From Runella sp. SP2 (GTDB lineage Bacteria; Bacteroidota; Bacteroidia; Cytophagales; Spirosomataceae), in NCBI RefSeq assembly GCF_003711225.1, contig NZ_CP031030.1:5740001-5804000 (forward strand): 64,000 nt of DNA, written 5' to 3'. How positions within the stretch are numbered: position 1 is the first letter of the stretch; each line of letters begins with the position of its first letter. This document shows positions 1 through 64,000 of this stretch, one piece after another. The position numbers were made by a program, and so were the translations under genes. The notes beneath the pieces were generated by a model. It had not been told where the DNA came from. It searched no databases and saw only the letters and a list, made by a program, of their open reading frames with translations.

Positions 1-869
1 TTTTGAAACTCGGCATCGTCGTTGAACGTACTTTCTGATAGTAAAGACTCAAAATCGAAACTTGAATTACTCGGATGATTTTTAATGACGGCCGTGATTT
101 TGAAGGGCTTTTCCGTAAAATCAAATCGAAGGGTTTTGCCAACAACATCGGTGCTATTAAATAGCTTTTTGGCAATTTCTTCCACAATTATAATTGAATT
201 AGGCTCTTTGAGGGCCGTTTGCTTTTCTCCCGAAATTATCTCAAAATCAAATACCTTCATAAAATTTTCATCGGCCAAGTTGATGGTCAAATGAAACTTG
301 TTTTTGGTTTCAGGATTCGACAGGTTATCGCGTCCAAAACTGGTCATGCGCGCCGTTGTTTCGATTTCTGGAATACTTTTCTTTGATTCTTCGGCTAATT
401 TATAACTTACGGCCGCAACCGTAAGGTCATCGGTTTTGGTCTTTTTGTGTTCGAGAACTCGGTAAATACGCGACGCATTACGGTGCTGTTGGTCAAAAGT
501 TAGCTCATCGAACAAATACAAGCCAATAATCAAAAAACAAGTGATTCCGAAAGTCAGGCCAGCCACATTGAGGGCTGTGTACAATTTGTGACGGGTAAGG
601 GTACGAAATGCGATTTTTAGGTAGTTGCGTAACATAGTTGGGCTGTATAAATAGGTTATTGGATACGGATTGGGCTTCCGTTTGATGTTTGACCATCGAA
701 CGTAGGTGAGGGCGTCACGCCAATAGCGTTGACGGGCGTTATTTTTACCCAAACGCTTAACTCGCAGAGCGTAGCGTTCATGCAAATCGCCCATCACTTC
801 CTCCCGCAAATGTGGTGCGAGCAGGCGACTAAGCCATTTGTCAATCCAAGCTGGGGGTTGATTTTTCAT
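1..869 (-). CDS. FtsX/MacB-type ABC permease with prefix domain, N-terminal part (runs off the left edge)
   Basis: The frame is open from an ATG at 869 down to base 1, giving the first 289 residues or so. Residues 1-65 are the permease prefix domain (APHLREEVMGDLHERY). They are followed by YSPTMLRNYLKIAFRTL, a first membrane segment near residues 90-115, and the start of the periplasmic MacB-PCD-like domain. Family members are 790-890 residues, so about two thirds lies outside the window. The start lies 3 bp after the stop of the 873-3491 permease, so the two are probably co-transcribed behind the PadR gene at 3505-3840. Bases 641-740 are about 92% identical to 3251-3350 in the neighbouring gene, which indicates duplication or gene conversion. 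The substrate is unknown; export of peptides or lipophilic compounds is inference from the family. Confidence 0.85.
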   Translation of the reverse strand, partial: MKNQPPAWIDKWLSRLLAPHLREEVMGDLHERYALRVKRLGKNNARQRYWRDALTYVRWSNIKRKPNPYPITYLYSPTMLRNYLKIAFRTLTRHKLYTALNVAGLTFGITCFLIIGLYLFDELTFDQQHRNASRIYRVLEHKKTKTDDLTVAAVSYKLAEESKKSIPEIETTARMTSFGRDNLSNPETKNKFHLTINLADENFMKVFDFEIISGEKQTALKEPNSIIIVEEIAKKLFNSTDVVGKTLRFDFTEKPFKITAVIKNHPSNSSFDFESLLSESTFNDDAEFQ

Positions 870-872
870 GTT

Positions 873-3491
873 TTACTCCGTCTTCAATGATTTTACTGGA
901 TTCATCAAAGCAGCTTTAATGGCTTGATAACTCACCGTCAGCAAGGCGATTGCGATGGCTCCTAAGCCTGCCGCCGCAAATATCCACCAAGATAATTCGG
1001 TACGGTACTCATAATGTTGGAGCCAATCGTTGAGCAAATAGTAGGAAATCGGAGCTGCGATAAAGCAAGCAATTAAAACCAGTAAAGCAAAATCTTTGGA
1101 AAGCATTTGCCAAAGCCCAGCCACACTAGCGCCCAACACTTTTCGGATGCCGATTTCTTTGATACGTTGCTCGGCAATAAACGAGGCCAGTCCAAACAAC
1201 CCTAAACACGAAATTAGTATCGCTAACAAGGCAAAGAAGGCCGCAAGTTTGCCGATTCGTTCTTCGTCACTGAACTTCCGACCATAAGCTTCATCCACAA
1301 AACTGTACTCAAACGGCGCTTCTGGATTGTATTTTTTGAATATACCAGCCACTTTATCAAGTGCCTTACTTGTGCCCAATTGGGGAGAAAGTTTGAAGCT
1401 AATCGTGTTGACTGCGTTGTAATTGATGGTATAAAAAGCAGCGTTAACAGGCTCAAAAGGCGATTGTCGAATCATATTTTTAATGACCCCGATTACTTTG
1501 TATTCTTTACCACTTCGGACGATTTCGCCGATAGGGTTTTTGAAGCCCATTAGCTTCAATGCCGCTTCGTTGATAATCATAGCCGAAGAATCAGTGGAGA
1601 AGTTTCTTGAAAAATCACGGCCTTGTACCAATTGCCATCCTACTGTTTTGCCAAAATCGTGGGTAACTTGATTCGCCATGAACAATGGTTGGGTATTCGG
1701 CGTTTTTCCTTTCCAAGAAATATTGGTGGTTCCTCCATACTGACTTGTAATAGAACCACCCGACTCTGCAAATTCGACCACAGCACCTGTATTAAGCAAA
1801 TCATTCCGCAAGGCTTCATAATTAGCGTAGAGTTCGGGCGTGTTCATGTTGATTTCTACCAAGCTACTACGCTCATAGCCCGAAGGACGGTCTTTGGCGT
1901 GTTGAATCTGCCGAAAAACGGTGATGATGCCAATGACTAAAGTAACTGAAACTGTGAATTGAAAAACTACCAACACTTTGCGAGGGACGGAAGAAAATCT
2001 CGATGCTTTGAAAGTACCTTTCAACACCTTAATCGGCTGAAAAGAAGACAAATAAAGCGCTGGATAGCTGCCTGCAATCAGCCCTGTAAGCACGCTAAAA
2101 CCTAACCCAAACAGCCAAAACCAAGGGTTAGCCCATAAAATAGAGACACGTTTGTCTGCGATTTCATTGAAATAAGGAAGAGCGAGTTGGGTGAAAATCA
2201 ATGCTACTACAAATGCCATGAGGGTAATCACAAACGACTCGCTCAAAAATTGAAAAATCAATTGACCGCGTACTGAACCAACCGATTTGCGAATACCAAC
2301 CTCTTTGGCCCGTTTTTCGGAGCGAGCAGTGCTCAGATTCATAAAGTTGATGCAGGCCAACAACAAAACAAAAACCCCAATGGCACCAAAAAGCCAAACA
2401 AAATAAACAATGCCGCCCGCGTTTTTCCCGTCTTTAAAGTCGGTGTATAAATGCCATTGCTCCATCGGGTGTAAGAAAAAGGCAGGTTTGTAGCCTGGCG
2501 GGTCTTTGCGTTTCATGCGAATATCCTTGATTTTGGCCGAAACCGCCTCCGCACTTGCCCCTTCTCTCAATTGCGCAAATACTTGAAAAGAGTTCTCATC
2601 CCATTCGTCCAACGCTCTTTTAACATACGCATCGTTGGCCACAAACAACTCCCAAGGTGCCAGGAAGAGAACATCGCGAAAGGCGCTGTTATACGGCAAG
2701 TCTTCATACACACCCGTCACTTTCACGTCGGTTTTGTTGCCCATCCTGATGATTTTATTCAGCGGATTCTCGGTACCGAAAAATGCTTTTGCCACCGATT
2801 CGGAAAGGAAAATCGTATGGACGTCTTTCAATCCGTCAGCGCTACCAGCCAACATCTTGAAAGACATCATATCCACAAAGTCGGGCTGTACATAATTGCC
2901 GCTTTTGGTTAGCTTCTTTTCTCCTGCCGCCAAAATCACGTCGCGGGTATAGGTCGAAAGGCTCGTCGCCTGAAAATCAGGGTACTTACTGCGCAGTTCT
3001 TCGGCCATTGGAATGGGGACGGAATTGTACGAAGAAATCGTCCCGTCAAAATTCACGAACTGCCATACTTGGGCGATACGGTCGTAGTTTTTGTGGCTTT
3101 TATTGAACGACAGTTCGTCCCAAACCCACAAGCCAATCAGCATCGCCACGGCCATGCCCGTAGCGAGTCCAAAGATGTTGATAAAGGAGTAACCTTTGTA
3201 TTTCAATAGGTTACGAAAAGCGATTTTGAAATAGTTGCGTATCATAGCGGGGCTGTATGTATAGGTTGTTGGATACGGATTAGGCTTCCGTTTGATGTTT
3301 GACCACCGAACGTAGGTGAGGGCATCGCGCCAGTAGCGTTGACGGGCGTTTGACTCACCCAGCCGCTGTGTTCGTCGTTGGTAGCGTTCGTGCAAATCGC
3401 CCATGATTTCTTCCCGCAGGTGTGGGGCCACCAAGCGGCGCAGGAACTCATCGAGCCTCGGAAAAGGGCTTTTATTTTTTAGTGTTTTCAT
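873..3491 (-). CDS. FtsX/MacB-type ABC permease with N-terminal prefix domain
   Basis: Inner-membrane permease of about 872 residues. The longest frame opens at a TTG (3500); the ATG at 3491 is preferred. Order: prefix domain (about 10-75, VAPHLREEIMGDLHERY), membrane segment (about 100-130), MacB-like periplasmic domain, first FtsX unit with cytoplasmic motif AKEVGIRKSVGS near 397, a second periplasmic domain, and a second FtsX unit with KEIGIRKVLGAS near 780. It is thus two MacB units in one chain. There is no ATP-binding domain, so it needs a separate ATPase; the only one in the window is at 21745-22422. It lies 13 bp after PadR (3505-3840) and just before the permease cut by the left edge. 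Its nearest relative here appears to be the 12856-15492 permease. Role in export or envelope stress is inference. Confidence 0.88.
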   Translation of the reverse strand: MKTLKNKSPFPRLDEFLRRLVAPHLREEIMGDLHERYQRRTQRLGESNARQRYWRDALTYVRWSNIKRKPNPYPTTYTYSPAMIRNYFKIAFRNLLKYKGYSFINIFGLATGMAVAMLIGLWVWDELSFNKSHKNYDRIAQVWQFVNFDGTISSYNSVPIPMAEELRSKYPDFQATSLSTYTRDVILAAGEKKLTKSGNYVQPDFVDMMSFKMLAGSADGLKDVHTIFLSESVAKAFFGTENPLNKIIRMGNKTDVKVTGVYEDLPYNSAFRDVLFLAPWELFVANDAYVKRALDEWDENSFQVFAQLREGASAEAVSAKIKDIRMKRKDPPGYKPAFFLHPMEQWHLYTDFKDGKNAGGIVYFVWLFGAIGVFVLLLACINFMNLSTARSEKRAKEVGIRKSVGSVRGQLIFQFLSESFVITLMAFVVALIFTQLALPYFNEIADKRVSILWANPWFWLFGLGFSVLTGLIAGSYPALYLSSFQPIKVLKGTFKASRFSSVPRKVLVVFQFTVSVTLVIGIITVFRQIQHAKDRPSGYERSSLVEINMNTPELYANYEALRNDLLNTGAVVEFAESGGSITSQYGGTTNISWKGKTPNTQPLFMANQVTHDFGKTVGWQLVQGRDFSRNFSTDSSAMIINEAALKLMGFKNPIGEIVRSGKEYKVIGVIKNMIRQSPFEPVNAAFYTINYNAVNTISFKLSPQLGTSKALDKVAGIFKKYNPEAPFEYSFVDEAYGRKFSDEERIGKLAAFFALLAILISCLGLFGLASFIAEQRIKEIGIRKVLGASVAGLWQMLSKDFALLVLIACFIAAPISYYLLNDWLQHYEYRTELSWWIFAAAGLGAIAIALLTVSYQAIKAALMNPVKSLKTE

Positions 3492-3504
3492 TGTGGCCAA
3501 AGCA

Positions 3505-3840
3505 TTAGCTCCATTTTAAAGTCACTTGCGGCACAATGCGCTCCCAAAGGTTATTTCGAACTTGGCGCACGTCGTTCAGCACCCTTCCACCCAGCGCCGT
3601 TACGGTAAATAAGCGTTTACGCCGCCCGCCGCGTTCGGCAGTAGCTTCGCCCAAAAGTGAAGTCACGTAGCCCTTTTGTTCAAGCCGCTGCAAAGCAGCA
3701 TGTACTGCCCCCGTGCTGACGGTTTGTCCCGTTTCTTGCTCCAATTCTTCGGCAATAGACACCGAGTAAGCATGGGGGGCAAGAACCGCTACGGTCAAGA
3801 GTACCACTTCTTCAAATTCACCTAAATCACTTCTTCGCAT
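3505..3840 (-). CDS. PadR-family transcriptional regulator
   Basis: A 111-residue winged-helix protein that starts MRRSDLGEFEEVVLLTVAVL and has the PadR pattern (VHAALQRLEQKGYVTS, then a wing rich in ERGGRRKRLF). It lacks the longer C-terminal helix of classical PadR, as is usual for the short copies paired with prefix-domain permeases. It is the first gene of an operon with the permeases at 873-3491 and 1-869. PadR proteins usually repress efflux genes and release DNA on ligand binding; that it represses its own operon is inference. The two paralogues in this window (9282-9620, 18257-18601) occupy the same position relative to a prefix-domain permease. Confidence 0.9.
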   Translation of the reverse strand: MRRSDLGEFEEVVLLTVAVLAPHAYSVSIAEELEQETGQTVSTGAVHAALQRLEQKGYVTSLLGEATAERGGRRKRLFTVTALGGRVLNDVRQVRNNLWERIVPQVTLKWS

Positions 3841-3870
3841 GAGTCATTGTTATTTCATCTATTTCCGTAT

Positions 3871-3887
3871 ATAAAATACCTTGCCAA
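3871..3887 (-). promoter_or_regulatory. Possible sigma-54 promoter (A) of PadR-permease operon
   Basis: On the minus strand the sequence reads TTGGCAAGGTATTTTAT. The -24 part (TGGCA) fits sigma-54 promoters, but the -12 part (TTTAT) lacks the GC. It lies 31-47 bp before the PadR start and its GG is 54 bp from the palindromic site at 3939-3976, the same spacing as at the better promoters near 24029 and 24176. That spacing is the main support. Confidence 0.4.
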
Positions 3888-3889
3888 GA

Positions 3890-3924
3890 AAAAAAGCACC
3901 GATTTTGATGTAAAATCGGTGCTT
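3890..3924 (-). terminator. Rho-independent terminator of the 4103-6502 permease
   Basis: Perfect stem AAGCACCGATTTT / AAAATCGGTGCTT with a short loop, followed on the minus strand by a run of T. It ends transcription from the permease at 4103-6502 and happens to lie between operator A and promoter A of the next operon. Confidence 0.85.
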
Positions 3925-3938
3925 CGTTTACATTGAAT

Positions 3939-3976
3939 TGTCCAAAAACGGACAGTTTCCAGTACGTCAACGGACA
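3939..3976. promoter_or_regulatory. Bipartite palindrome, putative NtrC-type enhancer site A
   Basis: TGTCC-AAAAAC-GGACA, then 6 bp, then AGTAC-GTCAAC-GGACA. The same layout recurs at 9874-9910 and 24085-24121. Two inverted repeats about 21-22 bp apart put two dimers on one face of the helix, as for NtrC-family activators. It lies about 54 bp upstream of the -24 element before the PadR gene at 3505-3840. The binding protein (regulator at 24245-25621) is inferred. Confidence 0.65.
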
Positions 3977-3987
3977 GTCTGTTTACT

Positions 3988-4048
3988 GTTTGAGGTTTAG
4001 GGTTTGAGGTTTAATGTTTGGAGTTTGAGGTTTACCGTTTGGGGTTTT
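3988..4048. repeat. Degenerate TTTGAGG-rich tandem repeat
   Basis: Imperfect repetition of GTTTGAGGTTTA-like units (TTTGAGG three times, TTTGGAG, TTTGGGG) between operator A and the end of the permease at 4103. All G-rich runs are on the plus strand. No coding potential is visible. Confidence 0.5.
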
Positions 4049-4102
4049 TCGGTTCATGCTTTGCTTTCTAAAAATTTGCCACTTGCAAACTTGCCCTTTT
4101 CC

Positions 4103-6502
4103 CTATTCAACCTTCAACGCCTCTACGGGGTCGGACAAGGCAGCTTTGGCACTACGAAAACTGAGGGTAAGGAATGCAATTGTCACCGTTAGGAATCCTG
4201 CCAAGCTGGGGATAAGCCAATTCACTTCGATGCGATAGACAAAATCAGCCAACCACTGATTCATGAAATACCAAGCCGCAGGTGTAGCCAGGACAATCGC
4301 CACCAAAATGGGTTTTAAAAAGTCGATGGAAAGGAGCTGGACAATGCTTGCGACCGAAGCCCCGAGCACCTTCCGAACGCCAATTTCTTTGGTGCGCCGA
4401 GCTACAACAAATAAAACGAGTCCGTACAGGCCCAAACATCCAATAAGAATGGCAACTACCGAGAAAAGGCTCGCCAATCGAACCGTCAATTGTTCTGTTT
4501 CGTAAAATTTTGCCAATTGTTCATCGAGGTATTCGTAGCTAAACACCTCATTCGGGTAGGTTTTTTGCCACGTTTGTCGAACGTGGTCGAGGGTTTTGGA
4601 GGGAGAAACTGCCGCAACCCGTACGCCTACTTTTCGATAACGGTTGGTCTGGGTAGAAATCACACAGGGCTCAATCTGCTCGCGCAAAGAGCGAAGATGA
4701 AAATCTTTGACCACTCCCACCACGGGCGCAGCTACGGGCGACAAGTACGTTTCTATTTTATGACCCAATATGTCGTTGGGGTCTTTGATGTTTAGTTTTT
4801 TGAGCAATGCTTCGTTGACCACATATTCCCGAATGGTATCCGACGGCGCGACGTTCCTTCCTGTTACCAATTCCAGCCCATAGGTTTTGAGATAATCGGC
4901 ATCCCCCAATCGTTCTCGTATCGGAAAAGCTTCCCACTGCGCACGGTTGTCGAATTTAAACGAGCCACCGTTCATCACCGAAGCCGACGGTGGGCGATAC
5001 GCCGCACTTACCGACTGTATTTCGGGGTATTGAAGCAAGGCGTTTTTAAACGCCGTGAGGGCCGTTGGGGAAGGGTCGGGTAGGTTGACGACCAATACGT
5101 TGTCTTTTTTAAAACCCAAATCCGATTGCTCCACATACTTCATTTGCCTCATCACAACCATTGTACCAATAAGTAAGGCTTGACAAATGGCAAATTGTAC
5201 CACAATCATCGACTGTCGCAGGGAAAAACCTCCCCTTTTCGGCAGAAATCCCTTCCCTTTTAATGCCTGCCAAGGACTAAAGCCCGACATCATAAACGCA
5301 GGATAACCGCCCGCTAATCCGATGATACCAACCAAAAGTACTGTCAAAAATAGCATCGCTTGGGCATCGAGGGTAAATGCCAAATTCAGTCCAAGCCATT
5401 GATTAACAAATGGTAACACGAGCGCGACCAAAAGCGCTGCCCCGACTGATGCCGTTGCCACAATCAGCGTCGTTTCCAATAAAAATTGACGCATTACTTG
5501 CCATTTTGTACTTCCCAACGTTTTGCGAATGCCAATTTCTTTAGCCCGACTCAACGACTGTGCCGTGGCTAAGTTGATAAAATTGAGGCAGGCAATTAGA
5601 ATTAAAAACGCACCAATCCATCCCAGCGACCACAGCAACGAGCGCTGAATCAATGCCCCACCCGTTCGTTTTACATCGAAATGCACCTCCGACAACGGTT
5701 GAATCTGGAACTGAAAAACCGAAGCATCTTTGCCATAGTGTTTTTGAGCAAGGGCAGGAAAAGCACGTGCCACTTGAGCCGCCGAACTTGGGTTTTTGAG
5801 CGTAAGATAAACGCGGTCGGTAGAGTTGAGTGCCCACCAATCATTCAGGTTTTGGTCGGGAAGTAGATGCGAGAACGTGCCCATCGAAATAAACAACTGC
5901 ACATCGTTGTTGGTCGTGCGTGGCGGATCGGCTATAATTCCCGTGACTTTTACTTTGGTCAAATGATTCAAATCCAGCACTTTACCGATGGGCTCCTCGC
6001 TACCGAAGTATTTTTTTGCCCACGCTTCGGTAAGTACTACCGTATTAGGTTCGCGAAGGGATGTCTTGGGGTTTCCTTTAAGCCACTGATAATCAAAAAT
6101 ATCAAACCATTCTGACTCGATAAAAGCGCCCGTATTTTGTTCTAAAAACCGCTGCGAAGTTCCATTTTTGGGAACAGGAACACTCACGGTCAATTCACGT
6201 AATGTTTTCAACGAAGCCGCTTGCTCTACTTGCGAAAACCCATCGCGAAGCGCCTTCGCCATCGGAAGAGGTGCTTCAGGGTACGTTTCTACGGAGCCGT
6301 CTTCTAAGTGCAAATCTAACACGACGCGAAAGATGCGGTCGAACCGATGGTAGTGGCGGTCGGTACTGAGATGATACGAAATGAAGACAAAAATTAGGAT
6401 TCCTCCCGCCATTCCGACGGTGAGGCCCAAGACGTTAAGAGCAGTGTACGTACGATAACGACGTAGGTTGCGTAGTGCAATGGTGAGGTAGTTTTTGAGC
6501 AT
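4103..6502 (-). CDS. FtsX/MacB-type ABC permease without prefix domain
   Basis: A 799-residue permease starting directly at MLKNYLTIALRNLRRYRTY, without the prefix domain seen in the neighbours. It has two MacB/FtsX modules, with the cytoplasmic motif AKEIGIRKTLGS near residue 322 and KEIGVRKVLGAS near 706, each followed by three predicted membrane helices. Large periplasmic domains lie between. It seems to be a single-gene unit: the hairpin at 6589-6623 ends the upstream gene and the one at 3890-3924 follows its own stop. There is no PadR gene directly in front. It must use an ATPase encoded elsewhere, perhaps the one at 21745-22422 (inference). Substrate unknown. Confidence 0.88.
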   Translation of the reverse strand: MLKNYLTIALRNLRRYRTYTALNVLGLTVGMAGGILIFVFISYHLSTDRHYHRFDRIFRVVLDLHLEDGSVETYPEAPLPMAKALRDGFSQVEQAASLKTLRELTVSVPVPKNGTSQRFLEQNTGAFIESEWFDIFDYQWLKGNPKTSLREPNTVVLTEAWAKKYFGSEEPIGKVLDLNHLTKVKVTGIIADPPRTTNNDVQLFISMGTFSHLLPDQNLNDWWALNSTDRVYLTLKNPSSAAQVARAFPALAQKHYGKDASVFQFQIQPLSEVHFDVKRTGGALIQRSLLWSLGWIGAFLILIACLNFINLATAQSLSRAKEIGIRKTLGSTKWQVMRQFLLETTLIVATASVGAALLVALVLPFVNQWLGLNLAFTLDAQAMLFLTVLLVGIIGLAGGYPAFMMSGFSPWQALKGKGFLPKRGGFSLRQSMIVVQFAICQALLIGTMVVMRQMKYVEQSDLGFKKDNVLVVNLPDPSPTALTAFKNALLQYPEIQSVSAAYRPPSASVMNGGSFKFDNRAQWEAFPIRERLGDADYLKTYGLELVTGRNVAPSDTIREYVVNEALLKKLNIKDPNDILGHKIETYLSPVAAPVVGVVKDFHLRSLREQIEPCVISTQTNRYRKVGVRVAAVSPSKTLDHVRQTWQKTYPNEVFSYEYLDEQLAKFYETEQLTVRLASLFSVVAILIGCLGLYGLVLFVVARRTKEIGVRKVLGASVASIVQLLSIDFLKPILVAIVLATPAAWYFMNQWLADFVYRIEVNWLIPSLAGFLTVTIAFLTLSFRSAKAALSDPVEALKVE

Positions 6503-6588
6503 AAAATAACAGCGGCTTTATTTTATCTCGAAATTACTCAGAACCTTCTACAGACGACCGTTAAAAAATGTTAAGTGTTTGGTTTGGT

Positions 6589-6623
6589 AAGCCCTTCCAA
6601 GTTTCCAAAGCTTGGAAGGGCTT
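6589..6623 (-). terminator. Hairpin terminator after the 6631-9285 permease
   Basis: Perfect 13-bp arms AAGCCCTTCCAAG / CTTGGAAGGGCTT, eight bases after the stop at 6631. No clear T-run follows. It belongs to the CCTTCCAAG palindrome family also at 10420-10448 and 38309-38341. Confidence 0.65.
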
Positions 6624-6630
6624 GTCTCCC

Positions 6631-9285
6631 CTACTCTGCTTTCAGCGATTTTACAGGATTGCCCAAGGCCGCTTTGATGGATTGAAAACTGACGGTGAAA
6701 AAGGCGATTAGAATCGACAATGCCGCCGCAATCACAAACGTCCAAACGCTGATGTCGATGCGGTATGGATAATTTTCGAGCCACTGTTTGATGGCATAAT
6801 AAGCCACCGGAAAGGCAAAAACAAACGATAAACTGACCAGTTTTAGAAAATCAGCCGAAAGTAGCGTCGTGATGCTTGCTACCGACGCCCCCAATACTTT
6901 ACGGATACCGATTTCTTTGGTGCGTCGCTCGGCCGAGAGGGTAGCTAAACCGAAAAGGCCAATGCACGAAATAAAAATCGTCAGAATCGCGCCAAAGAGC
7001 ATGATTTGCTTCCATTTAGCTTCGGCTTCGTAGCGTTTTTCGTTTTCTTCGTCCATAAACTTATACTCGTACGGATTTGTTGGGAAGAGTTTTTTGTACG
7101 TTTTGGCAAGATGGTTTAGGCTCGCCGTTTCGCTTCCTTCCTTGATTTTAACGAACACTTTTCCGTACTGATTTCCTGGCTTCATCGTAAACATCTGTGG
7201 GCTTATTTTGGCGTTAAGTGACTCAAAATGAAAATCTTTCACCACGCCAATCACCTTGTATTTTTCGCCTTCGTTATACCAAAAATCCACCACTTGCCCC
7301 AACGGGTTTGTCCAACCTGCTTTTTTCACAAAAGTCTCATTGACCAATACCGACGAAGTAGAATCAGAATTAAACTCCGCCGAAAAATTACGCCCTTTGA
7401 TAATCGGGATTTGTAACAGCGGAAAGTAGGTAGCATCTACGGTTTCGTAGGCAAAATTTATTTCGGTTTGGCCGTTTACTTTGGCAATCGTGTACCAGTT
7501 TCCGCCGTTTTTTGGGGCTACGTCCCGTATATTTTGGTTTTTCAGTAATTCATCTTTAAAGACCTTCGCTTCATTCCGACTCAAACCCGACTTGTTCACC
7601 ATCACAATGCCTTTGTCGTTGTAGCCTAAGTCTTTGTTGGTCAAATAGTTGAATTGAGAATAAATAGTAAGCGTCGCAATGATTAAAAACGAAGCCAACG
7701 CAAACTGCAACACCACCAAGCCTTTTTGAAGATAGTTTTTGCCCGAAAGATTGAAGCGGCTGTAAAGCGTTTGAACAGGATTATAATTGGATAAAACCAA
7801 CGCAGGATAAAAGCCCGCCAAAAGACCTGTGGCCAAAAACAAACCGATATAACCCGCCACTAATTTAGCATCAAACAAATATGAAAATGCCAATGCCTTG
7901 TTAGAAAGCTCATTGAAGGTAGGCAGCACCATTTGTACCAATAATAGCGCAAATCCAAAGGCCAAAAAGCACAGAATAAACGATTCACCCAAAAATTGCA
8001 TCATCAACTGCCCACGGCCACCACCAACGACCTTGCGTACCCCAATTTCTTTGGCCCGTTTGAGCGAGCGCGCCACCGTCAGGTTCACGAAGTTGATGCA
8101 CGCAATGAGTAAAATAAACAGCGCAATACCCGAAAGAATATATGAAAACATTGGGTTGCTCGCATCCACCAAGCCATTTTGGGCAGGCATATCTTTATTG
8201 AGGTGCATATCAGTAAAGGCTTGCAGCATGTATTCCGTTTTGCTCTGCGGCCCAAATCGCTTGATTTCTTCTTCCAACGCTTGTTTGGAATCTTTTTGAA
8301 AAACGCGGTTCATAGTGGCCTCTACTTTTTTGAGGTTGGCATTAGGCTCAAGCACTACAAACGTATTTTGGAAAAAGCTGAACCAGTTACTTTCATTGGC
8401 CATTTCTTCTTTGCTTACCACATAGGGAAAAAGAAAGTCAAACTTAATCGAAGAATTCTGAGGGCATTTTTTGGCAATTCCCGTCACGGTATAGGGTTCA
8501 AATTCCTTTGAATCTCCTTGCGAATTTCGCACCAAAAGAATTTTTCCTAAAGCGTTGGCGGTTCCAAACTGTTTTTCGGCCATTTCTTCCGAAAGCACTA
8601 CTGATTTTGGTTCTCTTAACGCCGTAGTAGGATTTCCGCTGACAAGTGGGAACGAAAACAGCGCAAAGAAACTGCTATCGGCATAAAACGATTCAAAACT
8701 TTTGACTTCTGTTCCCACTTTGATGTCACTTCGGTTGCTTTGGTAACGCACCGACATTTTGATTTCGGGAACACCCGCCGCAAATTTAGGCCCTTGCAAG
8801 TACCCCGTATGAGTGTTGTAAGACTGAAAAACTCCCGCAGGTGTAAACTGTTTGCTTGTAATGCGATAGATGTGGGGATTGTTGGCATGAAACCGATCAA
8901 AACTCACCTCGTCTTTGGTATAAAGCATGATCAGCATGGCTGCCGCCAAGCCAATACTCAAACCAATGACGTTGATAGACGAATACACCTTGTTGTGCGC
9001 CAAGGTTCGAAAAGCGATGGTGAAGTAATTGCGTAACATAGATGGCTGAATTAAAAAAGGGTTATTGTAAGCTTGTTTTCTTTCGCGACGACGGACAAAA
9101 GGAGGCAATACCGATGCTACATTGAGCAAATAACGCCACGTGGCTTGGCGTTTTCCTGCCCGCTCGTACCAGTAGGCGTATAATTCATCCAAATCACCTT
9201 CTACTTCTTCGAGGGTATCTTCTGGATGAAACCACTTCAAGACACGGTTGGCCCACTGAGGCGGATGAAGTTCATTGGTTTTCAT
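6631..9285 (-). CDS. FtsX/MacB-type ABC permease with N-terminal prefix domain
   Basis: An 884-residue inner-membrane permease. Residues 1-85 form a divergent prefix domain (WFHPEDTLEEVEGDLDELY); the rest is two MacB/FtsX modules with AKEIGVRKVVGG near residue 413 and KEIGIRKVLGAS near 791. Its ATG overlaps the stop of the PadR gene (9282-9620) in an ATGA arrangement, indicating translational coupling. The operon appears to end at the hairpin at 6589-6623. It lacks an ATPase domain and probably works with a separate ABC ATPase. The prefix domain may link the permease to a regulator or partner, but its function is not established from the sequence. Confidence 0.9.
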   Translation of the reverse strand: MKTNELHPPQWANRVLKWFHPEDTLEEVEGDLDELYAYWYERAGKRQATWRYLLNVASVLPPFVRRRERKQAYNNPFLIQPSMLRNYFTIAFRTLAHNKVYSSINVIGLSIGLAAAMLIMLYTKDEVSFDRFHANNPHIYRITSKQFTPAGVFQSYNTHTGYLQGPKFAAGVPEIKMSVRYQSNRSDIKVGTEVKSFESFYADSSFFALFSFPLVSGNPTTALREPKSVVLSEEMAEKQFGTANALGKILLVRNSQGDSKEFEPYTVTGIAKKCPQNSSIKFDFLFPYVVSKEEMANESNWFSFFQNTFVVLEPNANLKKVEATMNRVFQKDSKQALEEEIKRFGPQSKTEYMLQAFTDMHLNKDMPAQNGLVDASNPMFSYILSGIALFILLIACINFVNLTVARSLKRAKEIGVRKVVGGGRGQLMMQFLGESFILCFLAFGFALLLVQMVLPTFNELSNKALAFSYLFDAKLVAGYIGLFLATGLLAGFYPALVLSNYNPVQTLYSRFNLSGKNYLQKGLVVLQFALASFLIIATLTIYSQFNYLTNKDLGYNDKGIVMVNKSGLSRNEAKVFKDELLKNQNIRDVAPKNGGNWYTIAKVNGQTEINFAYETVDATYFPLLQIPIIKGRNFSAEFNSDSTSSVLVNETFVKKAGWTNPLGQVVDFWYNEGEKYKVIGVVKDFHFESLNAKISPQMFTMKPGNQYGKVFVKIKEGSETASLNHLAKTYKKLFPTNPYEYKFMDEENEKRYEAEAKWKQIMLFGAILTIFISCIGLFGLATLSAERRTKEIGIRKVLGASVASITTLLSADFLKLVSLSFVFAFPVAYYAIKQWLENYPYRIDISVWTFVIAAALSILIAFFTVSFQSIKAALGNPVKSLKAE

Positions 9286-9620
9286 AGGCTGTTCAATTGC
9301 AATTTAGTCGGTGGTAGGAGCTGCCAAAGTTGTTGGCGCAGTTGTTGGATTTCCTGCAAAGCACGATTCCCCAGCGCCGTAACGTGAAAAAGGCGCTTTC
9401 GCCGACCGCCGCGTTCGTTCGTCGCACCACCAAGTTCGGAACCGACAAAGCCTTTTTCTTCCAACCGAATGAGCGTATTGTGCACCGTTCCAAAAGTCAC
9501 GACCCGCCCCGTGTGTTCTTCCAACGCCTGACTGACCGTGACGCCATACGCCTCTCCATCGAGAATGGCCACCATCAGCAAAACAACTTCCTCAAATTCG
9601 CCTAAATAGGTTCGACGCAT
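9282..9620 (-). CDS. PadR-family transcriptional regulator
   Basis: A 112-residue winged-helix protein, MRRTYLGEFEEVVLLMVAIL at the start, with the recognition region VHNTLIRLEEKGFVGS and the wing ERGGRRKRLFHVTALG. It is very similar in layout to the PadR proteins at 3505-3840 and 18257-18601. Its stop codon overlaps the start of the permease at 6631-9285 by 4 bp. The upstream region carries a sigma-54-like -24 element (9649-9664), an inserted palindromic element (9677-9853) and an NtrC-type palindrome (9874-9910). Repression of its own operon is inferred. Confidence 0.9.
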   Translation of the reverse strand: MRRTYLGEFEEVVLLMVAILDGEAYGVTVSQALEEHTGRVVTFGTVHNTLIRLEEKGFVGSELGGATNERGGRRKRLFHVTALGNRALQEIQQLRQQLWQLLPPTKLQLNSL

Positions 9621-9648
9621 GGGTATGATGATTAGTTTATATTTTATC

Positions 9649-9664
9649 GTACAAATCCGTGCCA
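9649..9664 (-). promoter_or_regulatory. Possible sigma-54 promoter (B) of PadR-permease operon
   Basis: Minus-strand TGGCACGGATTTGTAC: a perfect -24 element (TGGCACG), but the TTG of the -12 element sits one base too close and lacks the C. It lies 29-44 bp before the PadR start. The matching enhancer-like palindrome is 211 bp upstream, not 55, because of the element at 9677-9853. Confidence 0.45.
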
Positions 9665-9676
9665 GAAAAAAAGAGA

Positions 9677-9853
9677 CTGTTTCAAAAGTCTGACAGTACC
9701 AAATTATCTTTTGCGTCTATTTTTCAACCTCACCCCCTAAATCCCCCTCTCCTTTCAGTAGAGGGGGACTTTTTAGGCCCTTCTCCTTTCTGGAGAAGGG
9801 TTGGGATGAGGTGAAAGCGAAGATAATTTGGTATTACTAGACTTTCAAAACAG
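9677..9853. repeat. MITE-like nested palindromic element
   Basis: The outer arms are imperfect inverted repeats of about 34 bp (CTGTTT..AAAGTCT..ACCAAATTATCTT and its complement). Inside are two hairpins, CCCCCTCTCC..AGAGGGGG and CCCTTCTCC..GGAGAAGGG, flanked by CCTCACCCC / GATGAGGTG. No ORF. This accounts for much of the 357-bp gap between 9620 and 9978. It looks like a non-autonomous mobile or REP-type element; mobility is inference. Confidence 0.6.
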
Positions 9854-9873
9854 CCTATTTTTTTAAAACCTCC

Positions 9874-9910
9874 TGTCCGTTTACGGACAATTGCTGTCCT
9901 ACGGTGGACA
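9874..9910. promoter_or_regulatory. Bipartite palindrome, putative NtrC-type enhancer site B
   Basis: TGTCC-GTTTAC-GGACA, 5-bp spacer, TGTCC-TACGGT-GGACA. This is the best conserved of the three copies: all four half-sites are perfect. It is upstream of the PadR-permease operon at 6631-9620, separated from its -24 element by the palindromic element at 9677-9853. It is also 68 bp upstream of the divergent gene at 9978. Confidence 0.65.
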
Positions 9911-9933
9911 GGCAAGTTTCTAAAAAGTATTGA

Positions 9934-9964
9934 TTGCATAGCGCAAGCAGTTTTACTATTTTTG
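9934..9964 (+). promoter_or_regulatory. Bacteroidota-type housekeeping promoter of the 9978 gene
   Basis: TTG at 9934-9936, 20-bp spacer, then TATTTTTG at 9957-9964, a perfect TAnnTTTG -7 box. The predicted transcription start is near 9971, leaving a very short leader before the ATG at 9978. Confidence 0.55.
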
Positions 9965-9977
9965 GTAAAAATATGTT

Positions 9978-10409
9978 ATGCTTACGATTGACAAACTTAC
10001 TTCTGAAACCAGAAACAAAATCAAGTTGATTCGTTGGGATAGAATCATAGAAAAACATGAAGGCCCGTTTAAGTGGGAAAATGAATTGGATACCCAACCT
10101 TTACCTCCCGAAATGGCAAAACATTTTCCAAACTATGACCCTATCGCAGAAACCCCCGAATTCATAGAAATAGGTTCCTACGATGTGCTTTTGCCCATAG
10201 GTCGCAAACATCACCCCAACATCACAATCTTACACTATTTTTTTAGCCAAGATTTAAACAAAATGGTCATTTATCTGAAAGATACGACTTATGACGATGA
10301 TCCATTTTGTTCTGGCTTTGTTGCAATTTGTGATATGATTCAGCCTGAAAACTTTTTTGTGGCTACGCTTTACCACGAATGGTTTATCATCGACTACGAT
10401 ACCAAATGA
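9978..10409 (+). CDS. Hypothetical protein, 143 residues
   Basis: I do not recognise this family. It has no signal peptide or membrane segment, so it is probably cytoplasmic. The sequence is rich in aromatic and acidic residues, with a beta-rich C-terminal half (ITILHYFFSQDLNKMVIYLKD) and a motif ATLYHEWFIIDYD at the end. The frame is supported by the good TAnnTTTG promoter just upstream and a convergent terminator at 10420-10448. It is the only plus-strand gene among the minus-strand permeases at 1-23860, so it probably has an unrelated or accessory role. An immunity or SMI1-like function is conceivable from size and composition only and is not claimed. Confidence 0.7.
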   Translation: MLTIDKLTSETRNKIKLIRWDRIIEKHEGPFKWENELDTQPLPPEMAKHFPNYDPIAETPEFIEIGSYDVLLPIGRKHHPNITILHYFFSQDLNKMVIYLKDTTYDDDPFCSGFVAICDMIQPENFFVATLYHEWFIIDYDTK

Positions 10410-10419
10410 TGGGATATAA

Positions 10420-10448
10420 ACCTTCCAGGTTTTAAAAACTTGGAAGGT
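10420..10448. terminator. Bidirectional hairpin between convergent genes
   Basis: ACCTTCCA..GGTTTT..AAAAC..TGGAAGGT hairpin midway between the stop of the 9978 gene and the stop of the 10466-12844 permease, with short A and T tracts on both sides. Same CCTTCCAAG palindrome family as 6589-6623 and 38309-38341. Confidence 0.7.
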
Positions 10449-10465
10449 CTGTTTATTAGCCAACC

Positions 10466-12844
10466 CTACTCTGACCTCAAGCTCTTCACGGGATTGGCCA
10501 AAGCTGCCCGAATGGCTTGAAAAACAACCGATATAAGGGCAATGGCCAAGGCAAAAAACGAAGCCAGCCCCAGATACCACCACTGCACCTCCACTCGGTA
10601 AGCAAACGATTGCAGCAGTTTTTTCCCCAACCAGTACGAGATTGGGAGCGCAATAAAAAGGGAAATAGTGACCAATTTCATAAAATCGGCCGAAAGCAGG
10701 GCTGTGATGTTAGCAACACTCGCTCCTAGGGTTTTGCGGATACCGATTTCTTTGGTACGTTGTTTGGCCACCAACGAAATCAACCCAAAAATCCCCGCAC
10801 AGGCCGTCAAAATGGCAATCAGGGTAACAAAACCCGTCATTTGTAAAATGTTGCTAATTGATTCATAGACTTTATTTACTTCTTCATCGAGGTAAAAATG
10901 GTCTAAGCCGCGTCGGGCAGGAATCTTTTTAAAACGCGCTTCAAGTTGGCTCACGAGTTCTTTTCCTTTGGCTTCGTCGGTCAGGCGCACCGTCAGGTAG
11001 CTCGACAGCTGCTGTTTTCCACCGTACCAATGCAACAACGGCTCTACTTCATCTTTCAGGCTTTGGTAGTGAAAATCTTTCGTTACCCCAATCACCGTAT
11101 AAACCGCATCGTTGTTGTTTTGACGAATGCGTTTTCCCACGGCCGTCTGCCACCCAAACGCCTTCATGGCGGCTTCGTTGATAACCACCGCGTTATTGGC
11201 CGAGTCGGCCGAGTTGTCACGAAAACCGCGCCCTTCAATCATCGGGATTTTGAGGGTTTCAAAATACTTTTCTCCCCCACTTACGTGCCGAAGCATAATT
11301 TTCTTGGCGTCGTTTCCTTCGGGATAATAGCTGTTGAAGTTTTGCCAATACCGCATCGGTACTACTTCCGAGGTCGTAAACGAGACTACATTAGGGTTTT
11401 GGCGCAATTGGTCCAAAATCACGCGTCCTTCTGAGACTGCCGTGGTTTCGTTTTTATAGGCCAAATCGGTTTGAAATACCAATACATTTTTTCGGTCAAA
11501 ACCAAGGTCGGCACTTTTCATAAAACTCACCTGCTGACGAAGCCCAATCGTTCCAACAATAAGCACCACCGCCAACACAAACTGAAGCACAATGAGGCTG
11601 TTTTGGCGCAAACGACCCTGGCGCGGGTCAGCCGATAGCTTTCCTTTGACGGCTTCGGTGGTATTGAGGCTCATCAAATAACGCGCAGGATAAGTGCCCG
11701 CAATAAACGTCACCAACATGGTAATGCCTACAATGGTCAAAACCGTTGGATAGTCTTGCGTCCAAGAAATATGTAATTGCATGTTTTGTTTACGCAGCTC
11801 ATTGAACGACGGAATCAAATAATAGACCGCAAATCCACTCGCCAACACCAGTGAAAGCAACATCACAAGGCCAGATTCTGTCCAAAACTGCCGCAACACA
11901 ATGCCCCTACTCGCCCCTACCACTTGTCGCACAGCCACTTCTTTGACCCGAGGCAAGGCCGCTGCCATATTAAGGTTAATGAGGTTGATACTGATAATAA
12001 GCAACAGAAAAACGGCAATGCCCACCGCGCCGTAAATCAAGTTTTTAAACGTTGGATTTTGGTCGTGAATGTAGTGGGTAAATGCGCTTAAATGTAACGT
12101 TTGCTTTTGGGAATCGGGCGAAAAATGGGTTTTCACCAAGGTCGGCAACTTGGCTTCTAACGCCGCTTTATTTGCCCCTTTTTTGAGTACCACAAACACA
12201 TTAGCAAATGTATTGTACCAATCGGCGCTTTCCTTAAACGAAGGTTGCTGTTCCAAAATCGCTATCGGTAGCAACGCTTCAAATTGCTGCGACGAATTGG
12301 CGGGAAGTTCGGCCAATACACCCGACACTTTCATGGGGAGTGTATCGTCGAGCGTGATGGTTTTTCCAACAGGATTACCCTCGCCAAAAAGGTGCAAAGC
12401 CGTTTTTTCACCAATCACCAACGAGTTTCTGTCGCGTAGGGCGGTAGCAGGATTTCCGTATTTGAGTGGAAAACTAAAAACGTCAAAAAAGGTAGAATCA
12501 ACAAACAGCGAACGTGGTTGTACATCTTTGGTTGCGTGGTGCATCCACGGCCAATACCATGACTGAACGTGGGTGCCTGTTTCGATTTCGGGGTAATCTT
12601 TTAGCAATTGCCCCAAAATAGGATAGACGGTATTGGTATGCGTTTTACCTCCCGATTCCGTTTGAACATAAAAAAGGCGGTCTGATTTCTCGTGAAAGGC
12701 ATCGAAAGTGAGGCTTTTTTGAGCAAACAACACCAGCACCACCACGCAAGCCATGCCGATAGACATTCCGAGTAAGTTAATACCCGTAAAAAGGCGGTTT
12801 TTCCAAAGATTCCGCAGCGCGATTTTGACGTGATTCTGTAACAT
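10466..12844 (-). CDS. FtsX/MacB-type ABC permease, no prefix domain, diverged first module
   Basis: A 792-residue two-module permease starting MLQNHVKIALRNLWKNRLF. The second module has the normal KEIGIRKTLGAS near residue 698. In the first module the cytoplasmic motif near residue 301 is KEVAVRQVVGAS, so the otherwise constant GIRK is changed to AVRQ. This loop is expected to contact the ATPase, so the first half may couple differently (inference). It starts 11 bp after the stop of the 12856-15492 permease and is the last gene of an operon beginning with PadR at 18257-18601. It ends at the hairpin at 10420-10448. Confidence 0.88.
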   Translation of the reverse strand: MLQNHVKIALRNLWKNRLFTGINLLGMSIGMACVVVLVLFAQKSLTFDAFHEKSDRLFYVQTESGGKTHTNTVYPILGQLLKDYPEIETGTHVQSWYWPWMHHATKDVQPRSLFVDSTFFDVFSFPLKYGNPATALRDRNSLVIGEKTALHLFGEGNPVGKTITLDDTLPMKVSGVLAELPANSSQQFEALLPIAILEQQPSFKESADWYNTFANVFVVLKKGANKAALEAKLPTLVKTHFSPDSQKQTLHLSAFTHYIHDQNPTFKNLIYGAVGIAVFLLLIISINLINLNMAAALPRVKEVAVRQVVGASRGIVLRQFWTESGLVMLLSLVLASGFAVYYLIPSFNELRKQNMQLHISWTQDYPTVLTIVGITMLVTFIAGTYPARYLMSLNTTEAVKGKLSADPRQGRLRQNSLIVLQFVLAVVLIVGTIGLRQQVSFMKSADLGFDRKNVLVFQTDLAYKNETTAVSEGRVILDQLRQNPNVVSFTTSEVVPMRYWQNFNSYYPEGNDAKKIMLRHVSGGEKYFETLKIPMIEGRGFRDNSADSANNAVVINEAAMKAFGWQTAVGKRIRQNNNDAVYTVIGVTKDFHYQSLKDEVEPLLHWYGGKQQLSSYLTVRLTDEAKGKELVSQLEARFKKIPARRGLDHFYLDEEVNKVYESISNILQMTGFVTLIAILTACAGIFGLISLVAKQRTKEIGIRKTLGASVANITALLSADFMKLVTISLFIALPISYWLGKKLLQSFAYRVEVQWWYLGLASFFALAIALISVVFQAIRAALANPVKSLRSE

Positions 12845-12855
12845 ATTGGGCTATT

Positions 12856-15492
12856 TTATTCAGATTTTAACGATTTTATGGGATTCGCCATCGCGGCCCT
12901 AATTGATTGATAACTAACCGTCAATAGGGTGATTGTTAAAGCCCCTAACGTAGCTGCTGCAAAAATCCACCACGAAATTTCGGTATGGTATTTATAGTCT
13001 TTCAACCAATCACTCAAGAAATAATAAGCAATCGGAATAGCAATCAGGCACGAAATAATCACCAATACAACAAAATCTTTGGAAAGCATTCCCCACAAGT
13101 TGAATACGGAAGCTCCAAGCACTTTGCGAACGCCAATCTCTTTGGTACGCTGCTCCGCCACAAACGACGCCAATCCAAACAGCCCTAAACACGAAATAAA
13201 AACGGCCAACAAAGCAAAAATGGCAGCAAGTTTACCAATACGTTCTTCTGATTGGAATTTTTTACCAAACTCTTGGTCGGCAAATTTATAATCGAACGGC
13301 GCGGCAGGAAGGTGTTTTTTGAACGTTGCTTCAATCATCGCCACCGACTCTGAGGCACTGCGAGCTGGATTGAGCTTCATGGTCATCCAATTCACATTTT
13401 CGTAATTCATAATATAAATCGTTTGCTTCACTGGCTCATATGGCGACTCCATAAGCATGTCTTTGATAACCCCCACAATGGTGAAATACTCGGCATCTTT
13501 ACCTTGGCCCCATTGCACTACTTTTCCAACTGGGTTTTTCACTCCCATAAACTTCACCGCTGCTTCATTGATGACAATCGCCGCTGTGTCGGTCGAGAAA
13601 CTCCGAGAGAAATCGCGACCTTCTTTAAACTGCCAACCGACCGTTTTACCAAAATCATGCGTAACCCAAATCGTCGCAAACTCTGGTTGGAGACTAGGGT
13701 CTTGACCTTCCCAATGGAAGCCACCGTTGTTTGACCAAACCCCAGTGAGTGGACTTGACGACTCAGCCATTTCGACAATCGCCCCTTGTTTTTTCAACTC
13801 CGTACGTAGCAAATCATACTTCCCGTAAAAATCGGGCGACATCATTTGCATCATCACAAGGCCATTGTTGTCATACCCCATTGGGCGGTCTTTGGTATGT
13901 TGAATCTGACGATAGACAATCAGAGTTCCGATAATCAGTGTAATAGACACCGTAAATTGCACCACCACTAACACCTGACGCGGTACCGAAGCAAAACGCC
14001 CCGCTCTAAAAGTACCTTTTAACACTTTTACGGGTTGAAAAGACGATAAGTACAGTGCGGGATAACTTCCTGCCAGCACCCCCGTAAGGACAATAAAACC
14101 TACGCTTACGAGCCAAAATACAGGCTCCGTCCACGGGAAGACCATTTTTTTATCGGTAATTTCGTTGAATAATGGCAAAACAGCTAATGTCACTCCCAGT
14201 GCTCCCCAAAAGGCAACAATTACCACCAAAAACGATTCGCTGAAAAACTGATTGATTAACTGCGCCCGAATCGACCCAACCGCTTTGCGAATTCCTACTT
14301 CTTTGGCACGTTTTTCGGAACGTGCAGTGCTTAGGTTCATAAAATTGATACAAGCCAACAGCAATACAAACAGTCCAACGATGGCAAATAGCCATATGTA
14401 TTGAATGAAACCGCCCGTTTTCACACCTTCTTCCCAGTTGGACTGCAAATGCCAGTCGCTCATCGGGTGTAAAAAAATCTCCGCTTTAAATTTCTTCTCT
14501 TCCGCATTTACTTTGTCCAGCTTCACATTTGTGATTTTGTCGCTCAGCTGCGTCATATCAGCGTGATCGGCGATTTGGGCAAATAGCTGAAAGGAGTTGT
14601 TATCCCACTGCCCTTCGTCGAGCGCGCGTTGTACCCATTTTTGGGAAGAAACGTAGAGTTTCCATGGGGCAATAAATTTTAAGTCGCGAGCGGAGGTATT
14701 AAAAGGCAAATCTTCATAAACTCCCGTCACTTTTACGTCCAACTTGTTGTCAATCCGCACGAGTTTACCCATGGGGTCTTCATTACCAAAAAGTGATTGG
14801 GCAACCGATTCAGAAAGTAAAATAGAGTTGAGTTCTTTCAGTCCGTCATGATTGCCTTTGAGCATTTTCAATGAAAGCATGCGAGGAATGTCCACATCCA
14901 TGTAGTTGCCCGAACGAGTGATTTTAGTTTCTCCATACGTCAGAATGCGGTCTCCTCCCCAGGTGGCCATGGCCAAATATTTAAAATCGCTCCCGTATTT
15001 TGCTCGTAGTTCCGCTTCCAATGGCATCGGAATAGACGATTCCGTTCCTCTGTGCCCATTAAAAGTCTGGTGTTGCATCACTTGCGCAAGGCGGTTGTAG
15101 TTTTTGTGGTACTTATCGTACGACAATTCATCGTAAATCCATAGGCCAATCATCATGGCCACGGCCATACCAACGGCCAATCCACCAATATTGATGACCG
15201 AATACCCCGTATTCTTAACAAGATTGCGAAAAGCAATTTTTAAATAATTACGTAACATAGAAGGACTGTATAAAAAAGTGAATGGATAGGAATTGGGTTT
15301 CCGTTTCAGAGCAAATGGACGGATAAAACTCAGTACGTTTAGTGCATACTGCCTCCGTGCGATTTTTACGCCAAACAGCGCCACCTGCCGCTCGAATCGC
15401 TCCTGCAAATCCCCTTGAACCTCTTCCAATAGGTGAGGCGCACAGAAAAATTCAAGCAGGCGTTCGGCCCAACGGGGCGGATGATTTTGCAT
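12856..15492 (-). CDS. FtsX/MacB-type ABC permease with N-terminal prefix domain
   Basis: An 878-residue permease. The frame stays open upstream to 15549, but that stretch encodes the palindromic repeat at 15519-15566 and has no homologue in paralogues; MQNHPPRWAERLLEFF at 15492 matches the start of the next permease. Prefix domain about 1-75 (CAPHLLEEVQGDLQERF), then two MacB/FtsX modules with AKEVGIRKAVGS near 398 and KEIGVRKVLGAS near 784. The body most resembles the 873-3491 permease (shared GKTVGWQ and FVAEQR segments), while the prefix is nearly the same as in the 15575-18241 permease. This is a mosaic pattern. It is the middle permease of the operon led by PadR at 18257. Confidence 0.9.
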   Translation of the reverse strand: MQNHPPRWAERLLEFFCAPHLLEEVQGDLQERFERQVALFGVKIARRQYALNVLSFIRPFALKRKPNSYPFTFLYSPSMLRNYLKIAFRNLVKNTGYSVINIGGLAVGMAVAMMIGLWIYDELSYDKYHKNYNRLAQVMQHQTFNGHRGTESSIPMPLEAELRAKYGSDFKYLAMATWGGDRILTYGETKITRSGNYMDVDIPRMLSLKMLKGNHDGLKELNSILLSESVAQSLFGNEDPMGKLVRIDNKLDVKVTGVYEDLPFNTSARDLKFIAPWKLYVSSQKWVQRALDEGQWDNNSFQLFAQIADHADMTQLSDKITNVKLDKVNAEEKKFKAEIFLHPMSDWHLQSNWEEGVKTGGFIQYIWLFAIVGLFVLLLACINFMNLSTARSEKRAKEVGIRKAVGSIRAQLINQFFSESFLVVIVAFWGALGVTLAVLPLFNEITDKKMVFPWTEPVFWLVSVGFIVLTGVLAGSYPALYLSSFQPVKVLKGTFRAGRFASVPRQVLVVVQFTVSITLIIGTLIVYRQIQHTKDRPMGYDNNGLVMMQMMSPDFYGKYDLLRTELKKQGAIVEMAESSSPLTGVWSNNGGFHWEGQDPSLQPEFATIWVTHDFGKTVGWQFKEGRDFSRSFSTDTAAIVINEAAVKFMGVKNPVGKVVQWGQGKDAEYFTIVGVIKDMLMESPYEPVKQTIYIMNYENVNWMTMKLNPARSASESVAMIEATFKKHLPAAPFDYKFADQEFGKKFQSEERIGKLAAIFALLAVFISCLGLFGLASFVAEQRTKEIGVRKVLGASVFNLWGMLSKDFVVLVIISCLIAIPIAYYFLSDWLKDYKYHTEISWWIFAAATLGALTITLLTVSYQSIRAAMANPIKSLKSE

Positions 15493-15518
15493 ATAATAAT
15501 TGTATTGTAAATGGAATT

Positions 15519-15566
15519 GTAGAGACGTTGCATGCAACGTCGTCTCCACGCATGCAACGTCTCTAC
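15519..15566. repeat. 48-bp palindromic repeat between two permease genes
   Basis: Perfect 16-bp arms GTAGAGACGTTGCATG / CATGCAACGTCTCTAC around a 16-bp centre that can itself pair with the arms, giving a cruciform or cloverleaf shape. It lies between the stop at 15575 and the start at 15492 inside an operon. No ORF or target duplication was identified. Confidence 0.8.
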
Positions 15567-15574
15567 AGGGGGAT

Positions 15575-18241
15575 TTATTCTGATTTCAAGGTTGTTACAG
15601 GATTTATCAGTGCCGCTTTCAAGGTCTGATAGCTAACCGTAAACAGAGAAATGGCTACAATCGCTATACCCGCAACGGCAAAACTTTCCCAACCTACCTC
15701 CGTACGATACACAAAACCTTCGAGCCATTTGTTCATGGCATAATACGACAAAGGAGACGCGATGGCAAGTGCAACCAAAACGGGTTTTAGAAACTCTTTG
15801 GAAAGCAAGGTCGTGATACTGACCACACTGGCACCCAGCACTTTCCGAACGCCGATTTCTTTGGTACGCTGCTCGGCAGTAAACATCGCCAGCCCAAACA
15901 ACCCCAAACAGCTGAGAAGAATGGCAATCAGCGTAAACGAATTGATAATTTTACGGAGCGTTTTTTCCTCTGAATACTGCTTCTGAATGTCGTCGTCCAA
16001 AAACGAATATTGCAGCGGTACAGTCGGGATGAGTTTTTTCCAGATTTTTTCCACGTTGGCAAACAGGCTTTCATAATTGTCGGCTTGCACGTCGAGAACC
16101 ATGTATTCGGGTTGCGAACTGTAATGCGTCATCACGGGTGTCATTTCGTCTTTGAGCGAATTGTTGATGTACGCTTTGTGTACCCCAATGATGTTGTAGG
16201 CTTCGATATTGTCTCCCGCCCCCGTGAACACCTGCGTACCCACAGCCGTCTCCACCGTCAAATTCAAGTCTTTCACGCTTTTCTCGCTCAAAATCACTTG
16301 ATTATTGGTATCAGCTGGCGTGAAGTTTCGGCCTGCAATGAGTTGGATGCCAAGGGTTTTGAAAAAGCCTTCGTCAACGACGTTGTTTTTGATTAAAACA
16401 CCTTTGTCCATGGTTCCCCCCGACTTGAAGACCAGCATATCCTGCAAAAACTGTTGCGAAGGATAATACCGAACTCCTCCAATATTTTTAATCTGATGTT
16501 GGGTCAATAATTCGTTTTTCAGCGCTGTGAAGTGCTTTTGCGCGTTTTCGTTGGACAAAGACACCACGACTTTCTGCTTTTTGTCAAAACCCAAATCCTT
16601 GTTTTGCATAAAATCCAATTGCTTCGAAATCACCAATACCCCGATAATGAGCACAATGGCAATCGAAAACTGAAAAACAACCAAGCCTTTGCGAAGAATA
16701 ACCGAAGCAGGATTGAACTTAAACGTTCCTTTCAACACACTTACGGGTTTGAAACTCGACAAATAAAGGGCTGGGTAAATACCTGCCAATAATCCCGTGG
16801 CCACCGCTACCAACACCGTAATCAATAAAATATCAAGGTTTTGGGTAATATTAAGCGCTAACGTACTGTCGGTAAGCGAATTTAGAAACGGCAAAAGGAG
16901 CTTGACAATCGGCAAAGCCAAGAAAATAGAAATAAAAGCAATCAACATCGACTCGCCCAAAAACTGCCCAATCAACACCGACCTAAAGGCGCCAACGGCT
17001 TTTCTAACACCCACTTCTTTGGCGCGGCGCACCGAGCGGGCCGTGGTCAGGTTGACAAAATTGATGCAAGCAATCAGTTGAATAAAAGCAGCGATGGTCA
17101 GTAAAATGTACAGAAACGAAATATCAGACACTTGATTCGTTTGGTTGGTTATGCCTTTTGAATACAGGTGAATATCCGTTACTTTTTGCAGCGAAACCGT
17201 TTTTTTCATCCCCAGCTCCGCAATTCTTTTTCCGCCATAACGCTGCAAAAGCGCAGGCATTTTGGCATTGACGCTTTCGGGATTGGCGTTGGATTTGAGC
17301 TTTACGTACGAATAAATAAAGTTATTGCCGCCCCATTCGGTGTTGTTTCTAGCAAACTCTCCAAGCCCACCGCTGTTTAGGCTCACCAAAAAGCTGGGTC
17401 GAAGGTGTGATTTGCCAAAACTATCGTCATACACCCCCGTCACGGTGAGGGTAGTGGTATTGAGATTGTTACCAACTTTGATGCGTTTGTTGATGGCTTT
17501 TTCTTGGCCAAAAAGCTTTTCCGCAATCGTCTTTGAAAGCACCACGGTATAAGGTGCGTCCAACGAGTGTTCTGGCGCCCCTTCCACAAATTGGTAAGTG
17601 AAGACGTTGAAAAACGTAGAATCCACCAAAAAGCCTTTGTCGTCAATGAACGTTTCGGTTTTTCCTTCTACCCCCAAAATGTTGTTTTTTGCGGTAAAAA
17701 AATTGAGCACCCGCGTATATTCCACCACTTCGGGAAAGTCCTTTTTCATCGTAGGCGCGATGATGGGCGAACTCGTAGCGCTGTTAAACATGGGCTGGTC
17801 GCCGCCGTTGTGTAAGATATTTGTGCGGAGGCGGTAAATGTTCTCAGCGTCTTTGTGGTAGTTGTCGTAGCCAAATTGGTCTTTGACGTACAACAAAATA
17901 TACAAGCAACACACGGTTCCTACCGTCAACCCAAGAATATTGAGTGAGCTGAACATCTTGTGGCGAACCAGGTTCCGAAAAGCGATTTTTAAATAATTGA
18001 TTAACATGGTTGGGCTGTATAAAAAAGTGGTTGAAAACTCCGTTTTTTTACGTTTTAAGGCAAAAGGACGAATAAAACTCAGGACATTCCATACGTACTG
18101 ACGACGCGCGATTTTCTCCCCAAACAGGGCTACTTGGCGCTGATAACGCTCTTGTAAATCACCCTGTACTTCTTCTAACAGGTGAGGTGCACAGAAGAAC
18201 TCGAGCAGGCGTTCAGCCCAGCGGGGTGGATTTGTGGTCAT
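15575..18241 (-). CDS. FtsX/MacB-type ABC permease with N-terminal prefix domain
   Basis: An 888-residue permease starting MTTNPPRWAERLLEFF. Prefix domain about 1-75 (CAPHLLEEVQGDLQERY), membrane segment about 105-125, then two MacB/FtsX modules with AKEVGVRKAVGA near residue 408 and KEIGVRKVLGAS near 795. It starts 15 bp after PadR (18257-18601) and is followed by two more permeases, so this operon encodes PadR plus three permeases. Its first 75 residues are almost identical in protein sequence to those of the 12856-15492 permease, whereas the bodies are clearly different. No ATPase is encoded in the operon. Confidence 0.9.
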   Translation of the reverse strand: MTTNPPRWAERLLEFFCAPHLLEEVQGDLQERYQRQVALFGEKIARRQYVWNVLSFIRPFALKRKKTEFSTTFLYSPTMLINYLKIAFRNLVRHKMFSSLNILGLTVGTVCCLYILLYVKDQFGYDNYHKDAENIYRLRTNILHNGGDQPMFNSATSSPIIAPTMKKDFPEVVEYTRVLNFFTAKNNILGVEGKTETFIDDKGFLVDSTFFNVFTYQFVEGAPEHSLDAPYTVVLSKTIAEKLFGQEKAINKRIKVGNNLNTTTLTVTGVYDDSFGKSHLRPSFLVSLNSGGLGEFARNNTEWGGNNFIYSYVKLKSNANPESVNAKMPALLQRYGGKRIAELGMKKTVSLQKVTDIHLYSKGITNQTNQVSDISFLYILLTIAAFIQLIACINFVNLTTARSVRRAKEVGVRKAVGAFRSVLIGQFLGESMLIAFISIFLALPIVKLLLPFLNSLTDSTLALNITQNLDILLITVLVAVATGLLAGIYPALYLSSFKPVSVLKGTFKFNPASVILRKGLVVFQFSIAIVLIIGVLVISKQLDFMQNKDLGFDKKQKVVVSLSNENAQKHFTALKNELLTQHQIKNIGGVRYYPSQQFLQDMLVFKSGGTMDKGVLIKNNVVDEGFFKTLGIQLIAGRNFTPADTNNQVILSEKSVKDLNLTVETAVGTQVFTGAGDNIEAYNIIGVHKAYINNSLKDEMTPVMTHYSSQPEYMVLDVQADNYESLFANVEKIWKKLIPTVPLQYSFLDDDIQKQYSEEKTLRKIINSFTLIAILLSCLGLFGLAMFTAEQRTKEIGVRKVLGASVVSITTLLSKEFLKPVLVALAIASPLSYYAMNKWLEGFVYRTEVGWESFAVAGIAIVAISLFTVSYQTLKAALINPVTTLKSE

Positions 18242-18256
18242 AGTCTATTTATTCGC

Positions 18257-18601
18257 TTATATCGTCATCCCAAATGCTGGCAACGATTGTGGTGCAATCG
18301 AATCCCACAAACGGTTTCGTTGTTCGCGGACTTCTTGCAAGGTTTTGCTCCCCAGTACGGTTACACTAAATAAGCGCTTACGACGCCCGCCACGCTCGGC
18401 GGTAGCATCGCCCATTTTCGACGATAGCATTCCTTTTTCTTCAAGCCGATGCAAGGCCGCATGTACCGCACTGATGCTCACATTTCGTCCAGTTTGTCGG
18501 TCTAACTCGTCGGTGATGGCTATTCCGTAAGCTCCTTCACCAAGAATAGCCACGGTCAAGAGTACAATTTCTTCAAACTCGCCTAAATACGTTCGTTTCA
18601 T
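18257..18601 (-). CDS. PadR-family transcriptional regulator
   Basis: A 114-residue winged-helix protein beginning MKRTYLGEFEEIVLLTVAIL, with VHAALHRLEEKGMLSS in the recognition region and ERGGRRKRLFSVTVLG in the wing. First gene of a four-gene operon with the permeases at 15575-18241, 12856-15492 and 10466-12844. Unlike the other two PadR genes, no TGTCC/GGACA palindrome and no convincing sigma-54 promoter was found in the 117 bp upstream, so this operon may be regulated differently. Confidence 0.9.
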   Translation of the reverse strand: MKRTYLGEFEEIVLLTVAILGEGAYGIAITDELDRQTGRNVSISAVHAALHRLEEKGMLSSKMGDATAERGGRRKRLFSVTVLGSKTLQEVREQRNRLWDSIAPQSLPAFGMTI

Positions 18602-18663
18602 AATTGAATATCGTTGTTCTAAAAGAGGAGAGGTATTACTTCAACTTTTGTAGAATTAATACT

Positions 18664-18702
18664 TCCAAAAAAGGTTCAACCTCAAAACAAAGGTTGAACC
18701 TT
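18664..18702 (-). terminator. Rho-independent terminator of the fusion-protein/ATPase operon
   Basis: Perfect 12-bp arms AAGGTTCAACCT / AGGTTGAACCTT with an 8-base loop, followed on the minus strand by TTTTTT. It follows the stop of the 18719-19282 gene and separates that operon from PadR at 18257-18601. Confidence 0.9.
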
Positions 18703-18718
18703 CTTCAAACACCCAAGG

Positions 18719-19282
18719 CTATTTTTTCAAGCCCAGCTCTTGTTCTATTTTTTCAATGATGTTGTTGCGCTCTTTTTCTGATTTATCGGCGGCATTGATT
18801 GTCCGTTCGTAAATCACCTCTTCACCGTCTTTATTAAAACGGTAACGCATAAAAAGCTCGCCCGTTTCCGAGTTATATTTTACCTCTTTTTCAAACCCAT
18901 CTTTCAACGGTTTGGAAGTAGAATGGCCGCTGCGGTGATACCCATCCGAATACGTTGCCCCCGAAAACGGCGTTGGAGGGGTCGGAGGTACAGGAGGAGT
19001 TGGAGGAGTAGCCGGTGTGGGGGGCGTTGGCGGTACAGGAGGTGTAGGGGATTGAATTCCTAACGAATCCAAGACATGATCGCGCAATTCTTTTCGTTCG
19101 GTTTTGCTCAAATGCGCAACGTCGAAGGTGCGGTCATACTGAATCGCCCGCCCGTCTATCGTTCCTTTGACCCGAATTGACATCGTTTGGCCGTTGTCAT
19201 CAATACTGCTACTGATAGAGCGGTGTTGGGCTACGACCATTGAACTCACAAATAATAAACCAACGATTGATAAGGTTTTCAT
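18719..19282 (-). CDS. Secreted protein with two homologous modules joined by a Pro/Thr linker
   Basis: A 187-residue exported protein. Residues 1-18 are a signal peptide (MKTLSIVGLLFVSSMVVA). Residues about 28-77 and 136-187 look like two copies of one module: IQYDRTFDVAHLSKTER resembles VIYERTINAADKSEKER, each followed by a helix ending LDSLGI or EQELGL. Between them is a run of PPTPP-type repeats (about 80-105). It is the last gene of the operon with the fusion protein, ATPase and permease, 12 bp after the permease stop. I do not recognise the family. A periplasmic sensor, scaffold or stress-induced protein is possible from context only. Confidence 0.8.
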   Translation of the reverse strand: MKTLSIVGLLFVSSMVVAQHRSISSSIDDNGQTMSIRVKGTIDGRAIQYDRTFDVAHLSKTERKELRDHVLDSLGIQSPTPPVPPTPPTPATPPTPPVPPTPPTPFSGATYSDGYHRSGHSTSKPLKDGFEKEVKYNSETGELFMRYRFNKDGEEVIYERTINAADKSEKERNNIIEKIEQELGLKK

Positions 19283-19294
19283 GGCAGGAAAGGG

Positions 19295-21652
19295 TTAATC
19301 AGTTTTCAATGATTTTACAGGATTCATCAACGCGGCGCGAATGGCCTGAGAACTCACCGTTAGGAGCGCTATAAAAACCGCAACAACGGCCGCCAAAGCA
19401 AAATACCACCACTCAATTTCGATGCGATAGGCGTATTTTTCGAGCCAACCTTTTAAGAAATACCACGCAATAGGAAAGGCAATCAAAGTAGCTACCAACA
19501 CCAATTTGATAAACTCTGCCGACAGCATACCGACCAAGTTGGTCACGCTGGCTCCGAGCACTTTTCGCACGCCAATTTCTTTGGTACGTTGTTCGGCGGT
19601 GAATGCTGCCAAGCCAAACAGCCCTAAACACGAAATAAAAATAGCCAAGAAGGCAAAGAAATTTGACAGTTGATTGACCACCTCCTCGCTTTTGTATTGT
19701 TTGGCGTACTCTTGGTCGGTAAATGAATATTTAAACGGAAAACTCGGATTAAACTTCTTGAATGTTTTTTCAAGGTTCGCCAACGCATCCTTGGTTTTGC
19801 CTGCTTCTGCCCTCACAATCACTACCCCCCAATTTTCAGTTTTGGGTTGTAGGCGTAGAATCAGGGGTTCGATGGTTGAGTGCAACGAGTTATAGTGAAA
19901 ATCTTTCATCAAGCCCACAATCGTTCCCTTACGTCCCCACATGGTCATTTCTTTACCAACGGGGTCTTTGTAACCCATCTTCTTAGCACTTGCTTCGTTG
20001 ATGATGTAGTTGGTCGTATCCGTGCCGTATTGCTCACCAAAATCACGTCCGCCTACAAGCTTAATGCCCATGGTTTGGATATAATCGTACGAAATGGCAT
20101 TTTGGGCAAACAACAATAACTGAGTTGTGTCTTTGCCTGGCCACGTAACGCCTTGGGTAGAAGAACCAACTTCCAACGGATTGGCCTGCGAAAGCGTGAC
20201 GTGCTTAATCCCTGGCTGCCGTTGAAGTTCTTGTTTAAACGAAGAGAAATTTGTTTGTAAATCCCCTTCTAACGGCATATATACTAAGTTTTCGCGGTCG
20301 TATCCCGAATTTTTGGTTTGAAGATAATCCAGTTGTTCGTGAACAATCACCATGCCCACTATGAGCATAATCGACAACGCAAACTGAAACACTACCAAGC
20401 CTTTACGAAAATAAGTAGCGCTCGGTTTAAACTTCAATGAACCTTTGAGTACCACCACGGGGTTGAGCGAAGACATAAAAAGTGCGGGGTAACTTCCTGC
20501 AACCAAGCCCGTGAACACCGTCAAGCCCAGCAAAGTGGCTAGAATGCGCGGGTCGGTGAAATTGAGCGTCAGTTCTTTTTCGGTAAGAAGATTAAATGTT
20601 GGCAGTAACAAAAAGACCAACACAATCGAAATCAGCAGCGACAATAACGTAATCAGGATAGCCTCTCCCATAAATTGCCCCACCAAAACACCTTTAACGG
20701 CTCCAATCACTTTGCGAACGCCTACTTCTTTGGCACGTTTGACGGAGCGTGCCGTCGCCAAATTCATAAAGTTGATGCAGGCAATGAGCAAAATAACGAT
20801 GGCTACAATTGAGAAAATCCGCACGTATTCGATGCGCCCACCGTCTTGCTTTCCCGAATCCCATTTTGAATACAAATACGATTCTGGAAAAGATTGTAAA
20901 AACAATTCAACGTTGCTGTCTTTATTCTTGGTTTTGATGTAGCCCTTGATTTTGGCGTTTACCTTCTCCAATGAAGCATTTTTGGCCAACAGCACATAAC
21001 AGCGCGGACCATTATTTCCCCACTCTTTCGACCACGCATTGGTTTTTTGCCAGCGGTCGTAGCTCATCAAAAAATCAAACTGTATCGAACTCTTTTGGGG
21101 AATTTCCTTGAGTACTCCCGTTACCATGACCGCGTCTTTGTTGTCCACCTTAATGGTTTTACCGATGGGGTCTTGGTTAGGAAAATACTTTTGGGCTAAC
21201 TTTTGTGAAATCACCACGCCATCAGGACGTTTGAGGGCGGTTTTAGCGTCGCCTTTTTCCAATGGGAAACTAAACAAACGCAAGAAATCGCCTTGGACAT
21301 AACGCCCTTTTTCCTTGTCAAAGGTATTTCCCACGGTAAAGAGCGGCTGTTCTTCCCACAAAAACTGGCTCGCCATTTCTATTTCGGGGATGTCTTTGGT
21401 GATGTTTTCAGCCAAAATCCCAGGAGTAGAAGGATACGTTTCAATTTTTCCAGAATAGTACTGATTTTCCATCACCCGATAAAGGCGAGCGCCGTTGGCG
21501 TGAAAACCATCCATGTTTATTTCATCTTGCACCCAAAGCATAATCATCAGGCTGCAAGCCATACCAAGGGCCAACCCCATGATATTAATAAACGAATAAA
21601 CCTTGTTTTTGAGCAGATTGCGGAACGCAATCGTGAAGTAATTTCTTATCAT
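19295..21652 (-). CDS. FtsX/MacB-type ABC permease, no prefix domain, with its own ATPase
   Basis: A 785-residue two-module permease. The longer frame to 21685 adds MPFLLSFTHTA, but the paralogue-matching start MIRNYFTIAFRNLLKNK is the ATG at 21652. Cytoplasmic motifs are AKEVGVRKVIGA near residue 309 and KEIGVRKVLGAS near 692, with large periplasmic domains and about eight membrane helices in total. It is the only permease here in an operon with both an ATPase (21745-22422) and a fusion protein (22553-23860), so these three probably form a MacAB-like or LolCDE-like complex. The substrate is unknown. Confidence 0.9.
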   Translation of the reverse strand: MIRNYFTIAFRNLLKNKVYSFINIMGLALGMACSLMIMLWVQDEINMDGFHANGARLYRVMENQYYSGKIETYPSTPGILAENITKDIPEIEMASQFLWEEQPLFTVGNTFDKEKGRYVQGDFLRLFSFPLEKGDAKTALKRPDGVVISQKLAQKYFPNQDPIGKTIKVDNKDAVMVTGVLKEIPQKSSIQFDFLMSYDRWQKTNAWSKEWGNNGPRCYVLLAKNASLEKVNAKIKGYIKTKNKDSNVELFLQSFPESYLYSKWDSGKQDGGRIEYVRIFSIVAIVILLIACINFMNLATARSVKRAKEVGVRKVIGAVKGVLVGQFMGEAILITLLSLLISIVLVFLLLPTFNLLTEKELTLNFTDPRILATLLGLTVFTGLVAGSYPALFMSSLNPVVVLKGSLKFKPSATYFRKGLVVFQFALSIMLIVGMVIVHEQLDYLQTKNSGYDRENLVYMPLEGDLQTNFSSFKQELQRQPGIKHVTLSQANPLEVGSSTQGVTWPGKDTTQLLLFAQNAISYDYIQTMGIKLVGGRDFGEQYGTDTTNYIINEASAKKMGYKDPVGKEMTMWGRKGTIVGLMKDFHYNSLHSTIEPLILRLQPKTENWGVVIVRAEAGKTKDALANLEKTFKKFNPSFPFKYSFTDQEYAKQYKSEEVVNQLSNFFAFLAIFISCLGLFGLAAFTAEQRTKEIGVRKVLGASVTNLVGMLSAEFIKLVLVATLIAFPIAWYFLKGWLEKYAYRIEIEWWYFALAAVVAVFIALLTVSSQAIRAALMNPVKSLKTD

Positions 21653-21744
21653 AGCTGTATGGGTAAAAGACAATAGAAAGGGCAAAGAATTGTAGAAACT
21701 CCGTGCCCTTTACGTCAAGAAATATAATGGATAGGAATACGTGA

Positions 21745-22422
21745 TTAGACGCGCATTTTTTCCGTAACTACCTTACCATCAAACAAATTGACAATACGGT
21801 GAGCAAATCCTGCATCGTACGGAGAGTGAGTTACCATGACGATACTCGTCCCTTCGTCGTTGAGTTGGATGAGGAGTTTCATTACCTCTTCGCCGTTGGC
21901 AGAGTCGAGGTTACCCGTAGGCTCATCGGCCAAAATTAGTTTGGGTTTGGCAACAACCGCCCGCGCAATTGCCGTACGCTGTTGTTGCCCCCCTGATAGC
22001 TGTTGAGGGAAGTGATTGCGACGGTGCATGATATTCATGCGGGTCAATACGGTTTCGACCATTTCTTTGCGCTCGTTGGCTGGTACTTTCAAGTATAGCA
22101 ACGGAAGCTCGACGTTTTCATACACCGTAAGTTCGTCGATGAGGTTAAAACTTTGGAACACAAACCCAATGTTTCCTTTGCGGAGTTGGGCCCGTTGGCG
22201 CTCCGACAAAGTAGCCACTTCGGTTCCGTGGAAGTCATAGCTTCCTCCCGAAGGGTTGTCTAGCAAGCCTACTATATTTAGTAACGTAGATTTTCCACAG
22301 CCTGATGGCCCCATGATGGCCACAAACTCGCCATCTTTTACTTCCAAGTCTATTCCGTTCAGGGCTGTAGTTTCAACTTCTTCAGTTGAGAAGATTTTTT
22401 GAAGGTTGGTTATTTTGATCAT
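21745..22422 (-). CDS. ABC transporter ATPase, MacB/LolD type
   Basis: A 225-residue nucleotide-binding subunit from the ATG at 22422 ([11 protein letters not shown]); an upstream start at 22443 would lie in a palindromic repeat. Walker [10 protein letters not shown] (38-46), Q-loop Q90, signature LSGGQ (142-146), Walker B LILADE (162-167) and switch His199 are all intact, so it should be active. It powers FtsX-type permeases, certainly a candidate for the neighbour at 19295-21652. It is the only ABC ATPase in the window, against eight permeases, so sharing among them is a reasonable inference. It lies in an operon between the fusion protein and the permease. Confidence 0.93.
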
Positions 22423-22423
22423 G

Positions 22424-22547
22424 TCAAGCCCCCTAACCCCCAATGGGGGAACGCCAGGGTCAGCGGTTTTGTGTGTTTATGTTTTTTTCGAAATAATTGG
22501 CTGTTTAAGCCCCCATCGGACGGTACGCCAGCGAGGTTTGGGGGCTT
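22424..22547. repeat. Intra-operon palindromic repeats
   Basis: Two C/G-rich hairpins in the 130-bp gap between the fusion protein and the ATPase: CCCCCTAACCCCCAATGGGGG at 22431-22447 and surroundings, and AAGCCCCC..GGGGGCTT at 22507-22547. There is no T-run, so they may be mRNA stabilising or attenuating structures, or a dispersed repeat. Confidence 0.5.
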
Positions 22548-22552
22548 GTATA

Positions 22553-23860
22553 TTACTTCATTTCCAATACTTCCTTATCACCAAAATTAGCATACGAGCT
22601 GGTGATAACTTTCTCGCCTGGTTGCAAGCCTTCGAGTACTTCGTAGAACTCTGGGTTTTTGCGACCAAGGGTAATGTTGCGTTTGCTTGCGCGCTTTCCG
22701 CTGTTGTCTAAGACATACACCCAATTTCCGCCCGTATCAGAGAAGAACCCTCCGACTGGTAGCAACATTGCTTTTTCGGCCTTGCCCAATTCCAAACGAA
22801 TCGGGGTCGATTGCCCACGCTTGATTCCTTCTGGCGCTCCTTTCGGGAAGCTCATATCTACTTCAAAACGACCGTTGCGTACTTCTGGATAAATGCGGGT
22901 GATTTGGAGGGCGTGTTCTTTTCCATTAAAATCAAAATTTCCTAAAAGCCCCACAAAAATCCGTGAAATATAATGCTCGTCAATCGCTACACGCATTTTA
23001 AAACCATCCAAGTCATCAATTTGGCCAATGTTTTGTCCTTGGCTGATGTTTGACCCTACTTCTACGTCAATCGACGACAACATCCCGCTTACGGGTGCTT
23101 TTACCACTAAGTTATCGAGGGTTTGACGCCACAATTCCACGTTTTTCTGAGTACGCACCAGCGTTCCTTCCAGCTGTGAAATCTGCATTTTGGCGTTTTC
23201 TTCTTGATAGTTTTGCGACTCTGTTTCAATATCACGTTGTTTTACCAACAATTCGTAATCACGCTTCGACTTCAAAAAATCAGACTCAGGAATGACCTTG
23301 TCTTTGAACAACTTTTGGTTACGGTCGTAACTATCTTTGGCTTGATCAATTCTAAAATCAAGGTCATTGAGTGTACGACGCATATTAAATCGGTTGACGC
23401 GCAACTGCTGGCGGGTATTTTGAAGGTCGTTGACCAATCGACTTGCTTCGGTTTCTGATTGCAAGAAGTTAAGCTTCAAGTTTTGGTTTTCAAGGCGCAA
23501 AAGCACTTGGCCTTGGCTTACCATACTCCCCCCTTCTACTATTTTTTCTTTCACGTATCCGCCCACAATCGCGTCAAGGCGAATCGTTTTGAGGGGTTGA
23601 ACTACGCCCGTTACCACAATAAATTCATCAAACGACCCCGTTGAAACGCTTGATACCGTCAATTTATCGGCTTCTACGTTGAGTTTTGAACGTTTATCTG
23701 AAAAGAATACTTGGTATCCAATGAAAGCGATGATGGCGCCGCCGCCTACCACCAAAATGATACGCTGTGTATTCCAAAATTTCTTTTTCCGAACGCGATC
23801 CATTGATCCTTGTGTACTGTTGTTTGAAGTTTGGTTGCTAAGTGGATGTTTGACTTCCAT
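22553..23860 (-). CDS. HlyD/MacA-like periplasmic adaptor (membrane fusion protein)
   Basis: A 435-residue adaptor. N-terminal cytoplasmic tail (about 1-27, rich in N, T, K, R), one membrane anchor (about 32-50, IILVVGGGAIIAFIGYQVFF), first half of a lipoyl domain (IVGGYVKEKIVEGGSMVSQGQVLLRL), a long coiled-coil hairpin (about 120-235), the second lipoyl half (VKAPVSGMLSSIDVEVGSNI), then beta-barrel and membrane-proximal domains. It would bridge an inner-membrane ABC permease to an outer-membrane TolC-like channel. First gene of the operon with the ATPase, permease and secreted protein. The promoter region carries a good sigma-54 site (24015-24030) and the palindrome at 24085-24121. Confidence 0.92.
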   Translation of the reverse strand: MEVKHPLSNQTSNNSTQGSMDRVRKKKFWNTQRIILVVGGGAIIAFIGYQVFFSDKRSKLNVEADKLTVSSVSTGSFDEFIVVTGVVQPLKTIRLDAIVGGYVKEKIVEGGSMVSQGQVLLRLENQNLKLNFLQSETEASRLVNDLQNTRQQLRVNRFNMRRTLNDLDFRIDQAKDSYDRNQKLFKDKVIPESDFLKSKRDYELLVKQRDIETESQNYQEENAKMQISQLEGTLVRTQKNVELWRQTLDNLVVKAPVSGMLSSIDVEVGSNISQGQNIGQIDDLDGFKMRVAIDEHYISRIFVGLLGNFDFNGKEHALQITRIYPEVRNGRFEVDMSFPKGAPEGIKRGQSTPIRLELGKAEKAMLLPVGGFFSDTGGNWVYVLDNSGKRASKRNITLGRKNPEFYEVLEGLQPGEKVITSSYANFGDKEVLEMK

Positions 23861-24014
23861 GGGTGCATTTGTTAATTCTGATGAATTTAAAATTTTTTAA
23901 ACAATAATGGCTGTTAAAAACAACGCCTTGTCTGGCTCACGGTTCTCTAACCTAAACTAAAATCCTTCAATTGTATGTGTTCTTATGGCTGTATGAGTAC
24001 TGTACCTCTCTTTA

Positions 24015-24030
24015 TCCAATACCCGTGCCA
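24015..24030 (-). promoter_or_regulatory. Sigma-54 promoter (C) of the fusion-protein operon
   Basis: Minus-strand TGGCACGGGTATTGGA: perfect -24 TGGCACG, correct spacing and TTGG instead of TTGC at -12. It is 56 bp from the enhancer-like palindrome at 24085-24121. The leader to the start at 23860 would be roughly 140-145 nt. Confidence 0.7.
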
Positions 24031-24084
24031 GAACCATAAGTGATTGAATTTTAGACAATTATTCAAAAATACCATTTCTAATTT

Positions 24085-24121
24085 TGTCCGTTTTCGGACA
24101 AGCATTGTACGGCGGTGGACA
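24085..24121. promoter_or_regulatory. Bipartite palindrome, putative NtrC-type enhancer site C
   Basis: TGTCC-GTTTTC-GGACA, 5-bp spacer, TGTAC-GGCGGT-GGACA, the same layout as 3939-3976 and 9874-9910. It sits in the 384-bp divergent gap and is almost exactly centred: 56 bp to the -24 GG of the leftward promoter (24028-24029) and 55 bp to that of the rightward one (24176-24177). It is likely bound by the regulator encoded next to it (24245-25621), which would then control itself and the efflux operon. Confidence 0.75.
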
Positions 24122-24174
24122 GGATTAAAAAGTACGTATTTTCTTACTGATTGATTATGAGGGATTTTGTAACT

Positions 24175-24190
24175 TGGCACTCTTATTGGG
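24175..24190 (+). promoter_or_regulatory. Sigma-54 promoter (D) of the regulator-kinase operon
   Basis: TGGCACTCTTATTGGG with correct -24/-12 spacing. It shares the TTGG -12 variant with promoter C. It lies 55-70 bp before the ATG at 24245, giving a leader of about 44 nt, and 55 bp from the palindrome at 24085-24121. Confidence 0.65.
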
Positions 24191-24244
24191 TAAACTCCGT
24201 TAGCGTTTAAAACCCTCTGTAAACAACAATCGTATAAATACCTC

Positions 24245-25621
24245 ATGCTTTCAGCCAAAATCCTCATTGTTGACGACGACGTAGATGTGCTTAGTGCTGC
24301 TAAACTGATGCTCAAACGCCATTTTAGTCAAATAGATATTGAAAAAAATCCGCAACGAATTCCATTTTTGGTCACCAACGGCGACTATGACGCGATTTTG
24401 CTGGACATGAACTTCACCCGCGACGTTATCAGTGGTAAAGAAGGATTTGATTGGCTCGACCGTATTTTAGACATTGACCCGCTGGCCGTAGTAGTTCTTT
24501 TTACGGCTTTCGGAAACGTAGAAATGGCCGTTCGTGCGATGAAATCAGGGGCGATGGATTTTGTTTTGAAGCCTTGGGAAAACGACAAACTGCTCGCTAC
24601 CCTGCAAGCAGCCGTCCAAAAACGGGCAGAAAATAAAGCACATGCCAATGTGCAACCTACCTCCGCTACGCCCACCGCCCCGCCTAAAACCGTTGCCAAA
24701 CCGACGCAATCCACTTTTTTGGCAACCAGCCCAATCATGCAGCAGCTGTATGCTACCGTTGAGCGCGTAGCTTCTACCGATGCAACAGTATTGATTTTGG
24801 GAGAAAACGGGACGGGAAAAAGTGATTTAGCCCAACTTCTTCACCAAAAATCCAACCGTACCGAAAAGCCATTCGTCACCGTCGATTTGGGAGCTATTCC
24901 CGAAAGTCTGTTTGAAAGTGAGCTTTTCGGAAGTGTCAAAGGAGCGTTTACTGATGCAAAAGAAGACCGCGCAGGACGGTTTGAAGAAGCCCACGGCGGA
25001 ACGTTGTTTTTGGACGAAATCGGGAATTTATCACTTCCCATGCAAGCCAAATTACTTTCGGTCTTACAAAGCCGCCTCGTGACGCGCGTCGGCTCCAACA
25101 AGCCCAAACAAATCGACGTCCGCGTGATTTGTGCCACCAATCAGCCGCTCGCCCAAATGGTAGCTGAGCGTACTTTTCGCCAAGATTTACTATACCGTAT
25201 CAATACCATTGAGCTTCGCCTTCCCCCACTTCGCGAGCGACCAGAAGACATTGTTCCGTTGGCGGAGTTGTTCTTAAAACAATACCGTCATCAGTACAAA
25301 CGTGTGGTGACGGCGTTCAGTGCGGCCCTTGTCAAACAACTTCAACGCTACAATTGGCCTGGAAATGTGCGAGAATTGCGAAGTGCGGTAGAGCGGGCCA
25401 TTATTTTGACCCAAAACTCTACCCTCCAGCCCGAAGATTTTTTCCAAAACGCCTTTACCGAAGCTTCTCAGTTCAATGAAACGTTTCAGTTGGAAGAAAT
25501 GGAAAAACAACTGATTGTGAAGGCCATGAAGAAATACAACGGTAATATCACAGAAGTAGCGCGCGAATTGGGTCTTTCACGGCAAGCGTTGTATCGGCGC
25601 ATGGAAAAATACGGACTATGA
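24245..25621 (+). CDS. NtrC-family sigma-54-dependent response regulator
   Basis: A 458-residue activator. Receiver domain (about 4-122) with acidic pocket D10-D12, phosphoacceptor D54, T87 and K109. Ala/Pro/Thr-rich linker about 130-158. AAA+ sigma-54 interaction domain (about 160-385) with Walker A GENGTGKS (186-193) and Walker B GGTLFLDEIG (251-260). The sigma-54-contact loop is GAFTDA (233-238), not the usual GAFTGA. C-terminal Fis-type helix-turn-helix (VARELGLSRQALYRRMEKY). It overlaps the kinase gene by 4 bp. The three TGTCC/GGACA palindromes are its likely targets, implying control of the permease array and autoregulation (inference). Confidence 0.95.
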   Translation: MLSAKILIVDDDVDVLSAAKLMLKRHFSQIDIEKNPQRIPFLVTNGDYDAILLDMNFTRDVISGKEGFDWLDRILDIDPLAVVVLFTAFGNVEMAVRAMKSGAMDFVLKPWENDKLLATLQAAVQKRAENKAHANVQPTSATPTAPPKTVAKPTQSTFLATSPIMQQLYATVERVASTDATVLILGENGTGKSDLAQLLHQKSNRTEKPFVTVDLGAIPESLFESELFGSVKGAFTDAKEDRAGRFEEAHGGTLFLDEIGNLSLPMQAKLLSVLQSRLVTRVGSNKPKQIDVRVICATNQPLAQMVAERTFRQDLLYRINTIELRLPPLRERPEDIVPLAELFLKQYRHQYKRVVTAFSAALVKQLQRYNWPGNVRELRSAVERAIILTQNSTLQPEDFFQNAFTEASQFNETFQLEEMEKQLIVKAMKKYNGNITEVARELGLSRQALYRRMEKYGL

Positions 25622-26946
25622 GACATTTCTCTATTGGTATTCTTTGGCGCATCGTCCTACTGGTATTTTTTGTTGGAATGGCGGTTTATTTCGGCAACAA
25701 AGAACAGTGGACGGCCGTATCGCTGCTTGGGATATTGGGGGCAGCCGCCATGTTTAATTTGTACCACTATGTCACGAACATCAACCGAAAACTGTCTCGT
25801 TTTTTTGAATCAGTTCGGTACTCTGATTTTGCGGTAAAATTCCGTTCAGACGACAAAATGGGGGATAGTTTTCGCGAAATTAATCAGCAGTTCAACGAAG
25901 TACTCGAAGCCTTTCGCATCGCTCGTGCCGAAAAGGAAGCCAATTTACAGTACCTCAACACCATCGTTCAGCAAATTAATACGGGTTTGATAAGTTTTGG
26001 CAGCGATGGTCGCGTCGAACTGGTCAACAGCGCAGCCCTAAAGATGCTGAGTATTTATCGCCTCCGCCAACTTGAAGATTTACAAGAACCTCATCCTCAA
26101 CTATTTTCGCTTATATCAAACATTAAAACGGGAGTAAAACAACTCTACGAAACCCCCGACGACGAGTCGCTTTCGGTACAAGCAACCCAAATTCAACTAC
26201 GGGGCAAAGTCCTTAGGATTGTGGTTCTTCAAAACATTCAGTCAGAACTCCAACAGAAAGAAGTGGAGGCTTGGCAAAACCTGACGCGCGTGCTTCGACA
26301 CGAAATAATGAATTCGTTGGCGCCGATTTTGTCGTTGGTTGGAACCATGAAAGAGATTGTCCAATTGGACATTCAACCCGAAATCCCTGAAAACGAAGGA
26401 CTTCAAGATTTGACCGAAGCACTCCAAACCATTGAAAAGCGCAGTACAGGGATTATTCAGTTTGTGAATGCTTACCGCGACTTCACGGCGCTGCCAAAAC
26501 CCACTTTTGCCGAAATTTCGGTCAAGGAGCTTCTTCAGCGGGTGGTTCAGCTGTTCCAAAAAAGCTTACAAGAATCGTCGGTACAGTTAAACGTGAGCGT
26601 CGTTCCCGATACCCTTCTTCTTAATGCCGATGCTGATCAGATTGAGCAAGTTATTATCAACCTCATTAAAAACGCCATCGAAGCTTTGCAGGGCAACCCT
26701 GAACCTTTGATTACTGTCAAAGCCCATTCGGACATCAACCAACGAACCTACATTGAAGTCGCTGATAATGGTTCGGGCATCGAGCCTGAGGCATTGGAGC
26801 GTATTTTCATTCCGTTTTATACCACAAAAAAAACAGGCTCAGGGATTGGTCTGAGCCTATCAAGGCAAATTTTACAGCAACATGGCGGCTCACTTACGGC
26901 TACCTCAGAAGTTGGCGAAGGCACTTCGTTTGTGATGGCGCTGTAA
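25618..26946 (+). CDS. Membrane histidine kinase (NtrB-like)
   Basis: A 442-residue sensor kinase. Two close membrane helices (about 8-25 and 32-50) leave almost no periplasmic loop, so it probably senses a membrane or cytoplasmic signal. Then a HAMP-like linker (about 50-105), a PAS-like region (about 108-210), and a dimerisation domain with phospho-acceptor H228 in VLRHEIMNSLAPI. The ATPase domain has N-box NLIKNAIEAL, G1 DNGSGI and G2 GSGIGLSLS. The ATG overlaps the stop of the response regulator, so the two form a cognate pair. Its gene converges on the DUF1501 gene with a 3-bp gap. Confidence 0.93.
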   Translation: MRHFSIGILWRIVLLVFFVGMAVYFGNKEQWTAVSLLGILGAAAMFNLYHYVTNINRKLSRFFESVRYSDFAVKFRSDDKMGDSFREINQQFNEVLEAFRIARAEKEANLQYLNTIVQQINTGLISFGSDGRVELVNSAALKMLSIYRLRQLEDLQEPHPQLFSLISNIKTGVKQLYETPDDESLSVQATQIQLRGKVLRIVVLQNIQSELQQKEVEAWQNLTRVLRHEIMNSLAPILSLVGTMKEIVQLDIQPEIPENEGLQDLTEALQTIEKRSTGIIQFVNAYRDFTALPKPTFAEISVKELLQRVVQLFQKSLQESSVQLNVSVVPDTLLLNADADQIEQVIINLIKNAIEALQGNPEPLITVKAHSDINQRTYIEVADNGSGIEPEALERIFIPFYTTKKTGSGIGLSLSRQILQQHGGSLTATSEVGEGTSFVMAL

Positions 26947-26949
26947 GGA

Positions 26950-28161
26950 TTATCCAAACAATCGTACAGGCTCAAACGCTTGGCCGAGCACCAAACGAGA
27001 ATCCGCTTTGAGCCAGTCGTCGAGCAGCGTCGAATATATTTGACGAAAGTCTATTTTGTATTTTAAATCTCCGTTGTCCAAATCTGTCAAATCAGGCGCT
27101 TCCGACAGTACAGGCTTCGTACGGTGTGGCCCGCCAATGACAAATACGTTGTTGGCCGTACCGTGGTCGGTACCATTTGAGGCATTTTGTTTGACCCGAC
27201 GCCCAAACTCACTAAACGTCATAATCATGACATCATCAAGACGGTTAGTTGACTTTAGGTCTTCCACAAATACACCTACCGCTTCGGCGTACTGGCGCAA
27301 CAGGCGGTCTTGCTGGTCGTTTTGACGAATGTGCGTATCAAAACCCGACAGCGAAACGTAATACACCCGCGTGCTTACGCCCGAGGTAATCAGCTCCGCA
27401 ATAGTTTTGAGGCTTTTTCCTAATTCCGTTGTCGGATACAACTTACTAGATTTATGTATTTGGGCTTTGTTGTACACATATTCAGCCGACGACACGGTTT
27501 CTGCCAAGGTTTTGTACAAATACGCCACATTTTCGTGGTCGTCGGCAGGGGTTAGTTTTGAATTAGCTTTTACAAAACCATTTTGGGTTTGGGAAAACAG
27601 CTTTTCTGGATTCTGAAGCGCTAACCCGTTCAGATTTTTTCCCTTCAACGCCAAACTCAACGTATCGTCGATTTCGAGGGCTTGGTGCGGGGCGGCTTTG
27701 ACACTTTGACCCGTGCATTGTGCATCTAAATAGCGTCCAATCCAGCCCGTTGACAAATACTCGCTGGCACTGCTTCCCGTTTGCCAAATGTCCATCGAAC
27801 GAAAGTGCGAGCGGTCAGGATTTGGATATCCTACATTGTTGATAATTGATACTAACCCGTTGTCGTACAATTCTTTGATTTTTTCAAGGGCGGGATTCAG
27901 TCCAATGTCATCGTTTAGGCGCAACACATTCGTTGATTTTATGGCGATAGACGGCCGTTCACGGTAATAAATATCATTCCGAAACGGCACCACGGTATTG
28001 AGGCCATCGTTTCCTCCCGACAATTGGATGATGACAACCACTTTTTCGTTGAGCGTAGAAGGTGCGGAGTACTGCGTTTCGTAGGCTTTCAAAAATTGAG
28101 GGACTAATAACGAGCCTGCGGTCGTAAAAGTCGTATTTCTTAAAAATTCACGGCGTTTCAT
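26950..28161 (-). CDS. DUF1501 domain secreted protein
   Basis: A 403-residue exported protein. The N-terminus MKRREFLRNTTFTTAG resembles a Tat-like or Sec signal with a paired arginine. Family motifs are visible: QLSGGNDGLNTVVPF (about 47-61), GFDTHIRQNDQQDRLL, and FSEFGRRVKQNASNGTDHG, which contains the metal-ligand-like D and H of an alkaline-phosphatase/sulfatase-type fold. Enzymatic activity is not proven for the family. It lies 29 bp after the DUF1800 gene (28191-29627), its usual partner in Bacteroidota and Planctomycetota. Together they are thought to act at the cell envelope, possibly on polymers or surface filaments. Confidence 0.9.
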   Translation of the reverse strand: MKRREFLRNTTFTTAGSLLVPQFLKAYETQYSAPSTLNEKVVVIIQLSGGNDGLNTVVPFRNDIYYRERPSIAIKSTNVLRLNDDIGLNPALEKIKELYDNGLVSIINNVGYPNPDRSHFRSMDIWQTGSSASEYLSTGWIGRYLDAQCTGQSVKAAPHQALEIDDTLSLALKGKNLNGLALQNPEKLFSQTQNGFVKANSKLTPADDHENVAYLYKTLAETVSSAEYVYNKAQIHKSSKLYPTTELGKSLKTIAELITSGVSTRVYYVSLSGFDTHIRQNDQQDRLLRQYAEAVGVFVEDLKSTNRLDDVMIMTFSEFGRRVKQNASNGTDHGTANNVFVIGGPHRTKPVLSEAPDLTDLDNGDLKYKIDFRQIYSTLLDDWLKADSRLVLGQAFEPVRLFG

Positions 28162-28190
28162 GGTGCTAGTGGTAGTTATAGATAGTGTGT

Positions 28191-29627
28191 TTAACCTACT
28201 TGATACTCAGGAATTGACATCAACGCCACTGTCAGCTGTTTGACACGCTCGACTCGGCTTGGGGCATTTCCTTGTTTATCAATTTGTTTTAACAAAGAGC
28301 TGTTAATAGGTACTTGTATCAAATGTAATGCCAGAGCTTGGGTAAGCTCCTGTTCAGAAAAAGAATTGAAAAATGAGGCGAACTTTTCCCAATTCATCGT
28401 TACCTCAAATTTATTTTTCCGCTTCACCGTTTCTTCATTCGCATCCCCGCTTTCTTTTACGCTTGCCGCCAGCATTTCGTTGCGAAAAAGTACTTTTGGC
28501 AGCTGCATTCTTGTCAGCAAACTTGAGCTATCAATCCAGGCAGTTCCCGATGGCCAGCCCGCCACGTTGGGGGGATTGAACAACGTTTGCCCCAATAATT
28601 TTTGAGCGTACAAAACAGGGGTTTTATCCACAAAATCCATTTGGAGCGTTCGTTGCATTCCCGCTAATAATTCGACGGGCGATTTGATTTGTGCCCCAAT
28701 ATTGACAGGATCGTAAAACCAATCCTGTGTAAATACATACTCCATCACCTCCAAAATGTCACCATCGGTGCGTAAAAAGCGATTTGTCAATGCCTCAATG
28801 TGCTCGGGATTTACTTTTTGATTGACAAAATAGCGGTACAGTTTGGTAGAAATAAACTGAGCTGTTTTGGGATTGGACAGTAGCATATCCACTACGTCTT
28901 CTCCCGTGAAGTTGCCCGTTTTACCAAATACCGTTTTGGTACCTTCGTCGTGGAATACCTGCCGAAACACAAACTCTCCTTGGCCGTTGAATCCCCAGCC
29001 CGTAAACGCCCTTGCGGCTTCTTTTACGTCGGTTTCGGTATAATTTCCGCGCCCCAGCGTAAACAATTCCATTACCTCACGGGCAAAGTTTTCGTTAGGG
29101 CTTTTTTTACGATTTTGTTGGTTGTTCAAAAATTGAAGCATGGCGGCATCTTTGGAAATGGCCATCAGCAAATCACCAAATTTGCCAAGGGCATGGCGGC
29201 GCAAGGTATTGTTTTGCTGCTGAACAAAGAGCGCCATTCTGCTACGACACGCGAAATGATTGTGCCAAAACAAGGTCATTTTTTCCCGAAAAGCCCCCTG
29301 TCCTTGCCCCATTCGAGCCACCCACGCATCGTTTAAGTTTCCAATGCTTTCGCGGCGCTCTTCGGCTACGGCCTTTAGTTTATCTTTGATTCCTTCAAGT
29401 TCTTCCGTAGGGTTGGCTTTCATATCGCGTTTATCATTCCGCAACGAAAAATAGGGCATTGGCCCAACAACATTGAAGTCGTGAACCTCTTTACTGTCTC
29501 GAATAAAATCCTTGACTACCCGATGCTTAGGGGCAGAGAGCGCTGCTTTGACCTCATCGGGCGAAGCCCCAAACCCTGCCCTCCAAAAAAAGTGCTGAAG
29601 CTGACGCTGGTGTGAATTTGCTTCCAT
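28191..29627 (-). CDS. DUF1800 domain protein
   Basis: A 478-residue protein with the family motifs FFWRAGFGASPDEV near the start, KMTLFWHNHFA, NENFAREVMELFTLGRG, YTETDVKEAARAFTGW and FNPPNVAGWP. No clear signal peptide is visible at the chosen ATG. It is the first gene of a two-gene operon with the DUF1501 gene. Members of this pair always occur together and their biochemical role is not established. The C-terminal 70 residues (FFNSFSEQELTQALALHLIQ) are helical and less typical. Confidence 0.9.
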   Translation of the reverse strand: MEANSHQRQLQHFFWRAGFGASPDEVKAALSAPKHRVVKDFIRDSKEVHDFNVVGPMPYFSLRNDKRDMKANPTEELEGIKDKLKAVAEERRESIGNLNDAWVARMGQGQGAFREKMTLFWHNHFACRSRMALFVQQQNNTLRRHALGKFGDLLMAISKDAAMLQFLNNQQNRKKSPNENFAREVMELFTLGRGNYTETDVKEAARAFTGWGFNGQGEFVFRQVFHDEGTKTVFGKTGNFTGEDVVDMLLSNPKTAQFISTKLYRYFVNQKVNPEHIEALTNRFLRTDGDILEVMEYVFTQDWFYDPVNIGAQIKSPVELLAGMQRTLQMDFVDKTPVLYAQKLLGQTLFNPPNVAGWPSGTAWIDSSSLLTRMQLPKVLFRNEMLAASVKESGDANEETVKRKNKFEVTMNWEKFASFFNSFSEQELTQALALHLIQVPINSSLLKQIDKQGNAPSRVERVKQLTVALMSIPEYQVG

Positions 29628-29694
29628 AGTGTTTCCTTGAACTGTTTTTTTCTTAGAATCACTTAGAAGGAATAGGTTTAATGAAGCTACATTA

Positions 29695-29731
29695 AAAAAT
29701 CCCCTGCTAGACTTGCTAACAGGGGATTTTT
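29695..29731 (-). terminator. Rho-independent terminator of the symporter gene
   Basis: AAAAATCCCCTG / CAGGGGATTTTT stem with a 13-base loop, 21 bp after the symporter stop, with T-rich flanks on both strands. Confidence 0.9.
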
Positions 29732-29751
29732 AGAAAAAACGAATATTTAGC

Positions 29752-31365
29752 TTACCAGAATACAGTGTAAAGAACAGCTACCACAACTACTACAACGGCA
29801 GCTCCAACGGCAAATGTGCCTTTTACACGGAACATCGACGCATCAATTTCAAGTCCTTTATCGCTTGGTTTCCAAAGTCCGAGGGCAATCATCACTGCCA
29901 CACAGATAAGGAACACGATTCCCATACGGTCGAGGAACGGCACTGTTGACCAGTCAGCGCCTGGGAGCCAGTTGTTGTGCATTGAAAACGCCAACAAGAA
30001 ACCACCCACGATGGCAAACATAGCGCCCGCCGAATTGGTCTTTTTCCAGAAAAATCCTAACAAGAAGGCCGCAAATACCCCTGGAGAAACCAAGCCTGTC
30101 ATTTCTTGAATGAACTGGAATCCACCTTTTTTATCAATACCCATGTAAGGAGAAATGACAATCGCCAAAATCATCGCAACGACAATCGTTACCCGTCCCA
30201 TCCAAACCAATTTTTTCTCATCGGCTTCAGGAGCAATGTATTTTTTGTAAATGTCCAACGTGAAAATGGTCGAAATACTGTTTGCTTTTCCAGCCAATGA
30301 CGCCACAATCGCGGCCGTTAGTGCCGCAAACGAAAGCCCTTTCAAACCTACTGGCAGCAGGTTAAGCAATACAGGGTACGCACGGTCTTGATTTAGCTCT
30401 CCACCTTCAAGCATTTCAGTTTGGAATAAGCCGTGTTGGTACAACGTATAAGCAGCAATCCCTGGCAAAACCACGATGATTGGCATCAAAAGCTTCAAAA
30501 ATGCGGCAAACAAAATCCCTTCACGAGCCGTCTTGAGGTCGGCACCAAGGGCCCGTTGCGTAATGTATTGGTTACATCCCCAATAGTTAAGATTCACAAT
30601 CCACATCCCACCAATTAATACGGTAAGCCCTGGAAGCGCCATGTATTGTGGGTGTCCTTCTTTAAATATCATGTGGAAGTGGTCTTCCGAATGTTCCATC
30701 ATGGTTTTAAACGCACCCGCCAAACCTGGCGCATTAAATTCTTGCGACACCAAATCCATGGCAAGGTAAGTAGTAGCCAAACCTCCTAAAATCAAGAAAA
30801 ACACCTGAATTACGTCGGTGTAACCAATTACTTTCATCCCTCCTACCGTAATTAAAACGGCAAAAATGGCCAAGCACCACATACAAACTGTAAAGTCAAT
30901 TCCTGAGATGGTCGATACGGCCAAAGCTCCTAAAAACAGGATTGAGGTTAGGTTTACCAATACGTACAAAAACAACCAGAAAATCGCCATAATCAAGCTA
31001 ACGGTGGTATTGTAGCGTTGATTCAAAAACTGAGGCATGGTAAATATCCTGTTTTTGAGGTAGATAGGCATAAAGAATATCCCTACAACAAGGAGTGTTG
31101 CGGCCGCCATCCATTCATAAGTAGAAATGGCAAGTCCCATCAAAAACCCATTTCCTGACATTCCGATAAACTGCTCTGCCGAAATGTTGGAGGCAATAAG
31201 AGAGGCGCCAATCGCCCACCAAGTCAGTGAACCTTCGGCGAGGAAGAAGTCGGTGGTACTTGCTTCGGCTGATTTTTTTCGTTGGTAAATCCAGTAACCG
31301 TAGCCTGCGACTACGACAAAATACACTAGAAAGACTAAGTAGTCTAGGGTTTGGAGTTTTTGCAT
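29752..31365 (-). CDS. Sodium:solute symporter (SSS family, sugar/SGLT-like)
   Basis: A 537-residue polytopic membrane protein. An upstream TTG start at 31401 exists, but MQKLQTLDYLVFLVYF at the ATG 31365 gives the normal N-terminus. About 14 membrane helices. The diagnostic ASLIASNISAEQFIGMSG stretch in the second or third helix and YWGCNQYITQRALGA in the middle match the SGLT-like branch that imports sugars with sodium. The final helix is rich in Val and Ala. The exact substrate cannot be read from the sequence. It is monocistronic, with a terminator at 29695-29731. Confidence 0.9.
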   Translation of the reverse strand: MQKLQTLDYLVFLVYFVVVAGYGYWIYQRKKSAEASTTDFFLAEGSLTWWAIGASLIASNISAEQFIGMSGNGFLMGLAISTYEWMAAATLLVVGIFFMPIYLKNRIFTMPQFLNQRYNTTVSLIMAIFWLFLYVLVNLTSILFLGALAVSTISGIDFTVCMWCLAIFAVLITVGGMKVIGYTDVIQVFFLILGGLATTYLAMDLVSQEFNAPGLAGAFKTMMEHSEDHFHMIFKEGHPQYMALPGLTVLIGGMWIVNLNYWGCNQYITQRALGADLKTAREGILFAAFLKLLMPIIVVLPGIAAYTLYQHGLFQTEMLEGGELNQDRAYPVLLNLLPVGLKGLSFAALTAAIVASLAGKANSISTIFTLDIYKKYIAPEADEKKLVWMGRVTIVVAMILAIVISPYMGIDKKGGFQFIQEMTGLVSPGVFAAFLLGFFWKKTNSAGAMFAIVGGFLLAFSMHNNWLPGADWSTVPFLDRMGIVFLICVAVMIALGLWKPSDKGLEIDASMFRVKGTFAVGAAVVVVVVAVLYTVFW

Positions 31366-31463
31366 TTTAATTGCTGGGAGGTTAGTTGTTATTAGGGTCA
31401 AATACGTCGCAAGATACGGAAACGTCCATAAAAAAGTAGAAAAAATACCGTTTTAATACTATT

Positions 31464-32291
31464 TTACAAAATAATCGTTCGGTTGCCGTGAATAAACACA
31501 CGGTCGTTGAAAACCAGCTTCAATGCCTTCGACAACACCGATTTTTCAGTGTCTTTACCAAGAGTGGCCATGTCAAATGCCGTCAAGCGGTGATCTACTT
31601 CCTTCACATCTTGGGCAATGATGGGGCCTTCGTCCAAATTATCGTTTACAAAATGCGCCGTCGCTCCAATGATTTTTACCCCTCTGTCGTATGCTTGTCG
31701 GTACGGATTAGCCCCAATAAACGCAGGTAAAAACGAATGGTGAATATTGACAATTCGGTTAGGGTAATGTTTCACAAAGTCCGAAGTAAGCACGCGCATA
31801 TATTTGGCTAACACCAGATACTCAGGCTGATAGATTTCGAGGGTGCGTAAAATTGCCTCTTCGTGCTCTTCGCGGGTTTTGTGTTCGTGGGAGATGTAGT
31901 GAAAAGGAATCCCAAATTTGCTCACCAACGGCTGCAATGTATTATAGTTACTCACCACCGCCTGAATCGTTGCGTCAAGTTCATCAAAAGCGTACCGTAT
32001 CAACAACTCGCCAAGGCAATGATGCTCTTTGGTGACAAATAAAATCACGTCTTTCTTTTTCTTTGGATTCAACCGTAGGTTAAGTCCCGCAGGAAGTGTA
32101 GCCGTTAAATCATCCAAAATACTCTTCGGATTCCCCTCTCCCTCAAATTCAGTACGCATAAAAAATTGACCCGACGGACTCACGTATTCGTCCTGACTAA
32201 TAATATTTTGGTTGTGATTGTACAGCACATGCGTGACTTGGTAGATGAGTCCTTTGTGGTCTGGACCATCCATGAGGAGAATCTGCTTCAT
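31464..32291 (-). CDS. purU: Formyltetrahydrofolate deformylase
   Basis: Hydrolyses 10-formyltetrahydrofolate to formate and tetrahydrofolate, balancing the one-carbon pool and feeding formate to purine synthesis. From the ATG at 32291 the protein has 275 residues, close to E. coli PurU (280). An alternative ATG at 32354 adds 21 residues that do not match the family. N-terminal ACT domain (DGPDHKGLIYQVTHVLYNHNQNI) and C-terminal formyltransferase-like domain with the catalytic region IVNIHHSFLPAFIGANPYRQ, GATAHFVNDNLDEGPI, and the conserved ending VFIHGNRTIIL. All key residues (N, H and D of the formyltransferase fold) appear present. Confidence 0.95.
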   Translation of the reverse strand: MKQILLMDGPDHKGLIYQVTHVLYNHNQNIISQDEYVSPSGQFFMRTEFEGEGNPKSILDDLTATLPAGLNLRLNPKKKKDVILFVTKEHHCLGELLIRYAFDELDATIQAVVSNYNTLQPLVSKFGIPFHYISHEHKTREEHEEAILRTLEIYQPEYLVLAKYMRVLTSDFVKHYPNRIVNIHHSFLPAFIGANPYRQAYDRGVKIIGATAHFVNDNLDEGPIIAQDVKEVDHRLTAFDMATLGKDTEKSVLSKALKLVFNDRVFIHGNRTIIL

Positions 32292-32466
32292 TCGAAGGTC
32301 AAAGTTGAATTGGTATTTTTGTTCAAATGTACGAATTAAGGCTATTTTACCCATTTTTTGAGCAAATATCCTTCTTATTCACCGCCGTTAGTGTAAATCC
32401 CCCCCTTTGGGTGAACCCTCACACGTAGCCTAGGTAGTAGTTTTGGACTACCAAACTCATACAGCT

Positions 32467-34896
32467 ATGTTTCGTTTTACATTACTTTTATTGCTTTGTG
32501 GGGCTACACATGCTCTTTTTGCCCAAACACTCTCTGGACGCGTCACGGATGAAGTCGGGAAAGGTGTTGAATTTGCCACCGTTACTCTTTTACGAGCCAA
32601 TGATTCGACCCTCGTCAAAGGCGAAATTACGGATGCTCAAGGGGATTTTTCCTTCGAAAAAGTCGCTTTTGGCCGTTTTTTTGTTCGAGTTAGTCAAGTT
32701 GGCTACGCGCCGTTTAGCAGCCCTATTTTTGTCCTCAATTCCGAAACACCTACCCTTCATTTACGCACGTTGGCTCTGACCCAAGCCGCGCAAAACCTCA
32801 ACGAAGTCACGGTGCGCAGTACCAAACCCTTTATCGAACGTCAACTTGATAAAACGATTGTCAATGTCGAAAACAGTATTGTCAGTGCGGGAAGCAATGC
32901 GCTCGAAGTGCTTGAACGCTCACCTGGCGTAGTTATTGACCCAAACGACAACCTCAGCCTCAAAGGTAAGCAGGGTGTTGTGGTGATGATAAATGGTAAA
33001 CCTTCCGTTATTTCTAACCAAGACCTTGCCAACTACCTGCGAGGCTTGCCTGCCAATACCCTAGAAAAAATTGAAATCATCACCAATCCGTCGGCCAAAT
33101 ACGACGCCGCAGGAAACGCGGGTATTTTGAATTTGGTACTAAAAAAAGACCAAAGCCTCGGCACCAACGGCACGCTAAGTTTGTCGTATGGGCAAGGCGT
33201 TTACGCAAAAACGACCGAAGGAGTAACGTTCAACCACCGCAACAAAAAAATCAACCTCTACGGAAACTATAATTACTCCTACCGCAAAGGATTTAGCCAC
33301 CTCCGCCTCGACCGTCAGTTTTATAAAAACTCGGCTTTAGAAGGCGTTTTTGACCAAGATAATTTTATTCGTTTTCCCTTCAAGACCCATACCGCTCGCC
33401 TTGGGCTTGACTATTCTCTATCATCAAAAACGATGATTGGGGCGCTCATTACGGGGCTGGACAATCGCTTTAACCCCGTCGGAAATACCACAACACGCGT
33501 TTTGGATGGCCAACGAAATTTTCTCCGAAACGACTTAAATACCAATGATTCTAAAGACAAATTGCAAAACTACGCGGCCAACCTCAACCTCAAGCACAAT
33601 TTCGATACCAAAGGCCACGAGCTAAGCATAGACGCCGATTATGTCCATTACCAAAACACTTCTGACCAACGCTTTGATACCGATTTCTTGGATGGCTTGG
33701 GGCAAAAAGTGCTGCCAACCACTATTTTAACGGGCGACATTGCGGGTTCTTTAGACATCAAATCGCTCAAATTTGATTACACCCGCCCACTCAAACAAAA
33801 AGCAAAATTAGAATTGGGAGCAAAAAGTAGCTTTGTTCGTGCCGACAATGACCTCAAATACTACAACCTCAGCGACGGACAACCTGTATTTGACCCTCGG
33901 CAAAGCAATCATTTTATTTACAACGAAAACATCAATGCTGGCTACCTCAACTTTGCCAAAGAGCTGAATAAAATCAATTTTCAATTGGGTTTACGCGTCG
34001 AACAAACCCGCCTTAACGGAAACCAACTTGCAACTCAAGCACAGTTTGACACGTCTTATACGCGACTCTTTCCCAGTGCTTTTATCAACTACAAACACTC
34101 CAAAACCCACCATTGGGGACTTTCGCTGAGCCGCCGCATCGACCGCCCAAGCTATAAACAACTCAATCCGTTTAAGTTTTTTATCAACAACAGCACCTAC
34201 AGCGAAGGAAACCCCTACTTACAACCGCAGTTTACGTATTCTCTCGAACTGTCGCACACCTACAAAGACCAAATCACAACGACTCTTTCCTACAGCAAGA
34301 CGTTCAATAACATCACAGAAGTTATCGTTCCTGCCGATGGTGAAGAAAAAATTACCATTCAAACCAACCGAAATTTGACCGAGTTTGAGTTTTGGGGAAT
34401 CAACGTTTCGGCACCCATCCAAGTGGCCAAGTGGTGGAATAGTGTCAACAACATCAATACTTATTACGGAAAATACACGGGTTTTACGGCCAATACGCCA
34501 CTGCAAAATGGGAATTTCAACATAAATATCAACAGTAATAACAGCTTTACACTTGGCAAAAAAGGCTACGTAGCTGAGCTTACCGTCGTGTATCGTGCCC
34601 GCGAGATTTATGGATACATGGACGTCTTACCAACGGGGCAACTGTCGGTTGGAATTCAAAAAACCTTCTGGCAACGCAAAGGGACGTTGAAACTCAACGC
34701 CACTGATTTGCTTTATACTCAAATCGGACGCGCTACCGTGACCTTCAATGATTACGTAGAAATATTTCGGGTAAACCGTGATACGCGCGTAGCGACATTG
34801 TCTTTTTCGTACCGTTTTGGGAACAACAAAGTGACCCAGTCGCGCCGTAGAAATTCGGGGGTTGAAGATGAAAAACGCCGAGTAGGAGCCAGTTAA
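32467..34896 (+). CDS. TonB-dependent outer-membrane receptor with CarboxypepD_reg domain
   Basis: An 809-residue outer-membrane protein. The frame extends to a TTG at 32443, but the ATG at 32467 gives a clean signal peptide MFRFTLLLLLCGATHALFAQ. Order: carboxypeptidase-regulatory-like beta-sandwich (about 21-105, LSGRVTDEVGKGVEFATVTL), plug domain (about 115-215, LERSPGVVIDPNDNLSLKGK and ITNPSAKYDAAGNAGILNL), then a beta-barrel of the OMP_b-brl_3 family ending LSFSYRFGNNK plus a short basic tail. No partner SusD, so it probably is not a SusC-type glycan importer. Substrate unknown. Confidence 0.9.
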   Translation: MFRFTLLLLLCGATHALFAQTLSGRVTDEVGKGVEFATVTLLRANDSTLVKGEITDAQGDFSFEKVAFGRFFVRVSQVGYAPFSSPIFVLNSETPTLHLRTLALTQAAQNLNEVTVRSTKPFIERQLDKTIVNVENSIVSAGSNALEVLERSPGVVIDPNDNLSLKGKQGVVVMINGKPSVISNQDLANYLRGLPANTLEKIEIITNPSAKYDAAGNAGILNLVLKKDQSLGTNGTLSLSYGQGVYAKTTEGVTFNHRNKKINLYGNYNYSYRKGFSHLRLDRQFYKNSALEGVFDQDNFIRFPFKTHTARLGLDYSLSSKTMIGALITGLDNRFNPVGNTTTRVLDGQRNFLRNDLNTNDSKDKLQNYAANLNLKHNFDTKGHELSIDADYVHYQNTSDQRFDTDFLDGLGQKVLPTTILTGDIAGSLDIKSLKFDYTRPLKQKAKLELGAKSSFVRADNDLKYYNLSDGQPVFDPRQSNHFIYNENINAGYLNFAKELNKINFQLGLRVEQTRLNGNQLATQAQFDTSYTRLFPSAFINYKHSKTHHWGLSLSRRIDRPSYKQLNPFKFFINNSTYSEGNPYLQPQFTYSLELSHTYKDQITTTLSYSKTFNNITEVIVPADGEEKITIQTNRNLTEFEFWGINVSAPIQVAKWWNSVNNINTYYGKYTGFTANTPLQNGNFNININSNNSFTLGKKGYVAELTVVYRAREIYGYMDVLPTGQLSVGIQKTFWQRKGTLKLNATDLLYTQIGRATVTFNDYVEIFRVNRDTRVATLSFSYRFGNNKVTQSRRRNSGVEDEKRRVGAS

Positions 34897-35009
34897 CCCC
34901 ATTTAACATACTTTAACGGAACGAATAGCGCTTCATTGATTCAAAATTCTGATGTTTGCACAAGGTTTCCAAACCCCTATTAGCAGCCTTGTTTTATCAA
35001 GATTTTTAA

Positions 35010-35519
35010 ATGAAACGACCCTTCCATGCAACGTTCCCCTGGCATTTCGCATCTTATTACAAAATGAGCAGCATTATGACGGGGGAGCGATTTCATTTTG
35101 GGCATTTATTCAGGCGCGTGTCACTGGGTTTTCTCGGTCGGCGCCCGCAAGAACGTCCCAGTCAGCTCGTTCACCGACTCTTTTTTTTATTAAGCCAAGA
35201 AAAACTCTACCTGTCTCCTCATTTCTCACTCGACTCGCTGGCCCTTCGCCTCAACGTTGCGCCATCGCTGCTATCCAAAGCGCTCTGCGAAACCATCGAA
35301 CAAGATTTTTTAGAGCTTATCAATTATTACCGCATTCAGGAAGCCAAGAAAATTCTTGCCAACCCCAATAACATCGAGGTCTGTCTCGAAAATATTTCGT
35401 CCCACTTGGGGTATCTTTCGCACAGCAACTTCCTCAAAACCTTCTACCAACATACCCTTCTTACTCCCGATGAATACCGCCAACAAATGAACTTGGTGTG
35501 CGGGCCGTTGGATTCTTAG
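35010..35519 (+). CDS. Small AraC-type helix-turn-helix protein
   Basis: A 169-residue protein; ATGs at 35064 and 35076 are alternatives. The C-terminal 100 residues match an AraC/XylS DNA-binding domain: LDSLALRLNVAPSLLSKALCE (first helix-turn-helix), FLELINYYRIQEAKKIL, and ISSHLGYLSHSNFLKTFYQHTLLTPDEYRQ (second). The N-terminal 65 residues are basic and aromatic and do not resemble a ligand domain. It is possibly a degenerate or partial AraC regulator. It lies between the TonB receptor and the fatty-acid oxidation gene, with gaps of about 110 bp on each side; its target is unknown. Confidence 0.75.
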   Translation: MKRPFHATFPWHFASYYKMSSIMTGERFHFGHLFRRVSLGFLGRRPQERPSQLVHRLFFLLSQEKLYLSPHFSLDSLALRLNVAPSLLSKALCETIEQDFLELINYYRIQEAKKILANPNNIEVCLENISSHLGYLSHSNFLKTFYQHTLLTPDEYRQQMNLVCGPLDS

Positions 35520-35581
35520 CTACTTGAAGTGGTTGTCAGAGATATTTTTTGAAAATATTATGCTTGCATACTATTTTTTTC

Positions 35582-35589
35582 TACTTTTG
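35582..35589 (+). promoter_or_regulatory. TAnnTTTG -7 box upstream of the FadN-like gene
   Basis: TACTTTTG is a perfect Bacteroidota -7 element 44 bp before the ATG at 35634. The -33 TTG is less clear (35564-35566, spacer only 15 bp). Confidence 0.45.
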
Positions 35590-35633
35590 GTTCACCAAAA
35601 ATATCTCATTCAACACATACTGATTTAGATACA

Positions 35634-38036
35634 ATGAACCGTAGCATTAAGAAAGTAGCCGTGTTAGGCTCAGGCATCATGGGGTCGCGTATTGCGTGCC
35701 ACTTTGCCAACATCGGCGTAGAAGTATTGTTGTTAGACATTGTTCCCAAAGAACTCAACGCGGCTGAGCAAGCCAAAGGTTTGACGCTCGAACACCCTGC
35801 GGTTCGTAACCGTATTGTGAACGACGCGTTCCAAAATACCCTCAAAGCCAGCCCTGCGGCCTTGTACAGCACCAAATTTGCGAGTCGGGTCAAGCTTGGC
35901 AATTTTGACGACAACCTCGCCGAAATCAAAAACTACGACTGGGTATTGGAAGCGATTGTGGAGCGTTTGGACATAAAACGGTCGTTGTTTGAAAAGGTAG
36001 ATGCGCTTCGTAAGCCTGGAACGCTCATTACGTCAAATACGTCGGGGATTCCGATTCATTTGATGTCGGAAGGCCGCAGCGATGATTTTCAGAAGCATTT
36101 TTGCGGAACGCACTTTTTTAACCCTCCTCGTTACCTCAAATTGTTTGAGGTAATTCCAGGTCCCCAAACCGACAAGTCAATCCTCGATTTCTTGATGCAC
36201 TACGGTGACTTGTATTTGGGCAAAACTACCGTACTGTGTAAAGATACCCCTGGCTTTATTGCCAACCGTCTCGGAATTCATGCACTTGTAGAAACAATTC
36301 GAGTGGCCGCCGAAATGGGTCTTACGGTTGAAGAAGTTGATAAATTGACGGGGCCTGTGGTAGGTCGCCCCAAATCAGGTACGTTCCGATTGTCGGACGT
36401 GGTCGGTTTGGATACGACTGTCAACGTTTGTAACAACCTTGTGCAAATGAAGCACGATGAGTCAAGAGCGGCCTTTGAGCTTCCGCCGATTATGGCCAAG
36501 CTAATGGAAAACAAATGGTTAGGCGATAAAACTGGCCAAGGTTTTTATAAAAAATCAAAAGACGAAAAAGGAAAAACGCTCATTTTAGCCCTCGACCTCC
36601 AAACGTTGGAATACAAGCCGTCGGTGAAAGTGAAGTTTGAAACCCTTGAAAAAACCAAAGCGATTGATGACCTCAAAAAACGTTTTGGCATTTTATTGAA
36701 AGGAACCGACAAAGCGGGCGAGTTTTATCGTCGTACGTTTGCGAGCGGTTTCCGTTATGCTTCCAACCGTATCCCCGAAATTTCGGACGAACTTTACCGC
36801 ATCGACCAAGCCATTTGTGCGGGTTTTGGTTGGGAAATGGGGCTCTTTACCACGTGGGATGCCATCGGAGTGAAAAACATGGTCGGCATCATGGAGTCGC
36901 TTCAGCTCAATCCTGCTCCGTGGGTATATGAGATGCTAGAAGCAGGGAATGAAACGTTCTACAAAGTACAAGACGGGAAAAAACTGTACTACGACATTCC
37001 GTCGAAATCGTACAAAGCCATTCCAGGTCAAGAGTCGTTTATCATTCTTGAAAATAAATCACAAAATATCATCTGGAAAAACGCTGGAGCGTCGATTTAT
37101 GACCTTGGCGACGGCATTGCGGGCGTGGAGTTCCATTCAAAAATGAACACCTTCGGTGCCGAAGTAGTCGAAGGACTTAATCGCGCGTATGCCATTGCCG
37201 AAAAAGATTTCCGTGGATTAGTCGTCGGAAATGACTCCAACGAAGCTTTCTCAGCAGGAGCTAACTTGGCCATGTTGTTTATGTTTGCGATTGAGCAAGA
37301 ATACGACGAAATCAACCTGATGATTGCGCAGTTCCAACAAACGATGATGCGTGCGCGCTACTCGTCGATTCCTGTCGTGACGGCGGCTCACTCGTTGGCG
37401 CTTGGAGGCGGTTGTGAATTAAATTTACATTCCGACAAAGTCGTGGCTCACGCCGAAACGTATATGGGCTTGGTAGAACTCGGAGTAGGGTTGATTCCTG
37501 CGGGAGGTGGTACCAAAGAAATGGCCCTTCGCTGCTCGGATTTATATAAAACGGGCGACCCTGAGTTAAACATTTTACAAACGGCCTTTATGAACATCGC
37601 CCAAGCGAAGGTTTCGACCTCGGCACAGGAGGCAGTGGAAATGAATTACATCAAAGCCGACCGCGATCAAATTGTGCTCAATCGCAGCCGCTTGATTGCC
37701 GAAGCCAAACAAGCAGCGGTGGATTTAGCAGAAAACGGTTACACGCAACCGAAACACCGCACCGACATCAAAGTGCAAGGTAAAACGGGCTTGGCTTTGT
37801 TTAAAGCAGGAATCGGAAGTATGCGCATGGCAAATTACATCTCTGACCACGACGCCAAAATCGCCGATAAGTTGGCCTACGTCATTTGCGGGGGCGATTT
37901 GAGTTATCCACAAAACGTGACCGAGCAATACCTTCTCGACCTAGAGCGCGAAGCTTTCTTATCGTTGACGGGCGAAAAGAAAACGTTAGAACGTATTCAA
38001 GGACTACTTACGGGTGGAAAACCTCCTCGGAACTAA
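35634..38036 (+). CDS. 3-hydroxyacyl-CoA dehydrogenase/enoyl-CoA hydratase (FadN-like)
   Basis: Bifunctional beta-oxidation enzyme of 800 residues. N-terminal NAD-binding fold (VAVLGSGIMGSRIACHFANIG, residues about 7-27) and dehydrogenase core with GTHFFNPPRYLKLFEVIPG and DTPGFIANRLG. A second dehydrogenase segment follows, then a C-terminal crotonase domain (about 475-700) with SLALGGGCELNL and VELGVGLIPAGGGTKEM. The order (dehydrogenase first, hydratase last) is that of Bacillus FadN, not E. coli FadB. It converts enoyl-CoA to 3-ketoacyl-CoA in the cytoplasm. The usual thiolase and acyl-CoA dehydrogenase neighbours are missing on both sides. Confidence 0.93.
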   Translation: MNRSIKKVAVLGSGIMGSRIACHFANIGVEVLLLDIVPKELNAAEQAKGLTLEHPAVRNRIVNDAFQNTLKASPAALYSTKFASRVKLGNFDDNLAEIKNYDWVLEAIVERLDIKRSLFEKVDALRKPGTLITSNTSGIPIHLMSEGRSDDFQKHFCGTHFFNPPRYLKLFEVIPGPQTDKSILDFLMHYGDLYLGKTTVLCKDTPGFIANRLGIHALVETIRVAAEMGLTVEEVDKLTGPVVGRPKSGTFRLSDVVGLDTTVNVCNNLVQMKHDESRAAFELPPIMAKLMENKWLGDKTGQGFYKKSKDEKGKTLILALDLQTLEYKPSVKVKFETLEKTKAIDDLKKRFGILLKGTDKAGEFYRRTFASGFRYASNRIPEISDELYRIDQAICAGFGWEMGLFTTWDAIGVKNMVGIMESLQLNPAPWVYEMLEAGNETFYKVQDGKKLYYDIPSKSYKAIPGQESFIILENKSQNIIWKNAGASIYDLGDGIAGVEFHSKMNTFGAEVVEGLNRAYAIAEKDFRGLVVGNDSNEAFSAGANLAMLFMFAIEQEYDEINLMIAQFQQTMMRARYSSIPVVTAAHSLALGGGCELNLHSDKVVAHAETYMGLVELGVGLIPAGGGTKEMALRCSDLYKTGDPELNILQTAFMNIAQAKVSTSAQEAVEMNYIKADRDQIVLNRSRLIAEAKQAAVDLAENGYTQPKHRTDIKVQGKTGLALFKAGIGSMRMANYISDHDAKIADKLAYVICGGDLSYPQNVTEQYLLDLEREAFLSLTGEKKTLERIQGLLTGGKPPRN

Positions 38037-38082
38037 TTGTTAAGTAGTTGCGCATAAATTTTAGTGTATTTGTAGTTTATAT

Positions 38083-38235
38083 CGCTTCGGAGAAGCACAA
38101 CCTTTGTAGTAGTAGTAAAGAGGGCCATCTATAAAACCCTTTTGCTTCGGAGAAGCATAACTTGATGCTTTGTTATGCTTCTCCGAAGCAAAAACTAAAA
38201 AACCACCTGCTGTTACTACAAATGTTGAGCCTCTA
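38083..38235. repeat. Composite palindromic element
   Basis: Perfect 21-bp inverted repeat at 38141-38161 and 38172-38192 built on GCTTCGGAGAAGC, itself a hairpin. A third copy of the core is at 38083-38101. TTTGTAGTA at 38103-38111 pairs with TACTACAAA at 38214-38222, giving an outer stem. It fills most of the 360-bp gap between the FadN-like gene and LolA. No ORF seen; its G+C-rich repeats differ from the flanks. Confidence 0.65.
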
Positions 38236-38308
38236 CTGAGGCTACTTTGAATTACCCTAGAACTTTTGCTTTATTACTTAATGCACCTAAAAGCTTTTGC
38301 TAACAAAA

Positions 38309-38341
38309 AGCCCCTCCAAGTTTTTGAAACTTGGAGGGGCT
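38309..38341. terminator. Hairpin between convergent genes
   Basis: AGCCCCTCCAAGTTT / AAACTTGGAGGGGCT, perfect 15-bp arms with a 3-base loop, with A-run before and TAATT after. It can terminate the plus-strand FadN-like gene and the minus-strand LolA gene. Third member of the CCTTCCAAG-type palindromes in this window. Confidence 0.75.
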
Positions 38342-38396
38342 AATTAGGGGGCGCCCAGCCTTGGAAGGACTAAAAAGGCAAACCTTCAATTCTTGC

Positions 38397-39026
38397 TTAC
38401 CGCAAATCAATCACCTCTACTCCTTTGTATTTTGAAGCGTCGAAGGCAAATGACTTATCATCGACTTTTACGTTTGGCACAAAACTATCTACCTTAAAAC
38501 CAAGGCGTTGTCCGCTACGCTGAAAAATTTTCCAGCTTTTCACCGACTTGTCTTTTTTATCAACTTTGATTTGGAGTTTGGCCACTTTCGAGTCTTTTTT
38601 CTCGGGTGTAAGCTCCACTACTTCGTAGGCTTTTCCCGCTTCAGTTACTTCTTCCAAGAAGGTGTATTTATACCCTTTTTTGTAAATCGTATATACCTTC
38701 GTTGGGTCAATATCCCCCGCTTCTTTCGGGTCATAGTTATTAACAGTTGCTTCGTTGCTTTCTTTGATGTAGGTAGTCATGGTTTTTCCATCGTTGAAAA
38801 TCTCTTGACCCGCCATCTTCAAACGAAACTTTGTTCCCTTCACGGTGGCATCCCCTTTTAGAGTCTCTTTCGTTCCTTCATTGATGTATGTAAACGCAAC
38901 TTTGAACGACGTCATTGTTTTGTACTTATTGCTCATTGCATCCAAAATGGTCGCAGCGCGTTTGTCATTTTGGGCATTTGCGAAAAGGCTCCCCAAAAGA
39001 GCCATTGCAACTAGGGCTTTTCTCAT
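38397..39026 (-). CDS. lolA: LolA-like outer-membrane lipoprotein carrier
   Basis: A 209-residue periplasmic protein with signal peptide MRKALVAMALLGSLFANAQ. The mature part starts AATILDAMSNKYKTMTSFKVAFTY, the typical first helix and strand of the LolA half-barrel, and ends with DDKSFAFDASKYKGVEVIDLR. It would carry lipoproteins from the inner to the outer membrane. It lies 168 bp downstream of ftsK on the same strand, an arrangement that is usual in Bacteroidota. Similarity to E. coli LolA is distant, so exact equivalence is inferred. Confidence 0.88.
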   Translation of the reverse strand: MRKALVAMALLGSLFANAQNDKRAATILDAMSNKYKTMTSFKVAFTYINEGTKETLKGDATVKGTKFRLKMAGQEIFNDGKTMTTYIKESNEATVNNYDPKEAGDIDPTKVYTIYKKGYKYTFLEEVTEAGKAYEVVELTPEKKDSKVAKLQIKVDKKDKSVKSWKIFQRSGQRLGFKVDSFVPNVKVDDKSFAFDASKYKGVEVIDLR

Positions 39027-39194
39027 TTAATATCTGTTTTTGTTAAAGATGCTATATAGACCGCTTTCCAACGAAAACGTTTAAAACAGCACGCCTATAT
39101 AACCAAACTTGATTGAGCAAAGTTACAAGAAGTACCGAAGTGTTCAATATTTGTTGGTCGATAGAAGCCTAGCATCCGTCGAGACAAAAAGGCA

Positions 39195-41729
39195 CTACCC
39201 CATGTTTTTGAGCATTTGCTCCAGCGTGGAAATGTCGTTTATCAACACTTCACGGGCTTTACTACCTTCAAATGGCCCGACGATTCCTGCGGCTTCGAGT
39301 TGATCCATGATACGACCTGCGCGGTTGTATCCCAGTTTTAGTTTCCGCTGAATCAGCGACGTACTTCCTTGCTGACTCACCACAATCACACGTGCGGCAT
39401 CGTCAAACATCGGGTCGCGATCGGCCAAATCAATCGTTTCTTTGCCTCCTTCATCGTCATCTCCGCTAAATTCAGGCAAATGATAGGCCGAAGGATAGCC
39501 ACGTTGGCTACCAATAAACTCGCACACTTCGTCGATTTCGTCGGTATCGGCAAAGGCACACTGAAGACGAATCATGTCCGAGCCTGTCGAAAGCAACATA
39601 TCCCCCATCCCGACGAGCTGTTCCGCCCCTCCCGTATCCAAAATCGTTCGCGAGTCAATTTTTGACGTTACCCTAAACGAAAGACGGGCAGGGAAGTTGG
39701 CCTTAATCAAACCCGTAATGACGTTGACCGAAGGCCGCTGAGTGGCTACTACCAAGTGAATCCCAATTGCCCGCGCCAACTGTGCCAAACGAGCAATCGG
39801 CTGTTCTACCTCTTTGCCCGCCGTCATCATCAAATCGGCCAACTCGTCAATTACCAAAACGATGTAGGGCAAAAAGCGGTGCCCCTTCTCTGGGCTAAGT
39901 TGGCGTTGGGTAAATTTGGCATTGTATTCTTTCACGTTACGAACCCCTGCTTCTTTAAGCAAATCGTAACGCGTATCCATTTCAATACAAAGCGAATTGA
40001 GGGTATAAACCACTTTTTTGGTATCCGTAATAATTGCCTCTTCGCTGTTGGGGAGTTTGGCTAAAAAGTGACGTTCGATTTTGTTAAACAGCGTCAATTC
40101 TACCTTTTTAGGATCTACTAGCACAAACTTGAGCAAAGCAGGGTGTTTTTTGTAAATCAAGGAAGCCAAAAGGACGTTTAGCCCCACCGATTTCCCTTGA
40201 CCCGTAGCCCCTGCCATCAACAAGTGGGGCATTTTGGCCAAATCGGTAATAAAAAACTCGTTGGAGATTGTTTTTCCCAACGCCACAGGCAAGTCAAACG
40301 AAGTCTCCTGAAATTTCTTACTTGCCAAAACCGACCGAATCGACACCATTTCACGGTTTTTGTTGGGTACTTCAATCCCAATCGTTCCCTTCCCAGGCAT
40401 CGGAGCAATGATACGAATCCCCAACGCTGCCAAACTCAATGCAATATCGTCTTCAAGGCTCTTAATTTTAGAGATACGAACCCCTGCTTCTGGAATGATT
40501 TCGTACAATGTTACCGTTGGCCCGATGGTTGCTTTGATACTTGCGATGCTGATGCCATAATTAGCCAACGTTTCGACGATGCGGTCTTTGTTGGCTTCCA
40601 ATTCCTCTGCCGTTACTTTCGACTGTCCTTCGCCTCGGTTGTGTAACAAATCAAGGGTGGGATATTTGTAATTGGCCAAATCCAGCGTTGGGTCATACGG
40701 CCCGTGTAACTCCACTAATTCATCCGCTGCTTTGTCAGCATCGGAAAAAGGCACGACTGGAATCTTGGTCGTCGTACCTGAAATTGGCGTATCATCTATT
40801 TTATCTTCTTTGGCTGCCACCACTTCGTCGGCATTTTCCACGATAAGGGTCAAATTAGGAGCTGCTTTTGGCGTTTTGGGGGCTGAACTATTTGCCGTAA
40901 AATCGACCGTTTGTGCTTTTTCTCCAGGCTCATCCACTGGTTTTGTTTCCACTTTCGGCGAGGCTGTTGGAGCAGGGCGTTCTTTTGGGACAGCGACTTC
41001 ATCTATTTCGTCTTTCTCCTCCAATACTACCTCAATATCCACGGGTTGAACGCGTTTTTTGATGGGAGTTTCAACCATTTCGGCAAATTCATCAAAAGAA
41101 GAAATACCGTGAAAATAAACCATGATAATCCCTAATAAACCCAAGACAACAAACAACCCACCAAAACCAATGTATTTGTTGAGCAGGGCATTGATTTCGT
41201 AGCCTATCCCACCACACAAAAAACTAAGCGAGCCAGCCGTATCGGTCTGAAACACGAAGAAGCCAAAAAACAACCCAAGCCACATCAGGTAAATCAATAC
41301 CAACTGGGTAGTGCGCTGCAAGGGCAACAATTCTCGCCCAAACGAAATTTTCACCCCGATTAGAAACAGTAGAAACGGTAATCCCAAAGCGGCGATTCCA
41401 AACCAGCGAAAAATAAAGAAGTGTGAAAGCAAGAGCCCAAAAAAGCCCATGATGTTCTCGGTTTCTTTGACTGATACCCGCATTTTGGTGGTAAAAGCCG
41501 AATCGACCACACTTTGGTCGGCCGCGCCTGTGAATAGGTACCAAACAAAAGCACCAAAAATATAAAGCGATAAAAATAACAATACCCAACCCCAAACTTT
41601 ACGACTACGCGGGCTTGGATTAAAGGGGATTGCCATTTGCCTGCCTCCTCCGCTGGGTGGGGTAGGCGGGGGTGGCGTCGTCCTGCGATCTTGCTTCGAC
41701 GAATTGGGAGGAATAACGTTTTTGGCCAT
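39195..41729 (-). CDS. ftsK: DNA translocase FtsK/SpoIIIE
   Basis: Septal DNA pump that moves chromosomes during division, 844 residues from the ATG at 41729 (MAKNVIPPNSSK). The open frame to a GTG at 41849 is unlikely to be used. Four N-terminal membrane helices (about 35-230), an acidic and Pro-rich linker (about 240-390), then the alpha/beta motor with Walker A GATGQGKS and Walker B IVLVIDELADL. The C-terminal gamma domain (QQGSTSLIQRKLKLGYNRAGRIMDQLE) reads KOPS-like DNA. It runs toward lolA. The stretch 41730-41900 to pyrD contains no evident gene. Confidence 0.95.
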   Translation of the reverse strand: MAKNVIPPNSSKQDRRTTPPPPTPPSGGGRQMAIPFNPSPRSRKVWGWVLLFLSLYIFGAFVWYLFTGAADQSVVDSAFTTKMRVSVKETENIMGFFGLLLSHFFIFRWFGIAALGLPFLLFLIGVKISFGRELLPLQRTTQLVLIYLMWLGLFFGFFVFQTDTAGSLSFLCGGIGYEINALLNKYIGFGGLFVVLGLLGIIMVYFHGISSFDEFAEMVETPIKKRVQPVDIEVVLEEKDEIDEVAVPKERPAPTASPKVETKPVDEPGEKAQTVDFTANSSAPKTPKAAPNLTLIVENADEVVAAKEDKIDDTPISGTTTKIPVVPFSDADKAADELVELHGPYDPTLDLANYKYPTLDLLHNRGEGQSKVTAEELEANKDRIVETLANYGISIASIKATIGPTVTLYEIIPEAGVRISKIKSLEDDIALSLAALGIRIIAPMPGKGTIGIEVPNKNREMVSIRSVLASKKFQETSFDLPVALGKTISNEFFITDLAKMPHLLMAGATGQGKSVGLNVLLASLIYKKHPALLKFVLVDPKKVELTLFNKIERHFLAKLPNSEEAIITDTKKVVYTLNSLCIEMDTRYDLLKEAGVRNVKEYNAKFTQRQLSPEKGHRFLPYIVLVIDELADLMMTAGKEVEQPIARLAQLARAIGIHLVVATQRPSVNVITGLIKANFPARLSFRVTSKIDSRTILDTGGAEQLVGMGDMLLSTGSDMIRLQCAFADTDEIDEVCEFIGSQRGYPSAYHLPEFSGDDDEGGKETIDLADRDPMFDDAARVIVVSQQGSTSLIQRKLKLGYNRAGRIMDQLEAAGIVGPFEGSKAREVLINDISTLEQMLKNMG

Positions 41730-41900
41730 TAGATACTCGTTGTAGGGTTTCGTTACTAATTCTTTTCGAGTTACTATTTTATCAAAAAATGCTAACGAAG
41801 AATAGACATAGTTATTGAGACCGTAGAAAAAAAGCGTTCTACCGTACACAACTCACTCAGTATGAAGGTGTGCTGACGCACAAATGGGGTATGTGAAGCA

Positions 41901-42962
41901 CTAAACGAGGGATTGACAGATGCGCTTTGCCAAGGCGGGGCCTTCATAAATGAAGCCCGTATAAATTTGGACAAGGCTCGCTCCTGCCTCCAATTTTGCT
42001 TTGGCGTCTTCGGGGGAAGCAATACCTCCTACTCCGATGACGGGAAAAGCCCGATTGGATTTTTCACAAAGATAACGAATTACCTCAGTAGAACGATGTG
42101 TTAGGGGAGCGCCACTTAGCCCTCCAGCCCCAATTTTTTTTACAAACTCATCATCTGTTTTCAAATCGGCACGGCTAATGGTGGTATTTGTGGCAATAAC
42201 ACCAGCTATTTGGGTAGTTGTTACAATCTCAATAATATCATCCAACTGGCTATCGGTCAAATCGGGGGCGATTTTCAACAGAATGGGCTTAGCAGTGAGT
42301 GATGAGCGATGAGTGGTGAGAGATGAGTGGCCTGCGAGTTCGTTTGCTCTTTGCTTGAGCGCCGCCAAGATTTTCATCAATGGTTCTTTTTCTTGCAGGT
42401 CACGCAAGCCTGGGGTATTGGGTGAGCTCACGTTGACGACGAAGTAATCAACTGTATCATAGAGGGCGTCAAAGCTCTTCAAATAATCGTCGAGGGCGTC
42501 TTCGTTAGGAGTGAGTTTGTTTTTACCAATATTTCCACCAATCAAAATCGTCGTTTTCCGCTTCCGAAGGCGTTGGGCAGCGGCGGCAGCTCCGTGGTTG
42601 TTGAAACCCATGCGATTAATAATGGCGCGGTCGGGTTTGAGGCGAAACAAGCGCGGTTTATCGTTGCCATCTTGCGGTTTGGGCGTCACCGTACCGATTT
42701 CCACAAAACCAAAGCCTAAGCAAGCTAGTTCATCTACCAATTCTGCATTTTTATCAAAACCCGCCGCGAGTCCTACTGGATTTTTAAATTTCAATCCAAA
42801 CACTTCGCGTTCAAGCGAAGGATGTTCAAAATTGAATAATTGTTTTGAAATAAACGGAACGCCAGGAATTTGAAAGAAAAATTTGAGGGTTCCACAGATA
42901 AAATGATGCACTTTTTCGGCATCAAAACGGAAGAGAATCGGAAGGATGAGCCACTTATACAT
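41901..42962 (-). CDS. pyrD: Dihydroorotate dehydrogenase (quinone)
   Basis: Membrane-associated class 2 enzyme that oxidises dihydroorotate to orotate with quinone in pyrimidine synthesis. 353 residues from the ATG at 42962 ([21 protein letters not shown]); the upstream TTG is rejected. The amphipathic N-terminal helix extension of class 2 is present. Motifs seen: [52 protein letters not shown] (with the catalytic Ser region of class 2), ATNTTISR and [11 protein letters not shown] for FMN binding. An insertion near residues 228-240 ([16 protein letters not shown]) is unusual: it is encoded by a short imperfect repeat of GTGAGTGATGAG. Confidence 0.93.
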
Positions 42963-43008
42963 GGCTACAAAGGTAAGGAAAATCAATAGGTTTTTGTCTC
43001 CGATTAGC

Positions 43009-43758
43009 TCAATGTTTTACGCCCTGTTTTCTAAAATCAAGGTTTTGAAAGAAAAATAAACGTATCGCATTGATGTTTTTAAACTTGTTTCCAGCTGCCA
43101 ACTGTTGATAAACGTTCATATAACCTAATTGTAGATTAGTGTGCGAATTAAAGTTATAAGCCAGCCCGAAAAAAAGTCGATTTTGGTCAAAAACGTTGTA
43201 AACGTTGTTTTTGGAAAGATTAATCATCGCTTCATTGTTAAGTTGTGCTGATAACGTTTTAGCGACGATTCCTTTTTTACTCAAAGGGATTGTGAGCATA
43301 AAATTGTATCGGATTCGTTCATCAAAACGGTACCCTTCGGCCAATTCGTTGTCGTTTTTGATTTTTCGACGAAAACGCTCTTCCAAACGAACCCACTGCA
43401 TCGTACGAATTTTTCCGTAGCGAGTATGCCATTGCAATTGATGCCAAATTCGATGTTCGGGCTGAGACACGTTGGCGTGGCCTTCTTCGGGAAAGTGATT
43501 GATAAAGGCGTAGCCGTTGGTTAATTTTAAATCATCGTTAAAATAATACATCAACCCCAAGCGAATGATGCCTTTGGAGGGCTCTTTGACAAAATGCTCC
43601 GTCGTTCTAAAGTGGAAGTCGCCCCAAACACCCCATTTATTAGAAAAACGTGTTTGATTAAAATATCCTACCCATACTTGTTGTTCGTCGGTGGTCTGAC
43701 GGGCATTCTGAGCAAATAATGACGTGCTAATCAAGCACATGAGAAGAAGTTGTTTCAT
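43009..43758 (-). CDS. DUF2490 outer-membrane beta-barrel-like protein
   Basis: A 249-residue protein with signal peptide [17 protein letters not shown] and alternating beta-strand pattern ([24 protein letters not shown], then several amphipathic strands ending [14 protein letters not shown]), as in DUF2490. It is probably an outer-membrane barrel. Its start is 5 bp after the stop of chrA (43764-44921), so the two are likely co-expressed. A direct role in chromate or anion efflux is not known. Confidence 0.88.
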
Positions 43759-43763
43759 TTGGA

Positions 43764-44921
43764 TTAGAAGTAAATTTTAACCACAAAGCCGATGGCAGCG
43801 GCCACAAGAATGATGTACGGTTCCTGAATTTTTTTGCTGTAAATAAGGGTCAATGCGGCCACAAGTGCTAACAATGCCGTTGGAATATCCACAATACTAC
43901 GGAGCCCAATCACCCCCACAGCCCCTACTAATGCCCCCACTACCGCCGCGGTGATACCATCCACAAAAGCTTTAATAGACGCGTTTTTGGCAATTTTTTG
44001 AAAATAAGGAGCAGGTAATACTGTGAATAAATAACACGGTAAGAAAGTAGCCAATGCGGCGACTGTTGCTCCCCAAAAGCCACTGACCAAATAACCAATG
44101 AAACCGACCGTAATGACTACAGGCCCAGGGGTAATCATCGCTACCGCTACTGCATCAACAAACTGCTGCTCTGTAAGCCAACCGTACTGTTGGACCACTC
44201 CCGCATGTAGAAAAGGGACAATTGCTAACCCACTGCCAAATACAAATGCCCCAGCTTCTCCAAAAAAAAGCGCAATTTTCCACAACAAAGCAGCATCATA
44301 CTCCCAAAAACCCATTTGCAGCAGTAATAGGCTATTGGAGGTTTTGAAAAAAGACTTAGGAGGTGCCTTGGCCAACATATACACCAAGCCAGCTACTACA
44401 AACAATCCTGCGTTTTCCTTTTTAGTAATAACCGTAATAATACAAGCCACAACAAAAAACAACCAGAGCAACCAATTGTTTTTCAATGACGTAAGCGAAA
44501 ATTTTCCGATGGATTTTTGAGTAAGTTTATACGAACTTACCGCAATAATGCCGATAACTGCGGCCCCTACCCCATAGAAAACCGCTTGCATCCAAGGCAG
44601 TCCACCAAATTGTTGATAGGCCATTCCGAGCAAGACGACCATTAAAAACGAAGGTAAAATAAACGCGCCACCTACCAAGGTAGCTCCCAGTACGCCATAG
44701 TGGACAAACCCCAAATAAATGCCCAATTGCGCCGCCAACGGCCCAGGCGCAAGTTGAGCTAATGCCAAACCATTCTTGTATTCTTCTTCCGAAATCCACT
44801 GGCGTTTTTCTACCAAATCTTTGTGCATATAGCCCACTAACGCCACTGGCCCTCCAAACCCCGAATAGCCCAATTTTAGGAAATAAAGGGTGAGCTCTTT
44901 TAACGAATATTGATTAGCCAT
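43764..44921 (-). CDS. chrA: Chromate transporter
   Basis: A 385-residue inner-membrane protein of the CHR family. It has two homologous halves: first KLGYSGFGGPVALVGYMHKD with LAQLAPGPLAAQLGIYLG, second FGEAGAFVFGSGLAIVPFL with AVAMITPGPVVITVGFIGY. The PGP motifs in both halves are diagnostic, and about ten membrane helices are expected. It exports chromate, probably driven by the proton gradient. It is preceded by the ChrB-domain/AraC regulator (77-bp gap) and followed by DUF2490. The gap holds an inverted repeat TTGTCC-N11-GGACAA (44921-44943) directly before the start. Confidence 0.92.
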   Translation of the reverse strand: MANQYSLKELTLYFLKLGYSGFGGPVALVGYMHKDLVEKRQWISEEEYKNGLALAQLAPGPLAAQLGIYLGFVHYGVLGATLVGGAFILPSFLMVVLLGMAYQQFGGLPWMQAVFYGVGAAVIGIIAVSSYKLTQKSIGKFSLTSLKNNWLLWLFFVVACIITVITKKENAGLFVVAGLVYMLAKAPPKSFFKTSNSLLLLQMGFWEYDAALLWKIALFFGEAGAFVFGSGLAIVPFLHAGVVQQYGWLTEQQFVDAVAVAMITPGPVVITVGFIGYLVSGFWGATVAALATFLPCYLFTVLPAPYFQKIAKNASIKAFVDGITAAVVGALVGAVGVIGLRSIVDIPTALLALVAALTLIYSKKIQEPYIILVAAAIGFVVKIYF

Positions 44922-44943
44922 TGTCCATTGATTTTTCGGACAA
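44921..44943. promoter_or_regulatory. Inverted repeat before chrA, possible operator
   Basis: TTGTCC, 11 bp, GGACAA, reaching the first base of the chrA start codon. It resembles the half-sites of the NtrC-type palindromes but its spacing differs (11, not 6). It may be bound by the AraC-type domain of the regulator just upstream; evidence is weak. Confidence 0.3.
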
Positions 44944-44998
44944 AGTTTCTACCATTTGGGGCTGGAAAATAGAACAGAACTGACCTTTTGTATATTTT

Positions 44999-45826
44999 TT
45001 ACTTTTTTGTTTTTCGATACAAAGAAGGATTGACACCAATTATTTTTTTGAAAATACGGGTAAAATGGCTTTGGTCAGAAAACCCCGTTAAGTACGCAAT
45101 CTCCGTCAGGGTATGGTCAGAGTTTTCTAACAAATCAAGGGCTTTTTCGATACGAAGCTTTCGGATATAATCGCCGTAGCTAACATTTTCAAAGTACTTC
45201 GAAAACTCCCTAGACAGGTACGCAGGGTTAATGTCTAATTCTTTGGAAATATCTTTTAGTGACAACTGGGTATCAATCTGGTCCTGAATCATCTCTTTCA
45301 GAGCAATCGCCCACGCTGGTTTTCGTCTCGAAGGATTTCGCTCCAATGCTTTTTGCATCGCACTTACCAATAAATCTTCAAACGGCGTTTGTAAATGCTT
45401 ACTTCTATACAGATGAGTCGCCCAAGTGTACAGTGCGTCATAGATAACCATTCCTTGTTCTAGTAAAGCGTGGTCATCTTTTATGTTATAGGCAAGTCCA
45501 GCCGAAATTGCCCACAACCCTGCTGCTTCGGGCGCAAAATCATGTCGGTCGGTATCAGCACCTCTGACAATGCCCGCCATGATTTGCAGCGCATCGTCTT
45601 CAATGCCGTATTTTTCGAGAAGTGCATCAAACGTACACTTATCACCGTAATGCGTTAGTTCTACATTCGGAACATCAAAAGGAATGGCCTTCACCTTTTC
45701 GCCATGGGTAATCACCTCGTCGAAAGGCACAAAAATAAACTCAGCATCCTCGTCAATAAATTTTCGTATAAGCCACGGACAGGCGATACGGTCAATTTTG
45801 GGGCGTTCACGGGTTATCCATTTCAT
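44999..45826 (-). CDS. ChrB-domain protein fused to an AraC helix-turn-helix
   Basis: A 275-residue protein from the ATG at 45826 (MKWITRERPKIDRIACPWLIRKFID); a TTG three codons upstream is rejected. Residues about 1-145 match the chromate-resistance ChrB C-terminal domain, with the conserved RIACPWLIRKFID and ADTDRHDFAPEAAGL. Residues about 165-275 are an AraC DNA-binding domain (LKDISKELDINPAYLSREFSKYF and LTEIAYLTGFSDQSHFTRIFKKIIG). In proteobacteria ChrB uses a different DNA-binding part. Here the ChrB module appears to serve as sensor in front of an AraC output, controlling chrA directly downstream (inference). Confidence 0.92.
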   Translation of the reverse strand: MKWITRERPKIDRIACPWLIRKFIDEDAEFIFVPFDEVITHGEKVKAIPFDVPNVELTHYGDKCTFDALLEKYGIEDDALQIMAGIVRGADTDRHDFAPEAAGLWAISAGLAYNIKDDHALLEQGMVIYDALYTWATHLYRSKHLQTPFEDLLVSAMQKALERNPSRRKPAWAIALKEMIQDQIDTQLSLKDISKELDINPAYLSREFSKYFENVSYGDYIRKLRIEKALDLLENSDHTLTEIAYLTGFSDQSHFTRIFKKIIGVNPSLYRKTKK

Positions 45827-45864
45827 TAGAGCCAACGCAATTAGGATAAAAAATATACTAAAAA

Positions 45865-45891
45865 GCCTGCCCCTTAGTGCAAAGGGCAGGC
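45865..45891 (-). terminator. Rho-independent terminator of the TonB receptor/DUF4374 operon
   Basis: GCCTGCCC / GGGCAGGC stem with a T-rich tail on the minus strand, 29-55 bp after the stop of the DUF4374 gene and just before the ChrB-domain gene. Confidence 0.85.
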
Positions 45892-45919
45892 CAAATATAA
45901 TTCACTCTTGGTTGTTTAA

Positions 45920-47242
45920 CTAGAAAATACCGATGTAGTGGTTTCCTGCTTTATTCACCAGTTTTGCCCCTTTGGTAACGACTCCTGTTTTGCTATTGAA
46001 AATATAGATATTTCCATCTTTGCCCGTTGGCGTTACTGCCACATACACCTCATCGCCACTCACCAAAATACCTTGGTATTGGGCAAAGTTGAGATCAGCA
46101 TCGTACTCTATATTTACTTTGGTGGCAGTTTTAGCATTCAAGTCCACCCGGGCAATGTAGCCTTGTTCGGTACCATCGTGGGTATAAAGTACGTACGCAA
46201 TCCCATTGCCAGCATACTTCCAGCTGTCCACATACGAACCTTTTACGCCTAATGCCGCATCCAAACTAAACACGTACGAATTGTCGTATTCGTTATTTTG
46301 GTTAATCCGCAAAATATGCGACCCTTTGCTATCTCTTTGGGTAGCTTGGTAAATGTTGCCATCTTCTGACACAAACGCATTCGGGCTACGGTAGCCGCTG
46401 TTGTCGCCATTGCTTACAGTCGAAGTAATGACTTTAGGGTTTTCTAACGATGGGTAGTCAACCACCACCGATTTACTTCCTAAGCGGTCGAAAGTACTTT
46501 CGATAGTGCCCGTCGCAGGGTTATACTTACGCATCCACGTGCCGATGATGAGTTTATTTTGTGCTTTGTTGAGTACTGGAGCATCTAAGCGAAAAATAGT
46601 ATGACCTTTCAATTCCTCTTCCGCCGATAGCGGAATCTCGTATTGTTTGTATCCATTGATAAGTACTTTTTGCAAATCAAGCGCCAATACGGTGGCCGTA
46701 CCTCGATAGTAGGCAAAGGGTTTGGTTTTATCCGTCGCGTTATTGGCTACGATACTAGCCACGTTTACTGCGATACCTGTTTTATCACCATCAAACAACT
46801 TAGACCAGCGTGGTGTGGTTGTCGCATATTGAGAAATATTGACCGTAACGTCTTCTTGGGTGTAACTTCCTGAACCATTGACTTTATAGCGCGCAAACTC
46901 CCCTCCGTTATCTCCCGAATAGGCAATATTAAACAACGTTGTGCCATCTTCCGATGCTTGTAAACGAGCGGTTCTGGTTGATTTTACTGGAAATCCATTG
47001 TCATAAACACTGATGGAAAAATTGGGATTTTTGGCATCAGCCTTGTTTACTGAATATACCATCGTTCCGCCGTTTCCATCACCCGCTGTTGTTCCCATGA
47101 GTGCCCCAGCCACAGTTATCCAACGCTCTTTTGAGGTTTCATCAGGTTCAACCGTCCCGCTTCCTGCATTTTCACAACTCGTAATGGTGAATGCCGCGAT
47201 AACCGACGTACAAACTAAAACGTTTCTTAGTTGTCGTTTCAT
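45920..47242 (-). CDS. DUF4374 lipoprotein
   Basis: A 440-residue exported lipoprotein: signal MKRQLRNVLVCTSVIAAFTITSC with lipidated Cys23. The mature protein consists of beta-propeller-like strands (ITVAGALMGTTAGDGNGGTMVYSV, then ISVYDNGFPVKSTRTARL). DUF4374 proteins are commonly found beside TonB receptors for siderophore or metal uptake. It lies 17 bp after the TonB receptor (47260-49668), transcribed together, and its operon promoter carries Fur-box-like palindromes. Likely an outer-membrane-associated binding lipoprotein (inference). Confidence 0.9.
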   Translation of the reverse strand: MKRQLRNVLVCTSVIAAFTITSCENAGSGTVEPDETSKERWITVAGALMGTTAGDGNGGTMVYSVNKADAKNPNFSISVYDNGFPVKSTRTARLQASEDGTTLFNIAYSGDNGGEFARYKVNGSGSYTQEDVTVNISQYATTTPRWSKLFDGDKTGIAVNVASIVANNATDKTKPFAYYRGTATVLALDLQKVLINGYKQYEIPLSAEEELKGHTIFRLDAPVLNKAQNKLIIGTWMRKYNPATGTIESTFDRLGSKSVVVDYPSLENPKVITSTVSNGDNSGYRSPNAFVSEDGNIYQATQRDSKGSHILRINQNNEYDNSYVFSLDAALGVKGSYVDSWKYAGNGIAYVLYTHDGTEQGYIARVDLNAKTATKVNIEYDADLNFAQYQGILVSGDEVYVAVTPTGKDGNIYIFNSKTGVVTKGAKLVNKAGNHYIGIF

Positions 47243-47259
47243 TGTGGATAAATTAAATG

Positions 47260-49668
47260 TTAGAAATTATTAATCAAATAGTTAAGCTTCAAATAAAAGG
47301 CCCGACCAGGTTTCTGTACCGCAAAGTTGTCGTAGGCTTGTTGGTCAAATACATTTTTGACGTCGGCACTTACCACAAATTTGTTTTGAGGAAAAGAATA
47401 ACTCACACCCAAGTCTTGTATGTACTGGCGTGGCGTCCGAAAATCGTCCAAAATCAACCAAGTAGTGTAAAATCGTTCTACAAAACGAAACCCATAATAG
47501 AGATTGAGCGCTGATTTCTTTTTGAACAAATCCTTTATCGTGTATTGAACATTGGCGTTGGTCGTCCAGTACGGCTCGTTGGGGAGCTGTCGGTTGTAGT
47601 AATCATATTCTCGGCCATTGGCATCATATTGCACATTAAATACCGAGTTAAACTTCGACATGTTCACATCCACCCGCAGGTTGTTATCAAAAGAATAATG
47701 AAGGTCAGCTTCAAAACCAATCGCCTTGTTTTTTCCCAAGTTTTCAAAAGGATTGGTTTGCAGGGCGTCATTTACGCGTGGGTTGATGCGCTGCACAATT
47801 TTATCGCGGGTATCACGGATAAAGCCCGAAACTGTGAAAGAGTAGCGGTGCTTTCCTGCATAAAAATTTCCTGCGTTTAGGCCGAGATTGTAATTGTAGC
47901 TTACTTCAGGACGAATCCCGAAGTTCTCGATAATATTTTCACCTGGGCTACCAAACACTTCCCCTTCAGACGGCAAACGCACAGCTTTCTCAGCCGAAGT
48001 CAACAGAATAAAACTTGGATGAAGTGTGTATGACATGGCCAATCCATAGCCAGTGTGTTTTTTACTGCTATTGGCACGGTTTTCTTGACGCACATTTTGG
48101 CCATCCACCAAGCGCAATACAGGGTCAACTCGGTCGATGCTTTGCTCATAAAATTTGGCAAAAAGATTGCTTTTCAGCCGATTCTCAAACAACTTAGCCT
48201 CGTAGGCTGCTGATGTGATGTTTTTTTGGAGGTTACGCGTTCCGATAAAAGTTCTTTCCAATTCTGAACGCATAAAATCTTGCTCCCGACGGTCGATGGC
48301 ATAATAAATATGATTCAGCACTAAGCGATGGTTTTTGTTCAAATCATAGTTCAGCCCTGCTCGAAAAGTACTCACATTGCGGTCGATGTGCAGGATGGTT
48401 GGAGCTGCCTGTTGGGCACCCGTTGGGCGCATAATGGGATTTCCGTTCAATCCAACGCTTATTTGGCCATACCAATTGTAGTTCCATTTTACCGTATCGA
48501 CCACCACTTGCCCGCGTTGGCTATACATGGCATTGACGTTGAACTCTAGCCCTCGGGTCAGGAAGTTTTTCTTGACATAATTGAGACTCACGACATTTGC
48601 TTGCGATTCGGTGAAGCGCCCCATGTACGGGATAGACATATACGTCCCATGTTGGACTTCTTTGTAATCGTCGGAGCCATTGTAACCAATCAAAAATTGG
48701 TCGGCCCATTTTACATTCATGAAACCCAGCTGAACCTGTCCACCTGTGGAACGATAGGCGTCGTTGAAACGTCGGGCTCTTACGTATTCGTAACGTCCAT
48801 TGGGTAAAATGTTTCTCACAAATTTCCCCCACACCTCGTAGTCGTTGTCTGAGTAATTGTGAAAGGCCGACGCTTTTACCGTAAAGCCCGTTTTTTCGTT
48901 ACGGTATGTCCCGTTGAAGTTTGTTTGAAACGTATTAAAAGAGCCGTAAGAAATGGAGGCAGAGAGATTATTCATTGCGCCTTTCTTCAAAATGACATTG
49001 ATAGCTCCCCCCAAGGCATCATCGGCCAAATGCGCTGGAATCACCCCTTTATAGACTTCTACACGTTCAATCAAGGCAGGCGGAATACTATTTAGGCTAA
49101 ATGACTCTCCGTAGGTAGAAATCGGGATTCCGTCAATGAACACCCGTACTGAATTTCCCGACATCCCGTTTAGGTTATAATTTACGGCAGAGCCCAATCC
49201 GCCATTCTGCCGAACCCGTATTCCTACTGTTCGGTCTAGTAACTCATTGGTTTGGATATTTCGTTGGGCTACTTCTTTGGTTTCAACGACATTCACGGCA
49301 AACCCTACAGTCTCGATTTCTTTTTTCTCTGATTTTTGAACGACTCGTACTTCGTTCAGTTCAAAATTTTTGGGTTTAGCAGCAACAGAAAGGGAGGTCT
49401 GAGGCTTATTGATTGCCACCTTTACTTGTTGTGGTTCTATTTCGACCGACGTAATAACCAACTCATGCTGCCCGTAAGGCACGTTTTTCAGGACAAAAAA
49501 ACCATTTTCATCAGCCGCTACCACCACATTGCTTTGTGTCAACTTTACATTGGCGTGTCCCACTCCCCCGTTTTCTTTGGTATAAACACGGCCTTTTAAC
49601 GTGGCAGTTTGTGCAATAACACCTACAGAAAACAAAACCAGTAGCAGCGAAAGAAGTGGTATTTTCAT
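47260..49668 (-). CDS. TonB-dependent receptor, probable siderophore/metal type
   Basis: An 802-residue outer-membrane receptor. Signal peptide MKIPLLSLLLVLFSVGVIAQ, CarboxypepD_reg-like domain (about 22-95), plug (about 110-230, RVRQNGGLGSAVNYNLNG and ALGGAINVILKK), then a 22-strand barrel with TonB-receptor C-terminal segment ending AFYLKLNYLINNF. First gene of the operon with the DUF4374 lipoprotein. The promoter region contains 7-1-7 palindromes like Fur boxes (49723-49737 and 49752-49766), suggesting iron repression. The exact ligand cannot be read from the sequence. Confidence 0.9.
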   Translation of the reverse strand: MKIPLLSLLLVLFSVGVIAQTATLKGRVYTKENGGVGHANVKLTQSNVVVAADENGFFVLKNVPYGQHELVITSVEIEPQQVKVAINKPQTSLSVAAKPKNFELNEVRVVQKSEKKEIETVGFAVNVVETKEVAQRNIQTNELLDRTVGIRVRQNGGLGSAVNYNLNGMSGNSVRVFIDGIPISTYGESFSLNSIPPALIERVEVYKGVIPAHLADDALGGAINVILKKGAMNNLSASISYGSFNTFQTNFNGTYRNEKTGFTVKASAFHNYSDNDYEVWGKFVRNILPNGRYEYVRARRFNDAYRSTGGQVQLGFMNVKWADQFLIGYNGSDDYKEVQHGTYMSIPYMGRFTESQANVVSLNYVKKNFLTRGLEFNVNAMYSQRGQVVVDTVKWNYNWYGQISVGLNGNPIMRPTGAQQAAPTILHIDRNVSTFRAGLNYDLNKNHRLVLNHIYYAIDRREQDFMRSELERTFIGTRNLQKNITSAAYEAKLFENRLKSNLFAKFYEQSIDRVDPVLRLVDGQNVRQENRANSSKKHTGYGLAMSYTLHPSFILLTSAEKAVRLPSEGEVFGSPGENIIENFGIRPEVSYNYNLGLNAGNFYAGKHRYSFTVSGFIRDTRDKIVQRINPRVNDALQTNPFENLGKNKAIGFEADLHYSFDNNLRVDVNMSKFNSVFNVQYDANGREYDYYNRQLPNEPYWTTNANVQYTIKDLFKKKSALNLYYGFRFVERFYTTWLILDDFRTPRQYIQDLGVSYSFPQNKFVVSADVKNVFDQQAYDNFAVQKPGRAFYLKLNYLINNF

Positions 49669-49722
49669 ATTGTTACTTATGGTTATACGCGTTTTTTAAT
49701 CCGTATTTAACCTTGTTTTAAT

Positions 49723-49766
49723 TTAGATTTAATCTAATTTGATCCACAAAACTAGATTCATTCTAA
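49723..49766. promoter_or_regulatory. Two Fur-box-like 7-1-7 palindromes
   Basis: TTAGATT-T-AATCTAA (49723-49737) is a perfect 7-1-7 inverted repeat. CTAGATT-C-ATTCTAA (49752-49766) matches in five of seven positions. The layout equals the Fur box. They lie 55-98 bp upstream of the TonB receptor start, and 195 bp or more upstream of the divergent 49961 gene. Confidence 0.6.
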
Positions 49767-49960
49767 ATAAGAACCAAAATTAATCTCATTACTTTGGCAT
49801 TTTTCTTTGCAAAATCATATAACTACCTCGCAAAACACATTTCTTGGCACCTTTATGTTTGAGCGAGAAGTGCAGTTGCAACATAAATGGCAAAAGTGTT
49901 TGCCTTTTCAATTGGGATACACTTTCTTTGTGGGCAATTTAAAATTAGTCTAAATACACC

Positions 49961-51301
49961 ATGTTAAAATTACTAATTCCAATTTCGTTGCTGTTCGTAA
50001 GCCTTTTTTGGAAAGGGATGAGTTCCAAAGAAGAGAATCGTGACATTGTAGTATGTGCTGCCACGCCATTGCTCAATGAAGAAATGAGTCCTGACCGACC
50101 CACCAACTTAGTTGTGGACGCTCCTATCGCCTTGGATCCAACCAAGTCTTATACCTTACCAACCTTGACTACCAACAGCAAAGGCGAGGTGGTTTTATAT
50201 TGGACAGAAAAAGACCCTCAAAACCTCATTTCGCTGTATTTTTCTACTTCAAAAGATGGAAAAACGTTTGGGGAAAAGAAGTTGGTCTTTGCAGATGCAG
50301 GTTTAGGAACTGGCCGTTTGATGCGCCCCAAGTTATTATTCAAGAAAAATGGGGATATGGTAGCCGTATTTTCTTACCGTCCAGGTGGAGCAACGCCACC
50401 ACGAGAAGCACGTTCCGCAACCCCTAGTCACGAAACCAATCATAACAATCACGGTACGCAAGCTGCCCCTCCACAGGCAAGGCCAAAACGTAGTTCAGAA
50501 ATCAGGTTTACAGTTTCTAAAGACGGCGGAAGTTCATGGACAACCCCAACGTCGGTTGATACCGATACCAGCAAACTCATCCGTGGTTTTTTCGATGCAG
50601 TAGTGTTGCCTAATGATGAAATTGCCGTGGCTTACTTGAAAGACGTAAAAGGAAGTACCAAGCACGAAGAACGTGATTTGCGTTTGGCGGTATCAAAAAA
50701 TGGCGTTTTTCAGGCAGAAAGACTTATTGACCCAGTTGTTTGTGATTGCTGTAATATTAGCATGGTTGTGGACCAATCGGGGGCATTGCACATGGTTTAT
50801 CGCGACAACAATAACGACGTGCGGGACATGGCGCATATTATCTCAAAAGACAATGGAATGACGTTCTCTGCGCCCAAAATTTTGTACAACGACAAATGGG
50901 AAATCAAAGGCTGCCCACATTCAGGTGCCACTTCGGCTTCTACAAAAACCGAACAATACATCACTTGGTTTTCAGGAACGCGCAACGGCCAATCGGGCAT
51001 TCGTTTGACCAACTCATCGGGTAATTTATTAAAAGTGTTGGATGCCAATGCGAAAAATGCTTCAATCGCTGCCGATGCGAAAACCGCCGTTTGGGTATGG
51101 GAGCAGACCTCAGAAGCAGGTACTACCAGCGTTTTTTACAGTAAAGTTGATAACGGAAAGTTGCTTGGCAGCCAATCTGTTAACAACTCCAACAATGGAC
51201 AAAACGCCAGTAGTTTAGCCTACAATGGCAAAGTACTCATCGCCTACGAAGTTGTCACTGCTGATAAGAAAACAGCCCTCGCATTACAAACCGTTGACTA
51301 A
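49961..51301 (+). CDS. Secreted sialidase-fold (BNR-repeat) protein with CDCC motif
   Basis: A 446-residue protein with N-terminal signal or anchor (MLKLLIPISLLFVSLFW). It contains several Asp-box-like elements of six-bladed propellers: STSKDGKTFGEKK, VSKDGGSSWTTP and ISKDNGMTFSAP. There is a cysteine cluster VVCDCCNISM (about 263-272) and a GCPHSG segment (about 317-322). The arginine triad of true sialidases is not obvious, so enzyme activity is uncertain, and the Cys/His groups hint at metal binding (inference). It is divergent from the TonB receptor across the gap that carries Fur-like boxes. A small low-complexity His/Asn stretch is at about 157-168. Confidence 0.82.
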   Translation: MLKLLIPISLLFVSLFWKGMSSKEENRDIVVCAATPLLNEEMSPDRPTNLVVDAPIALDPTKSYTLPTLTTNSKGEVVLYWTEKDPQNLISLYFSTSKDGKTFGEKKLVFADAGLGTGRLMRPKLLFKKNGDMVAVFSYRPGGATPPREARSATPSHETNHNNHGTQAAPPQARPKRSSEIRFTVSKDGGSSWTTPTSVDTDTSKLIRGFFDAVVLPNDEIAVAYLKDVKGSTKHEERDLRLAVSKNGVFQAERLIDPVVCDCCNISMVVDQSGALHMVYRDNNNDVRDMAHIISKDNGMTFSAPKILYNDKWEIKGCPHSGATSASTKTEQYITWFSGTRNGQSGIRLTNSSGNLLKVLDANAKNASIAADAKTAVWVWEQTSEAGTTSVFYSKVDNGKLLGSQSVNNSNNGQNASSLAYNGKVLIAYEVVTADKKTALALQTVD

Positions 51302-51320
51302 AACAAATATGGCTATTTAC

Positions 51321-51353
51321 AAAAAAAGCAAGGCTTGCGGCCTTGCTTTTTTT
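51321..51353. terminator. Bidirectional rho-independent terminator
   Basis: AAAAAAAGCAAGGC / GCCTTGCTTTTTTT, perfect arms, between the convergent sialidase-fold gene and the RND operon's last gene. Has T-runs in both directions. Confidence 0.93.
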
Positions 51354-51363
51354 GTAAGCGAAC

Positions 51364-52794
51364 TTATTTCCAGCCTCCACCCAAAGCACGATATAAGTTA
51401 ACCGTTGTTTGTTGCTGCTGTTTTTGGGTATTGATAAGCACCAATTTCGCCTGCAACGCATTTTGTTGGGCAAAAAGCACTTCTAAATAAGACGCCCTCC
51501 CCGTTCGATACAATTTGCTAGACGTTTCTATTGAGCGAGTTAGCAACATCGCTTCCCGATTTTTAAGGTCAAACATCTGGGCTAAATTGCGTAGGTTGGC
51601 CAATTGGTTATTGACTTCAATATACCCATCTAAAATTGTCTTTTGGTAATTATACAACGCCTCAATTTGCACAGCTTGCGCCCCATTGAACTGCGCGACA
51701 ATGGCTGAACGATTGATAATAGGGCCTGCCAAATTTCCTACTACCGAATAAGCCAACGACTGAGGCGTAGTCACCAAAAATTTCGGATTAAATGCCTGTA
51801 ACCCCAACATTCCCGTTAAGCTAAGCGATGGAAAGAAGGCTGCCCTCGCTGCTAGTAAGTCGGCTTTAGTTGCCATAAGTTCTAACTCAGCCGCTCGAAT
51901 GTCGGGACGGTTTTTGAGTAATTCTGACGGCATTCCCGTTTGAATCTGGGTCGCGACCGCTCGCGATAGTTGGGTTTTATCCCGAATAATTGGCTGGGGA
52001 AAGCGCCCCAACAGTCCATGAATGACATTTTCGGTCTCAGTAATTGCCTGTACTATAGCTACTTCTGTGTGTTGACTATTCAGAAGTTGGGCTTCAAACT
52101 GTTCTACGGCCAGTTCGTTGGCTACTCCTGCTTGTTTTTGCACTTTTACAATTTTAAGGGCTTCTTCCTGTAAACCAATGGTTTGCCGAACAATTTCTCG
52201 CTCGTTGTCAAGTGCCAACAAATCATAATAAGCATTGGCAACGCCCGCCACCAAATTGGTCGTAATCCAATTTTTTGCTTCGACACTTGCCAAATACCGC
52301 GCCAAGGCAGCTTCTCGTTGCGTGCGAAGTTTTTTCCAAATATCCACTTCCCACGAGGCCGTCAAGCCTACAAAAAAATCAGGAAGGTGAGTTGGAACAG
52401 CTTTCCCCTCCACAATGTCGGTCGTGGCGTTTCCCGCGCCATCCATTGTATATAGTCCAAAACGGCGCAGGGCCGTTGAGCCTCCTCCCCAAACCGTTGG
52501 TCTAAGCAATCCTTCCGTTGCTCTCACGTTGGAACGCGCCATCTCAATCCGTTGAATGGCGGTTAGAGCATCAAAGTTATTGACCAACGCTGTTTCAATC
52601 AGCGCCGTCAACGTACTGTCTTGAAAATAGTCTCGCCATTGAATCTGGGCGCTGTTTGCGGTATCTGTGTTACTTTCAAATGTGGCAGGAAGCGGTTCAA
52701 ATTCGCGTTGGGTAGCCATAGGAGGCACTTTACATCCTGCAATAATTCCTCCCAACAGCAGGATGACTAGCAGATTTCTTGGTTTTATATCCAT
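51364..52794 (-). CDS. Outer-membrane efflux lipoprotein (NodT/OprM-like)
   Basis: A 476-residue outer-membrane channel of the TolC superfamily. Signal MDIKPRNLLVILLLGGIIAG followed by Cys21 for lipidation. Two repeats of the outer-membrane-efflux-protein domain, with helical hairpins (ALTAIQRIEMARSNVRATEGLL, then NRPDIRAAELELMATKADLLAARAAFFPSLSLTG). Its ATG overlaps the end of the RND pump gene by 10 bp. With 52785-55955 and 55980-57104 it makes a complete tripartite pump. Confidence 0.92.
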   Translation of the reverse strand: MDIKPRNLLVILLLGGIIAGCKVPPMATQREFEPLPATFESNTDTANSAQIQWRDYFQDSTLTALIETALVNNFDALTAIQRIEMARSNVRATEGLLRPTVWGGGSTALRRFGLYTMDGAGNATTDIVEGKAVPTHLPDFFVGLTASWEVDIWKKLRTQREAALARYLASVEAKNWITTNLVAGVANAYYDLLALDNEREIVRQTIGLQEEALKIVKVQKQAGVANELAVEQFEAQLLNSQHTEVAIVQAITETENVIHGLLGRFPQPIIRDKTQLSRAVATQIQTGMPSELLKNRPDIRAAELELMATKADLLAARAAFFPSLSLTGMLGLQAFNPKFLVTTPQSLAYSVVGNLAGPIINRSAIVAQFNGAQAVQIEALYNYQKTILDGYIEVNNQLANLRNLAQMFDLKNREAMLLTRSIETSSKLYRTGRASYLEVLFAQQNALQAKLVLINTQKQQQQTTVNLYRALGGGWK

Positions 52795-55700
52795 TTTTTT
52801 AGGCGCTCTTCGGTGAGTGGTTTTTCTTCTTTTTGGGTAGTTTTTTTCAATTTTTCGGCCAATGTTCCAAAAATGACGTACAGTCCAGGAATGACAATCA
52901 CGCCAAAAACAGTCCCAAACAGCATTCCTCCTGCGGCTGCCGTACCGATGGTACGGTTGCCAATAGCTCCCGCACCCGTCGCAAACATCAGCGGTAATAA
53001 TCCCGCGATAAACGCAAAGGATGTCATCAAAATGGGCCGAAGGCGCACTTTGGCACTCTCAATTGCGGCCTCAACCACCGTCGCACCTTCGCGGTGACGA
53101 AGCGTTGCAAATTCTACAATTAGAATGGCATTTTTTCCCAACAACCCAATGAGCATCACCATCGCGATTTGGGCATAAATGTTGTTCTCTAACCCCAAAA
53201 AGTGGAGAAATAAGAACGTCCCAAAAATCCCAGTTGGAAGCGAAAACACGACAGGAAGCGGCAACAAGAAGCTTTCGTACTGAGCCGATAACAACAAATA
53301 CACGAACAGCAAACAAATGGCAAAGATATAAACGGCTTGGTTGCCCGTTTCCACTTCGTCGCGGCTAATCCCCGCCCAGTCAATGTCATAACCCGTTGGG
53401 AGTTTTTCGCGTGCCGTTGCCTGCACGGCTTCAATGGCGCTGCCACTACTGTAGCCTTCTGCGGGTTCGCCGTTCAGCTCTGCCGAGGGGTACATGTTGT
53501 AACGGGTTACCTGATCAACCCCATATACCCGTTCGATACGCACAAAGGCCGACAAAGGCACCATTTCTCCTTTGTTATTCTTCACGTATAGGTTGAGGAT
53601 GTCTTCGGGCTTGGCTCGGTATTGCGGAAGTGCCTGTACCATTACTTTGTACATTTGGCCGTACTTGATGAAGTTGGTGGCATATTCACTTCCCAGTAGG
53701 GTCTGGAGTGCGCCCATCGCTTTGTTGATGGTCACTTCTTTTTGCGCCGCTTTGTCTTCATCAATGTGCAAAAGGTATTGGGGAAAACTCGCGTCAAAAA
53801 TGGTAAATGCCGATGCGATTTCGGGGCGGGCTTTGAGGTCTTTGATAAACTGCGTGACGACGGCTTCCATCGCTTTGAAGTCGCCACTCCCCGTTTTATC
53901 TAACAAACGTAATTCAAACCCACTAGCATTGCCATAACCAGGCACGGCAGGCGGTGGAAAATACTCAAGGCGGGCGTCTTTGATGTGTTGGGTACGCTCA
54001 GTAACTTGTTCAATTACTTCGTCCACCGTTTCTTTGCGACTTTCCCAGTCTTTGAGGTTAATTAAGCACGTACCGTAGGTAGCTCCTGTCCCGTCCGAAA
54101 GGATATTGGTACCTGCCAACGTAGAAATCGACTCGACCGATTCGAGGCTTTGGCACGCTCGCTGCACCTCATCGACCACGGCTTTGGTACGTTCGAGGGT
54201 GGAACCCGACGGCGTGGTAATACTCACGTAAAAAGTACCTTGGTCTTCGTTGGGAATAAAACCTGACGGAATTAATTTCCCCAAAATACCCGTCCCAGCG
54301 CAAAACGCCAGCAATATCCCCAACGTAACCACTCGGCGGTTGACGATGACCGAAAGTAGGCGTTGGTATTGACTCGACAACCCTTCGTACCAACGGTTGA
54401 ACCCCGCAAAAAAGCGAGCTAAGAATCCTTGATTGGAATGTTCGCCGTGGGTATTTTTCAAAAACAAGCCACAAAGCGCAGGCGTCAGCGTCAAGGCACT
54501 TACCCCCGAGAGCACAATCGCGATGGCCATCGTTAGAGAAAATTGTTTGTAGAAAATTCCCACAGGGCCCGTCATAAACGAAGTGGGTACAAACACCGCC
54601 GACATGACCAACGTAATGGCAATAATGGCTCCACTGATTTCTTTCATAGCTTTTTCGGTGGCTTTTCGGGGAGAATATTTTCCCGTTTCTAGCTTTGCAT
54701 GAACCGCCTCCACGACCACAATGGCGTCGTCAATCACAATTCCGATGGCCAATACCAGCGCAAATAACGTGATGAGGTTGAGCGAAAACCCAAACAACTG
54801 CATAAAGAAAAACGTCCCTACCAACGACACAGGCACCGTAACGGTAGGAATGAGCGTAGAGCGAACGTCTTGCAAAAACAAAAACACCACCAAAGCCACC
54901 AAAATAAAGGCTTCAATCAGGGTCTTGATCACTTCGTGGACGGACGCATCCAAAAAGCGAGACACGTCGTAGCTAAGTTCATAGTCCATTCCTTTCAAGA
55001 AAACGCGTTCTTTGATGGTCGCCATTCGTTCTTTCACTTGGGCAATCACCTCACTGGCATTCGAGCCTGGGAGTTGTTTGAGCATGATGGCCGCCGTAGG
55101 ACGACCGTTGATTTTGGCTTCTACGTCAAAATACGTCGTTCCAAACTCTACATCGGCGACGTCTTTGATGCGCAAAATCTGCCCATCGGCATTAGACTTG
55201 ATAGGAATGTTCTCGTACTTTTCGGGCGTGTTGTACTTGCCGCCGTACTTGATGACATACTGCAATGCCTGCGGGGTTTTGTCGTTGCTCTCCCCTACTT
55301 TTCCTGGAGCAGCTTCCACGTTTTGTTCTTCCAATGCCTCCAGTACGTCTTCCGTAGAAATGGCATAATTGAGCATTTTGTCGGGTTTGAGCCAAATACG
55401 CATGGCGTACTCGCGCGCCCCCAAAATATCGGCGTACCCTACGCCTTTTACCCGCTTGAGTTCGGCCAATACATTGATGTCCGCAAAATTGTAGAGGAAT
55501 TTTTCTTCCATCGTGCTGTCCTTGCTATAGATGTTGAGGTACATCAACATGGCATTTTCCTCTTTGGCTATTTTTACGCCGTTCCGAATCACCTCTGCGG
55601 GAAGTTCCCCCATCACGGCAGCTACGCGGTTTTGGACGTTGACCGCCGCCACGTCGGGATCGGTGCCTACTTCAAAAATGACTTGTACTACGCCCACTCC

Positions 55701-55955
55701 ATCGTTTCCTGCGTCCGACGACATGTATTTCATTCCTGGTACGCCATTAATGGCCCGTTCAATCGGAACGAGGGCAGCTTTTGTAACCGTTTCAGCGTTG
55801 GCTCCCGTGTATTCGACGGTTACGTTTACTTCGGGCGGGGCAATGCTCGGGAACTGCGTCATGGGCAGTCGGGTGAGCATCAATAAACCCAGTAGTGTGA
55901 TAATCATGGCGATGACTACCGACAGTACGGGTCGATGTATGAATTGATTAAACAT
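52785..55955 (-). CDS. RND efflux transporter, AcrB/HAE1 family
   Basis: A 1056-residue inner-membrane proton-driven pump. Begins MFNQFIHRPVLSVVIAM, with 12 membrane helices and two large periplasmic loops. The proton-relay pair is present in the fourth helix (GIVIDDAIVVVEAVHAKLE). The usual porter-domain features (VEYTGANAETVTKAALVPIERAINGVPGMKYMSS) and the C-terminal MLIGLLGKNAILIVEFA and GVIVIPGLYVIF are intact. It is in the hydrophobe/amphiphile branch (drugs, bile-salt-like compounds), not the metal CusA branch. Substrates unknown. It lies between the fusion protein (55980-57104) and the outer-membrane channel. No TetR-type repressor is adjacent. Confidence 0.95.
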   Translation of the reverse strand: MFNQFIHRPVLSVVIAMIITLLGLLMLTRLPMTQFPSIAPPEVNVTVEYTGANAETVTKAALVPIERAINGVPGMKYMSSDAGNDGVGVVQVIFEVGTDPDVAAVNVQNRVAAVMGELPAEVIRNGVKIAKEENAMLMYLNIYSKDSTMEEKFLYNFADINVLAELKRVKGVGYADILGAREYAMRIWLKPDKMLNYAISTEDVLEALEEQNVEAAPGKVGESNDKTPQALQYVIKYGGKYNTPEKYENIPIKSNADGQILRIKDVADVEFGTTYFDVEAKINGRPTAAIMLKQLPGSNASEVIAQVKERMATIKERVFLKGMDYELSYDVSRFLDASVHEVIKTLIEAFILVALVVFLFLQDVRSTLIPTVTVPVSLVGTFFFMQLFGFSLNLITLFALVLAIGIVIDDAIVVVEAVHAKLETGKYSPRKATEKAMKEISGAIIAITLVMSAVFVPTSFMTGPVGIFYKQFSLTMAIAIVLSGVSALTLTPALCGLFLKNTHGEHSNQGFLARFFAGFNRWYEGLSSQYQRLLSVIVNRRVVTLGILLAFCAGTGILGKLIPSGFIPNEDQGTFYVSITTPSGSTLERTKAVVDEVQRACQSLESVESISTLAGTNILSDGTGATYGTCLINLKDWESRKETVDEVIEQVTERTQHIKDARLEYFPPPAVPGYGNASGFELRLLDKTGSGDFKAMEAVVTQFIKDLKARPEIASAFTIFDASFPQYLLHIDEDKAAQKEVTINKAMGALQTLLGSEYATNFIKYGQMYKVMVQALPQYRAKPEDILNLYVKNNKGEMVPLSAFVRIERVYGVDQVTRYNMYPSAELNGEPAEGYSSGSAIEAVQATAREKLPTGYDIDWAGISRDEVETGNQAVYIFAICLLFVYLLLSAQYESFLLPLPVVFSLPTGIFGTFLFLHFLGLENNIYAQIAMVMLIGLLGKNAILIVEFATLRHREGATVVEAAIESAKVRLRPILMTSFAFIAGLLPLMFATGAGAIGNRTIGTAAAGGMLFGTVFGVIVIPGLYVIFGTLAEKLKKTTQKEEKPLTEERLKKWI

Positions 55956-55979
55956 GAATTTTTTGGTTTGAATTGTGCG

Positions 55980-57104
55980 CTATTTCTGTCCCATACCTGC
56001 CATTACCTGACGCATCGGCATCAACTTTGGCGAAACTAAATCGCCATCAGTCACTCGCTGAATGCCTTCGTACAACACCTTATCCGTTGTCGTTAATCCC
56101 GCCCCTATTACATAGAGTTGCGGCAACCGCTGGGTGATTTGTACATTACGCTGGCTGACTTTGTTTTCAGCGTCAAGCACATAGACACAGTTTCGGTCTT
56201 GCACCTCAAACACTGATTTTTGAGGGATAATCAACGCATTTTTAAGCGAGTTGGTGAGTTGCACTTTTCCACTCGCTCCGTTTTTTAGCACCTGTTTAGG
56301 GTTCGGGAATTTGGCACGAAAGGCTATCGTCCCCGTGCTTTTATCAAACTGGCTATCAACGGTTTCGATGACGCCCGTTTGGGAATAGGGCTGACCGTTG
56401 GCCAACAGTAGCTTGACTGAGCGACGTCGGCCGACCTCGTTTTGCTCCGTAAAATCCAAGTATTCTTTTTCGGTGACGTTGAAATAGGCAAATACATCTT
56501 GGTTGTTGGACAGGGTAGTCAGCAGCGTACCTTCGTCCACCAAACTCCCCGTTTTGTTAGGAATACGCCCAATGACGCCGCTAAAGGGGGCTTTGATTTC
56601 GGTAAGCGACAATTGCAGTTGGGCATTGGCCACATCCGATTCCGTTTCTTCGATTTTGGCTTTGAGGGTTTCGAGCTTCGACTCCACGATGTCCAATTCA
56701 GATTTCGAGACCACGTTTTGTTCTACGAGGAGGCGGGTGTTTTTTATTTCGAGGGCCAATGTTTTTGCTTCCGCTTGGGAACTTCTGAGGATGGCTTGTG
56801 CTTTGTTAAGCTCTTGGCGGTACGCTTGACTTCCTAGTCGAAATAGCGTTTGACCCGCCCGTACAGGTTTGCCTTCGTCCACCAATACCGCTTCGATGTA
56901 CCCGCCGATTTTGCTTCTCAATTCCACATTTTGGAGCGAAGCAATGGAGGCTACGTACTCTTGGGTGTAAGTTGTGTCAATGATAATAGGCTGGGTAACA
57001 GGCAATATTTCTTGGGTAGCTTGTGCAGTTTTTGTCTCTTTGGTGCACGACCAAAGCATTATTAGGCAGGTAGAAATACCCGCCAACACTACGAATGGTT
57101 TCAT
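55980..57104 (-). CDS. RND periplasmic adaptor (AcrA-like lipoprotein)
   Basis: A 374-residue membrane fusion protein. Signal MKPFVVLAGISTCLIMLWS with Cys20 as lipobox cysteine. Lipoyl halves (LRSKIGGYIEAVLVDEGKPVRAGQTLFRLG and EIKAPFSGVIGRIPNKTGSLVDEG) flank a coiled-coil hairpin of about 85 residues, followed by a beta-barrel and membrane-proximal domain. It is 24 bp before the AcrB-like gene in the same operon and links it to the outer-membrane channel. Confidence 0.93.
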   Translation of the reverse strand: MKPFVVLAGISTCLIMLWSCTKETKTAQATQEILPVTQPIIIDTTYTQEYVASIASLQNVELRSKIGGYIEAVLVDEGKPVRAGQTLFRLGSQAYRQELNKAQAILRSSQAEAKTLALEIKNTRLLVEQNVVSKSELDIVESKLETLKAKIEETESDVANAQLQLSLTEIKAPFSGVIGRIPNKTGSLVDEGTLLTTLSNNQDVFAYFNVTEKEYLDFTEQNEVGRRRSVKLLLANGQPYSQTGVIETVDSQFDKSTGTIAFRAKFPNPKQVLKNGASGKVQLTNSLKNALIIPQKSVFEVQDRNCVYVLDAENKVSQRNVQITQRLPQLYVIGAGLTTTDKVLYEGIQRVTDGDLVSPKLMPMRQVMAGMGQK

Positions 57105-57219
57105 AATAGTTGGATAAAAAGCACAACCGAGCGTAGCTTTTGGAGCTATGCTTTTGTGTTGTTAAAAATTAAGAAAATGACTTAACTCAGTCGAATGACT
57201 AGCTAGTTGATAAAGGGCT

Positions 57220-57618
57220 TTACCCAAGCCTGTTTTTGGGTGGAGGTGGCACAATTTCGGGGTGAAATTGTGAAGCATAGGTATCTCGATAATGGATTGG
57301 GCGCTCCGCCGAAGGTAGCACATCTTCGGTCGTGGTCAGCGAGAATACACTAATGGGCTGACAGTAAAAAAGAATTTTGGCGATAGAGATACTCCCACCG
57401 TCTTCGGTATCATGTTCGTCTTGTTCGGGAATGATGTTATCAAACCCCAAAATGTGTTCAATCACCAACTCCGCCACACTTTCAATGTCGTTATAACTTA
57501 GGTTTTCGGGAACGTGGTCAGGTTGAGCGTCAGGAGAGTCAATGCTACAGTTAAGGATGTGCAATGCCATAAACACCCAAACGATTCGAGAAAGAATATG
57601 TTTACGGAGAATAGACAT
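57220..57618 (-). CDS. Small exported hypothetical protein upstream of the RND operon
   Basis: A 132-residue protein with an N-terminal hydrophobic stretch (residues about 10-24, RIVWVFMALHILNC) and an acidic middle (FDNIIPEQDEHDTEDGG). The core is LSYNDIESVAELVIEHILGF. I have no firm family name; short proteins of this kind are seen near efflux genes in related Bacteroidota. The remaining 115 bp to the adaptor gene contain a short imperfect hairpin (about 57130-57153). Co-transcription with the RND genes is likely but not proven. Confidence 0.75.
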   Translation of the reverse strand: MSILRKHILSRIVWVFMALHILNCSIDSPDAQPDHVPENLSYNDIESVAELVIEHILGFDNIIPEQDEHDTEDGGSISIAKILFYCQPISVFSLTTTEDVLPSAERPIHYRDTYASQFHPEIVPPPPKNRLG

Positions 57619-57683
57619 CGGTTGTTTTTGGTAGCAGACAGTTAAGTCAAGCGTGTTTTTACAAAAAAAGTTCGTTTTCTAAC

Positions 57684-59384
57684 CTAAAACACCTGCTGAC
57701 GATGAGGTAAATTTAAGCGAAAACCGACAGTGGCTAAGTTGGTTTTGAGGTTTATCGAAGCCGCTGGACTTACTTGGTTACGAAACATGAGTCTTCCATC
57801 AATGAAGAAATTGTGTTTGAGCATGTACGATGCCCGCACATCCGAAAAAGTAACATCGACGGGTGTGCCTTGGCCTATATAAGTACCTGTTTCACGAGGA
57901 GCATCCTTTAAATAATCACGATAAATATTTCCCCCCCAATTGCGTTCATCGATATCTATTCCTTTGTTAGACCTTGAAAAAGTTCCGTAAAAAGTAAGTC
58001 GGCGAGTCGGTTGATAACGAGCAATACCAAGTACTTCCCAAAAATTTGCCCCCAGTGGGTGTGCTAATGACAAATCGTTGTGAACATAATTGGTATAACC
58101 CGTAAAATGTGAATATGTATAAGGGCGTGCTAGGTTCAGTTCAACTTGTAAATCTAAATTGGGTATTCCTAGAAAATCAACGTGCTTTACACCTGCTTGA
58201 AAAGCGTATTTTTTATTCATAGAGCCTTTTTTGCCAAAATAATCGGAGGTTTTAAACTCATCCAACATGAATTGGCTATAAAAACTGAAACGTTTTAAGA
58301 AATTCCATTTTATGTCAAGCCCTAATAAGGCGTTGTCGGCGCTTCCAAGATAGTTTTCTAGGTAGCGATAAAAAATAATGGGATTCAGATAATGGGGGTC
58401 AAAAACTTTGTTATCACGTCCAAACATTTCTGCTTCAAAAATCCCGATGTTAAAGTTTCGACCAAGATTAATACTCAGATGATGAATCGCCGCATATTTT
58501 TTATTGATGGGCACATCTTTTCCTCGGTTATCGGTATAATAAAGCATACCGCACCATAGGTTGGTGTATTGAAATTTCCCCAACTGAGTTGTCATTCTCA
58601 AAAATAAGTAAGGTGAGCTCCAATCTGAGAGAATCATCGAACGATACCCATTCCCGATAAAGTTTCTATCATGCCCAAATTGTATATTAATCTGCTTAAT
58701 TGGGTTAAAGGTAATATACCCCCTTGCAGACATAAAATCCATTCCCTTGGTACTGAAACTCTTTACATTACCCTCGCCAGGTAAAAGATACACAGGAAAA
58801 CTTGGATAAATTTCTCGTGCGCTTAGTGTAAAATTCCGCACATACTGCGGAAACATCGCTTGCGTATCAGTCACATAGGTATAAAAGCCCAGCTTTTTAC
58901 CTATGTTTCCCCGCAATTCCACCCCGCGCGCTGTTAGCCATAGATAGTCTTTTGAATTGTTTTCACTTCCCAAAATCAAATGCGTGACGGGGCTGAGGTG
59001 CAGGTCGAAGTTTTTGTTCTGAACGTAGTAAAAATCAGAAGGCTTTCGATAAAAACGCTTCCACAACGTTTTTTTGCTCATGGGTGTTTGGTCCGCCGAC
59101 CACTCCCAGCTGTCTTGGCGCAAATAATCTAAGTTAAAGAAATCAATGTCGTTGAGTGGCATCGTACGGTCTGCCTTGATGCTGTCCAAGAAGCTTATCA
59201 CCGCCGAACGCTGAAAAGGTTTTACCCCAATGTGAAAATCTTCGTTCAGTCGCCCACGACGAATTTCGTACCGATCAATCAGATGGTAGTAATCGTCATT
59301 GAGCGGGATGTATTGTGATTGGGCTACCGCATTTTGCAGGAAAAAACACCAACAAACAATCAACGTATAAATTCTAAATTGCAT
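57684..59384 (-). CDS. Wzi-like outer-membrane barrel (capsule assembly family)
   Basis: A 566-residue protein from the ATG at 59384 (MQFRIYTLIVCWCFFLQNAVAQ, a clear signal peptide); an ATG at 59399 adds five residues. It has long beta-strand-like segments and family-type elements such as FGHDRNFIGNGYRSMILSD and LARPYTYSHFTGYTNYVHND. It resembles the capsule assembly protein Wzi, an outer-membrane barrel that helps attach surface polysaccharide. It is divergent from a membrane acyltransferase (59474-60619), which could modify the same polysaccharide (inference). Confidence 0.82.
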   Translation of the reverse strand: MQFRIYTLIVCWCFFLQNAVAQSQYIPLNDDYYHLIDRYEIRRGRLNEDFHIGVKPFQRSAVISFLDSIKADRTMPLNDIDFFNLDYLRQDSWEWSADQTPMSKKTLWKRFYRKPSDFYYVQNKNFDLHLSPVTHLILGSENNSKDYLWLTARGVELRGNIGKKLGFYTYVTDTQAMFPQYVRNFTLSAREIYPSFPVYLLPGEGNVKSFSTKGMDFMSARGYITFNPIKQINIQFGHDRNFIGNGYRSMILSDWSSPYLFLRMTTQLGKFQYTNLWCGMLYYTDNRGKDVPINKKYAAIHHLSINLGRNFNIGIFEAEMFGRDNKVFDPHYLNPIIFYRYLENYLGSADNALLGLDIKWNFLKRFSFYSQFMLDEFKTSDYFGKKGSMNKKYAFQAGVKHVDFLGIPNLDLQVELNLARPYTYSHFTGYTNYVHNDLSLAHPLGANFWEVLGIARYQPTRRLTFYGTFSRSNKGIDIDERNWGGNIYRDYLKDAPRETGTYIGQGTPVDVTFSDVRASYMLKHNFFIDGRLMFRNQVSPAASINLKTNLATVGFRLNLPHRQQVF

Positions 59385-59428
59385 AGCGTTAGTTATCACT
59401 TGGGCAAATTAAGCTAATTTTGCCGTTC

Positions 59429-59451
59429 TGAGCGTAGTATAGGTACGCTCA
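59429..59451. promoter_or_regulatory. Inverted repeat in the divergent gap
   Basis: TGAGCGTA-N7-TACGCTCA, a perfect 8-bp palindrome in the 89-bp gap between the Wzi-like gene and the acyltransferase gene. Its position suits an operator acting on both promoters. Confidence 0.45.
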
Positions 59452-59473
59452 AAAACCAAAAAAGATTATCCTC

Positions 59474-60619
59474 TTGAGCAAAGTTTCCACTTCAGTCTAT
59501 TTTCCTAACCTCAACGGGGTTCGTTTTATTGCCGCCTTTTCGGTTTTGATTCACCACATTGAACAAGTGAAAGAGGTTTTCAAAGTTCCGAATTTTTACG
59601 ACAATCACCTCATTAAGAGCATGGGGAAATTAGGTGTCGATTTATTTTTCGTACTTAGTGGCTTTCTTATCACCTATTTGTTGCTGCACGAAAAAGGCCG
59701 ATTTGGGTTTATTAACACCCGTAACTTCTATATAAGACGGATTTTACGGATTTGGCCACTCTATTTTCTGATTGTGCTGCTTTCGTTTTTCGTTTTTCCT
59801 CAAATTTCCCTTTTTGTACCACCCAACAACGAGGCTTCGTTCATGACGCAAAACGTTTTTCGGCGATTGTCGCTTTTCTTGCTCGTTTTGCCCAACATCG
59901 GTTTTATTCTCTACAACGCTCCCTACTTAGCGGCTCAAACCTGGTCTATTGGCGTCGAGGAGCAATTTTACTACCTATGGCCTTGGATTGTCAAAGACTT
60001 TAGCTGGAAACGCCTCATCATCACTGTCTTTATCTTTTGTTTCGGCACCTTCGCCGTTTTTTACATTTATTACCATTGGGTTGGTCATACGCAATATGCA
60101 AACAACGTGCCTGAAATTACACGTTTCTTTTTCAGTCAGTTTCGAATCATTACCTTGATGACGGGCGGACTGTGTGCGGCCTTGGTGTATTATAAGAAAG
60201 AAAACTTACTACGACAACTTTACCGTAAAGATGTGCAGTGGGCCGTGTATGCAGTTTTAGCAATTTGCCTCATCACGGGGGTTCACGTGAGCAGCCTTAA
60301 TTTGGAGTTTTACGGACTGTTTTTTGGTTATTTTATCCTCAACGTATCGAGTAATCCCGCCTCCATTGTCAACTTAGAATACAACTGGATTTCGTATTTG
60401 GGCAAGATTTCGTACGGGATTTATATTTACCAAACGGCTTTTATCGTCGCTAGTGTCCACCTCATTCAATGGACGTTTGGGGATTCTCTTTCTACGCTTA
60501 CCTTCAACTTACTACTTTACCCGCTTTCAGCATTGCTCACCATTGGCGTATCGGCCTTGTCTTACCGCTACTTTGAAACGCCGTTTTTAACATTTAAGAA
60601 TCGTTTCAGCAAGCACTAA
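59474..60619 (+). CDS. Acyltransferase-3 family membrane protein
   Basis: A 381-residue polytopic protein with about ten membrane helices. Motifs: FIAAFSVLIHHIEQ (with the catalytic-type His), LGVDLFFVLSGFLITYLLL, and AAQTWSIGVEEQFYYLWPW, all characteristic of OafA/YrhL-type O-acyltransferases that acetylate surface glycans or lipids. The start is a TTG (59474). There is no ATG until about residue 50, inside the conserved core, so the TTG is needed. It is divergent from the Wzi-like gene. Confidence 0.9.
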   Translation: MSKVSTSVYFPNLNGVRFIAAFSVLIHHIEQVKEVFKVPNFYDNHLIKSMGKLGVDLFFVLSGFLITYLLLHEKGRFGFINTRNFYIRRILRIWPLYFLIVLLSFFVFPQISLFVPPNNEASFMTQNVFRRLSLFLLVLPNIGFILYNAPYLAAQTWSIGVEEQFYYLWPWIVKDFSWKRLIITVFIFCFGTFAVFYIYYHWVGHTQYANNVPEITRFFFSQFRIITLMTGGLCAALVYYKKENLLRQLYRKDVQWAVYAVLAICLITGVHVSSLNLEFYGLFFGYFILNVSSNPASIVNLEYNWISYLGKISYGIYIYQTAFIVASVHLIQWTFGDSLSTLTFNLLLYPLSALLTIGVSALSYRYFETPFLTFKNRFSKH

Positions 60620-60656
60620 GGTACTTTTCATCAACAATTGGCTAGGTTTGTGTAAA

Positions 60657-60764
60657 ATTTTACCCGCAGATAGACGCAGATTTAAAGTCGCAGACGGACG
60701 CAGACCGATATAATTCTGTGCAGATCTGCGCTTGTATTAGTCAGCGGGTCTCTGCGGGTAAAAT
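60657..60764. repeat. ACGCAGA-type palindromic repeat element
   Basis: Outer arms ATTTTACCCGCAGA / TCTGCGGGTAAAAT (14 bp, perfect, 60657-60670 and 60751-60764) enclose copies of GACGCAGA. It lies in the gap between the acyltransferase and TolC genes (60620-60828). No ORF. It resembles dispersed repeats of Bacteroidota genomes. Confidence 0.6.
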
Positions 60765-60828
60765 AAATGAAAGTATTTTAACTTCAGTGTGCAGAGGGTT
60801 GCTCACAACCCGACCGAAGACGTACATC

Positions 60829-62148
60829 TTACTTCACTTCGGTCACAATAGAGCTACTGAGGCGGAGGAGTTCGATTTCGGCGAGTTTGACGTTGAAAGC
60901 CGCTTCAATCAAGCGTGATTCCGTGGCAACGGCATTGCGTTGCGCTTCGCGGAATTCGATGGCCGTTGAATTTCCAAATTTGTAGCGTTCAAAGGCCAAA
61001 TCCACGTTTTGGCGCGCGATTTTTAGGTTTTTCTCCTCAAAACCAAACAATTGAAGACTGTTTTGGTAGCTGTTGTACGTACGCTCAAGGGCCGACAACA
61101 ACTGGTTTTTCAAATCGGCTTCTTGGTATTCAGTAATGATGGTGTTGACTTTGGCGTTTTGCTCGCGGCGACGTTGGTTATAACCGTCATAAATCGGCAC
61201 ATTCAGGCGCAATCCGTAGTTCAACACCCGTGACTGTCCTTTTTGAGGACCAAAACCCACTTCGTTGTTGAATGACGTGTATGTATAACCCGTCACCAAG
61301 TCCACCTGCGGGTATTTGGTTGATTTGACTTCTTTTTCGTTGATTTTGGCCAAGGTACGGCTTTGAGCTGCCGCCAACAAATTGGGGTTTTCGGTCAGTT
61401 TTTGCTTCAAATCAGCCAAGGACAAATCATTACGAAAAACGATGGTATCCATGACCGCAAACTTGGTTTCAAAATCGCGGAACAGCAAGGCGTTAAGGTT
61501 TACATTGGCATTTTGAATCACCTGCTGCTGCGCCAACACCGCCGCTTGGTCTTGGTTGTAATCCACCTGCGCGGCCAAATATTCCGATTTTGACGTTGTT
61601 CCTACTTCATAATTTGCTTTGGCAAGTTCTTGGCGCGTTGCCGAAATATCCAACGCATTTTGGAGTGCTTTGAGGCGTTGTTTTTGGCGAATGATTTCGT
61701 AATACGCATTGGCCACTTGCGAAACGGTGTTCTGAATCGCTATTTGGACGTTGGTTTTACCCAATTTCTCAAACTCTTTCAAACGGTCGGCGGCGGCAAA
61801 CATCCCCATTCCGTCGTAGAGCGTCCACACCATAGTTACCCCCGCGTTGTTGTTGCGGTTATCAATTCCGCTCTGCACCAACGGCTCACGAATATTGTTA
61901 AAAAACGACTGGTTGATGCTGTTACGCGTAAAGTTTTGGAGAGCCGTTCCCGATACGACAGGCAACATCCCCGCGTTTCCTCGGGTATTGTCATTGTGTG
62001 CAATGGCCTCCCGACTTTGGACAACTTTAATAGAATAGCTTTTTTCGAGGGCGGTAGAAACGGCATTTTCGAGCGTCAATAACTCTTGAGAGAACGAATT
62101 GAGCGATAAACAAAAAACGATGGAGAACGCAAGAAAAAAGTATTTCAT
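60829..62148 (-). CDS. TolC-family outer-membrane protein
   Basis: A 439-residue outer-membrane channel with signal peptide MKYFFLAFSIVFCLSLNSFSQ and no lipobox. Two efflux-protein repeats with coiled-coil helices (LTLENAVSTALEKSYSIKVVQSREA, then LTENPNLLAAAQSRTLAKINEKEVK). It stands alone, not linked to an RND or ABC transporter gene. It could be the outer-membrane exit for the MacA-like adaptor system at 18719-23860 (inference). Its promoter region contains the inverted repeat at 62190-62219. Confidence 0.9.
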   Translation of the reverse strand: MKYFFLAFSIVFCLSLNSFSQELLTLENAVSTALEKSYSIKVVQSREAIAHNDNTRGNAGMLPVVSGTALQNFTRNSINQSFFNNIREPLVQSGIDNRNNNAGVTMVWTLYDGMGMFAAADRLKEFEKLGKTNVQIAIQNTVSQVANAYYEIIRQKQRLKALQNALDISATRQELAKANYEVGTTSKSEYLAAQVDYNQDQAAVLAQQQVIQNANVNLNALLFRDFETKFAVMDTIVFRNDLSLADLKQKLTENPNLLAAAQSRTLAKINEKEVKSTKYPQVDLVTGYTYTSFNNEVGFGPQKGQSRVLNYGLRLNVPIYDGYNQRRREQNAKVNTIITEYQEADLKNQLLSALERTYNSYQNSLQLFGFEEKNLKIARQNVDLAFERYKFGNSTAIEFREAQRNAVATESRLIEAAFNVKLAEIELLRLSSSIVTEVK

Positions 62149-62189
62149 ACCAGCAAAAACGAAATTAGTGGGCTTTTATGTAGGGCAAA

Positions 62190-62219
62190 CTGCCATTCTT
62201 TCGATAACAGAAATGGCAG
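62190..62219. promoter_or_regulatory. Inverted repeat between TolC and amidohydrolase genes
   Basis: CTGCCATT-N14-AATGGCAG, perfect 8-bp arms in the 164-bp divergent gap. It may be an operator for either gene. Confidence 0.4.
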
Positions 62220-62312
62220 AAAGTTCGTTTAATGGATTGCGATAAAACTTTCGCACTGCTTCAAAAATAGCTTTTTAAAGCGTAGCTTTAGGCACAGTTT
62301 AACCCTGACACG

Positions 62313-63947
62313 ATGAAAAACTACTTTTACGCGCTCTGTGCCGCCTTTTTAGCGGCATGTTCAGGCCAGAAAAAAGCCGACCTAATTGTTTATAATGCAG
62401 CGGTCTATACCGTCGATTCGACCTTTTCCAAAGCCTCCGCTTTTGCCGTTAAAGATGGCAAATTTGTAGCCGTGGGCGATTCGGCCACCGTCTTTTCTCA
62501 GTTCCAGTCCGACTCCCTTGTCGATGCCCAAGGCAAACCCGTTTATCCTGGCCTATACGACGCCCACGCCCACTTCTACGGCCTCGGCCAAATGCTCGAC
62601 CAAGCCGATTTGGTGGGCACGCAGTCGCCCGAAGAAATTATCGAACGCCTCAAAAAATACCAAGCCGAACATCCTGACGCCGTGTGGATTATTGGCCGTG
62701 GTTGGGACCAAAACGATTGGCCCATAAAAGAGTTTCCGACCAAAGACATCTTAGACAAAGCATTCCCCAACAACCCAGTCTATTTGACCCGCATCGACGG
62801 GCACGCGGGTTGGGTCAATTCCAAAGCTTTACAACTGGCAAAAATCACCGCAGAAACCAAAGCAGAAGGTGGCTTGGTGGTTCTGAAAAATGGACAACCG
62901 ACGGGTGTGCTCATCGACCGCGCCCAGCAGCTTGTTCGCGCCCTCAATCCTACGCCCAACAAAGAAGATATTACGTCGAAACTCCTAAAAGCGCAGGCGA
63001 TGTGTTTTCAATACGGCCTCACTAACGTCGGTGACGCGGGGTTGTCGCCTGATGTTATCGACCACATTGATAGCCTTCAGAAAGCAGGAACCCTCAAAAT
63101 TCGGTTGTATCCGATGGTGAGCGTGAGTCAAGAAAACATCGAAAAGATGCTCAAAAAGGGCATTTATGTCTCTGACCGATTGAACGTTCGTTCGTTTAAG
63201 ATTTATGCCGATGGCGCGTTGGGTTCGCGCGGGGCTTGTTTGCTCAAACCTTACAGCGACGCCCCCGAAACAACAGGCTTTCTGCTTTTTAGCCCCGCCG
63301 AACTTGAAAAATGGATTTCTCAATTGGCCAACAGCGAGTTTCAGGCCAATACGCACTGCATCGGGGATTCTTCTAACCGCTTGATGTTGAACCTCTACGC
63401 GAAGTATTTGAAAGGTAAAAATAATCGCCGTTGGCGGATTGAACACTCGCAAATTGTGGATGCTGCCGATGTAACGAAATTTGGCGATTATTCGATCTTA
63501 CCTTCTGCCCAACCTACGCACGCTACCTCTGACATGTACTGGGCGGGGCAACGTTTGGGCAAAGACCGCGAAAAAAATGGGTATATTTTCAAAACCTTGA
63601 TGGAGCAAAACCAAAAAATTGCGTTGGGCACCGATTTTCCCGTGGAGGCCGTCTCGCCTTTTTATACTTTTCACTCGGCCGTGTATCGGCAAGATGCCAA
63701 AGGCTTTCCTGCGGGAGGCTACCAAGTAGAAAATGCCCTGACGCGTGAACAAACGCTGCGCGGAATGACGATTTGGTCGGCCTACGGTAATTTTGAAGAA
63801 AATCGCCTCGGTAGCATCGAATTGGGCAAAGCGGCCGATTTTGTTATCCTAGAAAAAGACTTGATGACCGCCCCCGCCAACGAACTCCGTGAGCTAAAAG
63901 TGAACAAAACCTACGTAGCGGGCGAAAAGGTTTTTGAACGAAAATAA
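62313..63947 (+). CDS. Lipoprotein amidohydrolase (YtcJ-like, amidohydrolase-3 family)
   Basis: A 544-residue hydrolase exported as a lipoprotein (MKNYFYALCAAFLAAC, Cys16). Metal-binding elements of the amidohydrolase superfamily: YDAHAHFYG (HxH), the region RIDGHAGWVNSKAL, FKIYADGALGSRGA (Lys region of binuclear members), QANTHCIGDSS, RIEHSQI and ALGTDFPVE with the final Asp. Members act on various amides, often with unknown substrates. Membrane anchorage places it in the periplasm or outer membrane. It is monocistronic and followed by the terminator at 63966-64000. Confidence 0.92.
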   Translation: MKNYFYALCAAFLAACSGQKKADLIVYNAAVYTVDSTFSKASAFAVKDGKFVAVGDSATVFSQFQSDSLVDAQGKPVYPGLYDAHAHFYGLGQMLDQADLVGTQSPEEIIERLKKYQAEHPDAVWIIGRGWDQNDWPIKEFPTKDILDKAFPNNPVYLTRIDGHAGWVNSKALQLAKITAETKAEGGLVVLKNGQPTGVLIDRAQQLVRALNPTPNKEDITSKLLKAQAMCFQYGLTNVGDAGLSPDVIDHIDSLQKAGTLKIRLYPMVSVSQENIEKMLKKGIYVSDRLNVRSFKIYADGALGSRGACLLKPYSDAPETTGFLLFSPAELEKWISQLANSEFQANTHCIGDSSNRLMLNLYAKYLKGKNNRRWRIEHSQIVDAADVTKFGDYSILPSAQPTHATSDMYWAGQRLGKDREKNGYIFKTLMEQNQKIALGTDFPVEAVSPFYTFHSAVYRQDAKGFPAGGYQVENALTREQTLRGMTIWSAYGNFEENRLGSIELGKAADFVILEKDLMTAPANELRELKVNKTYVAGEKVFERK

Positions 63948-63965
63948 CAGGCTGGAAGCCTACAA

Positions 63966-64000
63966 AAAAGGGGTACGAGGTAAAATCTCGTACCCCTTTT
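63966..64000 (+). terminator. Rho-independent terminator of the amidohydrolase gene
   Basis: AAAAGGGGTACGAG / CTCGTACCCCTTTT, perfect 14-bp arms with a 7-base loop and terminal T-run at the window end. Confidence 0.9.

Follow-up and report, generated by a model that had tools for sequence, protein, structure and literature searches.

Enhancer-binding proteins with a Fis-type helix-turn-helix (HTH) sit as dimers on inverted repeats and drive sigma54 polymerase by looping. In the closest described systems, NtrBC, ZraSR and AtoSC, a regulator with receiver, AAA+ and Fis HTH domains is encoded beside its kinase and works with paired palindromes upstream of -24/-12 promoters, and the locus described here shares each of these traits. 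Unlike those systems, its regulator stays below the NCBIfam cut-offs of the best 25 of 70 matching models; it scores 329 bits against 558.6 for NtrC, 345 against 714 for AtoC and 329 against 760 for ZraR, and does not reach equivalog level for these. A further departure from NtrC-type systems is that the spacing hardly varies among dozens of paralogous promoters.

By analogy, and going by partial accounts of those systems, the pairing of a small-loop membrane kinase with neighbouring permease genes of the FtsX type can also be likened to the Bce-type modules of Firmicutes. A Bce-type module is defined by an OmpR-type regulator and a kinase signalling through a permease, whereas here the regulator is an NtrC-type sigma54 activator, an HlyD adaptor is present and the permeases are dispersed, which places the locus outside that definition. 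The permeases themselves resemble the ADOP family (TIGR03434), over their whole length in the three that were tested, and like ADOP they have PadR neighbours and mostly lack an adjacent ATPase gene; unlike ADOP, they score about 320-339 bits (338.9, 320.2 and 329.5) against a cut-off of 622.3. There is likewise resemblance to DarB (permeases), DarC (adaptor) and DarD (ATPase), in every case under the curated NCBIfam cut-off.

Sigma54 control of FtsX-like ABC permeases (COG0577) has been predicted in Bacteroidia, in what the available part of that study calls the first such evidence (PMC12316311). That work, like ours, links sigma54 promoters computationally to the FtsX-like permease family; unlike ours, its available part names no regulator, enhancer site or spacing for these permeases, and the strings 'palindrom' and 'upstream activat' do not occur in the main text seen. 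The main text of PMC3162934 holds no match for bacteroid, ABC transport, FtsX, efflux, permease or flavobacter. A search of an open-access library found no description of the regulon or of the site. The system is of a known kind, with an apparently undescribed regulon and unusually constrained spacing.

The regulator-HlyD intergenic site and its flanking genes

Our window is a stretch of 64,000 nucleotides from Runella sp. SP2 (NZ_CP031030.1, positions 5,740,001 to 5,804,000). Between a regulator gene and an HlyD gene it holds two strandless palindromes, TGTCCGTTTTCGGACA (24085-24100) and TGTACGGCGGTGGACA (24106-24121), which lie 21 bp, or about two helical turns, apart and are flanked by two divergent sigma54-type boxes of the form TGGCAC-N5-TTGG. 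The leftward box, TGGCACGGGTATTGG (24016-24030, minus strand), is the putative promoter of the HlyD-ABC-MacB operon, with TGTCCGTTTTCGGACA as its candidate proximal enhancer; the rightward box, TGGCACTCTTATTGG (24175-24189, plus strand), is that of the regulator-kinase operon, with TGTACGGCGGTGGACA in the corresponding role. Measured from the palindrome to the T of TGG in the box, the distances to each box's own palindrome are 54 bp on the left and 53 bp on the right, so that the 56 and 55 bp given in an earlier, sequence-only reading of this DNA were each 2 bp too large. The palindrome pair and divergent boxes which that reading described are real, being read directly from the sequence and re-measured here. 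The near-perfect symmetry that it noted holds for the half-sites of the 37-bp pair (24085-24121) and fails letter for letter, as the pair matches its own reverse complement at 22 of 37 positions. Both boxes have -24 and -12 elements at the exact spacing of a sigma54 promoter, as does the logo of sigma54-type boxes from relatives' modules (see below), which TGGCACGGGTATTGG fits.

The flanking genes bear that reading out: a sigma54 activator and a kinase follow on the right, and the left side holds an HlyD adaptor with an ABC ATPase and a MacB/FtsX permease. The NtrC-type response regulator (24245-25621, plus strand) has receiver, sigma54-interaction AAA+ and Fis-type HTH domains (PF00072, PF00158 and PF02954, all above the Pfam cut-off), the domain set of a group I bacterial enhancer-binding protein, and is 100% identical to the regulator of R. 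defluvii DSM 17976. Its sigma54-contact loop reads GAFTDA, and over 21 regulator orthologues the loop is GAFTDA in 18, GAYTDA in two and GSFTDA in one. As far as the available part of a published list goes, GAFTDA and GAYTDA are among the loop variants expected to keep activity and GSFTDA is absent from it (PMC4641369); the regulator's loop is in this sense a tolerated variant of GAFTGA. Overlapping the regulator gene by 4 bp is a sensor histidine kinase gene (25618-26946, plus strand; Pfam), whose product begins with hydrophobic segments separated by a very short loop; the first segment passes a hydropathy threshold of 1.6, and the second, weaker and a few residues on, was read from the sequence. 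Two hydrophobic segments so close together suggest that the kinase may sense within the membrane.

On the minus strand, and identified by both Pfam and NCBIfam, are the HlyD/RND-type periplasmic adaptor (22553-23860), the MacB/DarD-like ABC ATPase (21745-22443) and an ADOP-like, duplicated MacB/FtsX permease (19295-21685). Seven MacB-type duplicated permeases are encoded within 873-21685, with one ABC ATPase gene found beside them, and permease prefix domain 2 is present in one of the three window permeases scored against NCBIfam. The permeases are adjoined by a small protein without Pfam match (18719-19282), a relative of which (L145; 27% identity, 185 residues) lies directly after a module in another genus.

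Recurrence of the module before transport genes

What the sequence-only reading overlooked is that the window site is one of many like it. The exact palindrome TGTCC-N6-GGACA occurs 11 times in the 7.6 Mb of this genome, against two occurrences of the reversed pattern; with one mismatch allowed, the counts are 109 against 102 in the control, an excess so nearly nil that a lone palindrome is informative only if exact or accompanied by a box. The box alone (TGGCAC-N5-TTGS) is mildly enriched (50 against 32), whereas the composite of a palindrome with TGGYA at 25-55 bp occurs eight times against once, so the signal is carried by the arrangement and not by the box. The 11 exact palindromes mark 10 places, seven of which fall within 120 kb rich in MacB-type permeases. 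Eight places are at transport operons or the regulator/HlyD site: two MacB-type permeases, five PadR-permease operons (two of them in the window, see below) and one regulator/HlyD pair. A box lies 52-54 bp from the palindrome at seven of the 10, with a weak -12 element at some (TTTTA at two); the distance is odd at two places (66 bp and about 200 bp), and the palindrome at 4742082 is inside an ORF without Pfam match. Far from the array, at 1068937, a perfect palindrome with a box at 54 bp stands before a beta-lactamase-family protein (PF00144; L013:1389-2953).

Elsewhere in the window, a palindrome at 3939-3954 (no strand) lies 52 bp from TGGCAAGGTATTTTA, a box with a weak -12, and fronts the PadR-permease operon 3840-873. 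Two perfect palindromes 21 bp apart (9874-9910, no strand) are found upstream of the PadR-permease operon 9620-6631, with the box TGGCACGGATTTGTA about 200 bp away and a repeat element within the spacer. This element, between the candidate enhancer pair and the box (9666-9864, about 200 bp), has 45-nt inverted arms that are 82% complementary, and in L209 its inner part runs in the orientation opposite to that in this genome and L208. At many permease operons and genes of the array in this genome no recognisable module was found; some of these module-less genes probably sit inside operons.

To describe the module in relatives we used 96 sites, drawn from 10 genera and 21 genomes outside Runella (98 matches are listed; G025:C370 was left out and the two boxes of one G088 site were merged as one locus), in which three loci with two boxes each bring the palindrome-box pairs to 99. 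Downstream genes were called by tblastn with the window proteins, L161 and L176 being PadR. The distance from palindrome to box is 51-55 bp at 83 sites (exactly 53 at 38 of them), 44 bp at three and another value at 10. Downstream of the 83 are a permease in 55 cases, HlyD in 11, PadR in 10, the ABC ATPase in five and none of these in two; one of these four kinds of gene is thus faced by 81 of 83 sites, by all three 44-bp sites (permeases throughout) and by none of the 10 odd-gap sites, which have none of them downstream in nine cases and the regulator itself in one. As a control the odd-gap group is impure, since at least four of the 10 have a PadR gene or module on their other side and so resemble genuine sites taken in the wrong direction. 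A second site is best-scoring at 20-22 bp further upstream in 65 of the 83. Together with a 65-bp class at the regulator locus (see below), the distances fall into groups of 44, 53-55 and 65 bp, separated by about one helical turn; the family-wide module scan ended at a gap of 55 bp and so counts too few of the 65-bp class.

At 70% spacer identity, 81 modules reduce to 66 non-redundant ones, which were used for the logo and for shuffles. The logo reads TGGCAY-N5-TTG, in which a -12 element appears at the distance expected for sigma54 (T 93%, T 81%, G 84%) although the search pattern did not include it. The C of TTGC is not conserved in the 66 modules, which makes the window's TTGG ordinary here. 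The spacers hold further recurrent elements. The IHF consensus of E. coli is given as WATCARNNNNTTR in the part of the source available (PMC7962754), and it occurs exactly in 11 of the 66 spacers (shuffles: mean 0.2, maximum 2), overlapping the palindrome YTGANNATCAR. With at most one mismatch it occurs in 23 (mean 4.5, maximum 11), always starting 19 or 20 bp before the box, and YTGANNATCAR within one mismatch is present in 29 (mean 1.2, maximum 4). The IHF-like element was first noticed in Runella, and these counts come from other genera. A G+C-rich hairpin fills 11 of the 66 spacers (shuffles: mean 1.6), seven of them terminator-like, and none of these is among the 23 IHF-like spacers. Hairpin spacers include L151, L168, L173, L175, L179, L180 and L181; another, L016:4965-5066 in this genome, has only a divergent ORF upstream and so is not simply that gene's terminator.

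Conservation at the regulator locus and co-occurrence with the regulator

All eight Runella loci examined keep the tandem sites, TGTCCGTTTTCGGACA included, and the rightward box, which supports the proposal that the pair may be an enhancer serving two divergent sigma54 promoters. A script finds the leftward box in six of the eight; L054 and L070 have CGG in place of TGG. Outside Runella, 17 of 20 regulator-upstream regions have a palindrome (at most two mismatches) by a leftward box and three have none, and the distance in the 17 is 53-55 bp in nine and exactly 65 bp, one helical turn more, in eight. L187-L192, L196 and L197 have the HlyD-side box exactly 65 bp from the palindrome and tandem sites 20 bp apart. 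A rightward box at such a distance was not recognised in the regulator-upstream regions examined outside Runella; the symmetric arrangement, whose recurrence in related genomes had been proposed as a check, was recovered within Runella and not beyond it, and sigma54 autoregulation is predicted in Runella only.

Three Emticicia loci have a perfect palindrome and a weaker partner upstream of the regulator, and CAN_BIN26, a Ferruginibacter MAG and Fibrisoma keep the HlyD-side site 52-54 bp from its box. The regulator adjoins the HlyD-ABC genes in Emticicia, CAN_BIN26 and the Ferruginibacter MAG and is 2 kb from them in Fibrisoma; a search beside the Emticicia regulator found no relative of the kinase. 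The regulator gene has neither the site nor an HlyD neighbour in G020, Fibrella, Fibrivirga and two MAG loci. Because G020 nonetheless has 10 modules in its genome, control there would be in trans.

The composite occurs in 12 of 13 Runella genomes, and the exception (G007) is the sole one without a regulator orthologue; it has three other enhancer-binding protein matches and no modules. Among 150 genomes of the family, 82 are regulator-positive (E 1e-175 or better, plus G008, assigned by hand, in which the gene is split over contig ends), and 67 of these have at least two modules, with a mean of 4.57 against 0.89 in the control. Where no regulator is found at 1e-130 (36 genomes), one genome has at least two modules (mean 0.22 against 0.19), and the 32 genomes whose regulator match falls between 1e-131 and 1e-174 show no excess (mean 0.62 against 0.62); all these counts ignore kinship, and the genomes are not phylogenetically independent. 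The module excess over control is confined to family genomes with a close regulator orthologue, G096 being the exception: there, sites with TGGCC-type boxes about 53 bp away stand at PadR-permease operons (L202, L203), and the regulator was not found at 1e-130. Eight of the 82 regulator-positive genomes, G144 among them, are without the strict module. Of the other seven, five have a variant of the pair in the stretch from regulator to HlyD, their 65-bp regions and CGTCC half-sites accounting for the missed match, and G073 and G019 have no variant pair there.

The module is absent from four genomes of another family in the same order that have regulator matches of 1e-168 to 1e-173. In a scan of the phylum the strict module was found in 24 of 395 genomes, seven to 10 each in four from the window's family and one or two each in the other 20; as the control pattern is matched in 47 genomes from outside the family, the module shows no excess there. 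The regulator is present at 1e-165 in eight of the 395. Some single module matches outside the family look real.

A candidate transport regulon and competing explanations

With sites, boxes, preferred spacings, target genes, their conservation and their co-occurrence with the regulator all read from the DNA, the site looks like the master switch of a transport regulon, because a like site stands at set distances before many related transport genes in this bacterium and its relatives. We consider it highly probable that 24085-24121 is an enhancer through which the linked two-component activator controls its own operon, the HlyD-ABC-MacB operon and dispersed orphan permeases. The pair would be a two-dimer upstream activating sequence for the regulator encoded at 24245, and we infer activation, not repression. 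Signalling by the neighbouring membrane kinase (25618) would lead to phosphorylated regulator on both palindromes, whose AAA+ ring would activate the sigma54 RNA polymerase held at a box 53-54 bp away on either side. The regulator would in this way raise its own operon and the HlyD-ABC-MacB operon, and like modules elsewhere would do the same for the dispersed orphan permeases of MacB/FtsX (ADOP-like) type. Many permeases would then be switched on together with one ATPase/adaptor operon, perhaps under envelope stress.

That the palindrome is instead an operator of the PadR proteins heading permease operons, which would repress them and have the regulator gene as merely one target, is very unlikely in our estimation. 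PadR immediately follows the palindrome at five of the 10 places in this genome and follows 10 of the 81 modules taken from relatives, the module mean among genomes with the regulator at 1e-165 is 4.97 with PadR and 1.95 without, and G096 has PadR and sites with no regulator at 1e-130. However, at 71 of the 81 modules the first gene found is for a permease, HlyD or ABC protein and not for PadR, and where the regulator is present (1e-165) but PadR is not (1e-20), 11 of 21 genomes still have at least two modules, with a mean of 1.95 against 0.52 in the control. Palindromes more than 40 bp from the box are also a better fit to an activator than to a repressor, and overall PadR explains the module distribution less well than the regulator does.

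Binding by another enhancer-binding protein seems very improbable too: six near full-length sigma54-activator domains are encoded in this genome, but in several genera the site precedes the linked regulator gene, its occurrence follows that of the regulator, and G007 has other such proteins and no modules. Chance palindromes beside chance TGGCAC boxes, as might be imagined from boxes alone and one-mismatch palindromes near control level, can practically be dismissed, being contradicted by the preferred spacing, the conserved tandem sites, the -12 element outside the search pattern and the identity of the targets across genera.

Within the preferred reading of a linked activator and its enhancer, a bolder version can be offered tentatively, and we rate it as rather doubtful: a family-wide sigma54 regulon of discrete enhancer geometry, built on two dimers and a small-loop kinase, that would be the sigma54 counterpart of Bce-type sensing modules. 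The dimers would sit about two turns apart and 53 bp from the -24 element, or one turn less or more (44 or 65 bp), and the spacer would often carry an IHF-like bend site at a constant position. One ATPase/adaptor pair would be co-expressed with many orphan permeases that could stand in for one another, and the small-loop kinase might sense the membrane or the transporters themselves.

Co-regulation with the ATPase/adaptor operon suggests that the orphan permeases share one ATPase. With distances that group by helical turn, these dozens of paralogous promoters lend themselves to the study of phasing in close-range sigma54 enhancers. For a large group of transport genes in these Bacteroidota that have no assigned function, the locus offers one candidate for a master regulator, together with a DNA site and a promoter architecture open to testing.
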